DNA of 64,000 bases from Acidobacteriota bacterium (GTDB taxonomy: Bacteria > Acidobacteriota > Terriglobia > Bryobacterales > Bryobacteraceae), in NCBI GenBank assembly GCA_029776225.1, contig JAKOTR010000054.1, forward strand, positions 1 through 64,000, written 5' to 3'. The position numbers were made by a program, and so were the translations under genes. Shown here piece by piece: positions 1 through 64,000 of this stretch. The notes under the pieces were generated by a model that was given only the letters and a program-made list of their open reading frames with translations, made no database searches and was not told the DNA's origin. Position 1 is the stretch's first letter; each line of letters opens with the position of its first letter.

Positions 1-236
1 AGTTGCCGGCCATCGACCGCGACATGTTGGCGTCGCTGGTGGACAACTTCGAGCGGGTTATGGCCGAGGCCCCGAACCCGCAGAAGAAGGACCTGCTACG
101 CCGGCTGGTGAAAAGGGTGCTGGTTCATGACCGCCGCACCATCGAGGTCTGGTACGGGTTACCGAACTGCCGGAGGGTCGAAGACTGGAACAATTGGCTC
201 CTCAGGCAGGACTCGAACCTGCAACCCTTCGGTTAA
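1..236 (+). CDS. Serine recombinase, C-terminal fragment (cut by left edge)
   Basis: The frame is open to the left edge and ends at a TAA lying inside the tRNA-Asn gene. About 60 residues (for example PQKKDLLRRLVKRVLVHDRR followed by a short hydrophobic strand) resemble the extreme C-terminus of large serine recombinases, where a helical stretch with an LLRRLVKRV-type motif closes the protein. The last residues, WLLRQDSNLQPFG, are encoded by the antisense of the tRNA 3' half, so the recombinase borrows its final codons and stop from the tRNA. The catalytic resolvase domain and zinc ribbon lie outside the window. It could be a decayed remnant, because only the tail is visible. The family call rests on recognition of the tail alone. 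Confidence 0.55.
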   Translation, partial: LPAIDRDMLASLVDNFERVMAEAPNPQKKDLLRRLVKRVLVHDRRTIEVWYGLPNCRRVEDWNNWLLRQDSNLQPFG

Positions 237-269
237 CAGCCGAATGCTCTACCATTGAGCTACTGAGGA
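195..269 (-). tRNA. tRNA-Asn (anticodon GTT)
   Basis: The minus strand folds as a full cloverleaf. The 7-bp acceptor stem is TCCTCAG with CTGAGGA, then G as discriminator and an encoded CCA at 197-195. The D arm starts at GCTCAATGG, the anticodon loop CTGTTAA puts GTT at 237-235, and the T arm contains GGTTCGAGTCC. The GTT anticodon assigns asparagine. The 3' end faces left, toward the recombinase fragment, which is the usual orientation when a tRNA 3' end serves as an attachment site. Confidence 0.95.
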
Positions 270-497
270 GCAAACCTAGCGGCGAATCTCATTACACCAA
301 ACAGAGGGGACTGTCGTCAACACCCTCCCCAGGAAGCCGGGGCAGCCGGCGTGATCGGAAGTCAGGGCGACAGGTGTGTTCGGAAGGCCGGGGGACCGGC
401 ACGGGCCAAACGCCAGCGCCGGCGCCCGTTCTTGCCGCCCCGGCTCGCGGCCGCCGGGCTCGGTCCCCGGCACCGCTGGTAAACTTGTTAAGGAAAC

Positions 498-1733
498 ATG
501 ACTTCCAGCACAACCACACTGCCCTTCCAAGAGGTCGTGGAGTCCGAGGGCCACCTCATCGACTCCCACATCATGGAGCGAATCTTCGATGCGGTGGTCG
601 AGTACCAAGGCCGGTTCGAGGTCGAGCAGTTCCGCATCGGCCGCACCAACAGCGAGCCCTCGTATTTGCGCCTGAAGGTCGAAGCGCCCAGCCGCGACCT
701 GCTGGACCAAATGCTCAGCCGCTTGCACGGCCTGGGCTGCTCGCTCGTGGATTCCGCCGACGCCGAACTGGCCCGCGTCGAGCGCGACCGCTGCGCGCCC
801 GACGATTTCTACTCCACCACCAACCACCGTACCCTCGTGCGCTACAAGCAGCGCTGGATCGAAGCGGAAAACCAGCGCATGGACGCGCTCCTGGTGGTCG
901 AAGACGGCCGTGTATTTTGCCGCCGGCTGCGCGACATCCGGGCGGGCGACCTGGTTGTGGTCGGCATGCGGGGCATCCGCGTGATCCCCGAAGCCAAGGA
1001 GCGCGACCGGCTCGCGTTCGCTTTCATGACCAACGGCGTTTCCTCAGAGCGGCAGGTGGAAACGGCGGTCCGCCAGACCGCGGCGCTGATCGAGCAGACG
1101 CGCGCGCAGGGTAAGAAGGTCCTGGTCGTTGCCGGGCCGGTGGTGGTCCATGCCGGCGGAGCGCCCGGCCTGAGCAAGCTGATTCGCGCCGGCTACGTCC
1201 AGGCGGTGCTCAGCGGAAACGCGCTCGGCGTCCACGACATCGAAGCCGCGCTGTTCGGCACCTCCCTCGGCCTTCGCCTCTCCGACGGGCGGCAGGAGGA
1301 GCACGGCCACCGCAACCACATGCGGGCCATCAACGCCATCTACAAGTGCGGCGGCATCCGCCAGGCGGTCGAGTCCGGACGCCTGACCCGCGGCATCATG
1401 TACGAATGCGTGAAGGCGAACGTGCCCTTCGTGCTTGCCGGCAGCCTGCGCGACGATGGTCCGCTGCCCGACACCATCACCGACATGAACGAGGCCCAGG
1501 ACGCCTATGCCGAGCAACTGAAGGGCGCCGGGCTGGTGCTCTGCCTGGGGTCCATGCTGCATTCCATTGCCACCGGGAACATGGCCCCGAGCTGGGTCAA
1601 GATGGTGTGCGTGGACATCAACCCCGCCGTCGCGACGAAGGTCAGCGACCGCGGCACCGGCCAGGCGATCGGTGTGGTCGCGGACGTCGGCCTCTTCCTG
1701 GATATGCTGGCGAAAACCCTGGTTCGCGAATGA
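498..1733 (+). CDS. TIGR00300/LOR-SDH family protein, ornithine cyclodeaminase-like
   Basis: 411 residues matching the whole-length family first named after lysine-oxoglutarate reductase/saccharopine dehydrogenase. Characterised members (archaeal Ocd and the C-terminal half of cyanobacterial AgrE/ArgZ) deaminate L-ornithine to L-proline. The N-terminal third (to about residue 110) is the small alpha/beta domain with GHLIDSHIMERIFD, followed by FYSTTNHRT and a Rossmann-like region. The start ATG has AAGGAAAC just upstream. The stop overlaps the queF start by four bases (ATGA), so translation is probably coupled. There is no fused arginine dihydrolase domain as in AgrE. A pyrroline-5-carboxylate reductase at 26.0-26.9 kb offers a second proline route. 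The family is clear. The substrate is inferred. Confidence 0.75.
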   Translation: MTSSTTTLPFQEVVESEGHLIDSHIMERIFDAVVEYQGRFEVEQFRIGRTNSEPSYLRLKVEAPSRDLLDQMLSRLHGLGCSLVDSADAELARVERDRCAPDDFYSTTNHRTLVRYKQRWIEAENQRMDALLVVEDGRVFCRRLRDIRAGDLVVVGMRGIRVIPEAKERDRLAFAFMTNGVSSERQVETAVRQTAALIEQTRAQGKKVLVVAGPVVVHAGGAPGLSKLIRAGYVQAVLSGNALGVHDIEAALFGTSLGLRLSDGRQEEHGHRNHMRAINAIYKCGGIRQAVESGRLTRGIMYECVKANVPFVLAGSLRDDGPLPDTITDMNEAQDAYAEQLKGAGLVLCLGSMLHSIATGNMAPSWVKMVCVDINPAVATKVSDRGTGQAIGVVADVGLFLDMLAKTLVRE

Positions 1734-2134
1734 AGAAGAAAAAACCCGAGTACACCGAAGATCATGCCAGAGCGGGCATCGATGCGCCGCTGCCCGAGAT
1801 CGAGACCTGGCCCAACCAGTTTCCGGGATACGAAATAGAAATCGTGATCCCGGAGTTCACTTCCGTTTGCCCGAAGACCGGCCTGCCGGATTTCGGCACG
1901 ATTACCGTGCGCTACGTCCCGGACAAGCTCTGCCTCGAGCTGAAGTCGCTCAAGATGTACGCGCTCGCCTACCGCAATCTCGGCATCTTCCAGGAGAACG
2001 TCGTCAACTGCTTCCTGAGGGATGTGGTGAAAGCGGCCAAACCCATTTCCGCCACCGTGATCGGCGAATTCCAGCCGCGCGGCGGCATTTACTCCAGCAT
2101 GACCGCCACCTGGAGAAAGAAGCGTGGCCGCTGA
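1730..2134 (+). CDS. queF: NADPH-dependent preQ0 reductase QueF
   Basis: 134 residues, the length of the short unimodular (YkvM-type) QueF. It reduces the nitrile of 7-cyano-7-deazaguanine to preQ1 in queuosine synthesis, in the cytoplasm. The nucleophilic cysteine is C47 in SVCPKTGLPDFG with its partner D54, and the family signature ELKSLKMY sits at residues 70-77. It is translationally coupled at both ends: a 4-base overlap with the upstream LOR/SDH gene and an 11-base overlap with the downstream GTG start. No other queuosine genes (queC, queD, queE, tgt) are in the window. Confidence 0.95.
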   Translation: MKKKKPEYTEDHARAGIDAPLPEIETWPNQFPGYEIEIVIPEFTSVCPKTGLPDFGTITVRYVPDKLCLELKSLKMYALAYRNLGIFQENVVNCFLRDVVKAAKPISATVIGEFQPRGGIYSSMTATWRKKRGR

Positions 2135-3479
2135 TCCGCACACCGAGGAATTAGCCGCGATCATCCAGGAAATCCGCGAACGCGTGCGTTCGCGCTATCC
2201 CCAGGGGACAGCCGGACCGGGAGTCGTGCTGCCCGACCTCATGCCGATTCTGCACGCGCGCGACGCGGCCGAAGGGAAGGTTGCTTCGATCGGCAGCGTG
2301 AATCCGCGCCCGCCCGGATTGCTGAACTCCATCGTGCAGTCGGTCAAGAAGGCGACCGCGCGGGCGCTGGACTGGCACGTGCGCGAACAGGTGGAATACA
2401 ACCGCGCGATGGTGAACGCGCTGAACGCGATCCTGGAAGCGCTCAACGAAAACAACCGCGCGCTCTCCGCGCTGGGCGCCCGGATCGCCAGTCTTGAGGC
2501 GCGTTCGGAAGAGTACCAGGAATTACGCGACATCCGCGCGCGCTGGTCCGAGTGGCACGTCGAGTGGGAGCGCAAGCTGGCCGATGTTGAGAGCCGCTTT
2601 CTGCGCACCGTCGCCGAGCTTTCCGCCGCCGTACAGGTCCGCGCCGCGCAGGTGGAAACCGCCGCCCGCGACGCGGCGAAAACACAGCACGCCGAGTTCA
2701 TGCGGGCGCTGTGGGACAACATCAAGCAGGTTCGCGCCGAGCTGGAACGCACGATTCACACCGAACTCCGGCTCATCCGCCGGCGGGCCGCGATCGAACC
2801 ACCGTCCCCCGCCCCGCCCGCCGTTGAGGCCCGGGGCGCCGCTCCCGAGATAGACTGGCTCCACTTCGCCGAGCGCTTCCGCGGAACGGAAGAGTACGTG
2901 AAGGAGAAACAGCGGATTTATCTGCCGTATTTCGCGGGCTGCGGCGATGTGCTCGATATCGGCTGCGGGCGCGGCGAGTTTCTCGAGCTGGCCAGGGAGG
3001 CCGGAATTTCCGCGCGCGGCATCGACCTTAGCGAGGAACTCGTCGCGCTCTGCCGCGCGAAGAAACTGGAAGCCGAGACCGCCGACCTTTTCGTGTACCT
3101 CGATTCCCTGCCCGAGCGCTCGCTCGGAGGCATTTTTTGTGCCCAGGTGATCGAGCACCTGCCCCCGGCGCGCCTGCCGGAAATGCTTCGGTTGGCCTGC
3201 ACGCGGCTCTCGACCGGAGGGGTGCTCGTCATTGAGACGCCCAACCCGGAGTGCCTGGCGATCCTGGCCTCGCATTTCTACCTCGACCCGACCCACCGCC
3301 GCCCCGTGCCTCCGCAGTTGCTCTCCTACTATCTGGAGGAGTTCGGTATGGGCGCTATCGAGATCCGCCGCCTGTCGCCTGCCGTCGAGTCCATGCCCGC
3401 GCTGCAATCGCTTCCCGAAGATTTTCGCGAGGCCTTTTTCGGCGCTCTCGACTACGCAATCATTGCGAAGAAGCTCTAG
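2124..3479 (+). CDS. Class I SAM-dependent methyltransferase with N-terminal coiled coil
   Basis: 451 residues starting at a GTG that overlaps the queF end, with GGAGAAAG about 6 bases upstream. Residues about 80-220 are a long, charged, heptad-like helical region rich in E, R and A (predicted coiled coil). The C-terminal domain is a Rossmann methyltransferase: motif I DVLDIGCGRGEFLEL at about 275-289, the acidic ribose contact GIDLSEE, then IFCAQVIEHLP and GGVLVIETPNPE. This coiled-coil plus methyltransferase layout occurs in proteins of surface-polysaccharide clusters, where some methylate or cap sugars. The start of the heptosyltransferase operon 57 bases downstream fits this. The acceptor is unknown. 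Confidence 0.8.
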   Translation: MAADPHTEELAAIIQEIRERVRSRYPQGTAGPGVVLPDLMPILHARDAAEGKVASIGSVNPRPPGLLNSIVQSVKKATARALDWHVREQVEYNRAMVNALNAILEALNENNRALSALGARIASLEARSEEYQELRDIRARWSEWHVEWERKLADVESRFLRTVAELSAAVQVRAAQVETAARDAAKTQHAEFMRALWDNIKQVRAELERTIHTELRLIRRRAAIEPPSPAPPAVEARGAAPEIDWLHFAERFRGTEEYVKEKQRIYLPYFAGCGDVLDIGCGRGEFLELAREAGISARGIDLSEELVALCRAKKLEAETADLFVYLDSLPERSLGGIFCAQVIEHLPPARLPEMLRLACTRLSTGGVLVIETPNPECLAILASHFYLDPTHRRPVPPQLLSYYLEEFGMGAIEIRRLSPAVESMPALQSLPEDFREAFFGALDYAIIAKKL

Positions 3480-3536
3480 ATTCGCGCGGCTTGCGACGAA
3501 CGTCGGGACGCCTTCTTAGGCGGCCTGGATTACGCA

Positions 3537-4616
3537 ATGAACGAGGAAGCCACAAGTTCCCGCGGTTTGCGATCCAGGCTCTACACTGGTGAGGTGGCGT
3601 GGGAGAACATACTCATCCGGGCAACGAACTGGCTGGGCGATGTGGTGATGTCGCTGCCCGCGCTGCGCGCCATACGCCGCGAGTTCCCCAAAGCGCGCAT
3701 TACCGTTCTCGCACGGCCCTGGGTGGCCGGCCTCCTGCGCCGCGAGCCCGCTTGCGATGAGCTGATCGCCGCTCCGACAACCTGGGCCGGACGTCTGCGG
3801 CTCGCCCGCGCTCTGCGCGCGCGGCGCTTCGATGCCGCCATTCTGCTGCCGAACTCCTTCGAATCCGCGCTCGTGGTGTGGATGGCGGGCATCCCCGAGC
3901 GCATCGGCTACAACCGCGACGGACGCGGAGCGCTGCTCACGGCGGCGATCCCGCGCCCCGCGCCGGGCGAGATCCCGCGCCACGAAAGTTTTTATTATCT
4001 GGAACTGCTCCGCCGGGCCGGCATTCTGAAAGAACTGCCTGCCTGCGCGCCGATCGTGCTGGATGGAGCGGCCGAGGCGCGGCGGATCGGGCGGGAGCGG
4101 TTCCAGGCAATGGGGTTCCCGGAGCCGGTCATCGGCGTGAGCCCGGGGGCGGAAAACAGCCGGGCGAAGCAGTGGCCGCCGGAGCGTTTCGCCGAGACCG
4201 CGACCGCGCTCGCCAGGAAGCTCGGCGCCGGAATCGCGCTGTTCGGCTCTCCAAAAGAGCGCGCGCTTGCCCGCGGCGTTGCCGAACAGATCCGGCGAAA
4301 CGGCTGCCGCGTCCTGAACCTGGCAGGAGAAACAACGCTGGAAGAGTTCGTCGAGATGGCGGCGGCCTGCCGGGTGTTCTTGACCAACGATTCCGGAGCG
4401 ATGCACGTCGCCTCGGCGGCCGGCGTGCCCACCGTGGCGGTTTTCGGCCCGACCGACTGGATCGCTACGGCGCCGGCCGGCCCAGTGACGGCCATCGTGA
4501 GGGAACCCGTGGAGTGCAGCCCGTGCATGCTGCGCGATTGCCCCATCGGCCACCGCTGCATGCTGGCGGTTTCGCCCGAGCGGGTGGCGGAAGCTGCCCT
4601 GGAACTGGTGAAATAG
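3537..4616 (+). CDS. waaF: ADP-heptose:LPS heptosyltransferase II-type (GT9)
   Basis: 359 residues from ATG 3537. A GTG at 3594 would give a more typical N-terminus, VAWENILIRATNWLGDVV. Members of GT9 transfer L-glycero-D-manno-heptose from ADP-heptose to the LPS inner core on the cytoplasmic face of the inner membrane. Signatures are NWLGDVVMSLPALRAIRRE, SPGAENSRAKQWPPERFAE (nucleotide side) and TNDSGAMHVASAAGVPTVAV ending in FGPTD. A cysteine-rich tail (ECSPCMLRDCPIGHRC) is common in WaaF. It is followed after six bases by an unrecognised gene, a degenerate HldE-like gene and waaC, which together make an inner-core operon. Confidence 0.9.
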   Translation: MNEEATSSRGLRSRLYTGEVAWENILIRATNWLGDVVMSLPALRAIRREFPKARITVLARPWVAGLLRREPACDELIAAPTTWAGRLRLARALRARRFDAAILLPNSFESALVVWMAGIPERIGYNRDGRGALLTAAIPRPAPGEIPRHESFYYLELLRRAGILKELPACAPIVLDGAAEARRIGRERFQAMGFPEPVIGVSPGAENSRAKQWPPERFAETATALARKLGAGIALFGSPKERALARGVAEQIRRNGCRVLNLAGETTLEEFVEMAAACRVFLTNDSGAMHVASAAGVPTVAVFGPTDWIATAPAGPVTAIVREPVECSPCMLRDCPIGHRCMLAVSPERVAEAALELVK

Positions 4617-4622
4617 GATATC

Positions 4623-5174
4623 GTGCGGAAACCGGCGTTTACGGAAAGACTGGGGCGGTGCCGTATCCTGGTCGTGGCGGATTTCCGCCAGGGCGCGCCC
4701 GAAGTTCAGGCGATCCTGGGCCTGGGCGGGCGTGTAAAGGTTGCAGGAATTGGCACGGCCGCCGTGAAAAAGGAATTGGAAGCCCTGGGGATCGACGTGA
4801 GCGGGGTGGCGCGCTGGCGGCGCGACGTGCGAGAATTGGCGCTCGACCGCCTGCCCGGCGCCGACGCCATTCTGTTCGGAGCGGGCGATTGGGAAGAGGA
4901 ACGCAAGGAAATGATGGAGGTCGAGCGGACAGAGGCGGTCATTGACGGGCGCTTTCCGCGGCTGTTCCTCGGTCCGGCCGATCCGGGGTATGAATTCCTC
5001 CGTTCGCCCGAAGAGCGCGCCGCATACGCATTAGCTCGGGCGGCGGGCGCCGATCCCGATTCAGCAAAGGAGTTTGCAAGCCGGCAGTCAAGTGGATACG
5101 AGAAAAAAGATACTCACGGTGGAAGCAGCAGCCGAGGCCGCACGAAAGTGCCGGCAAAGCGGCAGGCGCGTTAG
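4623..5174 (+). CDS. Unrecognised protein inside the heptosyltransferase operon
   Basis: 183 residues from a GTG six bases after waaF. I do not recognise a family. The N-terminus has a Rossmann-like beta strand (CRILVVADFRQGAPEVQAIL), followed by a region with VKVAGIGTAAVKKELEALGI and then PGADAILFGAGDWEEE, which looks like an alpha/beta fold. The last 30 residues are rich in S, K, R and G and probably disordered. The 3' end overlaps the next gene by about 80 bases, so either this C-terminus or that start may be mis-set. Its place between waaF and the HldE-like gene suggests a role connected with heptose supply or core assembly. That is inference from position only. Confidence 0.55.
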   Translation: MRKPAFTERLGRCRILVVADFRQGAPEVQAILGLGGRVKVAGIGTAAVKKELEALGIDVSGVARWRRDVRELALDRLPGADAILFGAGDWEEERKEMMEVERTEAVIDGRFPRLFLGPADPGYEFLRSPEERAAYALARAAGADPDSAKEFASRQSSGYEKKDTHGGSSSRGRTKVPAKRQAR

Positions 5175-5484
5175 TCTGGTTACAGGTTTATTCGATCCGT
5201 TGCTGGCGGCGCATGCGCGCCGGCTGGCGGAAATCGCACGCGACGGCGGAGCGCTGTTCGTGGCTGTAGGGGAAGCGCCGGACGCGCTTTTGGAAGCCCG
5301 CGCCCGGGCGGAACTGGTTGCCGCTCTGGCCGTGGTAGACTACGTGATACTTGACGGGCAGCCCCCGCAAGAGCTTGCGCGGCTAATCGAGGCGGATTCG
5401 GTTTTCCACGAAGAGGCGGCGGACCGGCAGCGCACCCAGGAACTGACCAGACATGTTCACCACCGCCAGCGGCCAACGCAATAA
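5092..5484 (+). CDS. Degenerate HldE/RfaE2-like nucleotidyltransferase
   Basis: 130 residues from GTG 5092. A TTG at 5074 is also possible, but it lies almost on top of an AAAGGAG. The layout follows the C-terminal adenylyltransferase half of HldE: KILTVEAAAEAARKCRQ, then VSLVTGLFDPLLAAH (where active enzymes have GCFDLLHAGH), a GALFVAVGEAPDALL segment, and the AELVAALAVVDYVI segment that closes the fold. Two key features are missing: the HxGH nucleotide motif reads LAAH, and the C-terminal DVLVKGGDY segment is replaced by an unrelated tail. It is therefore probably not catalytic. It overlaps waaC by 32 bases. Family by eye alignment, loss of activity by inference. Confidence 0.6.
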   Translation: MDTRKKILTVEAAAEAARKCRQSGRRVSLVTGLFDPLLAAHARRLAEIARDGGALFVAVGEAPDALLEARARAELVAALAVVDYVILDGQPPQELARLIEADSVFHEEAADRQRTQELTRHVHHRQRPTQ

Positions 5485-6463
5485 AGGGGGGCCGAGTATC
5501 CTGGTGGTGCGCATCGGTTCGATGGGCGACGTAATCCATGCGCTGCCCGCGGTGGCCACACTCAAGCACAGCTTCCCGGATTCGACGCTGACCTGGATCG
5601 TTCACCCGCGGTGGACCCCGCTGCTCGAGGGCAATCCCTTCATCGACCGTCTGGTCCGGTTTGACCGCCGCAAGCCTAGCAGCGTGGCCGAGGCGTGGCG
5701 CGCCCTGCGGCGGAACCACTTCGATCTGGCGGTCGATTTTCAAGGGCTGATCCAGTCCGCCCTGATCGCCTCCCTGGCGCGCTGCGACCGCATCGTGGGA
5801 TTCCACCAGACGCAGGTCCGCGAGCGCGCGGCGGCGCTGTTCTATTCGAACCGCGTGCGGGTACGCGCAACGCACGTGGTGGACCGCAACCTCGAACTGG
5901 CTGCCGCCGCGGGCGCATCCACCATGCTGGTGAAGTTCCCTCTGCCCGAGGGAGCTCCCGAGGGACACTTGCCCGACGGCCGGTTCGTGCTGTGCTGCCC
6001 GCAAGCGGGCTGGGGCGCCAAGCAGTGGCCATTGGAATACTACCGTGTGCTCGCCCGCAAACTGCGCAACGAACTCGGCGTTCCCCTGGTGCTCAACGGA
6101 CCGCCGGGTTCGGAAGCGCTGCTGAGCTCCGTGCCCGAAGCCGTGGTCCACGTCTCCGGCCTGCCGGGGCTGATTTATGCCACCCGCAAGGCCGCCGCTG
6201 TCTTGGGATGCGACAGCGGGCCGATGCACCTGGCGGCCGCCCTCGCCAGACCGGGAGTCGCCATCTTCGGGCCGACGGACCCGGCGCGCAACGGCCCCTA
6301 CGGAGACTCGTTCACCGTTCTCCGCAGTCCTCATGCGGTGACCAGCCACAAGCGCCGCGCGGCAACCGACCGCAGCATGGAAGCCATCACGCCCGATCAA
6401 GTGCTTGAAGCGCTCAAGGTGCGCCTCGGTTCTCAAACAAGTTTCGCCGGGTCTGGAGCATGA
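5453..6463 (+). CDS. waaC: Heptosyltransferase I-type GT9 glycosyltransferase
   Basis: 336 residues, a second GT9 enzyme. Signatures are ILVVRIGSMGDVIHALPAVA near the start (the WaaC form of the N-terminal motif), LCCPQAGWGAKQWPLEYYRV in the centre, and LGCDSGPMHLAAALARPGVA followed by IFGPTDPARNGPYG. WaaC adds the first heptose to Kdo of lipid A-Kdo2. It starts inside the preceding nucleotidyltransferase-like frame and overlaps the following membrane methyltransferase by four bases, so the operon continues. It is distinguished from waaF by the RIGSMGDV signature and the lack of the Cys-rich tail. No Kdo transferase (waaA) is in the window. Confidence 0.85.
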   Translation: MFTTASGQRNKGGPSILVVRIGSMGDVIHALPAVATLKHSFPDSTLTWIVHPRWTPLLEGNPFIDRLVRFDRRKPSSVAEAWRALRRNHFDLAVDFQGLIQSALIASLARCDRIVGFHQTQVRERAAALFYSNRVRVRATHVVDRNLELAAAAGASTMLVKFPLPEGAPEGHLPDGRFVLCCPQAGWGAKQWPLEYYRVLARKLRNELGVPLVLNGPPGSEALLSSVPEAVVHVSGLPGLIYATRKAAAVLGCDSGPMHLAAALARPGVAIFGPTDPARNGPYGDSFTVLRSPHAVTSHKRRAATDRSMEAITPDQVLEALKVRLGSQTSFAGSGA

Positions 6464-7014
6464 TGCGGCGCTACTGGTTTTCCAAGCGGTATGCGGATAC
6501 GGTGGCGCGGCTGCGCGTGCCGTTCGGGTTCCTGCTGGCCGCCGCGTTCGCATGGTTCGCGGCGCCTTCGCCCGCTTCGCTCGCCGCCGGATTGCCGGTT
6601 GCCGCGGCGGGGCTCTTGCTGCGCGGATGGGCCGCCGGGCACCTTGCGAAAAATCAAAGGCTGGCCACCAGCGGTCCTTACGGGCGCGTCCGGAACCCCC
6701 TTTACCTCGGCACGCTGACGGCTGCCGCGGGGCTGGTGATCGCATCCAGGAATTGGGGTCTGGCGGTCCTGTTCGCCGCCGTGTTCGGCCTTATCTATCT
6801 GCCGGTGATCGAGCTCGAAGAGCAGCACCTGCGCAAGCTGTTTCCGGAGTACAAGCACTACGCGGAGCGCGTGCCGGTTCTCGTGCCTCGTCTCAGGCAT
6901 GCGGGCGCCCGGGACCGGTTCCAGTGGCGGCTGTACTGGAAGAATGAGGAATACCAGGCCCTCTTGGCGTTTCTCGCCGGCGCGGCCCTACTGGTATGGA
7001 AGGTCTGGGGATAG
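6460..7014 (+). CDS. Isoprenylcysteine carboxyl methyltransferase-like membrane protein
   Basis: 184 residues with about four hydrophobic segments (about residues 20-35, 40-58, 85-110 and 165-182). The family signature is present: TSGPYGRVRNPLYLG followed later by IELEEQHLRKLFPEYKHYAE, the SAM-binding C-terminal region of ICMT/PEMT-like enzymes. Bacterial members methylate lipid or unknown membrane substrates. The start overlaps waaC by four bases (ATGA), so it is the last gene of the core operon. A lipid or core modification role is plausible. The substrate is unknown. Confidence 0.75.
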   Translation: MMRRYWFSKRYADTVARLRVPFGFLLAAAFAWFAAPSPASLAAGLPVAAAGLLLRGWAAGHLAKNQRLATSGPYGRVRNPLYLGTLTAAAGLVIASRNWGLAVLFAAVFGLIYLPVIELEEQHLRKLFPEYKHYAERVPVLVPRLRHAGARDRFQWRLYWKNEEYQALLAFLAGAALLVWKVWG

Positions 7015-7017
7015 CCG

Positions 7018-7791
7018 TCAGTTTGCCGGCTTGGCGAATTTCGCGTCGTCTATTGGGACGTTGGCTTTCACCTCGGTCATCGTGATGACAAAGTGGCCGA
7101 GGGTCATAACCTGCTTCAGCCGGAAAGGCACTTTGACTCCGTTGCCGATATCGCGGTAGTCCGACATCTCTGTGCGGACAGCGACGGGACCCTGCTCGGT
7201 ATCGACCGTTCCCGACTGCCCGGCCATAAGGAACGTCTCTGTGTCGATGTACTGGATGAGGGGCCTTCCGGATTTGGGCGTCAGCAGAATGGCGTAGGTG
7301 TCCCGCCCGCCGATCTTCTCTTTCCCCTTCAGTTCGGCCTTGGGATACATTTCGCGCCACTTCAGCGCACCGTTGAAAACGGCCTCGCGCCGCATGTTCT
7401 CCAGCGCTTCCCCGGTTATCTCGGTGATTCCTTCGGGCGTCTGGTTCCAGCCCACCCTGCCGTCAAAGCCCTGCCGGATCTCCCCGACCCCTTCGATGTT
7501 CGTGATGACCAGCCGCTTGTTGGGCGCTTTGGCGTAAAGCTCCATGGTGCCAAGCATCTTGGCAGGCTCCTCGTGCGGCACGAGTCCGCCGGCGTCGTCG
7601 TGATCGTGGTGGGGGGCAATGATCTCCAGGATCCCTTTGGCCACCGTGGAAGTGAGCTCTTCCATGGCTTTCCGGCCGCCGCTGGCTTCGATGGATTTTT
7701 CCAAAATCTGTTCGGCGGTGAGCGGCGTGGGTGTATTCTGGGCGGCCCCCACAAGGCACAACACGCCCGCAAGGATGAGAGTCGGTAGCAT
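7018..7791 (-). CDS. Secreted LolA-like protein of unknown function
   Basis: 257 residues. A signal peptide (hydrophobic residues 2-17, then AQNTPTPLTAEQ) is followed by EILEKSIEASGGRKAMEELT-type helices and antiparallel beta strands. This is the pattern of the LolA/LppX-like outer-membrane lipoprotein-sorting fold that is abundant in acidobacteria (EQILEKSIEASGG at about residues 27-39). A His/Asp-rich stretch, APHHDHDDAGG, at about 59-69 could bind metal. It converges with the upstream ICMT-like gene only three bases away. Likely periplasmic and lipid-binding by fold. The ligand is unknown. Confidence 0.6.
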   Translation of the reverse strand: MLPTLILAGVLCLVGAAQNTPTPLTAEQILEKSIEASGGRKAMEELTSTVAKGILEIIAPHHDHDDAGGLVPHEEPAKMLGTMELYAKAPNKRLVITNIEGVGEIRQGFDGRVGWNQTPEGITEITGEALENMRREAVFNGALKWREMYPKAELKGKEKIGGRDTYAILLTPKSGRPLIQYIDTETFLMAGQSGTVDTEQGPVAVRTEMSDYRDIGNGVKVPFRLKQVMTLGHFVITMTEVKANVPIDDAKFAKPAN

Positions 7792-7902
7792 AGGCCCGCC
7801 TAATCGGCTGATCCAAGTCTAGTACGTTCGGTCCGCGTTTGTTCCGGCCTGAAGTCGTTTGGACGTAAGCGGCAGAGCTACAGGTACTTCTTTTTTGAAG
7901 CG

Positions 7903-7945
7903 GATCGTGGAACGTAGACCCACGGAGGTCTATCATTCCACGATC
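7903..7945. repeat. Long imperfect inverted repeat (43 nt hairpin)
   Basis: Two nested perfect arms: GATCGTGGAA (7903-7912) pairs with TTCCACGATC (7936-7945), and TAGACC (7915-7920) pairs with GGTCTA (7927-7932), leaving a six-base loop and a 2/3-base internal bulge. It lies nine bases past the stop of the leftward enolase-superfamily gene. On that strand the bases after the hairpin are A-rich rather than T-rich, so it is not a standard intrinsic terminator. It may protect the mRNA 3' end or act as a DNA palindrome. Confidence 0.7.
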
Positions 7946-7954
7946 GCTGCCGTC

Positions 7955-9313
7955 TCAGCTCCAGAGGCGGTCCCAGGAGCGTTCCTTGTCCCACTGAGGA
8001 GTCGGCTCGAAGTAACCGGGTTCGGCCAGGTGCTGTTTGACGACTTCGTCGTTCAGCGTGATCCCGAGTCCGGGCTTCTCGGGAACCGTGATGAAGCCCT
8101 TGTTGACGATCGGCTTCTCGACGCCGTCCACCAGGTCGTTCCACCACGGCACGTCAACGGAGTGGTGCTCCAGCACGAGGAAATTCTCCGTGGCGGCGGC
8201 GCAGTGGACACTGGCGAACGTGGAGATCGGCGTGCCCGCCATGTGCATTGCCATCGGCACTCCATACTCCTGCGCCATGTCGCCGATCTTCTTGGTTTCC
8301 AGGATTCCGCCGCTCGAGGCCAGATCCGGGTGGATGATGTCCACGGCGTGCTCGCGGCACAGCACTTCGAATGGCTCTTTCAGATAGATGTCCTCGCCGG
8401 TCAGGGTCGGAATGTCGACGACGTCCGTGATCTTTTTCCAGAGGTCCGTCCGCTGCCAGGGAATCATGTCTTCCAGCCAGGCGAGGTTGTACGGCTCCAG
8501 GGCTTTGCCGAGCCGGATGCAGGAGTTGACTCCGATGTGCCCGAAGTGGTCCGCGGCGAGCGGGATATCCATGCCGACCTGCTCGCGGACGACGGCCACG
8601 TACTGTGCCAGCAGCTCAACGCCCTTGGGCGTTATCTCTATTCCCGTGAACATGTGCTCCGTGGTGCTCCGCTCAGCCGCCGTCATGCCCGACGGCATGG
8701 TCACCGTGCCCGGAATATGGGATACAAGATTGATTCCCAGATCCATCTTGAGCCAGGTGAAACCCTGGTCGCGGCGCGCCTTAAGCCGCTGGCCGAACTC
8801 CTTCGGGTCGCGGGACTGAGTGGTGTCGGCATAGCAGCGGATTCTGTCGCGGAACTTGCCGCCGAGCATCTGGTAGACGGGCACGCCGTAGGCCTTTCCC
8901 GCCAGGTCCCAGAGCGCCATTTCCACGGCGCAGACGCCGCCCGCCTGCCGCGCGTGAAAACCGAACTGCTTGATCTTGCGGAAAATCTTATCGACGTTGC
9001 AGGGGTTCTCTCCCAGTATCCTGCTCTTGAGCATCAAGGCGTAGTTCTTGCTGGCCCCATCGCGGACCTCGCCGAGGCCGTAGATGCCCTGGTTGGTGTC
9101 AATGCGGATGATCGGGCACGTCATGGGCGCCCGGCCCACGACCGCCACGCGCAGGTCGGTGATTTTCAGCTCGGAAGGTTTGGAATTTGTATTGACGTTT
9201 TGAACGGCGGCCTCCAGCGTTTCGTCCGCCCAGAACGCGGCTCCCAGAACGCCGGCCCCCGCCCGAAAGAAATTACGCCGGCTGGTGAAGTGTTTCCTGA
9301 GTGATGCTTTCAC
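7955..9313 (-). CDS. Tat-exported mandelate racemase/muconate lactonizing-family enzyme (copy A)
   Basis: 452 residues. The GTG start at 9313 is chosen because AAGGAGG lies four bases upstream. A Tat signal (SRRNFFRAGAGVLGAAF) opens the protein. The rest is an enolase-superfamily barrel: LKMD in the second strand where KxK is usual, metal ligands in AADHFGHIG, AWLEDMIPW and LTGEDIY, and a late active-site His in AMHMAGTP. The family abstracts the proton alpha to a carboxylate, giving sugar-acid dehydratases or epimerases. The last residues, DKERSWDRLWS, are identical to those of the divergent neighbour at 9464-10804. Likely a periplasmic sugar-acid dehydratase. The substrate is not deducible. 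Confidence 0.85.
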   Translation of the reverse strand: MKASLRKHFTSRRNFFRAGAGVLGAAFWADETLEAAVQNVNTNSKPSELKITDLRVAVVGRAPMTCPIIRIDTNQGIYGLGEVRDGASKNYALMLKSRILGENPCNVDKIFRKIKQFGFHARQAGGVCAVEMALWDLAGKAYGVPVYQMLGGKFRDRIRCYADTTQSRDPKEFGQRLKARRDQGFTWLKMDLGINLVSHIPGTVTMPSGMTAAERSTTEHMFTGIEITPKGVELLAQYVAVVREQVGMDIPLAADHFGHIGVNSCIRLGKALEPYNLAWLEDMIPWQRTDLWKKITDVVDIPTLTGEDIYLKEPFEVLCREHAVDIIHPDLASSGGILETKKIGDMAQEYGVPMAMHMAGTPISTFASVHCAAATENFLVLEHHSVDVPWWNDLVDGVEKPIVNKGFITVPEKPGLGITLNDEVVKQHLAEPGYFEPTPQWDKERSWDRLWS

Positions 9314-9463
9314 AGTCCCTCCTTTTCTGCCCAATAGCGCTCATTGTATGTTTCGGACGCCGCGGGCCGCAATTTCGGGTTTCGGCATCCGTTCGGCTTT
9401 TCTTCCGTGTGATATGCTGGTCCACCATGTAGCCGTTATTACCTTTGTTGAGGAGGTCCGATT

Positions 9464-10804
9464 ATGAAGCAGTCATTGAGGAAACTGATAAACCGCCGCT
9501 CGTTCCTGGGCTCAGCGGCCGGCCTGATCGGCGCCGGTTTCTGGGCCGACGAGACACTGGAAGCCGCGGTTCAAAATGTAAATACGAACTCGAAACCTTC
9601 CGACCTGAAGATCACGGATTTGCGCATCGCCGACTTGCCGAACCGGCCGATTATCCGGATCGACACCAACCAGGGCATCTACGGCCTCGGCGAAGTCCGC
9701 GACGGCGCCAGCAAAACTTACGCCTTGATGCTCAAGAGCAGGATACTCGGCGAGAACCCCTGCAACGTCGATAAGATTTTCCGCAAGATCAAACAGTTCG
9801 GTTTCCACGCTCGCCAGGCGGGCGGTGTCTGTGGGATCGAAATGGCGCTCTGGGATCTGGCCGGCAAGGCTTACAACGTGCCCGTCTACCAGATGCTCGG
9901 CGGCAAGTTCCGCGACCGGATCCGCATCTACTGCGACACCCCGGAGGCGCGCGATCCCAAGGAATTCGAAGCGCGGCTAAAGAAGCGCCTTGCGGACGGG
10001 TTCACGTTCTTCAAAATGGACATCGGCATAGGAGTGCTCCGCAATATCCCCGGCACGGTGACCATGCCGGCAGGTATGTCCAGGGCCGAACGGGACATGA
10101 CCGAGCACATGTTCACCGGCATCGAAATCACCGATAAGGGCATTGCGATCATGGCCGAACGCGTCGCCCAGGTGCGCGAGATCATCGGGTGGGAGATCCC
10201 GCTCGGCACCGACCACTTCGGCCATATCGGCGTGAACTCCTGCATCCGCCTCGGCAAGGCTTTCGAGAAATTCAATCTGGCCTGGATGGAGGATTTCATC
10301 CCCTGGTACCGCACCGAGCTCTGGAAGAAAATCACCGATTCCATCGATGTCCCGACGATGACCGGCGAAGACATTTATCTGAAGGAGCCCTTCGAGAAGC
10401 TCTGCCGCGAGCATGCCGTCGATATCATCCAGCCCGATCTGGCCTCGAGCGGCGGTATTCTCGAAACCAAGAAGATCGGTGACATGGCCCAGGAGTACGG
10501 CGTCCCGATGGTGCTGCACATGGCGGGCTCGCCGATCGCCGCGTTTGCCAGCGTCCACTGCGCCGCCGCCACCGAGAATTTCCTCGTGTGCGAAAACCAC
10601 TCGGTAGACCAGCCGACCTGGGGCGACATCGTGGACGGCGTCGAGAAGCCGATTGTGAACAAGGGCTACATCAAGGTCCCCGATGGCCCCGGGCTCGGCA
10701 TCACGCTGAACGAAGAGGCTCTCCGGAAGCAGGTTCGCGGAGGCTACTTCGAGCCCACGCCTGAGTGGGACAAAGAACGCTCCTGGGACCGCCTCTGGAG
10801 CTAG
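9464..10804 (+). CDS. Tat-exported mandelate racemase/muconate lactonizing-family enzyme (copy B)
   Basis: 446 residues. The ATG is preceded by GAGGAGG at a 7-base spacing. The Tat-type N-terminus is NRRSFLGSAAGLIGAGF. The barrel carries the same ligand set as copy A: FKMDIGIG, GTDHFGHIG, AWMEDFIPW, MTGEDIY and LHMAGSP. It shares long identical blocks with copy A (by eye roughly three quarters of positions), including ETLEAAVQNVNTNSKPS and KIFRKIKQFGFHARQAGGVC. The main differences are a shorter loop before the first metal strand (no counterpart to VVGRAPMTC) and scattered active-site-loop changes. The two genes are divergent across 150 bases, so they probably share a control region. Confidence 0.85.
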   Translation: MKQSLRKLINRRSFLGSAAGLIGAGFWADETLEAAVQNVNTNSKPSDLKITDLRIADLPNRPIIRIDTNQGIYGLGEVRDGASKTYALMLKSRILGENPCNVDKIFRKIKQFGFHARQAGGVCGIEMALWDLAGKAYNVPVYQMLGGKFRDRIRIYCDTPEARDPKEFEARLKKRLADGFTFFKMDIGIGVLRNIPGTVTMPAGMSRAERDMTEHMFTGIEITDKGIAIMAERVAQVREIIGWEIPLGTDHFGHIGVNSCIRLGKAFEKFNLAWMEDFIPWYRTELWKKITDSIDVPTMTGEDIYLKEPFEKLCREHAVDIIQPDLASSGGILETKKIGDMAQEYGVPMVLHMAGSPIAAFASVHCAAATENFLVCENHSVDQPTWGDIVDGVEKPIVNKGYIKVPDGPGLGITLNEEALRKQVRGGYFEPTPEWDKERSWDRLWS

Positions 10805-10940
10805 GTCCGTTTCACAGGTGAACTGACATCCTCGCGCGACGGCGCCGGTGGTAAGCAAGCGCTAGCAGTGCAACTCCGCCGGCGCCCAGCACTCACCCCG
10901 CGGCGCGCCGCTGCGCCATTTTCGGGCAATAATAAGTGTA

Positions 10941-11438
10941 GTGCTGCCGAACCTGATCCGAGCGCTGTCGGAGCATTGGCAGGAGATCGCCGCGGAAGCC
11001 ATCCGGCGAATCCGGCGTGACAAAAGCCTTCCCGAAATGAGCCGGTATCCGGAAGCCAATCTCCGCGAACGGGCGCGCGCGATCTTGGAGCACCTCGATG
11101 CCTTCCTCACCTCCAGCGAAAGCGAGATCGCGGAGCATTACGAACGCCTGGGAAAGACCCGCTTTGAAGAGGGCGTACGGCTTCACGAACTGGTGCGCTC
11201 GCTGCAAATCGTAAAGCGCAGCATGCTCGAGTATGCGGGCAGGCAGGGCATAACGGGTCCCCTCGACGCCTACGCCGAAGAGGAACTCGAGTTTGCCGTT
11301 GACCGCATGTTCGACCGGATGATCTATTCCGTTGTGCGCGGCTACGAGCGGGCCTTCAGGGAGGCGCCCTCCCGGTTCGGCTCGATGATACCGAAGCCCC
11401 AAAAGGAGCCCGAGTTTCGCGGCCCGTCTCCCTTTTAA
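10941..11438 (+). CDS. RsbRD N-terminal-domain protein (stand-alone sensor)
   Basis: 165 residues from GTG 10941, all helical. The segment RFEEGVRLHELVRSLQIVKR, then MLEYAGRQGITGPLDAYAEE and a final VVRGYERAF, match the RsbRD N-terminal domain, a globin-like helical sensor normally fused to STAS in RsbR co-antagonists of the stressosome. Here there is no STAS domain and no rsb neighbours, so it is a solitary sensor or adaptor. The 136 bases before it hold an inverted GGCGCCGG/CCGGCGCC pair. The family call is from the motif pattern. The function is unknown. Confidence 0.6.
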   Translation: MLPNLIRALSEHWQEIAAEAIRRIRRDKSLPEMSRYPEANLRERARAILEHLDAFLTSSESEIAEHYERLGKTRFEEGVRLHELVRSLQIVKRSMLEYAGRQGITGPLDAYAEEELEFAVDRMFDRMIYSVVRGYERAFREAPSRFGSMIPKPQKEPEFRGPSPF

Positions 11439-11479
11439 AACCGCAGGCAGCGCTAGGATATTCCCAGGAGGGTCCGGAG

Positions 11480-12661
11480 ATGTCCACGCCTATCGGGCAG
11501 GCGGAAAGCCCTGTGCGGCCGCTTACGGTTCTAAGCGAAGAGGAAAAAATGTTCCAGCAGGCGGTCCGCCGGTTCGCCCGCGATGAAATCGCTCCGCGTG
11601 CCCGCGAGATGGACGAGGCCGGAGCGTTCCGTCAGGATCTGCTGAAAAAATTCTTCGAGCTGGGACTGATGGGCATTGAGGCGCCCGAAGAGTACGGCGG
11701 ACAGGCCGGCACTCTTTTTCAGGCCGTGCTCGCCGTCGAGGAGCTGGCCGCGGTGGACGCCTCCGCCGCGGTGATTGTGGACGTTCAGAACACGCTGGTG
11801 CTGAACGCTCTGCTGCGGTGGGGCAGCGACGATCAGAAGCGCCGGTACGTGCCCCGGCTCGCCCAAGACACGGTGGGCGCATACGCGCTTTCGGAAGCGG
11901 GCGCCGGCTCGGATGCCTTCGCGCTAGCCACCCGCGCCGTCGAGCAGGGCGGCGATTACATCCTGAACGGCCGGAAGCTCTGGATCACGAACGGCTACGA
12001 GGCCGCCATCTTCCTGGTGTTCGCCAACGCGGACCCTGACGCCGGGTACCGGGGCATCACCTGCTTCATCGTGGAACGTGGATTTCCCGGCTTTTCCATC
12101 GGCAAGAAGGAGGACAAGCTCGGCATACGCGCATCTTCCACCTGCGAGCTGATCCTGGACAACTGCCGCGTTCCAAAAGCGAACATGATGGGAGAAAAAG
12201 GCCGGGGCTACAAGATCGCCATCGAGACGCTGAACGAGGGCCGCATCGGCATCGGCGCGCAGATGGTGGGTTTGGCCCGCGGCGCGCTGGAGCTGGCAAC
12301 TACGTACGCGCAGGAACGCAAGCAGTTCGGAAAACCGATCGCCGATTTCCAGGCTGTTCAAATGGACCTGGCGCGCATGGCGACCGATGTGGAAGCGGCG
12401 CGCCTGCTGGTCTACAACGCCGCGCGGCTGCGCGATGCCGGATTCCCGTTCACGCAGGAAGCCGCCATGGCGAAGTACTTCGCGTCGCAGATCGCCGAAT
12501 CGGTCGCCTCGCGAGCGCTGGAGATTTTCGGCGGAGTCGGATTCACTCGCGATTATCCAATCGAGAGGTATTACCGGGACGCTAAGATAGGCCGCATTTA
12601 CGAAGGCACCAGCAACATGCAATTGCTTACCATCGCCAAGCACGTGTTGGGTAAGAGATGA
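11480..12661 (+). CDS. Acyl-CoA dehydrogenase (short/branched-chain type)
   Basis: 393 residues, a full-length FAD acyl-CoA dehydrogenase. Visible blocks are the N-terminal helical domain (FARDEIAPRAREMDEAGAF), the FAD-binding YALSEAGAGSDAFAL and LWITNG strands, the CoA region and the C-terminal bundle with RKQFGKPIADFQAVQ. The catalytic base is E375 in IYEGTSNMQ, the position used by short- and medium-chain enzymes. It carries out the first step of beta-oxidation or of branched-chain amino-acid breakdown. The SD is AGGAGGG, 7-8 bases upstream. The stop overlaps the next start by four bases. No ETF or thiolase genes are nearby, so the chain-length class is uncertain. Confidence 0.92.
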   Translation: MSTPIGQAESPVRPLTVLSEEEKMFQQAVRRFARDEIAPRAREMDEAGAFRQDLLKKFFELGLMGIEAPEEYGGQAGTLFQAVLAVEELAAVDASAAVIVDVQNTLVLNALLRWGSDDQKRRYVPRLAQDTVGAYALSEAGAGSDAFALATRAVEQGGDYILNGRKLWITNGYEAAIFLVFANADPDAGYRGITCFIVERGFPGFSIGKKEDKLGIRASSTCELILDNCRVPKANMMGEKGRGYKIAIETLNEGRIGIGAQMVGLARGALELATTYAQERKQFGKPIADFQAVQMDLARMATDVEAARLLVYNAARLRDAGFPFTQEAAMAKYFASQIAESVASRALEIFGGVGFTRDYPIERYYRDAKIGRIYEGTSNMQLLTIAKHVLGKR

Positions 12662-13704
12662 CGGCGTTTCGCGTGGGGATCGCGCTGCTGTGGCTGCTGC
12701 CCGCGGCGGCGCAGCATCCCGTTTTTGTTCCCAAGCGTTTTGCCGTGCCGGCGGGCGAGCGGATCGCGGGCGCGGCGCTGCACGGGGGAAAACTCATTAC
12801 CTGGGGTGACCGCCTGCTGGAATGGAGCCTGCCGGACGGCCGCATGCGCGTACTCGCGGACCGCCTCGATAATCCGGGGGCGGCGGGTTGCTTCCTCGAC
12901 GTCAACAACGACGGCCTTGACGACCTCGTGCTGGTCGAGGGCGAACGCCTCGTCTGGCGCGCCGCGCCCTCCTGGAAGCCGGCCGTGATCGCAACCGGGA
13001 TCGAGACTCCCGATTTGCTTCCAGTCACGCTCTTCGGCCGGCGCGGCGTCCTGACGGTTCACAAATACGCGCAGGTCAGATTCTACGAGGTTCCGGCGGA
13101 GATTGGGGGGCAGTGGCAAGAGTACGATATCTATTCCATCTACACGCCCTCGCGGCAGGCGGGACTGCTGCAGGCGGACGTCGATGGCGACGGCCGCACG
13201 GATATCCTCTGCGGCAATTACTGGATCCGTAGTCCGGAGAGTTTTGAATTGCCCTGGCGGCTGTTCGCCATCAACGGCTACACCGAGACGTCGGCATCGG
13301 CCACCTTGCGGCTGGCGCTGGCGGACGGCAGACTCGTGGTGAGCCAGGGTGAGATGCCGAACGCGCGTCTGGCGCTATTCGAAAAGCCGGCCGATCCGCG
13401 GGAGCCGTGGAGGGAACGCCGCCTGGATGCGGATTTGAAGCTGGAGAAACCGCGCGCGCTCGCGGCTGCCGATTTCGACGGCGACGGGCGCGCGGGCATC
13501 ATTGCCGGTGAAAACGGCGGACCGGATTCCCGGCTGCTGTTCTTCGAGAGCGCGGAGAATTTCAAACCCCGAGAAATCGGCCGCGGCGGCCCGATGCACA
13601 CCGCGTTCGCCCTGGACGGCGGGATAGTCACCGTCGGCCCCGCGTCCATCACGTTCTGGGTGCGGCAGCCCTACGGCTCCGAGGGCGCCGGCTCGCGCAG
13701 ATAA
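12658..13704 (+). CDS. Secreted VCBS/FG-GAP repeat protein
   Basis: 348 residues with a short signal peptide (FRVGIALLWLLPAAAQ). At least three calcium-loop repeats of the FG-GAP/VCBS type are visible: DVNNDGLDDLVLVEG, DVDGDGRTDILCGNY and DFDGDGRAGIIAGENG, spaced as the blades of a beta-propeller. Such proteins are exported and often bind carbohydrate or other surfaces. The start overlaps the acyl-CoA dehydrogenase stop by four bases, an unexpected functional pairing. The 3' end overlaps the convergent cupin gene by 34 bases. Confidence 0.75.
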   Translation: MTAFRVGIALLWLLPAAAQHPVFVPKRFAVPAGERIAGAALHGGKLITWGDRLLEWSLPDGRMRVLADRLDNPGAAGCFLDVNNDGLDDLVLVEGERLVWRAAPSWKPAVIATGIETPDLLPVTLFGRRGVLTVHKYAQVRFYEVPAEIGGQWQEYDIYSIYTPSRQAGLLQADVDGDGRTDILCGNYWIRSPESFELPWRLFAINGYTETSASATLRLALADGRLVVSQGEMPNARLALFEKPADPREPWRERRLDADLKLEKPRALAAADFDGDGRAGIIAGENGGPDSRLLFFESAENFKPREIGRGGPMHTAFALDGGIVTVGPASITFWVRQPYGSEGAGSRR

Positions 13705-14036
13705 GCGTCGTCGCCGCGCATCCAGTCGTGGCGCGGCGGCGCGAAAAGGTCCACCGCCATGCTGTCTTCAAGCGCCTCGACGCGGTGGGGCAAATCCGGC
13801 TCGAGCACAAGCGCCTGGCCCGCCTCCATCAAGACTTCGCGCCCGTCCACCAGGAACCGCAGCCGCCCGGACTGCAACAGAGTGATCTGCTCGCTTACAT
13901 GGCGGTGTTCGGGAACCACGGCGCCCTTTTTCAAGTGGATCTGAGCCACCGTCAGGTTGCCGGCGTGAATCGCCTGGCGGCAGCAGAGGGGATTCAACTG
14001 CTCCTTTTCAATGCGGTCCCACTGGTATAGCTTCAT
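13671..14036 (-). CDS. Small cupin-domain protein
   Basis: 121 residues from the ATG at 14036 (MKLYQWDRIE). A single conserved cupin barrel: motif 1 contains E43, H44, H46 and E49 (VPEHRHVSEQ), and motif 2 supplies H84 in PDLPHRVEA, giving the usual metal site. Single-domain cupins of this size bind metals and small sugars or acids, or act as isomerases. The gene is divergent from rmlA with 57 bases between the starts, so it may share that promoter region. The specific function cannot be read from the sequence. Confidence 0.8.
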   Translation of the reverse strand: MKLYQWDRIEKEQLNPLCCRQAIHAGNLTVAQIHLKKGAVVPEHRHVSEQITLLQSGRLRFLVDGREVLMEAGQALVLEPDLPHRVEALEDSMAVDLFAPPRHDWMRGDDAYLREPAPSEP

Positions 14037-14093
14037 AGCTCGGCGAAGAGCGATTGTATCACTCCGAAAAATCGCGTTGTATGATGGAGCAAT

Positions 14094-14855
14094 ATGAAGG
14101 GTGTCGTGCTTGCGGGCGGAACCGGGAGCAGGCTGTCTCCCCTGACGAAGATCACTAACAAGCACCTGTTACCGGTGTACGACAGGCCGATGATTTACTA
14201 TCCGATTCAAACCCTGGTGGATGCCGGTATTCGCGATATTATGATCGTCACCGGCGGCAGAAATGCGGGGGATTTTCTGCGGCTGCTGGGGAACGGAAAG
14301 GAATTCGGCCTCGCGCACCTGAATTACTCCTACCAGGAAGGCGAAGGGGGTATCGCGGAAGCGCTCGCGCTGGCGGAACATTTCGCCGACGGCGACACGA
14401 TCTGCGTGATACTCGGCGACAACATCATCGAAGGCAGCATCCGCGGCGCGGTCGAGGCGTTCGAGCGGCAGGGACGCGGCGCGCGCATTTTGCTGAAGGA
14501 AGTGCCCGACGCGGAGCGCTTCGGCGTGGCCGAGATCGAAGGAGACCGCATCATAGGGATCGAAGAGAAGCCCGCGCGCCCGAAGTCGAGATACGCCGTC
14601 ACCGGCATTTACATGTACGATTCGACGGTGTTCGACAAGATCCGCACGCTGGTGCCTTCCGAGCGCGGCGAACTGGAAATTACCGACGTAAATAACGCTT
14701 ATATCCGCGAGAATGCAATGACTTTTTCTTTCCTCGAGGGCTGGTGGACCGACGCCGGCACTTTCGATTCCCTGCTCCGCGCCGGCAACCTGGTGGCGCA
14801 AACGCGGCGGGCTCAAGCCGCGCGGGCGCAGGCTGTTGAGGTCGCAGGGCGCTGA
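14094..14855 (+). CDS. rmlA: Glucose-1-phosphate thymidylyltransferase-type nucleotidyltransferase
   Basis: 253 residues, shorter than the 290-residue E. coli RmlA and closer to the short form seen in archaea and many soil bacteria. It carries the nucleotide signature VVLAGGTGSRLSPLTKITNK, the Mg-binding D109 in ILGDNIIEG, and GIEEKPARPKS. It joins glucose-1-phosphate and dTTP to give dTDP-glucose, the entry to deoxysugars. GGAG lies a few bases before the ATG. It is followed without a gap by the epimerase and dehydratase genes, so the order is rmlA-C-B. No rmlD is present in the window. Confidence 0.9.
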   Translation: MKGVVLAGGTGSRLSPLTKITNKHLLPVYDRPMIYYPIQTLVDAGIRDIMIVTGGRNAGDFLRLLGNGKEFGLAHLNYSYQEGEGGIAEALALAEHFADGDTICVILGDNIIEGSIRGAVEAFERQGRGARILLKEVPDAERFGVAEIEGDRIIGIEEKPARPKSRYAVTGIYMYDSTVFDKIRTLVPSERGELEITDVNNAYIRENAMTFSFLEGWWTDAGTFDSLLRAGNLVAQTRRAQAARAQAVEVAGR

Positions 14856-15442
14856 TGTCGAGCGAATCCGCAGCGAAGCCGGCCAGAATCCAGATCGCCG
14901 CCCACGAAGGGCTCGTGCTCGCGTACCCGAGTTGCGAGAAGGGCATCGGCAAGGTCATTCAGTCTCCGGAATCGCCCGATCTCATTGCCGGGGTCCGCAT
15001 CAACCCGAACCGGATTTTTCCCGACGATCGCGGTTACTTCATGGAGGTGATGCGTTCGGGTTGCGAACTCGTCGCCGGCTTTCCCGCCGAGAGCACGCAG
15101 GTTTCCGCCTCGCTCAGCTACCCAGGCACGATCAAGGCTTTCCATTACCACCTGCGCCAGCGCGATTGTTGGACGCCGGCAGTCGGCATGCTGCAAGTTG
15201 CTCTCGTCGACTTGCGCGAGGGTTCGCCGACCTTTGGCGTGCGCAACACGATCTACGCCGGAGCGCTGCGCCCCTGGCAGATCCTCGTGCCGGCCGGCGT
15301 GGCCCACGGCTACAAAGTGATCGGAACGGAGCCCGCCGTCCTCGTCTACGTCACGGACCGTTTTTACGATCCCTCCGACGAGGGCCGCCTGGCTTACAAC
15401 GATCCGCGCATCAACTACGATTGGGAGACGCAGCATAAGTGA
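14855..15442 (+). CDS. RmlC-like dTDP-4-keto-6-deoxyhexose epimerase with altered active site
   Basis: 195 residues. The start overlaps the rmlA stop by one base. The C-terminal two thirds are the RmlC jelly roll: PNRIFPDDRGYFMEV, VALVDLREGSPTFG, WQILVPAGVAHGYKV and VTDRFYDPSDEGRLAYNDP. Against the standard RLHYQ active site the strand here reads GTIKAFHYHL. The catalytic His (H97) and the Tyr (Y165) are kept, but the usual Arg is K94 and the following catalytic Lys position falls in RDCWTP. About 30 extra residues precede the domain. It may be a 3- or 5-epimerase of altered specificity, or inactive. Fold and context are firm, the exact reaction is not. Confidence 0.75.
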   Translation: MSSESAAKPARIQIAAHEGLVLAYPSCEKGIGKVIQSPESPDLIAGVRINPNRIFPDDRGYFMEVMRSGCELVAGFPAESTQVSASLSYPGTIKAFHYHLRQRDCWTPAVGMLQVALVDLREGSPTFGVRNTIYAGALRPWQILVPAGVAHGYKVIGTEPAVLVYVTDRFYDPSDEGRLAYNDPRINYDWETQHK

Positions 15443-16461
15443 GACTTCTGGTTACGGGAGGGGCGGGCTTCATCGGTTCGGCCTTCATCCGGCTGGTGCT
15501 GGGCACGAACCCGTCGGTAAGCATTCTGAATCTCGACAAGCTCACCTACGCCGGCAACCTGGAAAACCTCGAATGCGTGGCCGGCAATCCGCGCTACCGG
15601 TTCGTGCGCGGAGATATCTGCGACACCGCGCTGGTCAATCGCGTGTTGGAGGAATGGCCCGTTGACGCCATCGTGCACTTCGCGGCCGAGTCGCACGTCG
15701 ATCGCAGCATTCTCTCGCCGGAGCCCGTTTTCGAAACGAACCTGCGCGGAACCTTTACGCTGCTCGAGGCGGCCAGAAGGCGGCGCGTGCAGCGCTTCCT
15801 CCACGTTTCCACCGACGAAGTGTACGGCAGCATTCCGGAGCCTTACGCGGCCGATGAGAGCTATCCGCTGAGGCCGGCCAGCCCGTATTCGGCAAGCAAG
15901 GCCGGTTCCGATCTGCTCGCGCTTTCCTACTTCACGACGTACCGTCTTCCCGTCGTAGTCACGCGGGCTTCGAACAACTACGGCCCATACCAGTTTCCGG
16001 AAAAGCTGATCCCGCTCATGATCTCCAACGCGCTGGAAGGCAAACCGCTGCCGGTCTACGGAGATGGCATGAACGTGCGCGACTGGCTGTACGTGGACGA
16101 TCATTGCCGCGCCATTCTGGCGGCGCTCGAAAAGGGACGCGAAGGCGAGGTGTACAACATCGGCGGCAATTGCTCGCTTCCAAACATCGAAGTCGTGCGG
16201 AAGATTCTCAAAGCGACCGGCCGGGGCGAAGACCTGATCCGCTTCGTCACAGACCGGCCGGGCCACGACCGCCGCTACGCGCTTTCGAGCGAAAAGATCA
16301 TGCGCGAGACCGGATGGTCCCCGCAAGTTGCCTTCGAAAACGGGATCCAGCAAACGATTGCCTGGTATCAGGAGAATGCGGGCTGGGTCGCGCGCGTGAA
16401 GTCGGGTGAATATCAGAACTACTATGCGCTGAACTACGGTAGCCGCGAAGAGATCCGGTGA
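15439..16461 (+). CDS. rmlB: dTDP-glucose 4,6-dehydratase
   Basis: 340 residues from a GTG that overlaps the previous stop (GTGA). An extended SDR with the NAD motif TGGAGFIGSAF (residues 6-16), the catalytic triplet T125-D126-E127 in HVSTDEVYGS, the YxxxK pair Y150/K154 in PYSASKAGSD, and the substrate region SNNYGPYQFPEKLIPLMI. It converts dTDP-glucose to dTDP-4-keto-6-deoxyglucose. Together with rmlA it supplies the deoxysugar precursor for the glycosyltransferases that follow. Confidence 0.95.
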   Translation: MRLLVTGGAGFIGSAFIRLVLGTNPSVSILNLDKLTYAGNLENLECVAGNPRYRFVRGDICDTALVNRVLEEWPVDAIVHFAAESHVDRSILSPEPVFETNLRGTFTLLEAARRRRVQRFLHVSTDEVYGSIPEPYAADESYPLRPASPYSASKAGSDLLALSYFTTYRLPVVVTRASNNYGPYQFPEKLIPLMISNALEGKPLPVYGDGMNVRDWLYVDDHCRAILAALEKGREGEVYNIGGNCSLPNIEVVRKILKATGRGEDLIRFVTDRPGHDRRYALSSEKIMRETGWSPQVAFENGIQQTIAWYQENAGWVARVKSGEYQNYYALNYGSREEIR

Positions 16462-16479
16462 AGAGCGCGGCGCCCCGCC

Positions 16480-17535
16480 ATGCGAATCGCTCTCGACGCC
16501 ACGTCGCTGACGCTTTCGAGCGGCGGCCTTCATCGCTACGTCTCTGAACTCAGCCGCGCGCTGGCGGCCGAATTTCCCGAAGACGACTACCTTCTGGTTT
16601 CCGATCAAGAGTTTCCAACGCCCCCCGCGGCGGCCAATCTCAGACGCGGCGGCGGCCCGCGAAACCCGCTCGAGAAACGCTGGTGGCTCTGGGGACTCAA
16701 CAGAGAGCTTGCCCGCCAGCGCATCGACGTCTTCCATGGGACCAACTTCGAAGTGCCTTACGTGCCGCTGCGGCCCTCCGTCCTTACGCTGCATGACCTC
16801 TCCCCCTGGCTGGAGCCCGCCTGGCACTCCAATGCGGACCGCGTCCGGCGGCGCACGCCGTATCTCATCGGGTTAGGTCTGGCTACGCTCATCGTTACGC
16901 CCACGGAAGCGGTGCGGCGCCAGGCGATAGAGTACTTCCGCATCCCGCCGCAGAGAATTGTAGCCGTGCCGGAGGCCGCCGCCGTGCACCTGCGACCGGT
17001 CGAGACGAGGCCCGCGCGGCCTTACTTCCTCTATGTAGGCCCGCTCGAGCCCCGCAAGAACATCCCAATGCTCATCGATGCCTGGCGCGCCGCGCGTGCG
17101 GAAGCGCCGGTCGACCTGGTGCTGGCCGGGCGCATCCGCGAGGATTTCCCCCTGCCAGCACCCGAGCCCGGCCTGGCGATTCGCGGAGAAGTCCCCGAAG
17201 AGGAACTCAGCGCTCTCTACTCGGGAGCGCTCGCGTTCGTCTACCCATCGCTATACGAAGGTTTCGGCCTGCCGGTGCTGGAAGCCATGCAGTGCGGCGC
17301 CGCCGTGATCGCCTCTCGCGATCCCGCGATCTCCGAGGTCGCCGGAGGCGCAGCCATCCAGATCGATGCCCGCAACCCGCGGGAGTGGGTGGAAGCGCTC
17401 AGGGCCGCGGCAACCCGCCCTGAGTGGATCGCCGGGCTGAAGGCGGCCTCCCTGGCGCGTGCGCGGCAGTTTTCCTGGAACCGCACGGCCCGGCTCACCC
17501 GCGAAGTCTACAGGGAAGCCATCCGGCGTTCTTGA
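16480..17535 (+). CDS. Glycosyltransferase family 4 protein (first of three)
   Basis: 351 residues with two Rossmann domains of the GT-B fold. The N-terminal acceptor half starts ALDATSLTLSSGGLHRYVSE and holds a dense HGTNFEVPYVP loop. The donor half has FLYVGPLEPRKNIPMLIDAW, the EX7E-type segment YPSLYEGFGLPVLEAMQCGA, and SRDPAISEVAGGAA. This is the pattern of mannosyl- or rhamnosyl-type GT4 enzymes of polysaccharide clusters. It probably acts on a lipid-linked glycan at the inner membrane. Donor and acceptor are unknown. Confidence 0.88.
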   Translation: MRIALDATSLTLSSGGLHRYVSELSRALAAEFPEDDYLLVSDQEFPTPPAAANLRRGGGPRNPLEKRWWLWGLNRELARQRIDVFHGTNFEVPYVPLRPSVLTLHDLSPWLEPAWHSNADRVRRRTPYLIGLGLATLIVTPTEAVRRQAIEYFRIPPQRIVAVPEAAAVHLRPVETRPARPYFLYVGPLEPRKNIPMLIDAWRAARAEAPVDLVLAGRIREDFPLPAPEPGLAIRGEVPEEELSALYSGALAFVYPSLYEGFGLPVLEAMQCGAAVIASRDPAISEVAGGAAIQIDARNPREWVEALRAAATRPEWIAGLKAASLARARQFSWNRTARLTREVYREAIRRS

Positions 17536-17572
17536 CAGGGCGCGGCGTGTGGTTTGACCATGATCTTTTTCC

Positions 17573-18754
17573 ATGCGGCCTTCCGCTCTCTTCCTTAGTC
17601 CCGAAGCACCGTATCCGGCCACAGGCGGAGGCCCTCTCCGGTCGTCAGCGCTGCTGGAATATCTCGCCTGCCGCTATGCGGTGGACCTGATCGTCTTCCG
17701 CGAACCCGGGGCCCCAGACCCTCGCGCCGCCGTTCCCGCCGGCATCGCGCGGCGCGTTGATGTGATCGATCTGCCGTACCATTCCCGAACGTTCCTTGCG
17801 CGCATGGTGCGCAACGCCGTCCGCTATCTCAGAAACCGACCGCCGCTGAACGATCGTTTCGCCGGGTTCGCCGCGCCGCTCGCGCGCCTGCTCGCCGGCC
17901 GGCAGTACAATCTCGCCGTCGTCGAGCATTTCTGGTGCGCGCCCTATTGCGAGCAACTTGAGCCGCACGCCGCCAGAACCGTTCTGGACCTGCACAACGC
18001 GGAATCGGTTTACTACGGCCGGTCGGCCGGGGTCGAACCCTGGCCCGCTTCGGCGGTTTTGCGCCGCTTCGAGCGCGCATGCCGATCGCTGGAACGGAAA
18101 TGGATCCCGCGCTTCTCCATCGTGCTGGCGGCCTCCGAGCACGACGCCAACCTGGTGCGCGCCATCTGCCCGGAGACGCACCCGCACGTGTATCCGAACA
18201 CCATCCCCTTCACGCCGCAGCCGGACGCCGTTGAGCAGAACGTCCTGGCTTTCTCGGGTAACTTCGATTACCAGCCCAACATCGGGGCGGTGCGTTTTTT
18301 TCGGAAGCGCATTTGGCCGCTGCTCAGGGACCGCTGGCCCGGCCTCGTGTGGCGGCTGATCGGGAAAAATCCGACGGGCATCGCGCGCCTGGTGGCGGGC
18401 GACCCCCGCATCGAGGTCACCGGTCCGGTTGCCGACGCGGTCGAGGCGCTCGCAACTGCGCGCGTCGTCGTGGCGCCGCTGCTGGCGGGCAGCGGCACCC
18501 GCGTGAAGATTCTGGAGGCCTGGGCAGCAGGGCGCGCCGTGGTTTCCACCTCCCTCGGCGCCGAGGGGCTGCCCGTCCGCAGCGGCGAACACCTGCTGCT
18601 GGCCGATTCCCCCGAAGCGTTCGCCGAAGCCGTTTCCCGGCTGCTCGCCTCGCCGGAGGAACGCCTCCGCCTCGGGCGCGCCGGCCGTGCGCTCTACGAA
18701 AAGCGCTTCACGCGCGAGCAAGGCTGGAAAGAACTTGCGAGAATAGGCATGTAG
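17573..18754 (+). CDS. Glycosyltransferase, GT4-like (second of three)
   Basis: 393 residues. The N-terminus SPEAPYPATGGGPLRSSALL is the glycine-rich acceptor-domain entry. The C-terminal donor domain has VLAFSGNFDYQPNIGAVRFF, then VVVAPLLAGSGTRVKILEAW and STSLGAEGLPV. This combination is typical of the sugar transferases that use an AGSGTR(V/I)K loop instead of EGFG, often described near PEP-CTERM or exopolysaccharide loci. The gene lies 37 bases after the first GT4 gene. Donor unknown. Confidence 0.85.
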   Translation: MRPSALFLSPEAPYPATGGGPLRSSALLEYLACRYAVDLIVFREPGAPDPRAAVPAGIARRVDVIDLPYHSRTFLARMVRNAVRYLRNRPPLNDRFAGFAAPLARLLAGRQYNLAVVEHFWCAPYCEQLEPHAARTVLDLHNAESVYYGRSAGVEPWPASAVLRRFERACRSLERKWIPRFSIVLAASEHDANLVRAICPETHPHVYPNTIPFTPQPDAVEQNVLAFSGNFDYQPNIGAVRFFRKRIWPLLRDRWPGLVWRLIGKNPTGIARLVAGDPRIEVTGPVADAVEALATARVVVAPLLAGSGTRVKILEAWAAGRAVVSTSLGAEGLPVRSGEHLLLADSPEAFAEAVSRLLASPEERLRLGRAGRALYEKRFTREQGWKELARIGM

Positions 18755-18798
18755 CTTCACCCCCGCGTCCCGTTACATATACTGGGAAGAAAAACCGA

Positions 18799-19956
18799 AT
18801 GCGCTTCTCCGTCGATGCTCACGCGATCGGCTGTAACTTAACCGGCAATGAAGTTTACGTTCGAAACCTTTTGCAAGGGTTTGCGGCGGTCGCGCCGCAC
18901 GAGGAGTTCATTGCCTATCTGGCCGTCGGGCACGCGGCGGATGCGGTGCCAACCGGCTTCATCCGGCGGGGAGTTTCGCAGAATCCCTTCGTCCGGCTGG
19001 GATTCGATCTTTGCCGGCGGCTCCGCCGGGACCGCCCCGACCTGTTGCACGTACAGTACACCGCGCCGCTGGGCTGCCCTGTCCCGGTAGTGGTCAGCGT
19101 CCACGACGTGAGCTTTGAGGAGCACCCGGAGTACTTCACCCCGGCGCGCAGCGCCCAGTTGCGAATGACGGTGCGCCGCACGGTCGCCCGCGCGGCCCAT
19201 ATCATCACGGGAAGCGAGTTCTCCCGGGACGCTATCGTCCGCGCCTACGGAACGGACCCGGACAGAATTGCTGTCGTGCCCAACGCGGCCGCACCGCAGT
19301 TCCGCCCGCTGCCGCGCGAAGCTGCGCGCGCGTGGGTCCGCTCGCGGTTCGGGATCGCCGCGCCGTTCATTCTCAACGTGGGCAATCTGCAACTTCGGAA
19401 AAACCAGATCGGGTTGATCCGCGCGTTCGCCGAAATGATCCGTGCCCGCCCCGAACTGCCGCATCACCTCGTGCTGGCGGGCCAGGATGGCTGGCGGGGA
19501 GCGGACGTCCGCCGGGCGGCGGAGAAATCCGGCTGCGCGGACCGGATCCACTTCACCGGCTTCGTGCCGGACGACGACCTGTTGCAGCTCTACAACGCCT
19601 GCGAGTTTTTCGTCTTCCCCTCGTTTTACGAGGGCTTTGGTTTGCCGGTTTTGGAAGCCATGGCGTGCTCGCGCGCGGTTGCATGCTCAAGTACGACGGC
19701 GATCCCCGAGGTGGCGGATGCCGCCGCCATCCTGTTCGACCCCTACGACACTGCGGCGATCACCCGCGCGATGCTCGATCTGGCGCTCCTGCCCGACCTC
19801 CGCGCGCGCATGGAGCGCCTTGGATTCCAGCGCGCCGCGAAATTCAGTTGGAAAAAGACAGCGGAAAAAACTTTGGAAGTGTATTACTCTGTCGTTCAGC
19901 GCCGGATGGTTGCCGGACCGGCGCGCGTGGCATCAGCCTCGGTTCTGAACTCATGA
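18799..19956 (+). CDS. Glycosyltransferase family 4 protein (third of three)
   Basis: 385 residues from the ATG at 18799, preceded by GGGAAGA. The frame is open further upstream, but that part overlaps the second GT4 gene and shows no homology. Blocks are AIGCNLTGNEVYVRNLLQGF, VSVHDVSFEEHPEYFTPA, FILNVGNLQLRKNQIGLIRA, YEGFGLPVLEAMACSRAV and STTAIPEVADAAAILFDP. This is an alpha-mannosyltransferase-like GT4. Its stop overlaps the DUF3108 gene by four bases. Confidence 0.88.
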   Translation: MRFSVDAHAIGCNLTGNEVYVRNLLQGFAAVAPHEEFIAYLAVGHAADAVPTGFIRRGVSQNPFVRLGFDLCRRLRRDRPDLLHVQYTAPLGCPVPVVVSVHDVSFEEHPEYFTPARSAQLRMTVRRTVARAAHIITGSEFSRDAIVRAYGTDPDRIAVVPNAAAPQFRPLPREAARAWVRSRFGIAAPFILNVGNLQLRKNQIGLIRAFAEMIRARPELPHHLVLAGQDGWRGADVRRAAEKSGCADRIHFTGFVPDDDLLQLYNACEFFVFPSFYEGFGLPVLEAMACSRAVACSSTTAIPEVADAAAILFDPYDTAAITRAMLDLALLPDLRARMERLGFQRAAKFSWKKTAEKTLEVYYSVVQRRMVAGPARVASASVLNS

Positions 19957-20657
19957 AATATTCAGCTTTCCTGGTAGTCTTCATTTTTGCGGGCGGTCTT
20001 GGCCTCTGCGCCGAAGAGCCCAGCGCCACGCCCAAAACGCCGTTCAGCGAGGAGTCGCTGGCATACACCGTTAATTGGCCGAGCGGCCTGAGTCTGGGCC
20101 AGGCGCAGCTCATCTCCAAGCGTTCCGGCGATAAGTGGCACTTCGCTCTCTCGCTCGATGCGGCCATTCCCGGCTTCGTCGTCTCCGATTCCTACCAGTC
20201 CACCGCGGCCGGTGATTTCTGCTCGGAGGAGTTTGTCAAGACCTTCACTCATGGGCGCCGCAAAGCGGGAGAGAAGGAAACCTTCCATTCCGAAAACGGC
20301 ACGGCCACCAGGCAGACACTGGGAGGCGGCAAGTCCGAGATTTCCGCGCCGGGCTGTGCCCGGGATGCGCTCACGTTCCTCTTCTTTTTGAGGCGCGAAC
20401 TGGCGCAGGGGCGCCTGCCTGGATCGCAGACGATTTACTTCGGCGCGCCCTACCAGCTCAAACTGGAATACGGAGGCGTCCAGCAAATCCGCGTAAACGA
20501 TAGGCCGGCTGAAGCGGAGCAGCTTCGCGCCTCGCTGAAAGGCCCGGCCTCGGAAAACAGCTTCGAGTTGTTCTTCGCGCGCGACGACGCTCGCACTCCG
20601 CTCATGATCCGGGTCCCGTTCAAAGTTGGCACGTTCTCGCTGGAACTGGTTCGCTAG
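19953..20657 (+). CDS. Secreted DUF3108 protein
   Basis: 234 residues with a cleavable signal (YSAFLVVFIFAGGLGLCAEE). The rest is beta-rich: LAYTVNWPSGLSLGQAQLIS is the characteristic DUF3108 opening, and CARDALTFLFFLRRELAQG with GSQTIYFGAPYQLKLEYGG are its conserved middle blocks. The domain is periplasmic, of unknown function, and often found beside glycosyltransferases and lipid genes in acidobacteria and proteobacteria. Translational overlap with the third GT4 gene and a 3-base gap before the GT4-methyltransferase fusion place it in the polysaccharide operon. Confidence 0.75.
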   Translation: MKYSAFLVVFIFAGGLGLCAEEPSATPKTPFSEESLAYTVNWPSGLSLGQAQLISKRSGDKWHFALSLDAAIPGFVVSDSYQSTAAGDFCSEEFVKTFTHGRRKAGEKETFHSENGTATRQTLGGGKSEISAPGCARDALTFLFFLRRELAQGRLPGSQTIYFGAPYQLKLEYGGVQQIRVNDRPAEAEQLRASLKGPASENSFELFFARDDARTPLMIRVPFKVGTFSLELVR

Positions 20658-20660
20658 ACG

Positions 20661-22640
20661 ATGAGGGTGGCCTTCTTTTCGCCCATGCCGCCGTCGAAAA
20701 GCGGCATCGCAGATTATTCGGCTGCCCTTGCCGAGCCACTCTCCCGTCTGGTGGACCTGGAGATCTTCGACAAAGAGCCCGCCAGTTTCGATCGCGCGAA
20801 ATACGACGCCGTCGTCTACCAGCTTGGCAACAATCCCTACCACGAATTCGTGTACCACGCCGCGCTGCGCGAGCCCGGTGTGGTCGTGATGCACGAGGCC
20901 AACCTGCACTACCTGGTGGCGGATATCACCATCCCTCGCGGCAAATGGGATGACTACCTGCGCGAGGTGGAGTACGAGGCCGGGCCAGAAGCCCTTGCCC
21001 ACGCCCTCCGCGTTCGCGCGCTCGAAGCCGGCCCGGACTACGAAGGCGTGCCGATGCTGCGGCGCATTCTGGAGCGCGCCTGCGCCATCATTGTGCACAG
21101 CTCCTTCATGGTGGACCGCATCCGCTCGGCCGGCTTCACCGGACCGCTGGCACGCATCCCGCACGGCGCCTGGTTGCACCAGGCAGACCGCTGGGCCTAC
21201 CGCGAGCGGCTCGGCCTGGACGAGACTACGCCCCTCATCGGCATCTTCGGCTTCTTGAAACCGTACAAGCGGATCGCCGAATCGCTCCGCGCATTTCGCC
21301 GCCTGCTCCGGTTCGAGCCCCGGGCCAAACTCATCCTCGGCGGCGAGCCGCATCCGGATTTTCCCGTTCATTCGCTGATCCGCACTTTGCAGCTTTCGGC
21401 GAGCGCCCGCGTGCTCGGGTATCTCGATATCGAGGATTTCACCGGCTACATGGCGGCCTGCGACGTGGTATTGAACCTGCGCTACCCCACCGCCGGCGAA
21501 ACCTCAGGCAGTCTGCTCCGCGCGTTTGGTCTTGGCCGGCCCGTGCTCGTTTCCGATGTCGGCTCCTTCCGCGACTACCCAGACGACATCTGTCTCAAAG
21601 TCACGGTCGATCAAACCGAAGAGGACCAGATATTCGAGTACCTCAACCTGCTGGTTTCGCGTCCCGACCTGGCGCGCGAACTGGGCGCACGCGCGCGCTG
21701 CTGGGCGGAGCGGGAATGCAACTGGGACCTCGTGGCGCGCCGCTACGCTTCGTTCCTGGAATCGGTGGTGACCGGCGCGCCGTGGAAAGAGCCCGAATCC
21801 GAGCCCGCACCGGCGGTGTCCGTAGCCGCCCGCGCTAGCCCGAAAGCCGAGCCCCGCGATATCTTCGAATGGGTTCCGCCCGATCCCGCCAAGCGGTCCT
21901 ATGTCGATGCGCACATGGCGCGCCTGACGAAGACACTGGAGATGATCCCGCCCGGCGGCCCCGACGATCGCATCCTCGAAATGGGTTCGTACATGCAGAT
22001 CACGCCCGCGCTCAAGAAGCGCCTCGGGTATGGAGAGGTGCGCGCCTGCTATTACGGCGAGGCCGGCGTCATCGAGCATCACGAACCGGTTTCATCCGAA
22101 GGCGAGCGCTTCGAGTGCGACCTTGACCTGTTCGACGCCGAAAAGGACGTTTTTCCCTACCCCGACGGGCACTTCGCCACCGTGCTCTGCTGCGAGTTGA
22201 TCGAGCATCTGTACGAAGATCCGATGCACATGATGTCGGAGATCAACCGCATTCTGCGCCCCGGCGGCCACCTGGTGCTCACCACGCCCAATATCGCTTC
22301 GCTGCGCGCCATCGCCGCGATTCTTCAGGGCTACCACCCCGGCCACTTCCCGCAGTACATCCGGCCGGCGCCGGACGGCAAGATCGACCCGCGGCACAAC
22401 CGCGAGTACACGCCGCTCGAAATCCGCCGCCTGCTGGCCGATGCCGGGTTTGAAACGGTTCGCCTTGAAACCGGGCCGTTCCGCGAGCAGCCCCGCCCCG
22501 AGCTCGCCTGGGTGCGCCGCTTGCTGGAACGGTTTCAGCTTTCCACCGACCTGCGCGACGACGGCATCTTCGCTCTCGGAAGGAAAACCGGCCCCATCCG
22601 CTACCGCTATCCGGACTGGCTCTACAGTGGAGGCGAATGA
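20661..22640 (+). CDS. GT4 glycosyltransferase fused to a class I methyltransferase
   Basis: 659 residues with two complete domains. Residues about 1-375 form a GT-B glycosyltransferase: FFSPMPPSKSGIADYSAALA at the N-terminus, GIFGFLKPYKRIAESLRAF, and RYPTAGETSGSLLRAFGLGR. A proline- and alanine-rich linker (about 375-410) leads to a methyltransferase: DDRILEMGSYMQITPALKKR, ATVLCCELIEHLYEDP and LRPGGHLVLTTPNIASLRAI. The glycine loop of motif I is weak (EMGSYMQ). It could add a sugar and methylate it, as in methyl-capped polysaccharides. The stop overlaps the following permease gene by four bases. Confidence 0.88.
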   Translation: MRVAFFSPMPPSKSGIADYSAALAEPLSRLVDLEIFDKEPASFDRAKYDAVVYQLGNNPYHEFVYHAALREPGVVVMHEANLHYLVADITIPRGKWDDYLREVEYEAGPEALAHALRVRALEAGPDYEGVPMLRRILERACAIIVHSSFMVDRIRSAGFTGPLARIPHGAWLHQADRWAYRERLGLDETTPLIGIFGFLKPYKRIAESLRAFRRLLRFEPRAKLILGGEPHPDFPVHSLIRTLQLSASARVLGYLDIEDFTGYMAACDVVLNLRYPTAGETSGSLLRAFGLGRPVLVSDVGSFRDYPDDICLKVTVDQTEEDQIFEYLNLLVSRPDLARELGARARCWAERECNWDLVARRYASFLESVVTGAPWKEPESEPAPAVSVAARASPKAEPRDIFEWVPPDPAKRSYVDAHMARLTKTLEMIPPGGPDDRILEMGSYMQITPALKKRLGYGEVRACYYGEAGVIEHHEPVSSEGERFECDLDLFDAEKDVFPYPDGHFATVLCCELIEHLYEDPMHMMSEINRILRPGGHLVLTTPNIASLRAIAAILQGYHPGHFPQYIRPAPDGKIDPRHNREYTPLEIRRLLADAGFETVRLETGPFREQPRPELAWVRRLLERFQLSTDLRDDGIFALGRKTGPIRYRYPDWLYSGGE

Positions 22641-23827
22641 GCGCCGCGGGAATTTGCGTCTCCCTCCGCATCGAGAACTTCACCGCCGAGACGTGGCGGC
22701 CGGAGGACGGCTACGCCGCTGGCTATCAGGTCTTCGATCCGGAAACGGACACGCTGGTGGTGGAAGGCGCCCGCACACCGCTCCCGCGCGCGCTGGCGCC
22801 CGGCGAAGCCATCGAAGTTGGCATTCAGGTGGAGCTACCGCCCGAACCCGGCCGCTACCGCGTCTTCGTATCCTCGATGCGCGAGGGTGTCTGCTGGCAC
22901 TACGCGGAAGGCCGGCCTTTTCTGCTGATCGATGCCGAGGTTGCCGATGGCTGCGCCCGCGTTATCCGGAGCGCGCGGACCACGCTTTCCGCGCTGCGCC
23001 TGCGCAACGCCATTCGCTCCGTCCGGCGCGCCTTCAGCTACCCGCCCGCTTTGCTCTGGCGCAATCGCGGGCTGATCCGCTCAATGGTGCGCCGCGACAT
23101 TCTCGGCCGCTATCGCGGCTCCTTCGGCGGCGTGTTCTGGACCGTGCTCAACCCGCTGCTCCTGATGTCGACTTACTTTTTCGTCTTCGGCATCGTGCTG
23201 CGCACGAGGTTTCAGGGCGACCCCTCGCGCGCCGGCTTCGTCCTGTACTTCCTGTGCGGCATGCTGCCCTGGCTGGCGTTCAGCGAAGCGGCCGGGCGCG
23301 CCCCGTTCGTCATCCTGGAGTACCGGAATTTCGTAAAAAAGCTCGTGTTTCCCCTGGAGACGCTGCCAGTGAATCTGGTGGTTGCGGGGCTGGTCACGCA
23401 GGCCTTCGCCTTGGCGGTATTCATAGCCGGATTGTTCATCGCCCGCGGCGGCGTGCCCGCCACCGTGCTTTGGCTGCCTGCGCTGCTGATTCCACAACTG
23501 CTCTTCACCGCCGGAATCTGCTGGTTCCTAGCCGCGCTGGGCGTCTACGTGCGCGACCTGGGCCAGATCAACGGATTTCTGCTCACGCTCTGGTTCTTTT
23601 TGACCCCTATCTGCTATCCCACGGAATCGCTTCCGTCCGAAGCGCTTTCCATCCTTTCGAAGAACCCGATGTTCGTTCTGGTGAGCGGCTATCGCAACAT
23701 CTTTCTCGAAACCAGCCCGCCGGCCTTCGGCCCGCTTTGGAAATTCTGGCTGCTGTCGGCCGCCCTTTTTCTGGCCGGCCATGCCTGGTTCTACAAGCTG
23801 AAGAAAAACTTCGCCGACGTCATCTAA
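22637..23827 (+). CDS. ABC-2 polysaccharide export permease (Wzm/TagG type) with N-terminal beta-sandwich domain
   Basis: 396 residues. From about residue 150 on it is a Wzm/TagG permease: MVRRDILGRYRGSFGGVFWT is the family's cytoplasmic amphipathic motif, followed by about six membrane segments including LLLMSTYFFVFGIVLRT and FLLTLWFFLTPICYPTE. Residues 8-100 are an extra soluble domain of alternating strands (LRIENFTAETWRPEDGYAAG, then RTPLPRALAPGEAIEV and EPGRYRVFVSSMREGVCWHY), resembling the C-terminal sugar-recognition domain of Wzt ATPases. No Wzt ATPase is encoded in the window, so the partner must be elsewhere. Confidence 0.82.
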   Translation: MSAAGICVSLRIENFTAETWRPEDGYAAGYQVFDPETDTLVVEGARTPLPRALAPGEAIEVGIQVELPPEPGRYRVFVSSMREGVCWHYAEGRPFLLIDAEVADGCARVIRSARTTLSALRLRNAIRSVRRAFSYPPALLWRNRGLIRSMVRRDILGRYRGSFGGVFWTVLNPLLLMSTYFFVFGIVLRTRFQGDPSRAGFVLYFLCGMLPWLAFSEAAGRAPFVILEYRNFVKKLVFPLETLPVNLVVAGLVTQAFALAVFIAGLFIARGGVPATVLWLPALLIPQLLFTAGICWFLAALGVYVRDLGQINGFLLTLWFFLTPICYPTESLPSEALSILSKNPMFVLVSGYRNIFLETSPPAFGPLWKFWLLSAALFLAGHAWFYKLKKNFADVI

Positions 23828-23891
23828 GTGAATTTCGCCGATTTACTTCGCAGACTCTCCCTGCAACTCAAGCGCGCGCCCGCGTGCTAGA

Positions 23892-25292
23892 ATGGCGCGC
23901 ATGCGGGGTTGGGGTCTGGCGGTTCTTGCGCTGTGCGCCTTTGCCGCCTCCGCGCAGGAAGAGGATTCGCTTGGCGGCCGCGCCGTCCGTTATCTCACTG
24001 ACCTCATCCGCCTGGATACATCCAATCCGCCGGGTAACGAGACCCGGGTTGCGGAGTATCTCAAGGAAGTCGCCGCCCGCTATGACATTCCCGCGGAGCT
24101 GTTCGGCGACGATTCCGCCCGGCTCAGTTTTGTCGCCCGTCTTCGCGGAAACGGCTCGGCGCGCCCGCTGCTCTTGATGGCGCACAGCGACGTTGTCCCG
24201 GCAGACCGCGCGCAGTGGACGGTTGATCCCTTCGCGGCCGAAACCCGCAACGGCGAGATCTATGGGCGCGGCGCCCAGGACGACAAAAACCTGCTGGCCG
24301 CCGAACTCGCCGTCCTCGTGGAACTGAAACTCCGCGGCGTGGCGCTGAAACGCGACGTCATCCTGCTCGCCGAAGCTGACGAGGAGGCCGGGTCCACAGG
24401 GATTCGATGGATGATCGAGAACGCCTTCGACGCCATCGATGCCGAGGCCGCGCTCAACGAGGGCGGCATTGCCCAGGACCTGCCCTCCGGCGCGCGCCTC
24501 TTCCAGATCCAGACGGCCGAAAAGATCCCTACGCGGGTGGTGCTCACGGCGCGGGGCAGCGCGGGACACGCTTCCCTGCCCCGGCCCGATAACGCGATCC
24601 TTCGCCTCGCCCGCGCCCTCACGAGGCTTGATACCGATCAGCCGGTCCGCCTCAATCCGACCACCCGCAGGTACTTTGCCCGGCTGGCCACGCTTCCCGA
24701 TTACCTCTGGCTGGCGCCGCTCATTCCCCGCCTCGAGCGTTCCTCGAGCGCTCAGGCCGCCGCCGCGGAGATCCGCGCGCGCGAACCCGAACTTGACGCG
24801 CAGCTTCGCACCACGATTTCCCCCACCATGCTGAGCGCCGGTATCAAGATCAACGTGATACCCAGCGCGGCCGAAGCGCGCGTCGACGTACGCCGGCTGC
24901 CGGACGAGTCCCGCGAAGAGGTGCTCGAGCGGATCCGCCGGCTCATCGCCGATCCCTTGATCGAAGTGACACCCGAGCCCGGCCCCGGAATGCCGGCCAC
25001 CCCGCCGAGCCCGGCCGAGGGCCCGATCTACCGCGCGATGGAGCGCGTGCTCGCCGCTTCGGCCCCGCGCGCCGTCGTTGTCCCCTACATGGCCCGCGGC
25101 GCCACCGACGGCGCTTATCTCCGCGCGAAGGGAATGCCCGTCTACGGACTCCCCCTGTTCCTCAAGGAGAATCACGACGGCCGGCCGCACGGCCACGATG
25201 AGCGCATTTCGGAGGCGAACTTCACTGCCGGCGTCGAACTGCTCTGGCGGATCGTGCTAGCAGCCGCGGCGGACGAGGCTGGGGCCCAATAG
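23892..25292 (+). CDS. Exported M20-family metallopeptidase
   Basis: 466 residues with a signal peptide (WGLAVLALCAFAASAQ). The two-zinc M20/M28-type site is complete in the first half: H98 in LLMAHSDVVP, D130 in GRGAQDDKN, and E164/E165 in LAEADEEAGSTG. The last ligand is probably the His in GRPHGHDERI near the C-terminus. The central dimerisation lid (about 215-330) starts at VVLTARGSAGHASLPRP. Family members cleave small peptides or N-acyl amino acids. The signal peptide puts this one in the periplasm. It converges with the PIG-L gene, the 3' ends overlapping by 36 bases. Confidence 0.88.
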   Translation: MARMRGWGLAVLALCAFAASAQEEDSLGGRAVRYLTDLIRLDTSNPPGNETRVAEYLKEVAARYDIPAELFGDDSARLSFVARLRGNGSARPLLLMAHSDVVPADRAQWTVDPFAAETRNGEIYGRGAQDDKNLLAAELAVLVELKLRGVALKRDVILLAEADEEAGSTGIRWMIENAFDAIDAEAALNEGGIAQDLPSGARLFQIQTAEKIPTRVVLTARGSAGHASLPRPDNAILRLARALTRLDTDQPVRLNPTTRRYFARLATLPDYLWLAPLIPRLERSSSAQAAAAEIRAREPELDAQLRTTISPTMLSAGIKINVIPSAAEARVDVRRLPDESREEVLERIRRLIADPLIEVTPEPGPGMPATPPSPAEGPIYRAMERVLAASAPRAVVVPYMARGATDGAYLRAKGMPVYGLPLFLKENHDGRPHGHDERISEANFTAGVELLWRIVLAAAADEAGAQ

Positions 25293-26021
25293 TTCCTCAA
25301 GCAGCGGCGTTTGAGGATAGGCGTGTCCTTTGTACCTGCGAAACCCCTCGCCGTAAGCGAACCCGGCCGAGTGGCCGCGCTCGCGGGTCCAGAACTCCAT
25401 CTGCTCCAGGTAATTGTCCATGCCGTGGTGCTTCAAGAGCCACGCCCTCTGGCTGCGATGTTCGGCCAGCATCCGCTTCTTCAGCTCGAAGGTGGACTCG
25501 ACGTTTACGATAAAATCCGCCGCCACCGGCTGGCCGTCGCGGTCCTCCGCGCCGGTCGGGTCCATGAAGTACAGGTGGGGAATGGCCGGCAGCGGCGGCG
25601 CCGGATTGGCCTCGCCAGTTGCGTAGTTGGGAGCGGGCGCGGCAAAGCAGGCGTCGCGCACGAGCATACTCGCCGCCTCGTGGTCGCACAGGTAGTCCAC
25701 CGGGGAGGCGGTCAGGACAAGCTGGGGCTGCGCGGCCCGCAGGATTTCCGTTACACGCCTGCGCGACCGGTCGTCGTTAAACACAGCCAGGTCGCGGAAC
25801 TCCACGCAGACGTACCGCGCGCCGATCAGCGCCGCCGAGCGCGCCGCTTCCTCCCGCCGTATCGCGGCGATCTCTTCCGCGGTATGCTCCGCCGAACCGC
25901 AATCGCCCGGCGTCATGGTAGCGATCGTGATCTGGTGGCCGGCCGCCGCCAGCAGCGCGAGCGTGCCGCCCGCCAGGATCTCCACGTCGTCCGGATGGGC
26001 GTGTATCGCCAGAATTCTCAT
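25257..26021 (-). CDS. PIG-L/LmbE-family deacetylase
   Basis: 254 residues. The zinc site of the family is at the N-terminus: H9, D11 and D12 in IHAHPDDVEI, with the third ligand probably in DYLCDHEAAS. TMTPGDCGS and ARYVCVEFRDL are further conserved blocks. The family removes N-acetyl groups from sugars such as GlcNAc conjugates. BshB (bacillithiol) and acidobacterial relatives keep this length. The start overlaps the proC end by four bases. Substrate unknown. A bacillithiol role would need bshA and bshC, which are not in view. Confidence 0.85.
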   Translation of the reverse strand: MRILAIHAHPDDVEILAGGTLALLAAAGHQITIATMTPGDCGSAEHTAEEIAAIRREEAARSAALIGARYVCVEFRDLAVFNDDRSRRRVTEILRAAQPQLVLTASPVDYLCDHEAASMLVRDACFAAPAPNYATGEANPAPPLPAIPHLYFMDPTGAEDRDGQPVAADFIVNVESTFELKKRMLAEHRSQRAWLLKHHGMDNYLEQMEFWTRERGHSAGFAYGEGFRRYKGHAYPQTPLLEELLGPSLVRRGC

Positions 26022-26854
26022 GATTCCCGCCCGAATCTCGTTATCAGGTCCTGCATGCGCTGCCTCGAAACCTCCGTCGCGGTCTCGATGGCCGAGATCA
26101 GCATCGACCGCAGCCCGTGCTTCTCCAATTCGTGTATGGCTGAAATCGTTGTGCCGCCCGGCGTGATCACCTGGTCCTTGAGAATCGCCGGGTGCAGGCC
26201 GGTTTCCCGCACCAGTTTCGCCGCGCCGAGCACGGTCTGTTCAGTCAGACGCGTGGCGATCTCGCGGGAAAGCCCCATCTTCAGCCCGCCCTCGATCAGC
26301 GCTTCGATCACCATGTAAACGTAGGCCGGACCGCTGCCCGAAAGCGCCGTCACCGCGTGCAGCATCTCCTCCTCGACGAAGCACACGGCGCCCACCGCCC
26401 GGAAGATGCTCTCAACGAAGCGCTGCTGCTCGGCCGTGCCTTCGCCATTCCACGCCAGGGCGGTCGCGCCTTCCTGCACCACCACCGGGATGTTGGGCAT
26501 CGCGCGAAAGATCGGCATCCGCTTCTCGATCATCTTCTCGATCAAGGCGATGGGAACCGCTGCCGCCAGCGAGATCAGGATCTGATCGTGGCGCAGCACG
26601 TCCCGTATCTCCTGGAGGACCCGCGGCAGCGCCGCCGGCTTCACCGCCAGCACCACAACGTCCGCCGCCTGCGCGGCCTCGCGATTGCCGCCGGCGCACG
26701 CCGTTATGGAAAACTCCTCGGACAGCTCCTGCGCGCGTCCGGCACTGCGGACCGTAGCGGTAACATGCCCGGCGTCCGCGAGTCCGCTCTTCAGAATCCC
26801 CCCGATCAAGGCCCGGCCTATATTCCCGGCGCCAATCACGGTAATGCGCTTCAT
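26018..26854 (-). CDS. proC: Pyrroline-5-carboxylate reductase
   Basis: 278 residues from the ATG at 26854. An ATG at 26872 would add six residues, and neither has a clear SD. It reduces P5C to L-proline with NAD(P)H. The N-terminal Rossmann motif is VIGAGNIGRALIGGILKSG, then VVLAVKPAALP. The C-terminal dimer domain holds the P5CR signature ALSGSGPAYVYMVIEALIE and VITPGGTTISAIHELEK. It overlaps the deacetylase downstream by four bases, an unusual pairing. Confidence 0.93.
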   Translation of the reverse strand: MKRITVIGAGNIGRALIGGILKSGLADAGHVTATVRSAGRAQELSEEFSITACAGGNREAAQAADVVVLAVKPAALPRVLQEIRDVLRHDQILISLAAAVPIALIEKMIEKRMPIFRAMPNIPVVVQEGATALAWNGEGTAEQQRFVESIFRAVGAVCFVEEEMLHAVTALSGSGPAYVYMVIEALIEGGLKMGLSREIATRLTEQTVLGAAKLVRETGLHPAILKDQVITPGGTTISAIHELEKHGLRSMLISAIETATEVSRQRMQDLITRFGRES

Positions 26855-27089
26855 CTCCGAGGCGATCGGCATGGTACTAGTGTACGGATTAGCCGGCGGC
26901 CCAGGGGCGGCAAGCTTCCTGGGACGGCTCATGCAAGACTCCGGCTCTGAAATTTCCCGCGCCGCGAATTATCCTGGTCAATGGCGTTTTCAGTCATCTG
27001 CGGGCGATCAGGCAGCCCGGCGGAACGCCGGCGGCCGCAGGAGGCCCGACCAGCTTGATTCTATAAATCACCACGGAGGAACTAGCACA

Positions 27090-28235
27090 TTGAAACGTTT
27101 GCACGCGTGTTTACTCATTCTGCTCTGCATTGCCCTGGCGGTAGGCGCCCAGGAGGCTGCCTACAACGGTCTGTTTGGCAGCCTGAGCAACATTTACCGG
27201 CTGTCGGATGCAAAAACGTTCTCCATCAGCCCGGAAAACTTCACCGGTGAGAAGGGCAAAGGCGCCATGGCCGTTACGGGCTCGGCGTCCAATGCGGCCC
27301 GCGATCTCGGACAGGGATGGAAGGTCAACCCGTACGTCGACATCGCGCCGGGCGCTACGTTTACCATGGCGGAAATCACCGGCCCCGGAGCGATCCAGCA
27401 TATCTGGCTGACGCCAACCGGTAACTGGCGGTTTTCGATCCTGAGAATGTACTGGGACAACGAGACGACCCCTTCGGTGGAGGTGCCGGTGGGTGATTTC
27501 TTCGCCATGGGGTGGGGGAGGTACGCTCCGATCCGCTCGCTTGCGGTATGCGTGAACCCCGGCAGCGCCTTCAACTCTTACTGGCCGATGCCGTTCCGCA
27601 AGCACGCCAAAATCACGATGGAAAACCTTGACGAACGGCCGATGCGCCTTTACTACCAGATCACCTTTTCCAAGACGCAGGTCCCTGACGATGCGGCCTA
27701 CTTCCACGCGCAGTTCCGGCGTGTAAACCCGCTGCCCTATAAGAGCGTTTATACAATTGTCGATGGAATTCGTGGGAAAGGACACTATGTCGGTACCTAC
27801 ATGGCCTGGGGAGTAAACAATAATGGCTGGTGGGGCGAAGGCGAGATCAAGTTCTATATGGACGGCGATAAGGAGTTCCCTACTATTGCCGGGACCGGTA
27901 CCGAAGACTATTTCTGCGGTTCGTACAACTTTGAAAACCGGCAGAAACGCCAGTACGAGGAATTTACCTCGCCTTACAGCGGCTTGGCGCAAGTAATCAG
28001 GCCCGACGGGCTCTACCAGTCGCAACAACGATTCGGCCTGTACCGGTGGCACATTACTGACCCCATCCGCTTCTCCTCGGATCTTCGCGTTACTATCCAG
28101 GCGCTTGGCTGGCGCAGCGGAGGCCGCTATCTGCCTCTGCAGGACGACATCGCCTCAGTCGCGTACTGGTACCAAGCCGAACCGCACGCACCCTTCCCGA
28201 AGCTGCCGGACAAAGACAGCCTCGAGGTGAACTAA
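27090..28235 (+). CDS. Secreted GH172 (DUF2961) glycoside hydrolase-like protein
   Basis: 381 residues from a TTG at 27090, fixed by GGAGGA nine bases upstream and by the signal peptide that begins there (RLHACLLILLCIALAVGAQE). The body is the DUF2961 double jelly roll: WDNETTPSVEVPVGDFFAMG, NSYWPMPFRKHAKITMEN and GTGTEDYFCGSYNF are family hallmarks. GH172 members cleave fructofuranosides or arabinofuranosides, and the E in GTEDYF is in the region reported as active site. The TonB-dependent receptor follows 206 bases later in the same orientation. Export and family are clear. The substrate is inferred to be a furanoside. Confidence 0.88.
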   Translation: MKRLHACLLILLCIALAVGAQEAAYNGLFGSLSNIYRLSDAKTFSISPENFTGEKGKGAMAVTGSASNAARDLGQGWKVNPYVDIAPGATFTMAEITGPGAIQHIWLTPTGNWRFSILRMYWDNETTPSVEVPVGDFFAMGWGRYAPIRSLAVCVNPGSAFNSYWPMPFRKHAKITMENLDERPMRLYYQITFSKTQVPDDAAYFHAQFRRVNPLPYKSVYTIVDGIRGKGHYVGTYMAWGVNNNGWWGEGEIKFYMDGDKEFPTIAGTGTEDYFCGSYNFENRQKRQYEEFTSPYSGLAQVIRPDGLYQSQQRFGLYRWHITDPIRFSSDLRVTIQALGWRSGGRYLPLQDDIASVAYWYQAEPHAPFPKLPDKDSLEVN

Positions 28236-28248
28236 TTTTCATCTTCCG

Positions 28249-28278
28249 CTTCGGGCCGCGGACATCCGTGGCCCGAAG
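28249..28278 (+). terminator. Strong hairpin after the GH172 gene
   Basis: CTTCGGGCC at 28249-28257 pairs with GGCCCGAAG at 28270-28278. Including one G-U pair the stem extends inward through CGG/CCG to a loop of about four bases. It begins 13 bases after the stop codon. There is no T tract after it, so it is either a weak terminator or an mRNA-stabilising 3' hairpin. Confidence 0.5.
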
Positions 28279-28366
28279 CCAGGCATCCCTCCACAACCTA
28301 CGCCGATACACTCCACTGTTTAGAGCTTCAACATAGTACTTCTCCGCACATACCTTGAACTTACTA

Positions 28367-28395
28367 TTGCATCCGATTCTGTTCTGGACTATCAT
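28367..28395 (+). promoter_or_regulatory. Candidate sigma-70 promoter of the TonB-dependent receptor gene
   Basis: TTGCAT (28367-28372) and TATCAT (28390-28395) are separated by exactly 17 bases. They lie in a distinctly A+T-rich stretch (about 28290-28430) that contrasts with the G+C-rich surroundings. Transcription would start near 28402, leaving a leader of about 40 bases with an AGGAGG before the TTG start. Confidence 0.5.
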
Positions 28396-28441
28396 TTTAC
28401 CGAGTTGGCTATTGGGTGAATTTGCCAGGAGGTAGTCGACA

Positions 28442-31400
28442 TTGAATCTTACAAGAGTCGTCGTGTGTGCGATATTCGCGCTCACGTCATCCGCACTTGC
28501 ACAAACCGTCTCCAGCTCCGTCCGTGCGAACATCGTCGACGCGTCTGGGGCGGCAATTGTATCCGCTGAATGTACCCTGGTAAACCAAGCAACCGCAGCC
28601 AGAATAACCGTGACATCGGGTGCCGACGGAAGCTGTATTTTTCCCAACGTTCTGCCCGGCACCTATGACCTGACGGTAACGGCGACTGGGTTCCGAAGCA
28701 TCGAATCCAAGGACATCGTCGTCACCGCGGGACAGATCCGTACTCTTGGACAGTTAACGCTCGAAGTGGGCGAGGTCCGGGAGACTGTCAGCGTGACGGC
28801 TGAGGTCGCCCAGATCCAGCTCGCAAGCGCTGAAAAGTCCGGTACGATCGACAACACCCAGTTACAGAACATTGCGGTGAAGGGCCGGGATTTCTTTGCG
28901 CTGCTCAATACCGTTCCCGGCGTGGTGGACAACTTCTCCCAGGCGCGCGAGACCACGTCCCCGGACTCGATCCGCGGAACGTACATTAACGGGCAACGGG
29001 AGAACCAGAAAAACCTGGCAGTCGACGGCATCACGGACCTCGACACCGGTTCCAATCAAACCGTCCACTTCCAGCCGAATATGGACGCTATTGCGGAGAT
29101 CAAGATTCTGACTTCGAATTACCAGGCTGAATTCGGGCGGAACGGTGGCGGAGTCATCACGGTCATCACCAAGAGCGGCACCCGTGATTTCCACGGAACC
29201 GGCGGCTGGTACTACCGCCATGAATCGCTCAACGCCAACAGCTTTTTCAATAACCGCAACGGGGTTCGGAAGAACCCTTACCGGTACCGGATCAACAACT
29301 ACACCGTGGGCGGCCCCATTTACATTCCGAACAAGTTCAACACCAACAGGGACAGGCTGTTCTTCTTCTGGAGCCAGGAATTCGTCGGAATGAAGAGGGA
29401 CTATGGCGAGCGTTTCACTAACATGCCCACGGAACTCGAACGCATCGGCGACTTTTCGCAAAGCTTCGACGGGTCGGGCAAACTGATTGAAATCAGGGAT
29501 CCTCTGACTGGACAACCTTTTCCGGATAACAAAATTCCTCAGTCGCGGATTCACCCGATGGGGCAAAAGATTATCAATTTCCTGCCCAAGCCCAACTGGG
29601 TCGATCCCGATCCCAGGCAATTCTACAACCGGAACTACCGCGCCCAGTACAGCGGGAGTTACCCTAAGCGCCAGGACATGATCCGCATCGACGCGAACAT
29701 CACTCCGTCGCTGCAAGCCTACTATCGCTTCATCCAAGACACCGACGAGCAGACCACGCCGTGGGGCCTGTGGGTCAACGGCAACCTGAACTACGATCTC
29801 ACGCCCACGATTTTCGGCCAGCCTGGCAAGGGCCACAACTTCCACCTGACCAAGATGTTTTCGGCAACGGTGATCAACGAGTTCATCTTCGGAAAGAGCC
29901 GGAACAACCTCTACTTCTATCCGAAAGAGCCGGAGAAGCTGAGCCGCGACCTGATCGGCAATCCGCCCGAGTGGTATCCGGACAAGGAGACGGGGGTCAC
30001 CTACCTGGACTCCATTAACTGGATTCCCAACCTCCAGTTCGGCGGAAACCCCAACCCGGCTAACGTGCGGTTCGGCAACATTCCCTATGAAAACTACAAC
30101 AACATTTGGAGTTTTGTGGACAACGTCAGCATTGTGAGGGGCGCGCACAACCTGAAAGCAGGAATATACATCGAGCGCACCCAGAAGTATCAGGTAGGCG
30201 GAGGCAACTTCCGAGGGACTTTCAATTTCGGCCGTCGCTCCAGCAACCCGCTTGACGCCAATCACGGATACGCCAACGCCCTGCTCGGCGTTTTCCAAAC
30301 GTACTCGGAGGCGACCGCGCGCGTGAACGGCGACTGGTGGTTCTGGAACGTCGAATGGTTTGTCCAGGACAACTGGCGCGTCACCAGAAAGCTTACCCTG
30401 GACATCGGCATGCGCTTCTATCATCTGCCCCCGCAGATTGATAAGAACAAGACGATTGCCAGCTTCGATCCGACGCGCTACGACCGGTCCAAAGCACCCG
30501 CGCTTTACATGCCCGCGCTGGATGCCAACAACAGGCGCGTGGCGATGGATCCCCGCACCGGCGAGCTCGCCCCGGCGCAGTTCATCGGCCTGTTCGTTCC
30601 CAATTCGGGAGAAATCGCCAACGGCGCCTTTATCGGCGGAGAGAACGGCTATCCGGCGGGACTCTACTCGGTTCCGGCCATCTCCTTCGGCCCGCGGTTC
30701 GGTTTTGCTTACGATGTGTTCGGCAACGGCAAGACCGCAATCCGGGGCGGCTTTGGCATGTTCAAGGACCGCATGCAGGGTAACCCGACCATGGACACCA
30801 ACGGCAACCCGCCGGTGGCCTACACCCCGACCTTGTACTACGGCACTCTGGATACCTACGCCGATAGCCCGGGCGCCCTCGGCCCATCCAGCATCAACAT
30901 GCTGCTTGGAGAGCAGAGACTGTCCACGACAATGAACTTCAGTTTCGGCATCCAGCAGCAGATCGCCTCCTGGGCACTCGATGTTTCCTATGTGGGCAGT
31001 CTCTCCCGGCACCTGATGGCCAGCCGCAACATCAACATCATCCCGATGTATGCGCGGTTCGTCTCCCCGGTGGGTAACATCCCCGGCAATCCGCAGAACG
31101 CGGACCCGACCAACCCAGCGAACCCGTTGCCGGACAACTTCCTCCGCCCATACTACGGTTGGGGCAATATCAACTATCGTTCCAACGGCTATTCGTCCAA
31201 CTACAACTCGCTTCAAATCGGCGTGAACCGGCGCTACAGGAGCGGGCTTCAGGTCGGCGTCGCCTACACCTTCTCGAAGGCGCTTGGCGTCGCGGACGGA
31301 GACACTTCGGGCGTCAGTGCCTACTTCTCACCGCGGAAGTGGAATTATGGGCCGCTCGGCTTCGACCGCCCGCACGTCCTGGTGTTCAACTACATCTACG

Positions 31401-31933
31401 ACCTCCCGAAGATCGGCTCCCGCTTGAATTTCAAGCCGGCCACTTACATCCTCGATAACTGGATGATCAGCGGCATGACCACCATGCAGAGCGGGTCGCC
31501 GTTCACCCCCGGCTTCGGCTTGCAGAACTCCGAAGAGTGGACCGGCTCGGGCGAAGGCGCGCGGGTGCTCGTTGTCGGCGATCCCAAGCTGCCGAAGAGC
31601 CAGCGCACATTCGACCGCTGGTTTAACACCGAGGCGTTCGCCATGCCGCCGAAAGGCACTTTCGGGAACGCCGGCGTCAACATCATGCGCAACCCCGGAA
31701 TTCACGAGTGGAACATCGCCGTCAGCAAGAGGATCCCTCTCGGCGGCGAGGAGCGTTTCCTGCAATTCCGCACGGAAATGTTCAACGCCTTTAACCACAC
31801 GCAGTATTCCAGCTTGGGCACGGGTACCACGTTCAACAACACCACTGGGCAGCAGACAAACCCCACCTTTGGTGTAGTCACGGGGACCCGGCCTCCGCGT
31901 ATCATCGAGCTTTCCCTCAAGCTGTACTTCTGA
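28442..31933 (+). CDS. TonB-dependent receptor with carboxypeptidase-regulatory-like domain (Oar type)
   Basis: 1163 residues from a TTG at 28442 with AGGAGG eight bases upstream and a signal peptide ending SSALAQ. Residues about 25-110 are a CarboxypepD_reg-like beta-sandwich (VRANIVDASGAAIVSAECTL, LPGTYDLTVTATGFRS). A plug domain follows (LQNIAVKGRDFFALLNTVPG, GQRENQKNLAVDGITD), then a large 22-strand-type barrel that closes with an aromatic C-terminus (RIIELSLKLYF). Acidobacteria carry dozens of such receptors for large glycans or peptides. It lies downstream of a secreted GH172, so a fructan or arabinan-type substrate is an attractive guess. A strong terminator follows. Confidence 0.93.
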   Translation: MNLTRVVVCAIFALTSSALAQTVSSSVRANIVDASGAAIVSAECTLVNQATAARITVTSGADGSCIFPNVLPGTYDLTVTATGFRSIESKDIVVTAGQIRTLGQLTLEVGEVRETVSVTAEVAQIQLASAEKSGTIDNTQLQNIAVKGRDFFALLNTVPGVVDNFSQARETTSPDSIRGTYINGQRENQKNLAVDGITDLDTGSNQTVHFQPNMDAIAEIKILTSNYQAEFGRNGGGVITVITKSGTRDFHGTGGWYYRHESLNANSFFNNRNGVRKNPYRYRINNYTVGGPIYIPNKFNTNRDRLFFFWSQEFVGMKRDYGERFTNMPTELERIGDFSQSFDGSGKLIEIRDPLTGQPFPDNKIPQSRIHPMGQKIINFLPKPNWVDPDPRQFYNRNYRAQYSGSYPKRQDMIRIDANITPSLQAYYRFIQDTDEQTTPWGLWVNGNLNYDLTPTIFGQPGKGHNFHLTKMFSATVINEFIFGKSRNNLYFYPKEPEKLSRDLIGNPPEWYPDKETGVTYLDSINWIPNLQFGGNPNPANVRFGNIPYENYNNIWSFVDNVSIVRGAHNLKAGIYIERTQKYQVGGGNFRGTFNFGRRSSNPLDANHGYANALLGVFQTYSEATARVNGDWWFWNVEWFVQDNWRVTRKLTLDIGMRFYHLPPQIDKNKTIASFDPTRYDRSKAPALYMPALDANNRRVAMDPRTGELAPAQFIGLFVPNSGEIANGAFIGGENGYPAGLYSVPAISFGPRFGFAYDVFGNGKTAIRGGFGMFKDRMQGNPTMDTNGNPPVAYTPTLYYGTLDTYADSPGALGPSSINMLLGEQRLSTTMNFSFGIQQQIASWALDVSYVGSLSRHLMASRNINIIPMYARFVSPVGNIPGNPQNADPTNPANPLPDNFLRPYYGWGNINYRSNGYSSNYNSLQIGVNRRYRSGLQVGVAYTFSKALGVADGDTSGVSAYFSPRKWNYGPLGFDRPHVLVFNYIYDLPKIGSRLNFKPATYILDNWMISGMTTMQSGSPFTPGFGLQNSEEWTGSGEGARVLVVGDPKLPKSQRTFDRWFNTEAFAMPPKGTFGNAGVNIMRNPGIHEWNIAVSKRIPLGGEERFLQFRTEMFNAFNHTQYSSLGTGTTFNNTTGQQTNPTFGVVTGTRPPRIIELSLKLYF

Positions 31934-31954
31934 GTGACCTCTGAGTGACCTCCA

Positions 31955-31994
31955 CCGGGCGGCCCATCCGTGGCCGCCCGGCGCTTTTTTTTTT
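31955..31994 (+). terminator. Rho-independent terminator after the TonB-dependent receptor gene
   Basis: A perfect 10-bp stem, CCGGGCGGCC (31955-31964) with GGCCGCCCGG (31972-31981), a seven-base loop, and a run of ten T (31985-31994). It stands 21 bases after the receptor stop codon and is the clearest intrinsic terminator in the window. Confidence 0.92.
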
Positions 31995-32143
31995 GCGCAA
32001 GCCAATTCCCTCGCCCAGCACCGGCCCTCCGAAGCTCCCCGCCCGGAAAACCGTTGACAAAACCCCGCGCCGCACAGGAAGATTTTCGGGTGGGATTGCC
32101 TGTTCCCCGTTATTCCGTTCGTACGCCTTAGGAGCTTGTTCTC

Positions 32144-33517
32144 ATGGATGCGCTGTTCATGCTGGGCGCTGGAATCATCGCGGGTGCGGCCAGCGCGTGG
32201 CTATATTTCCGGTCGGAAAAAGCCGTTTTCAGCGAAAGACTTAGATCGAAGGAGGCTGAGATTCAGGAACTCCAGGCGACGGTAAAGGAAGCCGGAGACC
32301 GGATCGACGCTCTGAAGCAGGAGGCAACGGCGCTGAAAATTGCCGAGGCGGAACTGAAGACCCGCATCGAGCAGGAGCAGAAAGCGGCGGCGGAGAAACT
32401 GGCGTTGGTCGAGGAAGCGCGGCAAAAGCTCGCGGACGCTTTCAAGGCGCTCTCGGACGATGCGCTGAAGAGCAACAACGAGGCCTTCCTGACGCTGGCC
32501 AAGCAGACGCTGGAACGTTTCCAGGAGAGCGCAAAACACGACCTGGAGAGCCGGCAGACGGCAATTCAAAACCTGGTGAAGCCGCTGGGCGAATCGCTGG
32601 AGAAAGTAGGCAGCGAGCTCCGCGAGCTGGAGAAGAAGCGCGTCGAAGCCTATGCCGCGCTGACGCAGCAGGTGCAGTCCATGGCCGAGGTGCAACTGCG
32701 GCTGCAGGCCGAAACGACGAACCTGGTCACGGCCCTGCGTGCGCCCAAAGCCCGCGGGCGATGGGGCGAGATACAGCTCCAGCGCGTCGTCGAGATGGCC
32801 GGAATGGTCGAGCACTGCGATTTCTTCCAGCAGGCATCGATGGACACCGGGGACGGGCGGCTGCGGCCCGACCTGATCGTCCACCTGCCCAATAACAAGC
32901 GCGTAGTGGTGGATGCTAAGGTCCCGCTTCAAGCCTACCTGGAAGCGCTCGAAGCGCCCGACGAAGCGTCGAGAACCGAAAAGCTGAAGGACCACGCGCG
33001 GCAGGTGCGCGCCCACATCACCGCCTTGGGAGCCAAGGATTACTGGGCGCAGTTCGAGGACTCGCCGGAATTCGTCGTCATGTTCCTGCCGGGTGAGGTC
33101 TTTTTCAGCGCGGCGTTGGAGCAGGATCCGGCGCTGATCGAAGCCGGCGTCGCCGAACGCGTCATCCTGGCCACACCCACCACCCTGATCGCGCTGCTCA
33201 AGGCTGTGGCGTACGGCTGGAAGCAAGAAAGCCTGGCGAAAAACGCGCGGGCCATCAGCGAGCTGGGCAAACAGCTTTACGAAAGGCTCGGCAACCTCGC
33301 GGAACACTTCGACGACCTGCGCAAGAACCTCGCACGCGCGGTGGATGCCTACAACAAGGCTGTGGGGACGCTCGAATCGCGAGTGCTGGTGAGCGCCCGG
33401 CGGTTCCGCGATCTGCAGGCCGGCTCGGATGAGGAGATCAAGCAACTGGAGGCGATCGACCGGACTCCCCGCATGCTGCAGGCGCCCGAGTTCGAGGAGG
33501 AACCTACGCGGACGTGA
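32144..33517 (+). CDS. rmuC: DNA recombination protein RmuC
   Basis: 457 residues. One N-terminal membrane anchor ([17 protein letters not shown]) is followed by a long coiled coil (about 25-120, rich in E, K, A and Q). The conserved RmuC nuclease-like domain comes next: [40 protein letters not shown] and [20 protein letters not shown] are its signature blocks. The family limits recombination at inverted repeats and has a PD-(D/E)XK-like core. It stands alone, and its 3' end overlaps the convergent epimerase gene by 14 bases. Confidence 0.93.
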
Positions 33518-34589
33518 GCCCGAGCCCGGGGCGGTCGGGCAGGATGAGCTTGCCGCGCTCGACGCGAACGCCGGAATAGGGATCGTTGGCGATGAGCAGG
33601 TTGCCGTCCAGATCCGCGTAGTCCACCAGCGGCGAGAGATGCGCCGCCGCCGTCACCGACACTGAGCTCGAAATCATGCAGCCGAGCATGGTCTTGAGCC
33701 CGAGCGCCTTCGCAATCTGGATCATGCGCCAGGCTTCGAGGATCCCTCCGGCCTTGTCGAGCTTGATGTTCACGCCGTCGTAGGTGTCCGCAAGCTTCGG
33801 AATATCGGCCGGGTGCCGGCAGGCTTCGTCCGCGATGATCGGGATGTGGACGCGGCGGCGCACCCAGCGAATGTCTTCGGCCATGGCGGCGGGCATCGGC
33901 TGCTCGACGAATTCCACGCCCTGCTTTTCCAGCCAGTTGATCTTGCGGACGGCTTCTTCTCTGTCTTTCCACCCCTCGTTAGCGTCTACACGCAGGGGCT
34001 TATTGGTTACGCTGCGGACGGCTTCGATGGTGGCCTCGTCGGTGTCAAGCCCCACTTTGATTTTGAGCACCGGGAAGGGCTCGGCCTCGCGCACTTTCTG
34101 GCGCGTGACTGCGGGCGTGTCGATGCCGATGGAGAAAGTTGTGATGGGCGCGTCGCGGGGGTCGAGTCCGAAATAGCGGTACAGCGGCACGCCGAGCTTC
34201 TGGCCCACCCAGTCCATCAGCGCGATATCGATGGCTGCCTTGGCAGCGTACTGGCCCTCGATGCGGCGGAACACTTCCGCCATGACCTTGGTAAACTGCC
34301 ACGGATCGGCGGAGGCCAGCAGCCCGCGCACGGAGTTGACGGCGGCCTGCGCCGAGCGGGCGTCTTCGTTATAGCGCGGGATCGGCGCGCCCTCCCCGAT
34401 GCCGGTCACGCCTTCTTTGGTGTACCGCACGTGCAGCGTGTCACGGTACCCGCTGGAGGACATCGTAGTGGTCCAGGTGTGCCGCAGGTTGAGCCGCACG
34501 ATTTTCGTCTCGATGGAAGCGGGCGCGGCCGGGGCCGCTTTCAGCAAGAGGGCGGCGGCGCTGCTTTGAAGCCACTGCCTGCGGTTCAC
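33504..34589 (-). CDS. Exported dipeptide (L-Ala-D/L-Glu) epimerase
   Basis: 361 residues. The GTG at 34589 is chosen for GGAGG five bases upstream and for the GTGA overlap with the preceding stop. Enolase superfamily with K176/K178 (LKIKVG), metal ligands D202 (RVDANEGW), E229 (EFVEQP) and D254 (IIADEA), the opposite base K276 (NIKLDKAGG), and the DxD pair D326/D328 (YADLDGN) that marks dipeptide epimerases by holding the substrate amino end. It converts L-Ala-D-Glu from murein into L-Ala-L-Glu. Unusually it opens with a twin-arginine-type signal ([17 protein letters not shown]), so it is probably periplasmic. It is coupled to the NlpC/P60 gene upstream. Confidence 0.88.
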
Positions 34590-35428
34590 TTGATCCTCCG
34601 GGCGGCGACGAAAAGCGTGTTCCACGGGGCTTCGTCGAGGCGGTCCAGTTGGACCACCGGCCGGCCCTCCGTGGTGGCGTTAATGAACTCGCCGTTGCCC
34701 AGGTACATGCCCGTATGGGTGATCTGCCTTTCGGACTTGCCGAAAAAGAGCAGGTCGCCCGGCTTCAGTTCCTCACGGCTCACCGGGACCGCGCCGCTCC
34801 AGCGGGCCTGCGGCTGGGAATCGCGCGGGATCGTCACGCCGCGGCGGCGGCACAGCATCTGCGTGAAGCCCGAGCAATCGTAGCCGAACGTAGACGTGCC
34901 GCCCCAGAGGTACGGCAACCCCAGAAAACGCTTGCTGAACTCGACGAGCTCGGGGATGGAAAGCGGCCGAGCGTCGAAAAGGAGGTCTCCTCGCTGCACC
35001 CAGGCCGTGCTTCCGCATACCAGCCGGACCTGGACCCACCGCCGGTTGTCCTCCGGTTCGGCGATCACCTCCAGGCGCGCCTCGAACGGCAGCGTGAGCA
35101 CCGGCCGCCGTTTCGTGACGTCCGGCTCCGCGTAGAGATTCGCGAAGAGTGAGCCCACCTCCGCTACGCGGCCCTCCGACGCGTACAGCTTCTGCCCCTC
35201 CCCCGGCCGGTGAAAGGAGGCTTCGGGCATCCAGCCGGTGTAGTCGTCGGGAGTGCGAACCCTGGCCCAGCCGGGCTTCTGCTCGATCAGCAAAATCCTG
35301 GCTCCGTATATCGCCTGGGAAACCACATCAGCCTGCTCGGAAGCTGTGGAATACATGTTGGCGACGGGAACGCGAACGACGGCGGGAATTTCCCCGGCGA
35401 GAAGTGCCATCGCGACGAGCAGCACCAT
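34586..35428 (-). CDS. NlpC/P60 endopeptidase with SH3 domains (YkfC-like)
   Basis: 280 residues. A short signal (LLVAMALLAGEIPA) precedes two SH3b-like segments (about 18-75 and 85-152). The NlpC/P60 domain follows with C185 (FGYDCSGFTQ), H238 (ITHTGMYLG) and a polar third residue near N250. Length and domain order match YkfC, the gamma-D-glutamyl-L-diamino acid endopeptidase that releases L-Ala-D-Glu from murein peptides. The overlapping epimerase gene would process that product, exactly the YkfB-YkfC pairing of Bacillus. It acts in the periplasm or on the cell wall. Confidence 0.9.
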   Translation of the reverse strand: MVLLVAMALLAGEIPAVVRVPVANMYSTASEQADVVSQAIYGARILLIEQKPGWARVRTPDDYTGWMPEASFHRPGEGQKLYASEGRVAEVGSLFANLYAEPDVTKRRPVLTLPFEARLEVIAEPEDNRRWVQVRLVCGSTAWVQRGDLLFDARPLSIPELVEFSKRFLGLPYLWGGTSTFGYDCSGFTQMLCRRRGVTIPRDSQPQARWSGAVPVSREELKPGDLLFFGKSERQITHTGMYLGNGEFINATTEGRPVVQLDRLDEAPWNTLFVAARRIK

Positions 35429-35489
35429 TGATCCGCATTGTAGCGTGCCGCCGCTAGGGCGGGCAAAAAGATGTCAAACTAAGTACTTC

Positions 35490-36266
35490 ATGGCACAGAA
35501 CGATCTTTTCTCACTTGATGGACAGGCCGCTGTCGTGATTGGCGGCGGCGGCGTATTAGCGGGAGCAATGGCGTCCGGTTTCGCCGATGCCGGCGCGGAC
35601 GTCGCCATCGTGGATCTGAACGGAGAAAACGCGGAAAAGCGGGCCGCCGCGATCCGCGAGGCGGGTGGGCGCGCCATCGCCATCCAGGCGAACGCGGCCA
35701 GCAAGGACGATCTGATCCGCGCGCGCGACACCGTACTGGCGGAGTTCGGACACGTAGACATCCTGCTGAACGCGGCGGGCATCAATTCGGGAACGCCCTT
35801 CTTCGAGATCACCGAGGAGGAGTGGCAGCGGATCCTCGACGTGAACCTGAAGAGCGTGTTTCTCGCCTGCCAGGTGTTCGGGAAGGTGATGGTGGAATCC
35901 GGCCGCGGCGGGTCGGTGATCAACATCTCTTCGGTTTCTTCGGGACCGCCGCTGTCGAAGGTGTTCACCTACAGCATCACCAAGGCCGGCGTGAACCAGA
36001 TCACGCAATTTTTGGCGCGCGAATGGGCGCCGTACAAGGTGCGCGTGAACGCCATCATTCCGGGCTTTTTCCCTGCCGAGCAAAACCGCAAGCTGCTGAC
36101 CCCGGAGCGCACGGCGTCGATCATGAACCACACGCCGATGTGCCGGTTCGGCGAGCCTCGTGAACTGGTGGGCGCGGCCGTGTACCTCGCATCCAAGAAC
36201 GCCGCATCGTTCGTCACCGGCACGCTGCTGCGAGTCGATGGCGGATTCATGGCGATGTCGATCTGA
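35490..36266 (+). CDS. SDR-family oxidoreductase, sugar-acid type
   Basis: 258 residues, a classical SDR. The glycine motif is GGGGVLAGAMASGFADAG, then VAIVDLNGENAEKR, NAAGINSG, the catalytic Ser in INISSVSSG, and YSITKAG (YxxxK). The substrate lid NRKLLTPERTASIMNHTPMC and FGEPRELVGAAVYLA resemble D-mannonate oxidoreductase (fructuronate reductase) and gluconate 5-dehydrogenase members. A mannonate dehydratase is encoded at 50.4 kb, which gives circumstantial support. It is divergent from the NlpC/P60 gene with 61 bases between. Confidence 0.8.
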   Translation: MAQNDLFSLDGQAAVVIGGGGVLAGAMASGFADAGADVAIVDLNGENAEKRAAAIREAGGRAIAIQANAASKDDLIRARDTVLAEFGHVDILLNAAGINSGTPFFEITEEEWQRILDVNLKSVFLACQVFGKVMVESGRGGSVINISSVSSGPPLSKVFTYSITKAGVNQITQFLAREWAPYKVRVNAIIPGFFPAEQNRKLLTPERTASIMNHTPMCRFGEPRELVGAAVYLASKNAASFVTGTLLRVDGGFMAMSI

Positions 36267-36284
36267 AAAACGAAGCTTCTGGCA

Positions 36285-36345
36285 TCCGGCCGGCCGTGCC
36301 GGGCGGCTTAGCGGGATCACCGCCCGAGCGCCGTAGCCGGCCGGA
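36285..36345. terminator. Nested hairpin between convergent genes
   Basis: The outer stem is TCCGGCCGGC (36285-36294) with GCCGGCCGGA (36336-36345). The inner stem is CGGGCGG (36300-36306) with CCGCCCG (36320-36326). It occupies most of the 93-base gap between the convergent SDR and NCS2 genes, so it could stop transcription from both sides. There is no T tract on either strand, hence moderate confidence in a terminator role. Confidence 0.5.
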
Positions 36346-36359
36346 AGGTTGCGGGCGCT

Positions 36360-37673
36360 CTACCCCGACGCGCCCAAATACACGAATCTCGCTATAAACA
36401 GCGCCGCCAGCAGATACACCAGCCATCCCACCTTCCGGAACTCGCCGCGCAGGATCCGCAGCAGCGCGTAGGCCACGAATCCGAACGCGATGCCATTGGC
36501 GATACTGAAAGTCAGCGGGATGGTGACCATCGTCAGGAACGCCGAAAGCCCGACCACGGGGTCCGACCATTGAATTTCGCCCACCGTGGAAACCATCAGG
36601 CTGCCCACGATGATCAGCGCGGGCGCGGTCGCGGCGGCGGGAATGGCCCCCACCACCGGGGCGACGAAGAGCGCCGCCAGAAACAGCATCCCCACCACTA
36701 CGGCCGTGAACCCGCTGCGGCCGCCCGCAACAATGCCCGCAGCGCTTTCAATGTAGCTCACCACCGTGGAAGTGCCGGTCAGTGAACTCACGACAGTGGC
36801 CGTCGCGTCCGTAAACAGAATCTTTTCCACCCGCGGTATGCGGTTCTGGCTGTCGATCAGGCCGCCTTTCTTCGCCACGCCCACCAGCGTTCCGATGTTG
36901 TCGAACAGATCGACAAACAGGAACACAAAGATGATCTCCAGGAAGCCTACGCGGAGAATGCCCGGAATATCGAGCCGCCCCATGGTTGCCGTGGCTTCGG
37001 ACCAGCGCAGCCATTGCGGCTGCCACTGCACGAGTCCGAAGACCCAGCCCGCGGCGGTAGTGACGAGAATCCCGATGAGCATCGCCGCGCGGACGCGCCA
37101 CGCCATCAGCACGCCAATCAGCAGCAGGCCGAAAACGGCCAGCAGCGTGTTCGGATCCTTCAGATTTCCCAGCGTGACCGTGGTCTGCGGATCCGGCGCG
37201 ATGATGCCCGAGTTGCGGAAACCGATCAAGGCGATGAACAGCCCAATGCCCGCCGCCACCGCGGCGTACAGCTCGGGCGGCAGCGCGGCCAGAATCAACT
37301 GCCGTATGCCCGAGAACGTAAGAACGATGAACGCCACTCCCGAGATGAACACGGCGCCCAGCGCGGTCTCCCAGGGGACGCCCATGCCCACCACCACGGT
37401 GTAGGCGAAGTACGCGTTGAGGCCCATGCCGGGCGCAAGCGCGATGGGGTACCGCGCGTAAAGGCCCATCAGCAGGCTGCCGAACGCCGCCGAGATACAC
37501 GTGGCCGCCGTCGTGGCCATCACCGGCATGCCCGCCGCCTGCAGAATGGACGGGTTCACGAAGATGATGTAGGCCATCGTGAGGAACGTCGTCACGCCGG
37601 CCAGCGTTTCAGTCCGCCAGTTTGTGCCGAGTTCCTCGAAGCGGAAAAATTTCTCGAGGGATTTGACGGTCAT
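36360..37673 (-). CDS. NCS2-family purine permease (AzgA type)
   Basis: 437 residues from the ATG at 37673 (TVKSLEKFFRFEELGTNWRT). AzgA-like hallmarks: TLAGVTTFLTMAYIIFVNPS, then ALAPGMGLNAYFAYTVV (substrate helix), LFVDLFDNIGTLVGVA, and TGTSTVVSYIESAAGIVAGG. About 13 membrane helices in total. The subfamily takes up adenine, guanine or hypoxanthine with protons. A G+C-rich inverted repeat precedes it, and no SD is evident. It lies downstream of L-rhamnose isomerase on the same strand but is functionally unrelated. Confidence 0.9.
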   Translation of the reverse strand: MTVKSLEKFFRFEELGTNWRTETLAGVTTFLTMAYIIFVNPSILQAAGMPVMATTAATCISAAFGSLLMGLYARYPIALAPGMGLNAYFAYTVVVGMGVPWETALGAVFISGVAFIVLTFSGIRQLILAALPPELYAAVAAGIGLFIALIGFRNSGIIAPDPQTTVTLGNLKDPNTLLAVFGLLLIGVLMAWRVRAAMLIGILVTTAAGWVFGLVQWQPQWLRWSEATATMGRLDIPGILRVGFLEIIFVFLFVDLFDNIGTLVGVAKKGGLIDSQNRIPRVEKILFTDATATVVSSLTGTSTVVSYIESAAGIVAGGRSGFTAVVVGMLFLAALFVAPVVGAIPAAATAPALIIVGSLMVSTVGEIQWSDPVVGLSAFLTMVTIPLTFSIANGIAFGFVAYALLRILRGEFRKVGWLVYLLAALFIARFVYLGASG

Positions 37674-37681
37674 GGGAGGCG

Positions 37682-37708
37682 GCGGGACAGGCAGGCGGCC
37701 TGTCCCGC
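37682..37708 (-). repeat. Perfect inverted repeat between rhaI-like and NCS2 genes
   Basis: GCGGGACAGGC (37682-37692) and GCCTGTCCCGC (37698-37708) are perfect 11-base arms around a five-base loop. It lies within the 48 bases separating the isomerase stop from the NCS2 start, both read leftward. It may end or attenuate transcription between the two genes, or be a short dispersed palindromic repeat. No T tract follows on the coding strand. Confidence 0.65.
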
Positions 37709-37721
37709 ACACGATCGGATG

Positions 37722-38912
37722 CTATGCGTAAGTGGCAACGGATCCCATATTCTTCTTCTCGCGCTCTTTCGTAACGCGCTCGATGTAGCCGCTGGCGCGG
37801 AAGGCGGCCAAGGGATCTTCGGGCAGGCCTTTCGAGCGGCGCCACTCGCGGATCACCGGGCGCACGTCGGTGGCGAAGGCGTCTTTCAGGCACTCCTCGG
37901 CGTCCACCAGATTGCACTTTTCCTGATGGTGCGCAAGGGACGCGTGATCGACGATCGAGGCCTTCGCGTAGAGTTCCTGCGCGATGATGGCCGTCTGGAT
38001 CATTTCCTCGATCTTGCCCTTGAGGTTGTGGCTCTGGTCCACCATGTAGGCGATGTCCGCGCGCTTGCCGGTCTCCCATTCGAAGAAAACGATCTCGTGG
38101 AAGATGCGGAAAGTCTGGTAGGGATCGATCGACGCCATGGTCAGATCGTCGTCGGCATAGCGGCGGTCGTTAAAGTGGAATCCGCCGAGCATGTCTTCGC
38201 TCAGCAGCCAGGCCACGATCTGTTCGATGTTCTGGGCCTGGTAGTGGTGGCCGGTATCCACCAGCACCTTGGCTTTCGGCCCGGCCGCCCGCGACAGCAA
38301 CAGCGACATGCCCCAGTCCGCGATATCGGTGTGATAAAAGGCGGGCTCGAACGGTTTGTATTCCACCAGCAGGCGCTGATTATCGCCAAGCTGATCGTGG
38401 GCCGCCTTGAGTCCTTCAGCGAACCACTGCTTGCGGCGGCGGATATTGGCGGTGCCGGGGAAGTTCGAACCGTCGGTGAACCAGAGCGAAATGTCGCGGC
38501 TGCCGGTGGCCTTGCTGATCTCGATGCAATCGGAGATGTGTTGCAGGGCCGCCTGGCGAACCTTCGGGTCCGGGTTGGCAAGCGAACCGTACTTGTAGAT
38601 CTGGTCCTGGAACACGTTCGGATTGATGGCGCCGATGCGGACACCGTGTTTCTCGGCCGCCGCCTTCACCTCGTCAATGCTCCGGACTCCATCCGGGAAA
38701 TCCCAGAGCACGTGCACGGCGACGCTGGGGCAGCATCCCGTGAACTTGTGGACCTGGCCGGCGTCGCTGAATTTTTCCTCCGTATTGGTAGCGGCGGCCG
38801 GCTGAATGAACTTGCCGAAGCGCGTCCCGGTGTTGGCAAACCCCCAGGACGGGAGCTCGATCTGAAAAGAATCAAGGGCCTTGAAGATGATCTCTTCTTT
38901 CTTTGCGGGCAT
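37722..38912 (-). CDS. rhaI: L-rhamnose isomerase, Pseudomonas stutzeri type
   Basis: 396 residues from the ATG at 38912, with GAGGAG seven bases upstream. A TIM-barrel sugar isomerase that converts L-rhamnose to L-rhamnulose (and often D-allose to D-psicose). Metal ligands are recognisable in LLVEYKPFEPAFYHTD, KVLVDTGHHYQAQN and GGFHFNDRRYADDDL. The N-terminus ALDSFQIELPSWGFANTGTR matches the P. stutzeri subtype rather than E. coli RhaA. No kinase or aldolase of the pathway is adjacent. DeoC at 52 kb is not a rhamnulose aldolase. Confidence 0.88.
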   Translation of the reverse strand: MPAKKEEIIFKALDSFQIELPSWGFANTGTRFGKFIQPAAATNTEEKFSDAGQVHKFTGCCPSVAVHVLWDFPDGVRSIDEVKAAAEKHGVRIGAINPNVFQDQIYKYGSLANPDPKVRQAALQHISDCIEISKATGSRDISLWFTDGSNFPGTANIRRRKQWFAEGLKAAHDQLGDNQRLLVEYKPFEPAFYHTDIADWGMSLLLSRAAGPKAKVLVDTGHHYQAQNIEQIVAWLLSEDMLGGFHFNDRRYADDDLTMASIDPYQTFRIFHEIVFFEWETGKRADIAYMVDQSHNLKGKIEEMIQTAIIAQELYAKASIVDHASLAHHQEKCNLVDAEECLKDAFATDVRPVIREWRRSKGLPEDPLAAFRASGYIERVTKEREKKNMGSVATYA

Positions 38913-38998
38913 GGCTTTCTCCTCGGGTGAAAGGATCAGACTATCACGAGTTGAAGGCTGCTTGCCGCAACGCGCCGGACAAGAGGCAGGGGGGCGGC

Positions 38999-39274
38999 TT
39001 ACTCCGGCAGGCCCCAGGTAAGGCGGGAGACCAGATCGAGGACGCGGTTCAGGCCGTCCGGTTCGCGCATGACGTCCACCGGACGGCGGTTTTCCAGCCC
39101 CGGCGCCGCGGTTCGCAGCCATACCGCCGCCTGCCGCGGAGTGTACATATCCAGCAGGCCATCCCAGATGCAGTGCAGCGCCTCCAGCCGCTCGCCGCTG
39201 GACGGACCGCTGCCGGCGATTTGGGCTACCTCGGCCGGGCCGAGAGCCTGCTCCACAGTCGATTTTCGAGACAC
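38999..39274 (-). CDS. Orphan MbcA/ParS/Xre-type toxin-binding-domain protein
   Basis: 91 residues from a GTG at 39274, with GAGGAG six bases upstream. The C-terminal half fits the toxin-binding fold of MbcA/ParS/Xre antitoxins (DUF2384): AAVWLRTAAPGLENRRPVDV followed by MREPDGLNRVLDLVSRLTWG. The N-terminal part has a short helical segment but no obvious DNA-binding helix-turn-helix. No RES-domain toxin lies on either side. The next genes are a secreted protein upstream and rhamnose isomerase downstream. It may be a lone regulator or a remnant of a toxin-antitoxin pair. Confidence 0.6.
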   Translation of the reverse strand: MSRKSTVEQALGPAEVAQIAGSGPSSGERLEALHCIWDGLLDMYTPRQAAVWLRTAAPGLENRRPVDVMREPDGLNRVLDLVSRLTWGLPE

Positions 39275-39321
39275 AATAACTCCTCAGCTTTTCGCTTCAG
39301 CGGCCGGGGCTCGCGGTTCGG

Positions 39322-40032
39322 TTAATTCTTCACGCGCTGGAAAACAAGAGGCGCGGAATGCCCGCCTTGCGTGAACGTGCCGGAAAGCTCGTCGCCCTTG
39401 AGTTCGCCGGTGAAGACTATGCCCGCGATATTCAGGTTCAGGGTGATCTGGGATGCTGTCTGCGTGATGCTCGTGAAAGGCAGCTCGGCGCCGCCCTGGT
39501 CGAGGCTGGCGAGTGTTCCCTTCGCGCCCTCCGCTCCGTTTGCGAGCGTGACGCGTATGCGCAGTTTCTGCCCGCCGGGTGTGGTGAGGACGCCCTGCCA
39601 GACGCCTTCAAATTCCTTGGCGATGGGCGCGTTCTTCGCCGGAAGCCTCACGTTGGCCGCCGATACCCATTTCAACTGCATCGGAAACACGCCGCCTCCC
39701 TGCGTCAGATTGCCCTGGATCGTCTTGCCGTCCGGCGAAAGGTTGCCCCGAAAGGCGGGGGCGCCCGGGACGCCTGGAAGCTCGAATGCAACCGAGGACT
39801 CCTTGATGGCGATTCCAGCCAGCGGAAAATCCCGCATGTTCTGCTCGGGGACCGAGATGGTGCCGATCCACTCGCCCTTCTCGTTCCGGTCCAGATCGAC
39901 GGCGACTTTCAACTCGCGGTCGGGCACCTGAATCGTGCCCTCCCAGTGGCCCGAACCGGCTGGGTTGCCCTGGAAAGACGCCGCCGCTGTCGCGGCGAAT
40001 GCGAATACGGCAGCAATCATGAGGGTCCTCAT
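39322..40032 (-). CDS. Secreted beta-rich protein of unknown function
   Basis: 236 residues. The signal peptide (MIAAVFAFAATAAASFQG) is followed by two similar halves of about 95 residues. Each starts with a WEG or WQG strand (GHWEGTIQVPDRELKVAVDL; EGVWQGVLTTPGGQKLRIRV) and ends with a G-rich GNLTQGG or GTFTQGG turn. This internal duplication suggests a small beta-barrel or lipocalin-like tandem. Similar domains are common at the N-termini of acidobacterial and bacteroidetal hydrolases. Function unknown. Confidence 0.6.
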   Translation of the reverse strand: MRTLMIAAVFAFAATAAASFQGNPAGSGHWEGTIQVPDRELKVAVDLDRNEKGEWIGTISVPEQNMRDFPLAGIAIKESSVAFELPGVPGAPAFRGNLSPDGKTIQGNLTQGGGVFPMQLKWVSAANVRLPAKNAPIAKEFEGVWQGVLTTPGGQKLRIRVTLANGAEGAKGTLASLDQGGAELPFTSITQTASQITLNLNIAGIVFTGELKGDELSGTFTQGGHSAPLVFQRVKN

Positions 40033-40080
40033 ATCGCCTCCTGTCTGATGTACGAGTTTGGTATGGGAACTGTTCCTGCT

Positions 40081-40371
40081 TTATTCGACAATGTGAATTT
40101 CCTCGACGTGGCGGGGCCTCCATTCCAGGTAATACCCGATCCCGAACGTTGCGGCGGAGAGGATCAGGAAGACAATCGAGGTGACGTCGAGGCCGCGCTG
40201 CCAGAGGACAGCGAAGAGGCATACGGCGGTGCGCAACACCCAGGTAAGAGCCTTCGTGAGCGGCCGCTTGTATTTACGCAGCCGCGCAACCGTGCGTCCC
40301 AGAGCGTAGGCGAAGAACAGCGCCAGAAGCCCGAGCAGCACCCGCAGTAACTCTATGGGCACAACTTGCAC
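40081..40371 (-). CDS. Small two- or three-helix membrane protein
   Basis: 96 residues with hydrophobic segments at about 8-27 (LRVLLGLLALFFAYALGR), 42-58 and 62-82, and a charged cytoplasmic loop, RLRKYKRPLTK. It lies 52 bases downstream of the MlaD-type gene on the same strand and may be part of the lipid-transport operon. I do not recognise a family. Confidence 0.55.
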   Translation of the reverse strand: MQVVPIELLRVLLGLLALFFAYALGRTVARLRKYKRPLTKALTWVLRTAVCLFAVLWQRGLDVTSIVFLILSAATFGIGYYLEWRPRHVEEIHIVE

Positions 40372-40423
40372 GTCTTTAATTGTAATCGCTTCGGGTGGCG
40401 GCGGCCCCGGGGGGCGCTGGGGC

Positions 40424-41833
40424 TTATTTCTTCTTGTCCCTGAACCAGACGATGCTCACGCCCTCCCAGTCGGATTTCACGTTGTCCATCGGAATGGCGC
40501 CCACATAGTTCCCCTTCAAGTCGAAGCGCTGGACGAGGTAGCGCCTGATCATGCGGGCGCGTTCCCTGGAACGCAAGAACTGCTCCTCCCTGGAACCGCC
40601 GGAGGCATAGCCCTCCACAAATAGGAGTGTGTTCGGGGACAACTTAAGATACGGCGCGATGGCGATCGCGAGCTTCTTCTTACCCTTTTCGGAAAGCAGT
40701 TCCCTGCCCTCCGGACCCTCGTCGAATAATTCGCTCCGATGAAGCCACTGCCTCTCCGGCTCGCGGCCGCGGGTGATTTTGCCGGAAAGGTAGTCCTCCT
40801 GGCTGACCTCATCCAGATCGTAGAAACCCCGGCGTTTGAAGAAGCCGCGGAAGAACCAGTTTCGCTTGAGGGCTTCCATGTCGTCGGCGAAGTCGGAGGT
40901 GGCCTCGCGCGTATTCATGATCGTGTCGCGCAGATCGTCGATCAGGCCGCGCTCCTCCCCTGCGGAGGGCTTCAACGTTGCAATCACGTCTTTGGCGTGG
41001 GCAGTAGCTTGCTGCACATTGCCGGCGGCGGCTTCGACTTTGCCGCCGATGTCGCGCGACTTCAGGTCGGCCACGATCTCTTTCACGTCGGCGGAAGCCG
41101 AACGGGCATTGCCGGCCACAGCCGCCACATCGTCCACCGTTTTACGGAGCTTGCCGTAGACCTCGTCGTCGGTGAGCAGTTTACCCACCGTACCACGGCC
41201 CTGGCGGACTCCATCGACAATCTCATTAACATTGCCGACAACCCGTTTGGTCGTGCCCAGAATCTCGCGCGAATCGCCGCGCACCTGCACCACAAGGGTC
41301 CGGGCCTCCTCGCCTACTCCGACCAGCGTGTCGATGGCTTTGCCGACGCGCTCTTCGACGTCATCCACTACTGCGGCGGCCTTGCCGATTGTCTCGGCGG
41401 TATCCCGCACGATATCGGCGATCTCAACCGGTTCCCGGCTCTGAATCAGCGCGCCCGAGGTGACCGGCGCGCCGGTCTCGCTGCCCGCGTCTACTTGAAG
41501 AATCTTGCTGCCCACGAGCCCTTCCACTTGAATGGAGGCGACGGAATCCTGGCGCAAAATGGGCTGGAACTTCTCCAGAACGCGGAAGCGCACCTCAAAC
41601 TTCGCGCCGGGCCGCGCCGGCACGTGGATGGCAAGAACTTCCCCCGCATCCATGCCGGACACAAGGACCTTGGAACCCACCTTCAGACCGCCCACGTTCG
41701 CAAATTGCGCCCTGAGCTCGATACTGTCGGAAAACAGCAACCGGCGGTCGCCGATGATGAACAGGCCGGCGGCGAACAGCACAAAACCTCCCAATACAAA
41801 TACTCCGACGAGGATTTTCGTTCTCGCGGCCAT
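40424..41833 (-). CDS. MCE-domain MlaD-type protein with C-terminal OmpA-like domain
   Basis: 469 residues. An N-terminal membrane anchor (ILVGVFVLGGFVLFAAGLFI) is followed by the MCE domain (about 38-115: FANVGGLKVGSKVLVSGMDA, SIQVEGLVGSKILQV). A long helical region (about 130-330) follows, then an OmpA-like domain (about 390-465: LLFVEGYASGGSREEQFLRS, ERARMIRRYLVQ). MlaD proteins form the hexameric lipid-binding ring of an inner-membrane phospholipid transporter. The fused OmpA fold could reach peptidoglycan, although the usual Asp of that site is replaced. It starts two bases after mlaF. Confidence 0.85.
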   Translation of the reverse strand: MAARTKILVGVFVLGGFVLFAAGLFIIGDRRLLFSDSIELRAQFANVGGLKVGSKVLVSGMDAGEVLAIHVPARPGAKFEVRFRVLEKFQPILRQDSVASIQVEGLVGSKILQVDAGSETGAPVTSGALIQSREPVEIADIVRDTAETIGKAAAVVDDVEERVGKAIDTLVGVGEEARTLVVQVRGDSREILGTTKRVVGNVNEIVDGVRQGRGTVGKLLTDDEVYGKLRKTVDDVAAVAGNARSASADVKEIVADLKSRDIGGKVEAAAGNVQQATAHAKDVIATLKPSAGEERGLIDDLRDTIMNTREATSDFADDMEALKRNWFFRGFFKRRGFYDLDEVSQEDYLSGKITRGREPERQWLHRSELFDEGPEGRELLSEKGKKKLAIAIAPYLKLSPNTLLFVEGYASGGSREEQFLRSRERARMIRRYLVQRFDLKGNYVGAIPMDNVKSDWEGVSIVWFRDKKK

Positions 41834-41835
41834 TA

Positions 41836-42579
41836 CTAAATGCCTCCCTCCAAGGTCATGAATTCGCGAACAATCGCATGCTCGCTTTGTTCAAGATCGG
41901 CGGGCGAGCCGCGGTCCAGAATGCGGCCGCCCTCGAGCACGGCGATCTCGTCACCGATGCGCCGGGCGCTCGGAATGTTGTGGGTGACCACGACCATCGT
42001 GGTGTGCTCGGTGTGTTTCAGGTCGAGAAGCAGCTCATCGATTTCCTGCGAGGTGATGGGATCGAGCCCGCTGCTCGGCTCGTCGGCAAGCAGGATCGGC
42101 GGGTCGAGAGCAAGCGCCCGCGCCAGCCCGACTCGTTTCTGCATGCCGCCGGATATCTGGGACGGCATCTTGTCATAGATTCCGCGGAGACCGACCCGGG
42201 CCAACTTCTTCTCCACCACGTCGCGGATCTCATCCTCCTCCAGGTTGGTATGGCGGCGGAGCGGGAACGCCACGTTCTCGCCCACGGAGATGGAATCAAA
42301 CAGCGCCGAGTACTGGAAAAGAAACCCGATGCGCCGGCGGACGCGCGACAGTTCGGCGGCATTCATCGCCGTCACATCCCGGCCTTCCACGTAGATGTGG
42401 CCGGAATCCGGCTTGATCAAGCCGATCATCTGCTTGATGGTGACGCTCTTGCCTGTTCCGCTGCGGCCGAGGATGCAGAGCGCGGACCCGCGCGGGACCT
42501 CGAACGAAACGTTTTCCAGGACCTTGTGCGCGCCGAACGATTTGTAAACGTTTTCGAAGCGGATTACGGCGTCCGCCAT
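41836..42579 (-). CDS. mlaF: MlaF-type ABC ATPase of phospholipid transport
   Basis: 247 residues with all ABC motifs: Walker A LGRSGTGKSVTIKQ, the signature QISGGMQKRVGLARALALDP, Walker B ILLADEPSSGLDPITSQE, and the switch His in VVVTHNIPSARRIG. The opening MADAVIRFENVYKSFGAHKV is typical of MlaF/Ttg2A. It energises the MlaE permease for phospholipid movement between inner and outer membranes. One base separates it from the mlaE stop and two from the mlaD start, so it is one operon. Confidence 0.95.
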   Translation of the reverse strand: MADAVIRFENVYKSFGAHKVLENVSFEVPRGSALCILGRSGTGKSVTIKQMIGLIKPDSGHIYVEGRDVTAMNAAELSRVRRRIGFLFQYSALFDSISVGENVAFPLRRHTNLEEDEIRDVVEKKLARVGLRGIYDKMPSQISGGMQKRVGLARALALDPPILLADEPSSGLDPITSQEIDELLLDLKHTEHTTMVVVTHNIPSARRIGDEIAVLEGGRILDRGSPADLEQSEHAIVREFMTLEGGI

Positions 42580-42580
42580 C

Positions 42581-43354
42581 TCAGCCCTCGGCTCCCGGGA
42601 AAAGGAAGAAAATTGCCTTCACCAGGACGACGTTGCTGAGGATGACGAGAATCGAGGCAAAGACCACGCTCCGCGTGGAGGCCTGCCCGACACCGGCCGT
42701 CCCACCGGTGGTGTTGTATCCGAGATAGGACGCGATGGTTCCAATGATGAAGCCGAAAATGCAGGTCTTCAGCGTCGGCGGCACGTAGTCCACAAAATCC
42801 ACGAAGGACCAGGCGCGCTCCCAGTACAGCGCAAACGACATCCCGCTAATTACGGTCTCGGCGATGTAGCCCCCCAGGATGCCGGTGAAATTCATAACGG
42901 TGGTGAGGATGGGAAGCACCGCGATGCAGGCCATTACGCGGGTGACGACAAGATACTTGAAGGAATCCACGGCGAGGCTTTCGAGCGCGTCGATCTGTTC
43001 GCTGACGCGCATCGCACCGAGTTCGGCCCCGATTCCGGCGCCGACGCGGCCCGAAAAAAGAAGCCCCGTGACCAGGGGGCCGGTTTCTTTAAATAGCGCT
43101 ATTGCCAGGCCGGCGGGGATCATCGCCTCCGCGCCGAAGCGCTCCAGCGAGGCCCGCGTGTGCATGGACATGACAGCGCCCACGGCGAAACCCGCGGCCG
43201 CAATCAGCGGCAGCGACCGCCACCCGATCTCGAAAATCTGTTTGGCAATTTCGGCCCCTTCCCAGGGGGGGCGGAAGGAATCGCGCAGAATGCGGAAGCC
43301 GAACAGCGCTACGTCACCGCACTGGCCGGCGATCGAGGACAGCGTGGATCTCAT
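42581..43354 (-). CDS. mlaE: MlaE-type permease of phospholipid transport
   Basis: 257 residues, the family length, with about five membrane helices. Family blocks: ETGPLVTGLLFSGRVGAGIG, ELGAMRVSEQIDALESLAVD, PPTLKTCIFGFIIGTIASYL and TTGGTAGVGQASTRSVV. It is the first gene of a leftward mlaE-mlaF-mlaD operon. The soluble MlaC carrier, the STAS protein MlaB and the outer-membrane MlaA are not in the window. Confidence 0.93.
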   Translation of the reverse strand: MRSTLSSIAGQCGDVALFGFRILRDSFRPPWEGAEIAKQIFEIGWRSLPLIAAAGFAVGAVMSMHTRASLERFGAEAMIPAGLAIALFKETGPLVTGLLFSGRVGAGIGAELGAMRVSEQIDALESLAVDSFKYLVVTRVMACIAVLPILTTVMNFTGILGGYIAETVISGMSFALYWERAWSFVDFVDYVPPTLKTCIFGFIIGTIASYLGYNTTGGTAGVGQASTRSVVFASILVILSNVVLVKAIFFLFPGAEG

Positions 43355-43447
43355 TCAGTCCTTTAGGTCTCATTTTACAATCCGCAGCCCGAAAGGCGCG
43401 AATCGCGCGGGCAGCCGGCCCCCCAGTAACAAGTTAACAAGCAGGGA

Positions 43448-44809
43448 TCAAAAAGCCCCGTTCGGCATTTCGGCGGCGACAATATCGCCCTCGCTGAGGC
43501 CGGAGCGCACAGCGACGGCGATGTGATTGGAAAGCCCCAACTCAAGCTCCCGCTTCTCCCATCCGTCGGGGGTCTTTACAAAGGCGTAGGGTTGCTGGCT
43601 TTCCGGATCGTAGAAGACAGCCTCGCGCGGGACGATTCCCTCGCTTTCTTCCGTGGCCAGAATCACATCGGCGCCAACCGAGAGATTCGGAATGACCCTC
43701 GGATCCTGCTTTTCGAGCGTCAGCCGGACCGGCACCTGGGCGACGAAATCCGGCCGCTGGCCGAAGCTCTTCGCCAGCGGGCCGATCGAGTCAAGCCGCG
43801 CCGGCAGCACAAGATCCGGGAAGGCGTCAAAATATACGCGCGCCGGCGCGTTGAGGCGCAGAGTCTCGGCATCGACCTGGTTCGCAGTGGCCTGCACAAT
43901 AATGGAGTCGAGATCAACAATTTGCATGTACGGCTGGCCGCGGCGGAGTTGGTCGCCCACCTGGATTTGCTTTCTCTCGCCCGCGTGGAACACTTCCGAC
44001 ACAATCGCAACGCCGTTGATGGGAGCACGGACGTTCATCCTGTCGAGATTGGCCTGAGCGCGGCGCTCCTCGACGAGCGCCTCCTCAACTTCAAGCCGCG
44101 CCCTGTCGACATCCGCCATCGCCGAAGCCTCGACCAGAGGAGTCTCCTTTAAGAGCCGTTCATAGGTGGCCCTCGCTTCTTCGTAAGCAAGCTGCAGTTT
44201 GGCGGCCTCGATGGCGGAGCGCACCGGCATCGTTTTCAGATCGTGAGCAGCCTTTTCGATTTCAGCCTGCGCGGCGCGAATTTCCTGGCGGTGGGATTGC
44301 AGCCGGAGTTCGTATGCCGCCCGGTTCTTATCGAGAACCGCTTCGGCGTTGATCCTCTGCGCCCTCTCGTCGTCCAGGTAGATCTGCTGGTACATCGGGT
44401 CGAAACTCGCCACCACGTCTCCTTTGGAAACGCGGGAGCCAGAGGGTACGAGGTCCTGGATCAGCATACGGAAATCGCCGCGCCCGCGGCGCCCCCGCAG
44501 GTTCGGCGCGCGCAACTCCACGCTCCGCTCGGCAGCGGTCTGGCCAACGAGCCGGAGGGTGCGCTCAAGCGTTCCCGAGCGCACGGCGACTGTGCGAATG
44601 GCAGCCGGCGCCGGTTGGGCCGGTGTAATCCGCCCACGATTGAGCAGGAATGCGGCAGCAGCCACGGCGCCACCGGCGACAACCACCCACAACGCGATGC
44701 GGCCACGTCTCCTGGCCGGCGGCTGCAAGGGCCGGATGCCTCCGGCCGGCGATACTTCTGCGGGGACAGTCTCGGCAGACGGAGAGCGGCTCTCTGTCAC
44801 AGGCTGCAT
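43448..44809 (-). CDS. HlyD/MacA-type periplasmic adaptor protein
   Basis: 453 residues from the ATG at 44809. An N-terminal proline-rich cytoplasmic stretch leads to one membrane anchor (GRIALWVVVAGGAVAAAAFL). Next come a lipoyl-like half (SGTLERTLRLVGQTAAERSV), a long coiled-coil hairpin (about 175-275), the return strand NVRAPINGVAIVSEVFHAGE, a beta-barrel, and a C-terminal domain (VPREAVFYDPESQQPYAFV). This architecture links an inner-membrane pump to a TolC-like channel. No MacB or RND pump is adjacent. It precedes mlaE by 93 bases on the same strand, so co-transcription with the lipid operon is possible. Confidence 0.88.
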   Translation of the reverse strand: MQPVTESRSPSAETVPAEVSPAGGIRPLQPPARRRGRIALWVVVAGGAVAAAAFLLNRGRITPAQPAPAAIRTVAVRSGTLERTLRLVGQTAAERSVELRAPNLRGRRGRGDFRMLIQDLVPSGSRVSKGDVVASFDPMYQQIYLDDERAQRINAEAVLDKNRAAYELRLQSHRQEIRAAQAEIEKAAHDLKTMPVRSAIEAAKLQLAYEEARATYERLLKETPLVEASAMADVDRARLEVEEALVEERRAQANLDRMNVRAPINGVAIVSEVFHAGERKQIQVGDQLRRGQPYMQIVDLDSIIVQATANQVDAETLRLNAPARVYFDAFPDLVLPARLDSIGPLAKSFGQRPDFVAQVPVRLTLEKQDPRVIPNLSVGADVILATEESEGIVPREAVFYDPESQQPYAFVKTPDGWEKRELELGLSNHIAVAVRSGLSEGDIVAAEMPNGAF

Positions 44810-44961
44810 GTTTCTATCGTATATAACCGGTTTTGCCGCGTGCCAGTGCCGGACCCGAATAATGCGGCCAAATTTTTCATCCGGGCGCGGTGATTTACAC
44901 ACGAAGACCCATGCACGGCCCGAAGGCCGAGCGAGGAAGTCTGCTCCGAATTGAGCGCCCG

Positions 44962-45540
44962 CTAGGCGCGCCGTTGTTCGTATTCGGTGATCGCGGCTTC
45001 GTGCTGGAGAATGTACCCGAGTTCGTCCACACCGTTCAGCAGGCAGTGCTTCGCGAACGGATCCACCGGGAACTCGATGGCCCGGCCGTCCGGCAGCGTC
45101 AGCGTCTGCGCGGCGAGGTCCACGACGAGCTTCGCTTCCGCCGGCAGCCTGAACAGCTCGGCGTGCACGTCGGGCGGCACGATGATCGGCAGCAGCGAAT
45201 TCTTAAGCGCGTTCTGGCGGAAAATATCCGCAAACGAAGTGCTCACCACGGCACGGAAGCCGAACTGGGTGAGCGCCCACGGGGCATGCTCGCGCGAGCT
45301 GCCGCAGCCGAAGTTGTCGCCGGTCAACAGGATCTCCGCGCCCTTGGCGTCCGGCTGATTCAGGACGAAGTCCGGCCGCGGCGCCCCCGAGGCGTCGTAG
45401 CGCCAGTCGTAGAAAAGCTGGTCCCCGAGGCCCTCCTTCGAAATCGTCTTGAGGAAACGCGCGGGGATGATCTGGTCCGTATCGATGTTGTCGATCGGCA
45501 GCCTGACGAAGCGGCTTTCAAACCTGGTGAACGGCTTCAT
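44962..45540 (-). CDS. leuD: 3-isopropylmalate dehydratase small subunit
   Basis: 192 residues. Aconitase-swivel domain: [20 protein letters not shown] at the N-terminus, then [17 protein letters not shown], the substrate-binding loop, and [19 protein letters not shown]. It pairs with LeuC to isomerise 2- to 3-isopropylmalate. It overlaps the leuC end by four bases, and the operon runs leuA, leuB, leuC, leuD. Confidence 0.97.
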
Positions 45541-46940
45541 AGCATAGTCCTCACGTCGGTGATGACGCCGGTGACGGCGGCGGCCGCCGCCGTGAGCGGG
45601 CTGGCGAGGAACGTGCGCCCGCCGGGCCCCTGGCGGCCTTCGAAGTTACGGTTGCTGGTGGAAACGGCGTACTGGCCGGGCTCGAGCTGGTCGCCGTTCA
45701 TGGCGAGGCACATCGAGCAGCCGGGTTCGCGCCACTCGGCGCCGGCGGCGCGGAAAATTTCGTGCAAGCCCTCGGCCTCGGCCTGTCTCTTCACTTCGTA
45801 AGAGCCGGGCACCATCAGCGCGCGCACCCTCGGGTTCACCTTGCGGCCCTTCAGGATCGACGCCGCGGCACGAAAATCCGCCAGGCGGCCGTTGGTGCAG
45901 CTTCCCACAAACACGACGTCCACGGGATGGCCGAGCAGCGGCTTCCCGGGTTCGAGGTTCATGTACGCGAGCGCCTTGCGGACGCTCTCGCGCTCGATGG
46001 GGTCGGCAATGGACTCGGGCTCGGGGATCACACCGGTGATCGGGATGCCCATGCCGGGGCTGGTGCCGTAGGTGATCATCGGCTCCAGGCTGCCGGCGTC
46101 GATCTCGGCGTGCTTGTCATAGTGGGCGCCGTCGTCGCTCGGCAGTTGCTTCCAGCGCGCGATCGCGCGGTCCCACTCGATCCCCTGCGGCGCGCAGGGC
46201 CGCCCGTAGAGGTATTGGAACGTGACGTCGTCCGGGGCGATCAGCCCGGCGCGAGCGCCCGCCTCGATCGACATGTTGGTGATCGTCATCCGCTCCTCCA
46301 TCGAAAGGGCGCGGATGGTGGAGCCGCAGTACTCGAAGACGTGGCCGGTGGCGCCGCCCGTACCGATCTTGGCGATGAGCGCCAGAATGACGTCCTTGGC
46401 GGTGACGCCGGGGCGCAGCGTGCCGTTGATCTCCACGCGGAACGTCTTGGGCTTCCGCTGGAGCAGGCACTGGGTGGCAAGCACGTGCTCGACCTCGCTC
46501 GTGCCGATTCCGAAGGCAAGCGCGCCGAGGGCGCCGTGAGTTGCGGTGTGGCTGTCGCCGCAGACCACCGTCATCCCGGGCTGCGTGCGGCCGAGTTCCG
46601 GGCCGATGACGTGCACGATGCCCTGGTGCGGGCTGTGTACGCTGTAACAGGTGAGGCCGAACTCGCGGCAGTTGGCTTCGAGTTGCGCGATCTGCCGCGC
46701 CGAAATCTGGTTGACGATGGGCAGGGAGCGGTCCGTGGTCGGGACGTTGTGATCGGCCGTGGCTAGCGTGCGATCCGGCCGGCGGACCTTCAGGCCGCGC
46801 CGCCGCAGGCCCTCAAACGCTTGGGGTGAGGTGACCTCGTGGATCAGGTGCAGGTCTATGTACAGCAGAGCGGGCGCGCCGGGGTTCTCCACAACGACGT
46901 GCTCGTCCCAGATTTTTTCGATGATGGTGCGCGGTTTCAT
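45537..46940 (-). CDS. leuC: 3-isopropylmalate dehydratase large subunit
   Basis: 467 residues, full length. The [4Fe-4S] ligands are in [13 protein letters not shown] and in [15 protein letters not shown]. The N-terminal [12 protein letters not shown] and the [20 protein letters not shown] block are family-typical. It forms the LeuCD enzyme of leucine synthesis with the downstream leuD. Confidence 0.97.
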
Positions 46941-46987
46941 AGTGAGTTGCTGAATCCGAAGAGCTACGGCGGGGCCGTGCTTCGCGG

Positions 46988-48040
46988 TTACAGAGAGTCT
47001 ATTATTGCGTCTCCCACCTCGCTGGTGGTAGCCGGAGGCCCGGCGGGACGCAAATCGGCCGTCACGCGGCCGCTATTCAAAACCTTCTCGATGGCGGCAT
47101 ACACCGCTACGGCTTCGTCCTTCAAACCGAAGGTGTACTCGAGCATGGCGGCCACAGAGCCGATCGCGCCGAGCGGATTCGCCTTGTTCTGTCCCGCGAT
47201 GTCCGGCGCCGAGCCGTGCACCGGCTCGTACAACCCCTTGGTCTCGCCCAGCGACGCCGACGGCAGCATGCCGATCGAGCCGGCCAGCACGGCGCCTTCG
47301 TCGCTCAGAATATCGCCGAACATGTTCTCCGTGAGCAGGACGTCGAATCGGCGCGGGTTGAGCACGAGCTGCATGGCGCAGTTGTCCACCAGCAGGTGGT
47401 CGAGCTCGACGTCGGGATAGGCTTCCGATACCTCGGTAACCACCTTGCGCCAGAGCTGCGAGTTTTCGAGCACGTTCGACTTGTCGACGCTGGTGACCTT
47501 GCGGCGCCGGTTCAGCGCCAGCTTGAACGCCCTGTGCGCGATGCGCTCGATTTCCGCCCGCGTGTACACCATCGTGTTCACGGCGGTATCGCCGGTGATG
47601 CCGCGCGGCGTGCCGTAGTAGATGCCCCCGGTCAGCTCGCGGACGATGATCATGTCCGTGCCCTCGACCAGGTGGTTCTTAAGCGGCGAGGAATCGATCA
47701 GCGCCGAGTAGGCGCGCACCGGGCGGAGGTTCGCGTACACGCCCAGCGCCTTGCGCACTCCGAGCAGCCCCGCTTCCGGACGCTGGCTCGGCGGCATGTT
47801 GTCATACTCGGGCAGGCCCACCGCGCCCATCAGCGTCGCATCCGCGGCCAGCGCCAGGCGGACCGTCTCCTCCGGGAGCGGGCTGCCCGTCTTCTGTATG
47901 GCAATGCCTCCCAAAAGGCCTTCGGCGAGGTTCAGTGTGTGATGATATTTCTCCGCAATACGCCGGAGGACGCGCACAGCCTCGCAAGTGACTTCTGTGC
48001 CGATCCCGTCCCCGGGCAGAACAAGTATATTCAGGTCCAT
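46988..48040 (-). CDS. leuB: 3-isopropylmalate dehydrogenase
   Basis: 350 residues. A beta-decarboxylating dehydrogenase: [55 protein letters not shown] (catalytic K), the metal aspartates in [19 protein letters not shown], and NAD-binding [19 protein letters not shown]. It oxidises and decarboxylates 3-isopropylmalate to 2-ketoisocaproate. It starts 16 bases after leuA ends. Confidence 0.97.
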
Positions 48041-48056
48041 TGAATTTGATGGTACC

Positions 48057-49223
48057 TTAGTCGCCGGCGGGAACGCCTGCTTTCACTTCCTGGATGATGG
48101 CGAGGATCTCTTCGTTCAGGACGCCCTTCTTGGTATCGGCGACGGCGATAAACCGCTTGTAGATGGCCTCCAGCTCGTCCTTATCGACGGGGTAACCCAG
48201 ATCGCGGCAGCGCTGGGCCAGAGCGTGGCGGCCGCTGTGTTTGCCGAGAACGAGCCTGCTTTCAGGCACGCCCACCGAGCGGGGGTCCATGATCTCGTAG
48301 GTGGTGCGCTCTTTGAGGTAGCCGTCCTGGTGGATGCCGGCTTCGTGGGCAAAGGCGTTGCTTCCGACGATGGCCTTGTTCGGCTGCGGGCCGAAGGAAA
48401 TCAACTCGGTGAGCAACTGGCTGGCCGGGAAGATCTGCTCGGTAACAATGCCGGTGTCAAACGGCAAGCGATCATGGCGAGTTTTAAACGCCATTACGAT
48501 CTCTTCCAGCGCGCAGTTTCCGGCGCGCTCGCCAATGCCGTTGACCGTACACTCCACCTGGCGGGCGCCCGCCAGCACTCCGGCAATCGAGTTAGCCGTG
48601 GCCAGCCCGAGGTCGTTATGGCAGTGTACCGATACGATGGCCGTGTCGCCCAGCGCGCGGACAATGCGGCCGATGAATTGGCCGAACTCATCCGGCACCG
48701 AATACCCCACCGTATCCGGCAGGTTCACCGTGCGGGCGCCGGCTTCGACCACCGCCTTGGCCACCTTTTCCAGGAACTCGGGGTCGGTGCGCGTGGCGTC
48801 CTCGGCCGAGAACTCTACGTCGTCGACGTACCGCCGCGCCAGTTCCACCGCGGCCACCGCCATGTCCAAAACTTCTTCCCGGCTCTTGTGCAGCTTGTGC
48901 TTCAAGTGGATATCGCTGGTTGCGATAAACGTGTGGATACGGGGACGCCGGGCGTGCTCTAAAGCGCGGGCGGCCCGTTCAACGTCGAGTGTGCAGGCCC
49001 TGGCGAGTGCCGCCACCTGCACCCACGGGAACTCTTTGCTAATGGCATCGACGGCCTGGAAGTCGCCTTCGGATGCGATGGGGAAACCGGCCTCGAGGAT
49101 ATCGACGCCCAGTTCCACCAGCTTGGAAGCCATCCGGATCTTTTCCGGGACCGTCATGCTGCATCCGGGGGACTGCTCGCCATCCCGGAGCGTAGTATCG
49201 AAGATGTATACGCGATCTGCCAT
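48057..49223 (-). CDS. leuA: 2-isopropylmalate synthase, short form without regulatory domain
   Basis: 388 residues from the ATG at 49223. A DRE-TIM metallolyase: FDTTLRDGEQSPGCSMT, the metal ligands in VSVHCHNDLGLATANSIAG, and NGIGERAGNCALEEIVMAF. It condenses acetyl-CoA with 2-ketoisovalerate. Ordinary LeuA proteins are about 500 residues and end in an allosteric leucine-binding domain. Here the chain stops after the subdomain with KDELEAIYKRFIAVADTKKG, so that domain is absent. Homocitrate-synthase-like specificity cannot be excluded from size alone, but leuBCD follow directly. Confidence 0.9.
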   Translation of the reverse strand: MADRVYIFDTTLRDGEQSPGCSMTVPEKIRMASKLVELGVDILEAGFPIASEGDFQAVDAISKEFPWVQVAALARACTLDVERAARALEHARRPRIHTFIATSDIHLKHKLHKSREEVLDMAVAAVELARRYVDDVEFSAEDATRTDPEFLEKVAKAVVEAGARTVNLPDTVGYSVPDEFGQFIGRIVRALGDTAIVSVHCHNDLGLATANSIAGVLAGARQVECTVNGIGERAGNCALEEIVMAFKTRHDRLPFDTGIVTEQIFPASQLLTELISFGPQPNKAIVGSNAFAHEAGIHQDGYLKERTTYEIMDPRSVGVPESRLVLGKHSGRHALAQRCRDLGYPVDKDELEAIYKRFIAVADTKKGVLNEEILAIIQEVKAGVPAGD

Positions 49224-49293
49224 CAGTAGTACCGCCCGCGCTTCAGGAAATTCGCTCCTTGACGGCCTGTTACTCCGCCAGGAGCTTAGGCTG

Positions 49294-49323
49294 ATTATGC
49301 CGCAAGCTCCATTAGTTTGGCAA
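49294..49323 (-). promoter_or_regulatory. Candidate leuA promoter
   Basis: On the minus strand TTGCCA (49323-49318) and CATAAT (49299-49294) are separated by 18 bases. The -35 box touches the dyad operator at 49323-49352. The leader to the leuA ATG is about 65 bases. Confidence 0.55.
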
Positions 49324-49352
49324 ATTGATAATTTCACGATTGTACATCAATT
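49323..49352. promoter_or_regulatory. Candidate LysR-type operator between leuA and its divergent regulator
   Basis: AATTGAT (49323-49329) and ATCAATT (49346-49352) form a perfect 7-base inverted repeat with a 16-base spacer. It overlaps the -35 box of the regulator promoter and abuts that of leuA. LysR-family proteins usually bind such dyads in divergent intergenic regions, repressing themselves and activating the partner gene. Confidence 0.55.
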
Positions 49353-49368
49353 GTGCTAATGCTATAAA
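49340..49368 (+). promoter_or_regulatory. Candidate promoter of the LysR gene (leaderless)
   Basis: TTGTAC (49340-49345) and TATAAA (49363-49368) are 17 bases apart, close to consensus. Transcription would begin about 49375-49377, which coincides with the ATG at 49377. No SD lies before that ATG, so the mRNA is probably leaderless. Confidence 0.55.
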
Positions 49369-49376
49369 TGATTCTT

Positions 49377-50282
49377 ATGGCAGGTCCGCCATCTCAACAA
49401 CTTCCCGAACTTTATCTCCTGAAAACCTTGATGACCGTCGCCGGCGAAAAAAGCTTTTCGCGCGCCGCCGAAAAGCTGCTTCGCACGCAGCCGGCCGTCT
49501 CGCTGGCCATTCAGCGCCTCGAAACGCAGCTTGACGACCGGCTGATCGACCGCCAGGGCCGGAACGTGATCCTGACCGATGCGGGGAAGCTGGTCATGGA
49601 ATACGCCCGGCGGTTCGAAAACCTGGCCCGGGAAATGGAGATCGCCCTGGCAGAGCTGAAGGATAAGCGCGCGGGCCAGCTAATCATCGGCGCGAATGAA
49701 ACCACCGCGCTGTACCTGCTGGAGCACATCTACCAGTACCGTCGCATGTATCCGAAGGTGAAAATCCAGGTGCGGCGGAGCCTCTCCAGCCGGCTGCCGT
49801 CGGATATCATCGAGGGCGACCTCGAGCTCGGTGTGATCAGCTATGAGCCTTACGATGCCCGGCTGGTGTCGAAAGTGATCTTCACGGACCACCTCGCGTT
49901 CGTCGTGTCGCCGCAACACCGGTTTGCGCGGCGGCGCTCGGTTTCCATCGCCGAACTGGGGATGGAAACATTTATCGCGCACAACGTGCTCTCCCCGTAC
50001 CGCGACATTGTGCTGCGGGAGTTCCAGAGGCATCAGGTGCCCCTCAACATGGACGTCGAGATGCCGACCGTGGAGACGATACGGCGCATGGTGCAGCGGA
50101 ACGAAGGCGTGGCGTTTCTGCCGCGCCTGTGCGTCGAACAGGAAATCCGCCAGAAGCTGCTGCACGAAGTCGAAGTGAAGGAACTGAAAGTGGAGCGCAA
50201 GATCCGGCTTATATACCCGGCGAACCGGGTGCTGAGCCATGCGGCGCGCGCGTTCCTGGAGCTGTTTCAAACCGAAGATTAG
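49377..50282 (+). CDS. LysR-family transcriptional regulator, divergent from leuABCD
   Basis: 301 residues from ATG 49377. An ATG at 49368 adds three residues but lies inside the predicted -10 box. The N-terminal winged helix-turn-helix is LKTLMTVAGEKSFSRAAEKL and QPAVSLAIQRLETQLDDRLI. The effector domain (about 90-295) has the periplasmic-binding fold with GQLIIGANETTALYLLEHIY and ELGVISYEPYDARLV. Divergence from leuA across 153 bases with a dyad operator suggests control of leucine synthesis, possibly with an intermediate such as 2-isopropylmalate as signal. That effector is an inference. Confidence 0.9.
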   Translation: MAGPPSQQLPELYLLKTLMTVAGEKSFSRAAEKLLRTQPAVSLAIQRLETQLDDRLIDRQGRNVILTDAGKLVMEYARRFENLAREMEIALAELKDKRAGQLIIGANETTALYLLEHIYQYRRMYPKVKIQVRRSLSSRLPSDIIEGDLELGVISYEPYDARLVSKVIFTDHLAFVVSPQHRFARRRSVSIAELGMETFIAHNVLSPYRDIVLREFQRHQVPLNMDVEMPTVETIRRMVQRNEGVAFLPRLCVEQEIRQKLLHEVEVKELKVERKIRLIYPANRVLSHAARAFLELFQTED

Positions 50283-50394
50283 CCGGGACTTCTACGCACG
50301 GCCGCGGGCATTCTCTTTTCCGGCTGAAACCTGAGCGGCTTTTGCTTCGCCTTCCTTCTGAAGTCCGCAACTACATAGACGTGAAGGAGACATT

Positions 50395-51480
50395 ATGAAG
50401 CAATTGACGCGCAGGGGCTGCATCCAGGGAACCCTCGCTGCGCTGGCCGGCGCTCACACCGCCGTGCCCGCTCTTGGAGCTCCCGAGAAGTGGAAACCCA
50501 GCAAACCGGGAATCAAATTTGCGGAGCTGTTCTATTCGCCGCAGAGCCGAGACGTGAGGCTCGCCAAGCAGGTCGGGGTGAACTACGCCATAGCCGGGGT
50601 CAATCTGGGCCGCGTCCGCCGCGAGCAGTACGTGGAGACTCTGCAAAAGATCAAGGACGGCTTCGCGGAAGCCGGTCTTACCATCGCCGGTGTGGAGAGC
50701 CACCCCGTGCCGGCAGAGAGGATCAAGCTCGGCGTGGAAGGCCGCGACGAGGAAATCGAAAACTACAAGTGGGCCATCGAGGCGCTGAGCAAGGTCGGCA
50801 TCAACATGATCTGCTACAACTTCATGGCCGGCCTGGGCTGGACGCGCACCCGGACCGATGTTCCCGAACGCGGCGGCGCTCTCACCAGCGAGTTCGATCT
50901 GGAAGCCGCCAAGGCTTTGGGAAACACCCGCTGGGGCGAGGTCAGCGAAGAGAAAATGTGGGACAACATCACCTACTTCATCAAGCAGGTGATGCCTGTA
51001 GCCGAGAAGTTCAACGTCCAGATGGCTCTCCACCCCGACGATCCCCCACTATCGCCGCTGCGCGGCGTCGCGCGCATACTCACCAGCGCCCGCGCATACC
51101 GCCGCGTTATGGAAATCGTCCCGAGCCGCGTGAACGGAGTCACGTTCTGCCAGGCCAACTTCCGCCTGATGGGCGAAGACATCTACTCCCTCGCCAAGGA
51201 GTGGTGCGCCAAGAAGAAGATTTTCTTCGTTCACTTCCGCGACGTGGAGGGCACCAAAGAGAAGTTCCGGGAGACTTTCCACGACAACGGCCCGACGGAC
51301 ATGGTTCGCATGCTCCAGATTTACAGCAAGGGCGGCTTTACCGGCCCGATCCGCCCGGACCACGCTCCAACCATCGAAGGCGATCCGAACGACCGTCCCG
51401 GGTACGCCATGGGTGGGAAGGTGCTCGCTTTCGGGTACATGAGGGGCATCATGGAAGCCCTGCGGTTGCCGTACGAATAG
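50395..51480 (+). CDS. uxuA: Mannonate dehydratase-like TIM-barrel protein with Tat-type signal
   Basis: 361 residues, with GAAGGAGA before the ATG. The N-terminus KQLTRRGCIQGTLAALAGAH looks like a twin-arginine signal, which is unusual for a normally cytoplasmic enzyme. The remainder has UxuA hallmarks: INMICYNFMAGLGWTRTRTD, PERGGALTSEFDLEAA, ALHPDDPPLSPLRGVARIL, FVHFRDVEGTKEKF and PIRPDHAPTIEGD. UxuA dehydrates D-mannonate to 2-keto-3-deoxygluconate using Mn or Fe. The barrel is about 330 residues against about 390 in E. coli. The annotation is firm for the family. The location is inferred. Confidence 0.85.
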   Translation: MKQLTRRGCIQGTLAALAGAHTAVPALGAPEKWKPSKPGIKFAELFYSPQSRDVRLAKQVGVNYAIAGVNLGRVRREQYVETLQKIKDGFAEAGLTIAGVESHPVPAERIKLGVEGRDEEIENYKWAIEALSKVGINMICYNFMAGLGWTRTRTDVPERGGALTSEFDLEAAKALGNTRWGEVSEEKMWDNITYFIKQVMPVAEKFNVQMALHPDDPPLSPLRGVARILTSARAYRRVMEIVPSRVNGVTFCQANFRLMGEDIYSLAKEWCAKKKIFFVHFRDVEGTKEKFRETFHDNGPTDMVRMLQIYSKGGFTGPIRPDHAPTIEGDPNDRPGYAMGGKVLAFGYMRGIMEALRLPYE

Positions 51481-51629
51481 TTCGGCAGCGCAAGTGCGGT
51501 GATGACCTCATACCCCGTTCTGGTACTGGAGTGCAAAGGAAACCCCGGCGGAATGCCGCTGGCGAATCTGTCTGTGTAGTGAGCTGACAGTAGCAGTAAG
51601 GTTGCGAGGGGTGGCCGGCGCGTGCCGGC

Positions 51630-51827
51630 TTACTCCCGCCCGTCTGAGGGTATTACACCTACCATTCCCAGCCTTCCGTCCGGCGTTTTAAAAATGTCCC
51701 CAAAATCATGGCCGGCGGCGCGGGCTGCTTCCTCGTTCTCGTACTGCGGGATGAGGTCCGTGTTTATCTCCACATCCCGGCTGATGAACTCGACGATGTT
51801 GTACGTGAACGGCCTCGTTTCATTCAC
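51630..51827 (-). CDS. Small protein of unknown function
   Basis: 65 residues: MNETRPFTYNIVEFISRDVE, then INTDLIPQYENEEAARAAGH and a C-terminal DGRLGMVGVIPSDGRE. Its acidic, regular composition differs from random antisense frames of this G+C-rich DNA. The SD is weak. It stands alone between uxuA (149 bases away) and an A+T-rich gap before deoC. I do not recognise a family. Confidence 0.4.
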   Translation of the reverse strand: MNETRPFTYNIVEFISRDVEINTDLIPQYENEEAARAAGHDFGDIFKTPDGRLGMVGVIPSDGRE

Positions 51828-52005
51828 ACCGCCAAGTTTACAGAATCGGCATTACAAAGATAAGTTGGAAAGTATTAAATCTTTGGAAAATGACCCCCAA
51901 AAGGGGGATCGGTACTAGTAGACCTAGATTGCACAGGCCGCCGGGCCGGGCCACCCGGGACGTGAACACTGGCGCCCGCCGGGGGCCGCCCTCGGACGTG
52001 CGAAA

Positions 52006-52752
52006 ATGGGCGGCATCATGGGTGATCAGGCAAGACCTCCACTGGCTACTTACGAAGCGCTCGCGAAGATGATCGACCACGCGCTCGTCAGGCCCGAACT
52101 GACCGAGGAGCAGGTGATCGAGGGGTGCCGCATTGCCAAAGAATACGGCACGGCCAGCGTCAGCGTGCGGCCGAGCGACGCCGACCTGGCGGTGCGCCAC
52201 CTCGCCGGCAGCTCAGTCGTTGTCGGAAGCGTCGCGGGGTTCCCTCACGGGTCCCAGACCACGGCAGTGAAGCTCTACGAAGCGCGGGACCTGCTGCGCC
52301 GGGGAGTCCGCGAGATCGACATGGTGATCAACATCGGCAAGCTCCTCTCGCGCCAGTTTCAATACATCGAGACCGAGCTTGTCCAGATGGCCGAAACATG
52401 CCACGAATCGGGCGCGCTGCTGAAGGTGATCCTGGAGACCGCTTATCTCACCGACGAACTGAAGATCGTGGCCTGCAAGATCTGCACCAACGCGGGTTGT
52501 GATTTCGTCAAGACCTCCACCGGCGCCGCTCCCGGTGGCGCCACGCTCGAAGACGTGCGGTTGATGCGCGCGCACTGCGGCCCGAACGTGGGAGTGAAGG
52601 CAGCCGGCGGCGTGCGAACCCTGGAGGCGGCCCTCGCATTCTATGAAGCCGGCTGCACGCGCATCGGAGCGACCGCCACCACTGCGATCCTGGATGCCTG
52701 GAAGGCGCGGCTGGAGCAGGAACTCCAGCAGCAGCCGCCCGTGATAAGCTAG
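52006..52752 (+). CDS. deoC: Deoxyribose-phosphate aldolase
   Basis: 248 residues from ATG 52006. An ATG at 52018 is equally possible. A class I aldolase that splits 2-deoxyribose-5-phosphate into glyceraldehyde-3-phosphate and acetaldehyde. Numbered from 52006, D105 (REIDMVINIG), K169 (DFVKTSTG, Schiff base) and K198 (VGVKAAGG) give the catalytic triad. Just 12 bases separate it from the aroDE gene, so the two are probably co-transcribed although functionally distinct. Confidence 0.95.
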   Translation: MGGIMGDQARPPLATYEALAKMIDHALVRPELTEEQVIEGCRIAKEYGTASVSVRPSDADLAVRHLAGSSVVVGSVAGFPHGSQTTAVKLYEARDLLRRGVREIDMVINIGKLLSRQFQYIETELVQMAETCHESGALLKVILETAYLTDELKIVACKICTNAGCDFVKTSTGAAPGGATLEDVRLMRAHCGPNVGVKAAGGVRTLEAALAFYEAGCTRIGATATTAILDAWKARLEQELQQQPPVIS

Positions 52753-52764
52753 CAGGCTTAGCTC

Positions 52765-54297
52765 ATGCCGCCCCTCGGTTTGATGCCTCGAATCTGTATT
52801 GCGCTAGGCCTTCCCACCGCCGAACGCCTGCTCGACCACGCGCGCCGCGAAGTCGAGGCCGGGGAGACCTTTTTGGAGTTCCGCCTGGATTACCTGGACT
52901 GCCCCGAGCACGGCATCGGCGTGATCGCGAACCTGCTGCGCGACTATCCCGACTGCTTTGTTCTCGCCACCTGCCGCCGCCACCAGAACGGCGGCCGGTT
53001 CAACGGCAGCATCGCGGAGCAGATCCAGATTCTGGACGCGGCGGTGGATGCCGGCGCGCGGGCCGTGGACGTGGAGATCGAGACGGCCGAGGCAGCAGCG
53101 GGCCAACTGGATGTGTTTCGCGGGCGCGCGATGCTCGTGATTTCCTACCACAATTTCGAAGGCACTCCGGCGCTGGAGCCGGTGCTGCGCAGGATGACGG
53201 CCATCCCCGCCGAGGGCTACAAGATCGTGACCACGGCGCGCAAGCCGTCCGACAATTACCGCGTGCTCTCGCTGGGCCGGCTGCACCCCAAGCAGCCCCT
53301 GGTGCTGCTGGCGATGGGCGAAACCGGGTTCCCCTCGCGCGTGTTGTCCACCGTCTTCGGAGGGCTTTACACCTACGCGGCGCCGCGGACGGCCGAGGGC
53401 ACGGCGGCCGGACAGGTCTGCGCCAGGCAGTTGCGGCAGCTCTACCGCATCGAGAAGCTGTCGCGGGCGGCAAAGATCTACGCGGTCATTGCCGATCCGG
53501 TGCGGCACTCGATTTCTCCCGCCGTGCACAACCGGGCCTTTCAGGCGCGCCGCATCGACGCGGTGTATCTGCCGTGCCTCGTCAAGCCTCAGCAGTTGAA
53601 GGACTTCATGAGCATGGCGGATAAGCTGCCGGTTTCCGGTTTCAGCGTCACCATTCCTCACAAGCAGAAGATCACGCGCTACCTGGATGTGATCGATCCG
53701 CTGGCCCGCCGCATCGGCGCCGTCAACACGGTTTGGAAAAAGGCCGGCAAGTGGCGCGGCACGAACACGGATGCGGCCGGCGTGCGCGCGCCGCTCGAGC
53801 GCCGTATGCGGCTGGCGAAATCGTCGATTCTCCTGGTGGGTAATGGAGGGGCGGCGCGCAGCGCGGCATTCTCGCTCGTGGATGCGGGAGTCAAGCTTTC
53901 GATCGTTGGGCGGAATCCGGACCGCGTGCGCGCCCTTGCCAAGGCCTGCGGGGCGGAACCGCTGCTGCGCGAGCAGGCCGAGGCGCGGACTTTCGACGCG
54001 CTCGTGCATGCCACCCCGCTCGGCATGAGTCCCAATGTAGACGAGTGTTTCTTTCCCAACAACATTCCCGCGAAACTCGTCTTCGACATGGTCTATAACC
54101 CCATGGAGACTCTTCTTCTGCGGCGGGCGCGCGAGCAGGGAAAGACGGTGATACCCGGCCTGGAAATGTTCCTGGAGCAGGCGGCGCTGCAGTTCGAGAT
54201 CTGGACGGGGGAAAGCGCGCCCCGGAGCGTCATGGGAAAGGCCGCGCTGGAGGCTTTAGCAGCCCAGTCCGATACGACCGCTGCCGCCGGCAGGTAG
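52765..54297 (+). CDS. aroDE: Bifunctional 3-dehydroquinate dehydratase (type I)/shikimate dehydrogenase
   Basis: 510 residues, two fused steps of the shikimate pathway. Residues about 8-230 are type I AroD with E38/R40 (LEFRLDYL), H129 (ISYHNFEG) and the Schiff-base K153 (EGYKIVTTA). Residues about 235-500 are AroE: VIADPVRHSISPAVHNRAF, K300 in SVTIPHKQK, D336 in TNTDAAGV, the NADP motif LVGNGGAARSA, and ATPLGMSP. A fusion of this order also occurs in plants and in some planctomycetes and acidobacteria. The SD is not strong, and an internal ATG at 52783 is also possible. Confidence 0.95.
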   Translation: MPPLGLMPRICIALGLPTAERLLDHARREVEAGETFLEFRLDYLDCPEHGIGVIANLLRDYPDCFVLATCRRHQNGGRFNGSIAEQIQILDAAVDAGARAVDVEIETAEAAAGQLDVFRGRAMLVISYHNFEGTPALEPVLRRMTAIPAEGYKIVTTARKPSDNYRVLSLGRLHPKQPLVLLAMGETGFPSRVLSTVFGGLYTYAAPRTAEGTAAGQVCARQLRQLYRIEKLSRAAKIYAVIADPVRHSISPAVHNRAFQARRIDAVYLPCLVKPQQLKDFMSMADKLPVSGFSVTIPHKQKITRYLDVIDPLARRIGAVNTVWKKAGKWRGTNTDAAGVRAPLERRMRLAKSSILLVGNGGAARSAAFSLVDAGVKLSIVGRNPDRVRALAKACGAEPLLREQAEARTFDALVHATPLGMSPNVDECFFPNNIPAKLVFDMVYNPMETLLLRRAREQGKTVIPGLEMFLEQAALQFEIWTGESAPRSVMGKAALEALAAQSDTTAAAGR

Positions 54298-54454
54298 TCT
54301 TTCCTCTTCGGCAATTCGCAACTCCCGGCGGGCTGCAGGCGCGGCTGGAGTTCGGGAAAGCGAACGGAACCGAAGAATTTTCAGGGCGCCAAGGGGGGGC
54401 AGAGACTCCATCGAAACGGATGATACACTCGACGCAGGAGCAGATGTAAGCGAT

Positions 54455-55087
54455 ATGAGCAACGACCCGAAAGGCACATCGGCGCAAGCCAAAGAAAGGG
54501 AAGAGGAATACTTCCGCCGCAAAGAAGCGGAACTGCTGGAAGCAAAAAGGCGCGAAGCGGCCGCAAAGAAGGAGCGCGAGGAAATCGGGCGCGCCGTCGG
54601 CATCAACGACGAGAAAGTGGTGGCCGAACTATTCGCCTGCGGGTATAACCGCGAAACCATCCCGCTGCTCCATCTGGTTCCGCTCATCCAGGTGGGTTGG
54701 GCGGACGGTAGTATTTCGGAGGAAGAGCGCCGGCATATTCTCGAGGCAGCGCGCCTGCACGGAATTGAAGAGGGCAGTGCCGCCGGCCAGCAGCTCGCTT
54801 CCTGGCTCGAATCCAAACCGAGCGAAGAACTTTTCCGCCGCAGTCTGAAGGCGATCCGCACGATTCTCCAGGCGCTTGAACCGGAAAGCGGGCAGGCGCG
54901 GGCCAACGATTTGCTCTCGCTCTGCCTCAGGGTGGCTAACGGCTCCGGAGGATTTTTCGGCTTCGGGCGGAAGGTGTCCCGCGAAGAGAGGGAGTTGCTT
55001 GAGCAGATCGCCGCGGAACTCGACAGCCACCATCACAATGCAGCGGTTCAGGTGGCCGAAAAGATGAGCGGCGCGGCCCAGGAGTGA
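54455..55087 (+). CDS. TerB-like domain protein with N-terminal coiled coil
   Basis: 210 residues. The first 45 are a highly charged coiled coil (KEREEEYFRRKEAELLEAKR). Residues about 60-205 are helical and fit the TerB/tellurite-resistance-like fold: LHLVPLIQVGWADGSISEEE (acidic metal-binding-type loop) and RHILEAARLHGIEEGSAA. TerB-like domains bind divalent metals at membranes and occur in stress systems. No ter operon partners are present. A hairpin terminator lies just after the stop. Confidence 0.6.
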   Translation: MSNDPKGTSAQAKEREEEYFRRKEAELLEAKRREAAAKKEREEIGRAVGINDEKVVAELFACGYNRETIPLLHLVPLIQVGWADGSISEEERRHILEAARLHGIEEGSAAGQQLASWLESKPSEELFRRSLKAIRTILQALEPESGQARANDLLSLCLRVANGSGGFFGFGRKVSREERELLEQIAAELDSHHHNAAVQVAEKMSGAAQE

Positions 55088-55090
55088 CCG

Positions 55091-55118
55091 GGCTGCCGGC
55101 TCAGTGCCGGCAGCCTTT
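55091..55118. terminator. Hairpin between convergent TerB-like and FucP-like genes
   Basis: GGCTGCCGGC (55091-55100) pairs perfectly with GCCGGCAGCC (55106-55115), with a five-base loop and TTT after it on the plus strand. It starts four bases after the TerB-like stop and contains the last codons of the opposite FucP-like gene. It is probably a terminator for the plus strand. Confidence 0.6.
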
Positions 55119-56384
55119 GAATCCGTAAAAGACCACGTAGAGATAGCAGACCGCCGGCAGCGCGAAGGAGTGGTGGATTCCGATGCTGTCGGCCAGTGCG
55201 CCCTGGGAGAGGGGGATAACGGCCGCACCCAGAATCGCCATGATCAGAATGCCGGACCCCTGGCTGGTGAGCTTTCCCAAACCGTCGATGGCCAGCGCGA
55301 AGATTGTGGGAAACATAATCGAATTGAAGAGGCCGACGGAGATGATAGCCCACATGGCCGTGTGCCCAGTGGTGCAGACCGTCAGCCACACCAGGCCGGA
55401 AGCAATCAGTCCGTATAAGCCGAGCAGCTTGCCCGCTGGAGCGCGCCGCAGTAGTGCGGACCCAACGAAGCGCCCGATCATGGCTCCCGTCCAGTAATAG
55501 GAGACGTGCCGGGCCGCGACCTGCTCCGTCAAGCCGCCGATCTCCGGCTGACTGAAAAAGTTCACCAGGAAGCTCCCAATCGAGACTTCCGCGCCGCAGT
55601 AGAGGAAAATTCCCACCGCGCCGAGCATGAGGTGCCGGATGCGCCAGGCGCTGCTCGCAATCGGCGGCGAGGCGTCCTCTCCTCCGCCCGCTTCGATGTT
55701 CTTGATGACCGGCAGCCTGAAACGCCAGAGGGCAATGGCAAGCAGGATCAGAATCCCCGCAAAAACCAGGTACGGCATCTTGAGCGAGGCGGCCTCCGCG
55801 GCGCGGTAGGCATTGAGCCCTTCGGGCGGGAGGCTGCGGAGTTCTTCCTGCGAAAGGGGAGCGCTGGAAAGGATGAGCAGGCCGCCGAGCCAGGGCGCAA
55901 TCGCGGTGCCCAGCGAATTGAACGCCTGTGCGAGATTCAGACGGCTGGAGGCGCCGGCGGGCGGGCCGAGCACCGTAACGTAGGGGTTGGAGGAAACCTG
56001 AAGCACTGTCATCCCGGCGGCCAGCACGAACAGCGCGGCGAGGAACAGCTCGTAGGAGATCAAGGAGGCGGCGGGCAGGAACGCAAGCGCGCCGGCCGCC
56101 ATCGTCAACAGCCCTACCACCATCGAGCGCTGGTAGCCGATTGCAGCGACGAGCTTGCCAGACGGCAGCGAGAGCACGAAATAGGCCATGAAGAACGTGA
56201 ACTGGATCAGCATGACCCGCGTGTAGTTCAAGTCGAACAGCGACTTGAAGTGCGGCACCAGGATGTCGTTCAGCACGGTCAGGAAGCCCCACATGAAAAA
56301 CAGGGTCGTGACCATGGCCATGGCCGGTTTGTTGGTGCGCTCAAGACCCGCGGAGACAGCGGTTGAGGCTTGCGTGGAGGGCAT
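55101..56384 (-). CDS. FucP/GluP-type sugar:H+ symporter (MFS)
   Basis: 427 residues with about 12 membrane helices. Family blocks: VTTLFFMWGFLTVLNDILVP (helix 1, with the Asn and Asp of L-fucose permeases), QFTFFMAYFVLSLPSGKLVA, QVSSNPYVTVLGPP, SSRLNLAQAFNSLGTAIAPW and ALAIDGLGKLTSQGSGILIM. Members import L-fucose, galactose, glucose or N-acetylglucosamine with protons. No sugar kinase or isomerase is adjacent, so specificity is open. It lies six bases before the DsbA-like gene on the same strand. Confidence 0.9.
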   Translation of the reverse strand: MPSTQASTAVSAGLERTNKPAMAMVTTLFFMWGFLTVLNDILVPHFKSLFDLNYTRVMLIQFTFFMAYFVLSLPSGKLVAAIGYQRSMVVGLLTMAAGALAFLPAASLISYELFLAALFVLAAGMTVLQVSSNPYVTVLGPPAGASSRLNLAQAFNSLGTAIAPWLGGLLILSSAPLSQEELRSLPPEGLNAYRAAEAASLKMPYLVFAGILILLAIALWRFRLPVIKNIEAGGGEDASPPIASSAWRIRHLMLGAVGIFLYCGAEVSIGSFLVNFFSQPEIGGLTEQVAARHVSYYWTGAMIGRFVGSALLRRAPAGKLLGLYGLIASGLVWLTVCTTGHTAMWAIISVGLFNSIMFPTIFALAIDGLGKLTSQGSGILIMAILGAAVIPLSQGALADSIGIHHSFALPAVCYLYVVFYGFKGCRH

Positions 56385-56390
56385 GAAAGG

Positions 56391-57119
56391 TTAGTTCGCC
56401 CCGAATTCCCGCAGCTTCTGCTCGAACGCTTCCAGCGGTTGCGCGCCCACGAGGAACACGCCTTCCACACCTTCGGCCGTCGTCCTGCCGACGATGAAGC
56501 TCGGGGTGCCGGAGACTCTCAAAGAAAATGCCTCGTCAAGGTCTTTCTGAACTGCCGCGCGGTGCTTTCTCGTGGTCAGACATTCCTTGAAGGGCTCCAT
56601 CTTCAAGCCCAACTTCTGCGCGTACGCGAACAGATCGTCTTCCGAGAGGCGGCTGGGATTGGCCACGAGCACGTCCCGCATCTGCCAGAACTGGCCCTGG
56701 TCGCCCGCGCAGCGGGCCGCTTCGGCGGCGCGGAAGGCGTTGGCATGAAAGTTCAGCGGAAAGTCGCGGCTGAGGAACCGAACCTTGCCGGTATCGATGT
56801 AGCGCCGCCGGATCTCCGGGAAGGTCGCAAGGTGGAAGCGCTGGCAGAACGTACACTGGTAGTCGGTGAACTCGATCAGGGTAACCGGCGCGTCCTTTTT
56901 GCCCAGCCAGTTCGCATCGGTGATTTTCAGCTTGACGGAGCCTTCGGCCTCGCCGCTCGGGGCGGGGCGCGCCTGCTTCTCCAGCAACTGGCGGATCTGC
57001 CGGAGCTCGTTGAGTATGGCGTCCGCCTGCTGCCGCGTGATGCCCTGCTCCTCGCTCTGAGCCGGAGCCGGTCCGGTTGCCAGCAATGCAAACGCAAGGG
57101 GAAGGATGATCCGGTACAT
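56391..57119 (-). CDS. Exported DsbA-like thioredoxin-fold protein
   Basis: 242 residues with a signal peptide (IILPLAFALLATGPAPAQ) and a helical stretch at about 28-50. The DsbA/DsbG-like domain has the CxxC pair C89-T-F-C92 (FTDYQCTFCQRFH), an inserted helical region and the cis-Pro loop SGTPSFIVG. The bacterial family includes periplasmic oxidoreductases that rely on VKOR or DsbB for re-oxidation. It is separated from the sugar symporter by six bases. Substrates unknown. Confidence 0.88.
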   Translation of the reverse strand: MYRIILPLAFALLATGPAPAQSEEQGITRQQADAILNELRQIRQLLEKQARPAPSGEAEGSVKLKITDANWLGKKDAPVTLIEFTDYQCTFCQRFHLATFPEIRRRYIDTGKVRFLSRDFPLNFHANAFRAAEAARCAGDQGQFWQMRDVLVANPSRLSEDDLFAYAQKLGLKMEPFKECLTTRKHRAAVQKDLDEAFSLRVSGTPSFIVGRTTAEGVEGVFLVGAQPLEAFEQKLREFGAN

Positions 57120-57290
57120 TGTGCCCTACTATACCGCATTACGGCGGGCACACGCGCCGGAGTGGCAGATCCGAATCAACCGGCTTGCGGCTACACTGCC
57201 GTGAAAGCGTCTTGTGAGCCCGAATAACGGTGCTCTACTCGGGCCTCGTCTAAAATGAAACTAAGAACCGCGTCCAGTTCCGGGGGCCTA

Positions 57291-57701
57291 ATGAAAACCG
57301 TACTGCTCGTCGACGATGAGCCTGTCGTCTTGAAACTCGCGACGCTGGCTCTCCAGAGAGGCAGCTACCGGGTGCTTGCCTACGGTGACCCACTGGAGGG
57401 TCTCTCCGTATTCGAGAACACCTTGCACGAGGTGGACCTGCTCGTCACCGACGTAGTGATGCCGGAGATGGACGGCACCGAGCTGGCCGAACGGGCGGTG
57501 GCTCTGAAGCCGGGGCTGCCCGTGCTGTTCATTTCGGGAATCGTCAACGAGCGCGATATTGTGACGCGGGGAGCTCCGAAAATTCGCTTCTCGTTTCTTA
57601 GAAAACCCTTTCAGGCGTCCGCATTGGTCGAGAAGGTGCGTGAGATCCTGGGCGAGGCGGCGCCCGAAGACCGCTCGGCCAAGCGGACTTTTGGTGCGTA
57701 A
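57291..57701 (+). CDS. Single-domain response regulator
   Basis: 136 residues from ATG 57291. An ATG at 57255 is in frame but adds 12 residues of no family likeness. A complete receiver domain: D8/D9 (LLVDDEPVV), phospho-acceptor D54 (LLVTDVVMPEMDG), S82 (LFISGIV) and K105 (FLRKPF). There is no output domain, so it may act as a phosphate sink or CheY-like partner. No histidine kinase is adjacent. Confidence 0.92.
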   Translation: MKTVLLVDDEPVVLKLATLALQRGSYRVLAYGDPLEGLSVFENTLHEVDLLVTDVVMPEMDGTELAERAVALKPGLPVLFISGIVNERDIVTRGAPKIRFSFLRKPFQASALVEKVREILGEAAPEDRSAKRTFGA

Positions 57702-57716
57702 GGGGAGAGCGCCGGG

Positions 57717-58880
57717 CTACAGCGGCGACGGCGCTCCCAGTTGTTCCCGATGCACAATGCCGCCGTGGGCCCGCGTTTTGCCGTGCTCAATCAGCGACTT
57801 CATACGCACCAGGTCCTCGTCCATTTCGCGCTTCGGATCCGCGCCGAGCAGCCGCGCGACCGCATGGCCAACGATTCCCAGCGGCGGGTTGTAAGACATG
57901 CGAATCGTGATGCGCGTGCCGCCGTCGGGGTTCGGATCGAACCGCACGGTCCCGCTGTGCTCTATCGTCGCTCCCGGCAGGCTGCGCCACGAGATCAATC
58001 TGTTCTCGACGCGTTCGGTTATCTCCGCGGTCCAAGTGACCGGGATGCCGAGCGGGCCGTCAACCGTCCACAACGAGCGGTTGTTCCCCAGGTCGCGTAC
58101 CTCGCGCAAATGCGCCATGAACCGCGGGAAATTCGAGTAGCGCGACCAGAAGGAGTACACGTCCTGCACGGGCGCGTGAATGTTCACGGTTTTCTCGATG
58201 GTGACCGCGCCTGCGTGGCCGATTCCCAGCGCGCGCTTGAGTTCCATGTTGGCGGCGGCGCGCAAAAGCATCCCGCTCCCCAGAAGGCCGGCTGCCACGC
58301 CGCCAATGCCGCCCCGTTTGACGCCACCGATCAGCAGGGCCGTTCCCCCCAGCCCGGCCATCGTACGGACTGCCGGCGTCCAGTTGGTCTGCATGATTTC
58401 CCAGCGCTCGCCGGACCGCGCCCCGCCGCCCTGCAAAGCCGGAACCTCGGCTCCGGCATGCCGTTCGAGGCGGTCTTCGATTTCCATTCCGTCCGCGGCC
58501 GACTCGGCGGCCGACAGTAAAGCTCTGTATTCGCGCTCGAGCACCGGTCCTCGCAGAACCAGGCGGCCCCGCTCCGCGCGGACCTCAACGGCGTGGGGAT
58601 GCGAAACTACCCGGCCGATTCGGGCGCGAACGCGCGCGACGATCACATCCTCGTCCACGCGCCCGCTGCGCAAGATGGTTTGCGCCATCGCAGCGACGCC
58701 GCGCGCGCGATTGGACAGATCGCGTCCTGTCTTGTCAACCAGACGCTGGGCATCGTGGATGGTCCGTGCGGCTTTGTCGCGGATCAGCGCCCGCCGGCGC
58801 CTCCCCCTGTCCGGATCCGCGATGTACATGATTGCTGCGCCCGCACCCAGCCCTGCGAGTAAATTGGCGACTTTTCCCAT
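57717..58880 (-). CDS. Membrane-tethered BON and SRPBCC domain protein
   Basis: 387 residues. The N-terminus (KVANLLAGLGAGAAIMYIAD followed by RGRRRRALIRDK) is a YtxH-like membrane-proximal segment. Residues about 75-140 form a BON-like domain (VIVARVRARIGRVVSHPHAV, EVRAERGRLVLRGPV). A glycine-rich hydrophobic patch (about 175-215) leads to an SRPBCC/START-like hydrophobic-pocket domain (about 225-365: VTIEKTVNIHAPVQDVYSFW, FPRFMAHLREVRDL). The combination is common in acidobacterial and actinobacterial envelope or stress proteins. Ligand unknown. Confidence 0.8.
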   Translation of the reverse strand: MGKVANLLAGLGAGAAIMYIADPDRGRRRRALIRDKAARTIHDAQRLVDKTGRDLSNRARGVAAMAQTILRSGRVDEDVIVARVRARIGRVVSHPHAVEVRAERGRLVLRGPVLEREYRALLSAAESAADGMEIEDRLERHAGAEVPALQGGGARSGERWEIMQTNWTPAVRTMAGLGGTALLIGGVKRGGIGGVAAGLLGSGMLLRAAANMELKRALGIGHAGAVTIEKTVNIHAPVQDVYSFWSRYSNFPRFMAHLREVRDLGNNRSLWTVDGPLGIPVTWTAEITERVENRLISWRSLPGATIEHSGTVRFDPNPDGGTRITIRMSYNPPLGIVGHAVARLLGADPKREMDEDLVRMKSLIEHGKTRAHGGIVHREQLGAPSPL

Positions 58881-58962
58881 GTCCCCTCCTGTGTGGTGTG
58901 GATTCCCCGAGAGATTGATGACTCCATTCTAGCCGGATTGAGAGCCGGGGGGACGGGCTGCC

Positions 58963-60363
58963 TCAGGCCGCTTTCCTGAGATTGACGGCTTCCATGGCGC
59001 GCCGCGCCTCGGGGGTGGACATGACTTCGTTCCAAACGCTGCCGCTGCGCGCGTTCTCTGCCATGAGCAGCATGATTCCCTGGTCGATGCCGATTACGTC
59101 CGGGCTGAACCAGTTGTCGCCAGGCTGGAACGCGTCCACGAACCCGTAACGGCCCCAGACGCGTTTCCCATAGCGATCGAGCATGGTCCGGAGAACCCTG
59201 CTGCATTCCTCAGGGAGGAACACCACCGAACCGCCGGCGGCGCACGGCGTGAGCGTGCCGTCAGGCGGGCAATAGGGGTTGCCCCAGACGCGGTAGCCGA
59301 AGGGGGAATCCGAAGCCGTGACGCCCCACAGGTCCGGCCCGTACCAGGGGAACTGCTGCGAGAGGCCGATGCAGAACTGCCGGTGCGCCATGGTGGCAAA
59401 CCGCGAGTTCTCGAAGTAGTCAGAGTAGCGGTCCTTCCGGTCGCGGAAATCAAACCAGGCGTGCGAGTACTGATGGACGAACAGCGGCGCCACCGAATCG
59501 ATGTAGGTGAAGCCTTCGTACTCGCGTACGGGCCGCCTCCAGGCGTCCCAGCAGGAAACGGGGATGGGCGACGAGGAACTCCCGATGGCGAGCAGGTACA
59601 TCGCCAGCAGCTCGGCATACTCGTCCCAGCGGTAGGGGAGAAAGCCGGTCTCGGGCGTCCAGCCATGGCAGAGCGTGTCGTGCCCGTTGAGCATCCAGCG
59701 CCAATCGACTCGGCCGAGCAAGTCGTCGGCGAGCTGGCGGATGTGCGGCCGGTCCCAGTGCGCCTTGCAATGCAGAACGCCGCACAGCAGCCAGGCCGTA
59801 TCGACGGACGACGCCTCGCTGCTCCAGATCCGTTTGCCGGACTTCACGTCCAGGAAGTGATAGAAAAACCCGCGCTCGTGCTCGACGTGGGAGGCCAGAT
59901 ATTCGAGCGTCCGCTCGACGCGGGCAAGCGGCGCGCCGCGTTCCAGGTACCCGCGGGAATCGGCGATGGCCAGGGCGCTCAGCCCGAACCCGGTGGCGGC
60001 GATGCTGGATACGTCGCGCGACTCCGGACCCTCCATGCGGGCACGGTCGCGCACCAGCCCCGTTGTGGGATCCGCCTGTTCGTAGAAAAAGAGACACGCG
60101 CGGCGCTCGACTTCGTCCAGGAGATCGATAGAATCCTGGGCACACATCGAGAGCGGCGCAAGCGCGCCCGCGCCGATCCCGGCCGTGACTAACCTCAGAA
60201 AATCCCTGCGGCCAACTGGCGCACCACCCTCCGGCCGGTACTGCCCGGCGGGTGTCAGGGACGCAACTTGTGTTTCCAGAAGGACAAGTATACCAGCGAA
60301 GGACGGAGTTGTGGTCAGCCGGCGGCGATGCGCGCCGGAGGCGCTTCCGGCCGCATCTTCCAC
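58963..60363 (-). CDS. Tat-exported glycoamylase-like (PF10091) glycoside hydrolase
   Basis: 466 residues. The GTG at 60363 is the only upstream start in frame and lies 49 bases inside the upstream glucan-synthase gene. At residues 52-70 there is a twin-arginine signal (RRDFLRLVTAGIGAGAL), then MCAQDS. The rest is a (alpha/alpha)6 barrel of the glycoamylase-like family: CLFFYEQADPTTGLVRDRA, SIAATGFGLSALAIADS, FFYHFLDVKSGKR and GWTPETGFLPYRWDEYAELL. GH144 endo-beta-1,2-glucanases belong to this superfamily. Its neighbour is a beta-1,2-glucan-synthase-like enzyme, so a beta-1,2-glucan substrate is likely but inferred. Confidence 0.8.
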   Translation of the reverse strand: MEDAAGSASGAHRRRLTTTPSFAGILVLLETQVASLTPAGQYRPEGGAPVGRRDFLRLVTAGIGAGALAPLSMCAQDSIDLLDEVERRACLFFYEQADPTTGLVRDRARMEGPESRDVSSIAATGFGLSALAIADSRGYLERGAPLARVERTLEYLASHVEHERGFFYHFLDVKSGKRIWSSEASSVDTAWLLCGVLHCKAHWDRPHIRQLADDLLGRVDWRWMLNGHDTLCHGWTPETGFLPYRWDEYAELLAMYLLAIGSSSSPIPVSCWDAWRRPVREYEGFTYIDSVAPLFVHQYSHAWFDFRDRKDRYSDYFENSRFATMAHRQFCIGLSQQFPWYGPDLWGVTASDSPFGYRVWGNPYCPPDGTLTPCAAGGSVVFLPEECSRVLRTMLDRYGKRVWGRYGFVDAFQPGDNWFSPDVIGIDQGIMLLMAENARSGSVWNEVMSTPEARRAMEAVNLRKAA

Positions 60364-63300
60364 TGCTCGTAGCGGCGCGAAAGCTCCTCGGGAAGCGGTT
60401 GCTCAACGGGACCGCGATCGAGCAAAGCGGGCAGGCGTTCCTGCAACAGATACTCGGTGGCCTGCACGAGAGGATCGGCATGGAACCGGCGCTGCATCGG
60501 GGCGTCCAGGAGTGTGTTCGCAAGCGCGAGCAGGCCCATCCCCTGGTGGTGTGCCATGAAGGCCCGGATGACTCGCGGCGTTCCCGGCGAGTCGCTGTAA
60601 TCCGCGGACTCGAAGAATCCGTAGCGCCCGGTCCAGCCGAGAGCCTGCATCGCCCGCAGGTTCCGGGTGGCGGCCGCGTGGTCGACCATCAGGGCGAGCA
60701 TGGAAGCGTAGGGCGCAATGACGAGGTCGCCCGGCCAAGCGCGCTTCAGGCCGATATAGGGCACTCCGAAGGCGCGGTACTGATAACTCAGGGCGCTGTC
60801 GCGCGCGCTGTAAGCCGCTTCGGAGATGCCCCACGGCACGCCGCGCTCGGCGCCGTAGGCCTGCTGGATCCGTACGGCCGCTGTCAGGCTCTCACCCAAC
60901 AGGGTGTCCCCGTAGGTGCGCATGAACAGCGCGGGCATCAGGTACTCGAACATGGTGCCGGTCCAGGAATACAGCGTGCGCGTTCCCTTGTAGAACGCCA
61001 GCTTGCGGCCGAGGCGGAACCACGCCTCGCGCGGCACATCGCCTTTGGCGATGGCCACGAACACTGCCGTGCGCGCCTCCGTGGCCAGCAGGTCGTAGTA
61101 AGCCGGATCGAGCGTGCCGGACAGCAGATCGTACCCCACGCGCATGAGCTTGCGCTTGCGGTCGAACAGCAAGGAAAAGTCCATGTGCTCTACAAAGCTC
61201 TCCGCCGCGGCAGCCTGGCGCTCCAAGCGCTCGATCAGGCCGGTGGCGAACGAACGGGCTTCGCCAAGCGCGCCGTCGAGCTTTTGAAGCACGTCCCGCA
61301 GCTCCGGCGGAATGGGCAGTGCGGATTCCAGCACGGCGGCGATCTCCCGCGAGATGGCCGCGTAGTGCCCGGGAAGTTCATCGAAGCAAACGGGACACTC
61401 CAGCAGCTTCAGCAAACCGCTCAGGGCGGGATTCTTGGCGTGAAACCTGAGTTCCTGTTCGTACGGAGCGTCAAGCCACGGCGCAAGCGCGCAGAGCTGG
61501 CTGATCGCGGCCTCGACGCGGGCCGCAAGCGCGTTGTACCAGTAAGTGACTTCGCCGGCCTGCCCCGGTTCGAGCTTGGCGCAGGTCCACTCCAGGCGGG
61601 GCAGCAGGCTGTGGATCATTTCACGGACCTCCGCCAGCACGCTCTCCCAGAAGAAAAGGTCCGTGGGCCGGTACTCAAGCTGGCGCACAAGGCTGGCCAG
61701 CAGCCGTGAGATCGAACTGGTGCGCGCGGCGGCGGGAAGGACGCTGCGCAGCCGCAGGCAGTGGGCGCGCATTCCGGCCAGCGCGCTCGCATCGATGATC
61801 GGAGCGCGAAGCGCCTCCAGGCAGCCCTGCTTCACGACAATCAGCGCCGCCGCAAGATTGCCGCTATCGACGGCGGAGATATAGAGCGGCGGCAACGGGC
61901 GGAGCGTGTTCGTGTCATACCAGTTGTAAAAGTGGCCGCGATGCCTGCGCAGGCGCATCATGGTGTTGAACAGGTTTTCCAAGCGATCACCGAATTCGCT
62001 GAGCGTGAGAAAGCCGAAATCCAGCGCGGCAAGATTGGACGCGGCCTGCAGGCCGATGTTGGTCGGCGAGGTGCGGCAAGCGGTACGGGGCGGATCCTCC
62101 TGCACGTTGTCCGGCACAAGCCAGTTGTGCTCGGCGGCGGAGAGGTCGCCGAAATAGCGCCACGTGCGCAGCGCGATGTCGCGGAGGTAATCGGCATCCG
62201 GAGCCTTCTTCCCTGCCCTGGGCGCCCGGTTCAGCCACGCGGCAACGAGCGGGGACAAGAGCCACAGTTCCAGCACCGCGACGGCCAGTATGTCCGTGGC
62301 GAGGCCGGCGGGCAGGCACAAACACACGAACACCGCGGCCAAGGGACCAGCCAGCAGATAGCGCTCGAGCAGCCCCGCTTTTCGTCCCCCCTCCTCGGAC
62401 TGGGCCATGGTTTCCCATTCAAGCAGCCTTCTCCGCGTGACGTGGACGCGGATGAGAGTGCGCACCACGGCGTCCGCCATCAGAACAGCCTGGTGGACAA
62501 GGAATGTCAGCCGCATCAGCGCATCGGCGTGGCCGCGCAGGAGCTGAAAGCCGATTTCACGGAAATACGGCCGCCAAAAGCGAGCGGGCGGCAGCCGCAC
62601 AAGCGCCCACGTCGCCTCGAAATACGCGGGCAGCAGGAGAAACGCGCACGCAAGCAGCGTCCAGCGGTACGCCGGAGGCGGCAAAAAGAACCAGCCCGCC
62701 AGGATGAGGGCGAGCAGAGAAATTTCAAACAGGCTGCGCCGGAGATTGTCGGCGATTTTCCAGCGCGAGAGTACTGGCAGAGGGTTGGAAGTGCGCCCGC
62801 CCCGAGGCGCCGGAACCGAAGGCAACAGCCACCTTGCGATCTGCCAGTCGCCCCGCGTCCAGCGGTGTTTGCGCTTTGACCAGGCCTGATATTTGGCGGG
62901 AAAGTCGTCGATGAACTCCAGGTCGGTCACCAGCCCCGTGCGCGCGTACTCGCCCTCGAGGAGGTCGTGGCTGAGCAGAGTGTTTTCGGGGAAACGGCCG
63001 CCCGTCACGGCGTCAAACGCGCGCAGATCGTAGATGCCCTTGCCGGTGAAAATCGCCTGGCCGTACAGGTCCTGATAAACGTCGGAGACAGCGGTCGTGT
63101 AGGGATCGAACCCCGTCTGCCCGCTGAAGAACCGCGCCAGGCGCGAGCGGCAGGCCGAATCGACGCTCACCGAGATGCGCGGCTGGAGGATGGCGTAGCC
63201 TTCGCGAACCGTCCGCGTGGCGGGATCAATTACCGGCCGGTTGAGCGGGTGCGCGATTGTGGCCACCAGCATGCGCGCGGTGTCGCGCGGCAGTTGCGTG

Positions 63301-64000
63301 TCGCTGTCGAGCGTGATGACGAAGCGATACGAGTTCAAGTCTGAAAGGTCGCCGATCTTCAGCGAAAAGGCGTCGTCTCCGCCGAGCAACAGGCGGTTGA
63401 AATCTTCCAGCTTGCCGCGCTTGCGCTCGTGCCCCATCCAGACGGATTCCGATTCGTTCCATTCGCGGCGGCGGTGAAACAAATAGAACGGCGAACCGGC
63501 GGCGGAACGGTAGCGCTCATTGAGCAGTTGAATTCCCTTCGCGCAGACATCGAGCAGGTGATCGTTCTCACCGTAGGCATAGCGGGAATCGGCGAAGTCC
63601 GTCAGCAGCGCGAACGACAAGTTGGGATCGCGGTTAGCGAGATAGTGGATTTCCAGGCGCTCGAGCAGGCGTTCCACTCCCTGGCGGGAAAGCAGCAGCG
63701 TGGGGACCACCACGAACGTCCGGCAATCGTCGGGAATGCCCTCGGAGAAATCGAGTCTCGGGAGGCGGCGCGGCGGCAGCAGATGACTCACCAGCAGATT
63801 CATAAAGGCAACCGCTGCCTGGCTCGCCGGAATCAACAGCAGCACGGCCAGCCAAAGCGGCGCCTCTGGCAGCAAGGCGTACACCGCTGCGATGATCGCA
63901 AACGTGGTGAGTGAGATGCCGCCCAAATAAAGCGCATTCGGCCTGGCGTAGAAGGCGTCGCGCAGCCGGCCTGCAAGCGGCGGGCGGTACCCTGCGCGCT
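60315..64000 (-). CDS. Cyclic beta-1,2-glucan synthase-like protein (GT84 plus glycoamylase-like domain), 5' part outside window
   Basis: About 1227 residues visible. The frame runs off the right edge, so the N-terminus is missing. After two membrane segments comes the GT84 module: LDFSEGIPDDCRTFVVVPTL, DSDTQLPRD (about 63,290-63,315) and KRKHRWTRGDWQ (about 62,840-62,880). More membrane helices follow, then the glycoamylase-like part with YSWTGTMFEYLMPALFMRTY and GFFESADYSDSPGTPRVIR, ending at 60315. Cyclic glucan synthases continue with a GH94 phosphorylase of about 800 residues. Here the stop precedes it. Likely product: linear or unregulated-length beta-1,2-glucan in the envelope. Confidence 0.88.
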   Translation of the reverse strand, partial: RAGYRPPLAGRLRDAFYARPNALYLGGISLTTFAIIAAVYALLPEAPLWLAVLLLIPASQAAVAFMNLLVSHLLPPRRLPRLDFSEGIPDDCRTFVVVPTLLLSRQGVERLLERLEIHYLANRDPNLSFALLTDFADSRYAYGENDHLLDVCAKGIQLLNERYRSAAGSPFYLFHRRREWNESESVWMGHERKRGKLEDFNRLLLGGDDAFSLKIGDLSDLNSYRFVITLDSDTQLPRDTARMLVATIAHPLNRPVIDPATRTVREGYAILQPRISVSVDSACRSRLARFFSGQTGFDPYTTAVSDVYQDLYGQAIFTGKGIYDLRAFDAVTGGRFPENTLLSHDLLEGEYARTGLVTDLEFIDDFPAKYQAWSKRKHRWTRGDWQIARWLLPSVPAPRGGRTSNPLPVLSRWKIADNLRRSLFEISLLALILAGWFFLPPPAYRWTLLACAFLLLPAYFEATWALVRLPPARFWRPYFREIGFQLLRGHADALMRLTFLVHQAVLMADAVVRTLIRVHVTRRRLLEWETMAQSEEGGRKAGLLERYLLAGPLAAVFVCLCLPAGLATDILAVAVLELWLLSPLVAAWLNRAPRAGKKAPDADYLRDIALRTWRYFGDLSAAEHNWLVPDNVQEDPPRTACRTSPTNIGLQAASNLAALDFGFLTLSEFGDRLENLFNTMMRLRRHRGHFYNWYDTNTLRPLPPLYISAVDSGNLAAALIVVKQGCLEALRAPIIDASALAGMRAHCLRLRSVLPAAARTSSISRLLASLVRQLEYRPTDLFFWESVLAEVREMIHSLLPRLEWTCAKLEPGQAGEVTYWYNALAARVEAAISQLCALAPWLDAPYEQELRFHAKNPALSGLLKLLECPVCFDELPGHYAAISREIAAVLESALPIPPELRDVLQKLDGALGEARSFATGLIERLERQAAAAESFVEHMDFSLLFDRKRKLMRVGYDLLSGTLDPAYYDLLATEARTAVFVAIAKGDVPREAWFRLGRKLAFYKGTRTLYSWTGTMFEYLMPALFMRTYGDTLLGESLTAAVRIQQAYGAERGVPWGISEAAYSARDSALSYQYRAFGVPYIGLKRAWPGDLVIAPYASMLALMVDHAAATRNLRAMQALGWTGRYGFFESADYSDSPGTPRVIRAFMAHHQGMGLLALANTLLDAPMQRRFHADPLVQATEYLLQERLPALLDRGPVEQPLPEELSRRYEQWKMRPEAPPARIAAG

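Follow-up and report, generated by a model that had tools for sequence, protein, structure and literature searches.

The window, the whole stretch of DNA analysed here, comprises 64,000 nucleotides, bases 1-64000 of contig 93 of an acidobacterial genome. This genome is a fragmented draft of 115 contigs with a size of 5.18 Mb and a completeness of 97.7%. The window edge cuts a gene for a GT84-GH189 beta-1,2-glucan synthase without GH94, of which bases 60315..64000 on the minus strand, recognised as an ORF and by homology, lie inside. To complete the gene we fetched the rest of the contig, an extension to the right that an earlier note on this DNA had advised. The complete ORF runs from 60315 to 64841 on the minus strand of the same contig and, read from its GTG start codon, encodes 1508 aa; residues 14 and 24 are ATG codons that could serve as starts instead. 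Just beyond the same edge sits the gene of an ABC exporter (64845-66752, minus strand, outside the window in continued window numbering), a TMD-NBD half-transporter of 635 aa, which ends 3 bp before the synthase GTG. On the other side of the synthase the minus strand encodes a predicted GH144-type endo-beta-1,2-glucanase with a twin-arginine signal (58963..60363; PF10091 with 232 bits).

Further genes surround this group. Downstream of the hydrolase, at 57717-58880 on the minus strand, lies a gene whose 387-aa product starts like YtxH and contains an SRPBCC/polyketide-cyclase domain. Upstream of the ABC gene, again outside the window, we found a carbohydrate cluster (contig 67019-74978; L003:11019-18978) that encodes a feruloyl-esterase-like protein with a CBM48-like domain, a 634-aa secreted protein without Pfam match, a GH16 glucanase and an outer-membrane receptor-like protein. 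The operon neighbours that recur across the family are only the ABC gene, the synthase and sometimes GH144. The esterase, the unknown hydrolase, GH16 and the downstream SRPBCC genes were not found near the other synthases of the family.

A comparison of the synthase with PDB sequences gave E=1.7e-247 for Agrobacterium Cgs and E=3.9e-118 for the cyclase domain (GH189) of Thermoanaerobacter italicus. In the alignment to Agrobacterium Cgs the GT84 glycosyltransferase core covers 62742..63749 (minus strand), and its residues D415, D512, D514, D626 and R660-W661 correspond to D527, D624, D626, D739 and R773-W of Cgs. The priming tyrosine, Cgs Y694, aligns with Y581 (codon 63099-63101). The roles of these residues are taken from the work on Agrobacterium Cgs (PMC10901819). 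The GH189 cyclisation/transglycosylation domain extends over 60423..62186 (minus strand) according to the alignment to 8wy1 and Cgs. With residue roles from the TiCGS study (PMC10834661), the acid/base aligns as E1255 (codon 61077-61079) and the nucleophile as E1341 (60819-60821), together with E1299 and H1431-H1432. The domain has both catalytic glutamates, the supporting Glu, the His-His pair and the fold of GH189. All 12 key residues checked were conserved without exception in the 54 GH94-less and 52 full-length synthases compared, and the priming tyrosine was present in each of the 54.

An AlphaFold model of residues 309-1508, which comprises GT84 and GH189 and no C-terminal domain, was obtained with a pLDDT of 90 and a pTM of 0.91. 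Its TM-score, normalised by query length, was 0.83 against Agrobacterium Cgs; against the crystal structure of GH189 (8wy1), normalised by target length, it was 0.92. The GH189 alignment stops at residue ~1480 and the final ~35 residues are disordered in the model. This shows that the gene stops at the GH189/GH94 boundary, in agreement with the earlier reading: a short C-terminal tail, predicted to be disordered, and the stop (60315..60422, minus strand) are found where full-length synthases begin GH94. The protein is a member of GT84 and GH189 and stands outside the canonical three-module architecture.

The description as a beta-1,2-glucan synthase without GH94 was confirmed by the intact GT84 and GH189 modules, by the matches to Cgs and to the GH189 domain, and by a search of the whole 97.7%-complete genome with two Pfam models, which found no GH94. 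A separate GH94 gene, which the earlier note had named as evidence against its proposal, was thus absent, and its view that such a synthase must size its product differently still stands. The C-terminal tail of the synthase held no GH94 remnant; a 52-bit GH94 match on the synthase came from the GH189 tail within the query. PF10091 domains occur only twice in the genome, namely in the GH189 part of the synthase and in the adjoining hydrolase. Among 26 other near-complete genomes with a GH94-less synthase, 22 were devoid of any GH94, and the matches in the 26 were two of ~85 bits (in 947-aa frames), one of 45 bits and one sub-threshold match of 19 bits. Given these few matches and none in the source genome, we rejected GH94 supplied in trans as a general solution.

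A synthase was present in 104 of the 396 acidobacterial genomes surveyed, and in approximately one quarter of these 104 the frames were merely about 1400-1560 aa long. Among the best 80 matches of a scan of a genome collection, full-length synthases came from some 19 phyla and GH94-less ones from Acidobacteriota only. Further GH94-less synthases came from a survey of the family to which the window belongs, with relatives at 60%, 57% and 53% identity. The cultured Terriglobus albidus also has a synthase of this kind. A first ranking of the matches had suggested independent GH94 losses, but all GH94-less synthases fall into a single clade of the trees. A careful mixture-model tree grouped all 13 sampled GH94-less synthases together with a support of 100/100, and in a larger quick tree the same held for all 54, all from Acidobacteriota (SH-aLRT 100). 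Since both trees are unrooted, loss of GH94 and its primitive absence are indistinguishable, and the GH94-less form could be the architecture before the GH94 fusion. A frame break in the synthase gene was seen at 2 of the 54 loci (L070, L198).

Two genomes of a distant family, G125 (L071, L081) and G367 (L072, L082), each carry a GH94-less as well as a full-length synthase. Their short copies nest within the window's family, which suggests horizontal transfer. In a further genome (L073:7867-10821, G121) the synthase gene is broken into separate GH189 and GH94 fragments and is apparently decaying.

We then compared the surroundings of the synthase genes, counting GH94-less loci with upstream sequence and full-length loci with at least 2 kb of it. 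A homologue of the ABC gene lay directly upstream on the same strand at all 54 assessable GH94-less loci (35/35 in the first sets and 19/19 in the family set), and at none of 76 full-length loci from many phyla (0/63 and 0/13). In many pairs the ABC stop and the synthase start share 4 bp or are no more than 15 bp apart. The sole full-length synthase with an orthologue nearby (L210:4087-16140, G497) has it ~1 kb downstream (697 bits). Across the 396 genomes, close orthologues (>690 bits) were found in the genomes with GH94-less synthases and in G289. In the latter the ABC gene stands divergently beside a GH144 gene with no synthase adjoining (L165:6617-10129), and a full-length synthase is encoded about 300 kb away from this pair. 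The neighbourhoods at L210 and L165 tie the pump family to beta-1,2-glucan.

From these data we propose, with a probability of about 0.7, that the operon serves to make and export cyclic beta-1,2-glucan and that no phosphorylase takes part. The synthase, facing the cytoplasm, would autoglycosylate Y581 as primer, and GT84 would extend a beta-1,2-glucan on it from UDP-glucose. GH189 would subsequently cut the chain and close the ring by retaining transglycosylation through E1255 and E1341, with no trimming by a phosphorylase. Two factors would then govern ring size, the processivity of GT84 and the subsites of GH189, for which a minimum ring of about 17 and a substrate of about 21 are known. 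We accordingly expect a more heterogeneous set of rings, which added phosphate would not shorten. The ABC exporter encoded upstream would move the ring across the inner membrane. In the source genome and some others the neighbouring GH144 enzyme, in the periplasm or outside the cell, may trim or recycle the exported glucan. A more specific version, which is possible and which we advance only tentatively, is a self-sufficient machine, in which the synthase passes the ring directly to the co-encoded ABC pump in a complex and the size results from cyclase geometry and export instead of phosphorolysis, with rings possibly outside the usual 17-25.

Alternatively, the synthase might produce beta-1,2-glucan that is linear or far longer. 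The GH94 landscape has been proposed to arrange the chain for cyclisation (PMC10901819); in its absence the chain would not be folded back and GH189 would transglycosylate between molecules. The ABC pump would export linear chains for trimming by the GH144 enzyme, a type known to cut beta-1,2-glucan (PMC12102758). Consistent with this, GH189 yields linear products from short substrates (PMC10834661), and Agrobacterium Cgs loses its function when the whole C-terminal half is deleted, while the GH94 active site is dispensable (PMC10901819). Judged by this deletion, an enzyme without GH94 might depend on some other scaffold in its place or make another product. However, the isolated T. italicus GH189 domain forms rings of DP >=17 from linear chains of about >=21 in the absence of GH94 (PMC10834661), and the full GH189 catalytic set is invariant across the clade. 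We thus regard a linear product as unlikely; it seems that the synthases of acidobacteria either lost their dependence on the C-terminal half or never had one. A literature search returned no data on the product or activity of an acidobacterial member.

The ABC gene could, furthermore, be a mere transcriptional neighbour that exports something else, e.g. a lipid. Its best score among the curated families was for MsbA, with no curated cut-off reached, and in some genomes its orthologues do not adjoin a synthase. Membership in the ChvA/NdvA families was ruled out by the curated scores, as the protein obtained 180 of 585 bits with TIGR01192 and 229 of 733 bits with NF010178, below both cut-offs. 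A neighbour with an unrelated cargo is nevertheless hard to reconcile with the strict linkage at 54 of 54 loci across a deep clade and with the further links to a full-length synthase and to GH144. In addition, Agrobacterium Cgs works on the cytoplasmic face and its membrane domain has no export channel (PMC10901819), such that a separate exporter is needed and the upstream pump would be the natural one. We therefore consider an unrelated cargo improbable.

The hydrolase has GH144 beta-1,2-glucanases as its best solved relatives (XcSGL, E=2.8e-63). It carries the twin-arginine motif RRDFLRL at residues 52-58 (R52-R53), the general acid E251 (codon 59611-59613) and a candidate base D188 (59800-59802), with residue roles from PMC12102758. 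The model is of moderate quality (pLDDT 69) and its fold is nearest to GH144, such that sequence, fold and both residues place the protein in this family. The earlier description as a Tat-exported protein of the beta-1,2-glucanase superfamily is in agreement with PF10091, the GH144 relatives and the predicted signal. The gene begins inside the 3' end of the synthase, as the earlier note stated, only if translation truly starts at the GTG at 60363, in which case the overlap is 49 bp; the first 60 codons contain no other ATG, GTG or TTG. Both E251 and D188 are invariant among the aligned linked homologues, most of which carry a twin-arginine signal, while L187 and L193 have no evident motif.

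The earlier note had advised a search of other acidobacteria for the same synthase-hydrolase pair. The pair recurs at 16 of the 54 GH94-less loci, and at the other 38 no GH144 gene was nearby. The linked genes are found upstream, downstream, divergent or convergent, and a fixed operon of the two was rejected on these grounds. On the tree the linkage requires at least nine changes, i.e. it was gained or lost repeatedly. With matched flanks of 4.5 kb, GH144 was found at 10 of 32 GH94-less and 0 of 49 full-length loci (Fisher p=3e-5, a value that ignores relatedness). The recurrent linkage points to a substrate shared with the synthase rather than to an obligatory length controller. The earlier note had suggested that the pair may follow a different length-control scheme, in which the exported hydrolase would replace GH94. 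In favour of this, the two genes overlap or adjoin each other in the window, their linkage recurs, and E. coli OpgD, a beta-1,2-glucanase outside the cytoplasm, can fix the final length of linear glucans, so that trimming after export is conceivable. Ring size, however, must be fixed before closure, and twin-arginine export would put the hydrolase across the membrane from the catalytic domains of the synthase, which in the known enzyme work in the cytoplasm. Together with the unconserved linkage and the varied arrangements this makes such a role very unlikely.

The short form occurs in dozens of independent genomes, single-contig ones included, where it forms a single clade, keeps its active sites intact and bears no trace of GH94; moreover, the next gene follows immediately. 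Despite the draft state of the genome, this refutes the idea that the short gene is a broken or mis-assembled full-length synthase.

The preferred reading, a phosphorylase-free operon for cyclic glucan, bears on two questions: how ring size is controlled, and why deletion of the GH94 half kills the Agrobacterium enzyme though its active site is dispensable. Soil acidobacteria with a shortened ring-glucan enzyme provide a natural test of whether GH94, the presumed determinant of ring size, is needed, and a conserved natural enzyme without this half (about half of the protein) makes both questions directly testable. It would also be a much smaller enzyme for structural work and glucan production, and the linked pumps are candidates for an exporter family in organisms that lack ChvA. 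In a literature search we found no description of GH94-less synthases or of acidobacterial cyclic glucan.

Compared with known systems, the synthase shares with Agrobacterium Cgs (PDB 8rf9, 8rf0) the N-terminal domain, GT84, the membrane region, the priming tyrosine, GH189 and all key residues. It differs in the missing GH94 C-terminal half (1508 vs 2818 aa) and in the dedicated ABC gene directly upstream, which belongs to a subfamily other than ChvA. The GH189 domain of the T. italicus CGS (8wy1), which was excised from a CGS homologue and studied on its own, has 37% identity over the domain (Foldseek) and the same acid/base, nucleophile, supporting Glu and His-His pair. The hydrolase shares fold, general acid and candidate base residue with the GH144 enzymes XcSGL (8xul) and CpSGL (5gzk), from which it differs by its twin-arginine signal and by being encoded beside a synthase. 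Like the ChvA/NdvA/Cgt exporters, the pump is a half-transporter of the ABCB type whose partner is a cyclic glucan synthase, and the task proposed for it is the same, whereas its score far below the curated ChvA cut-off and the gene order, ABC then synthase, set it apart as a separate subfamily.
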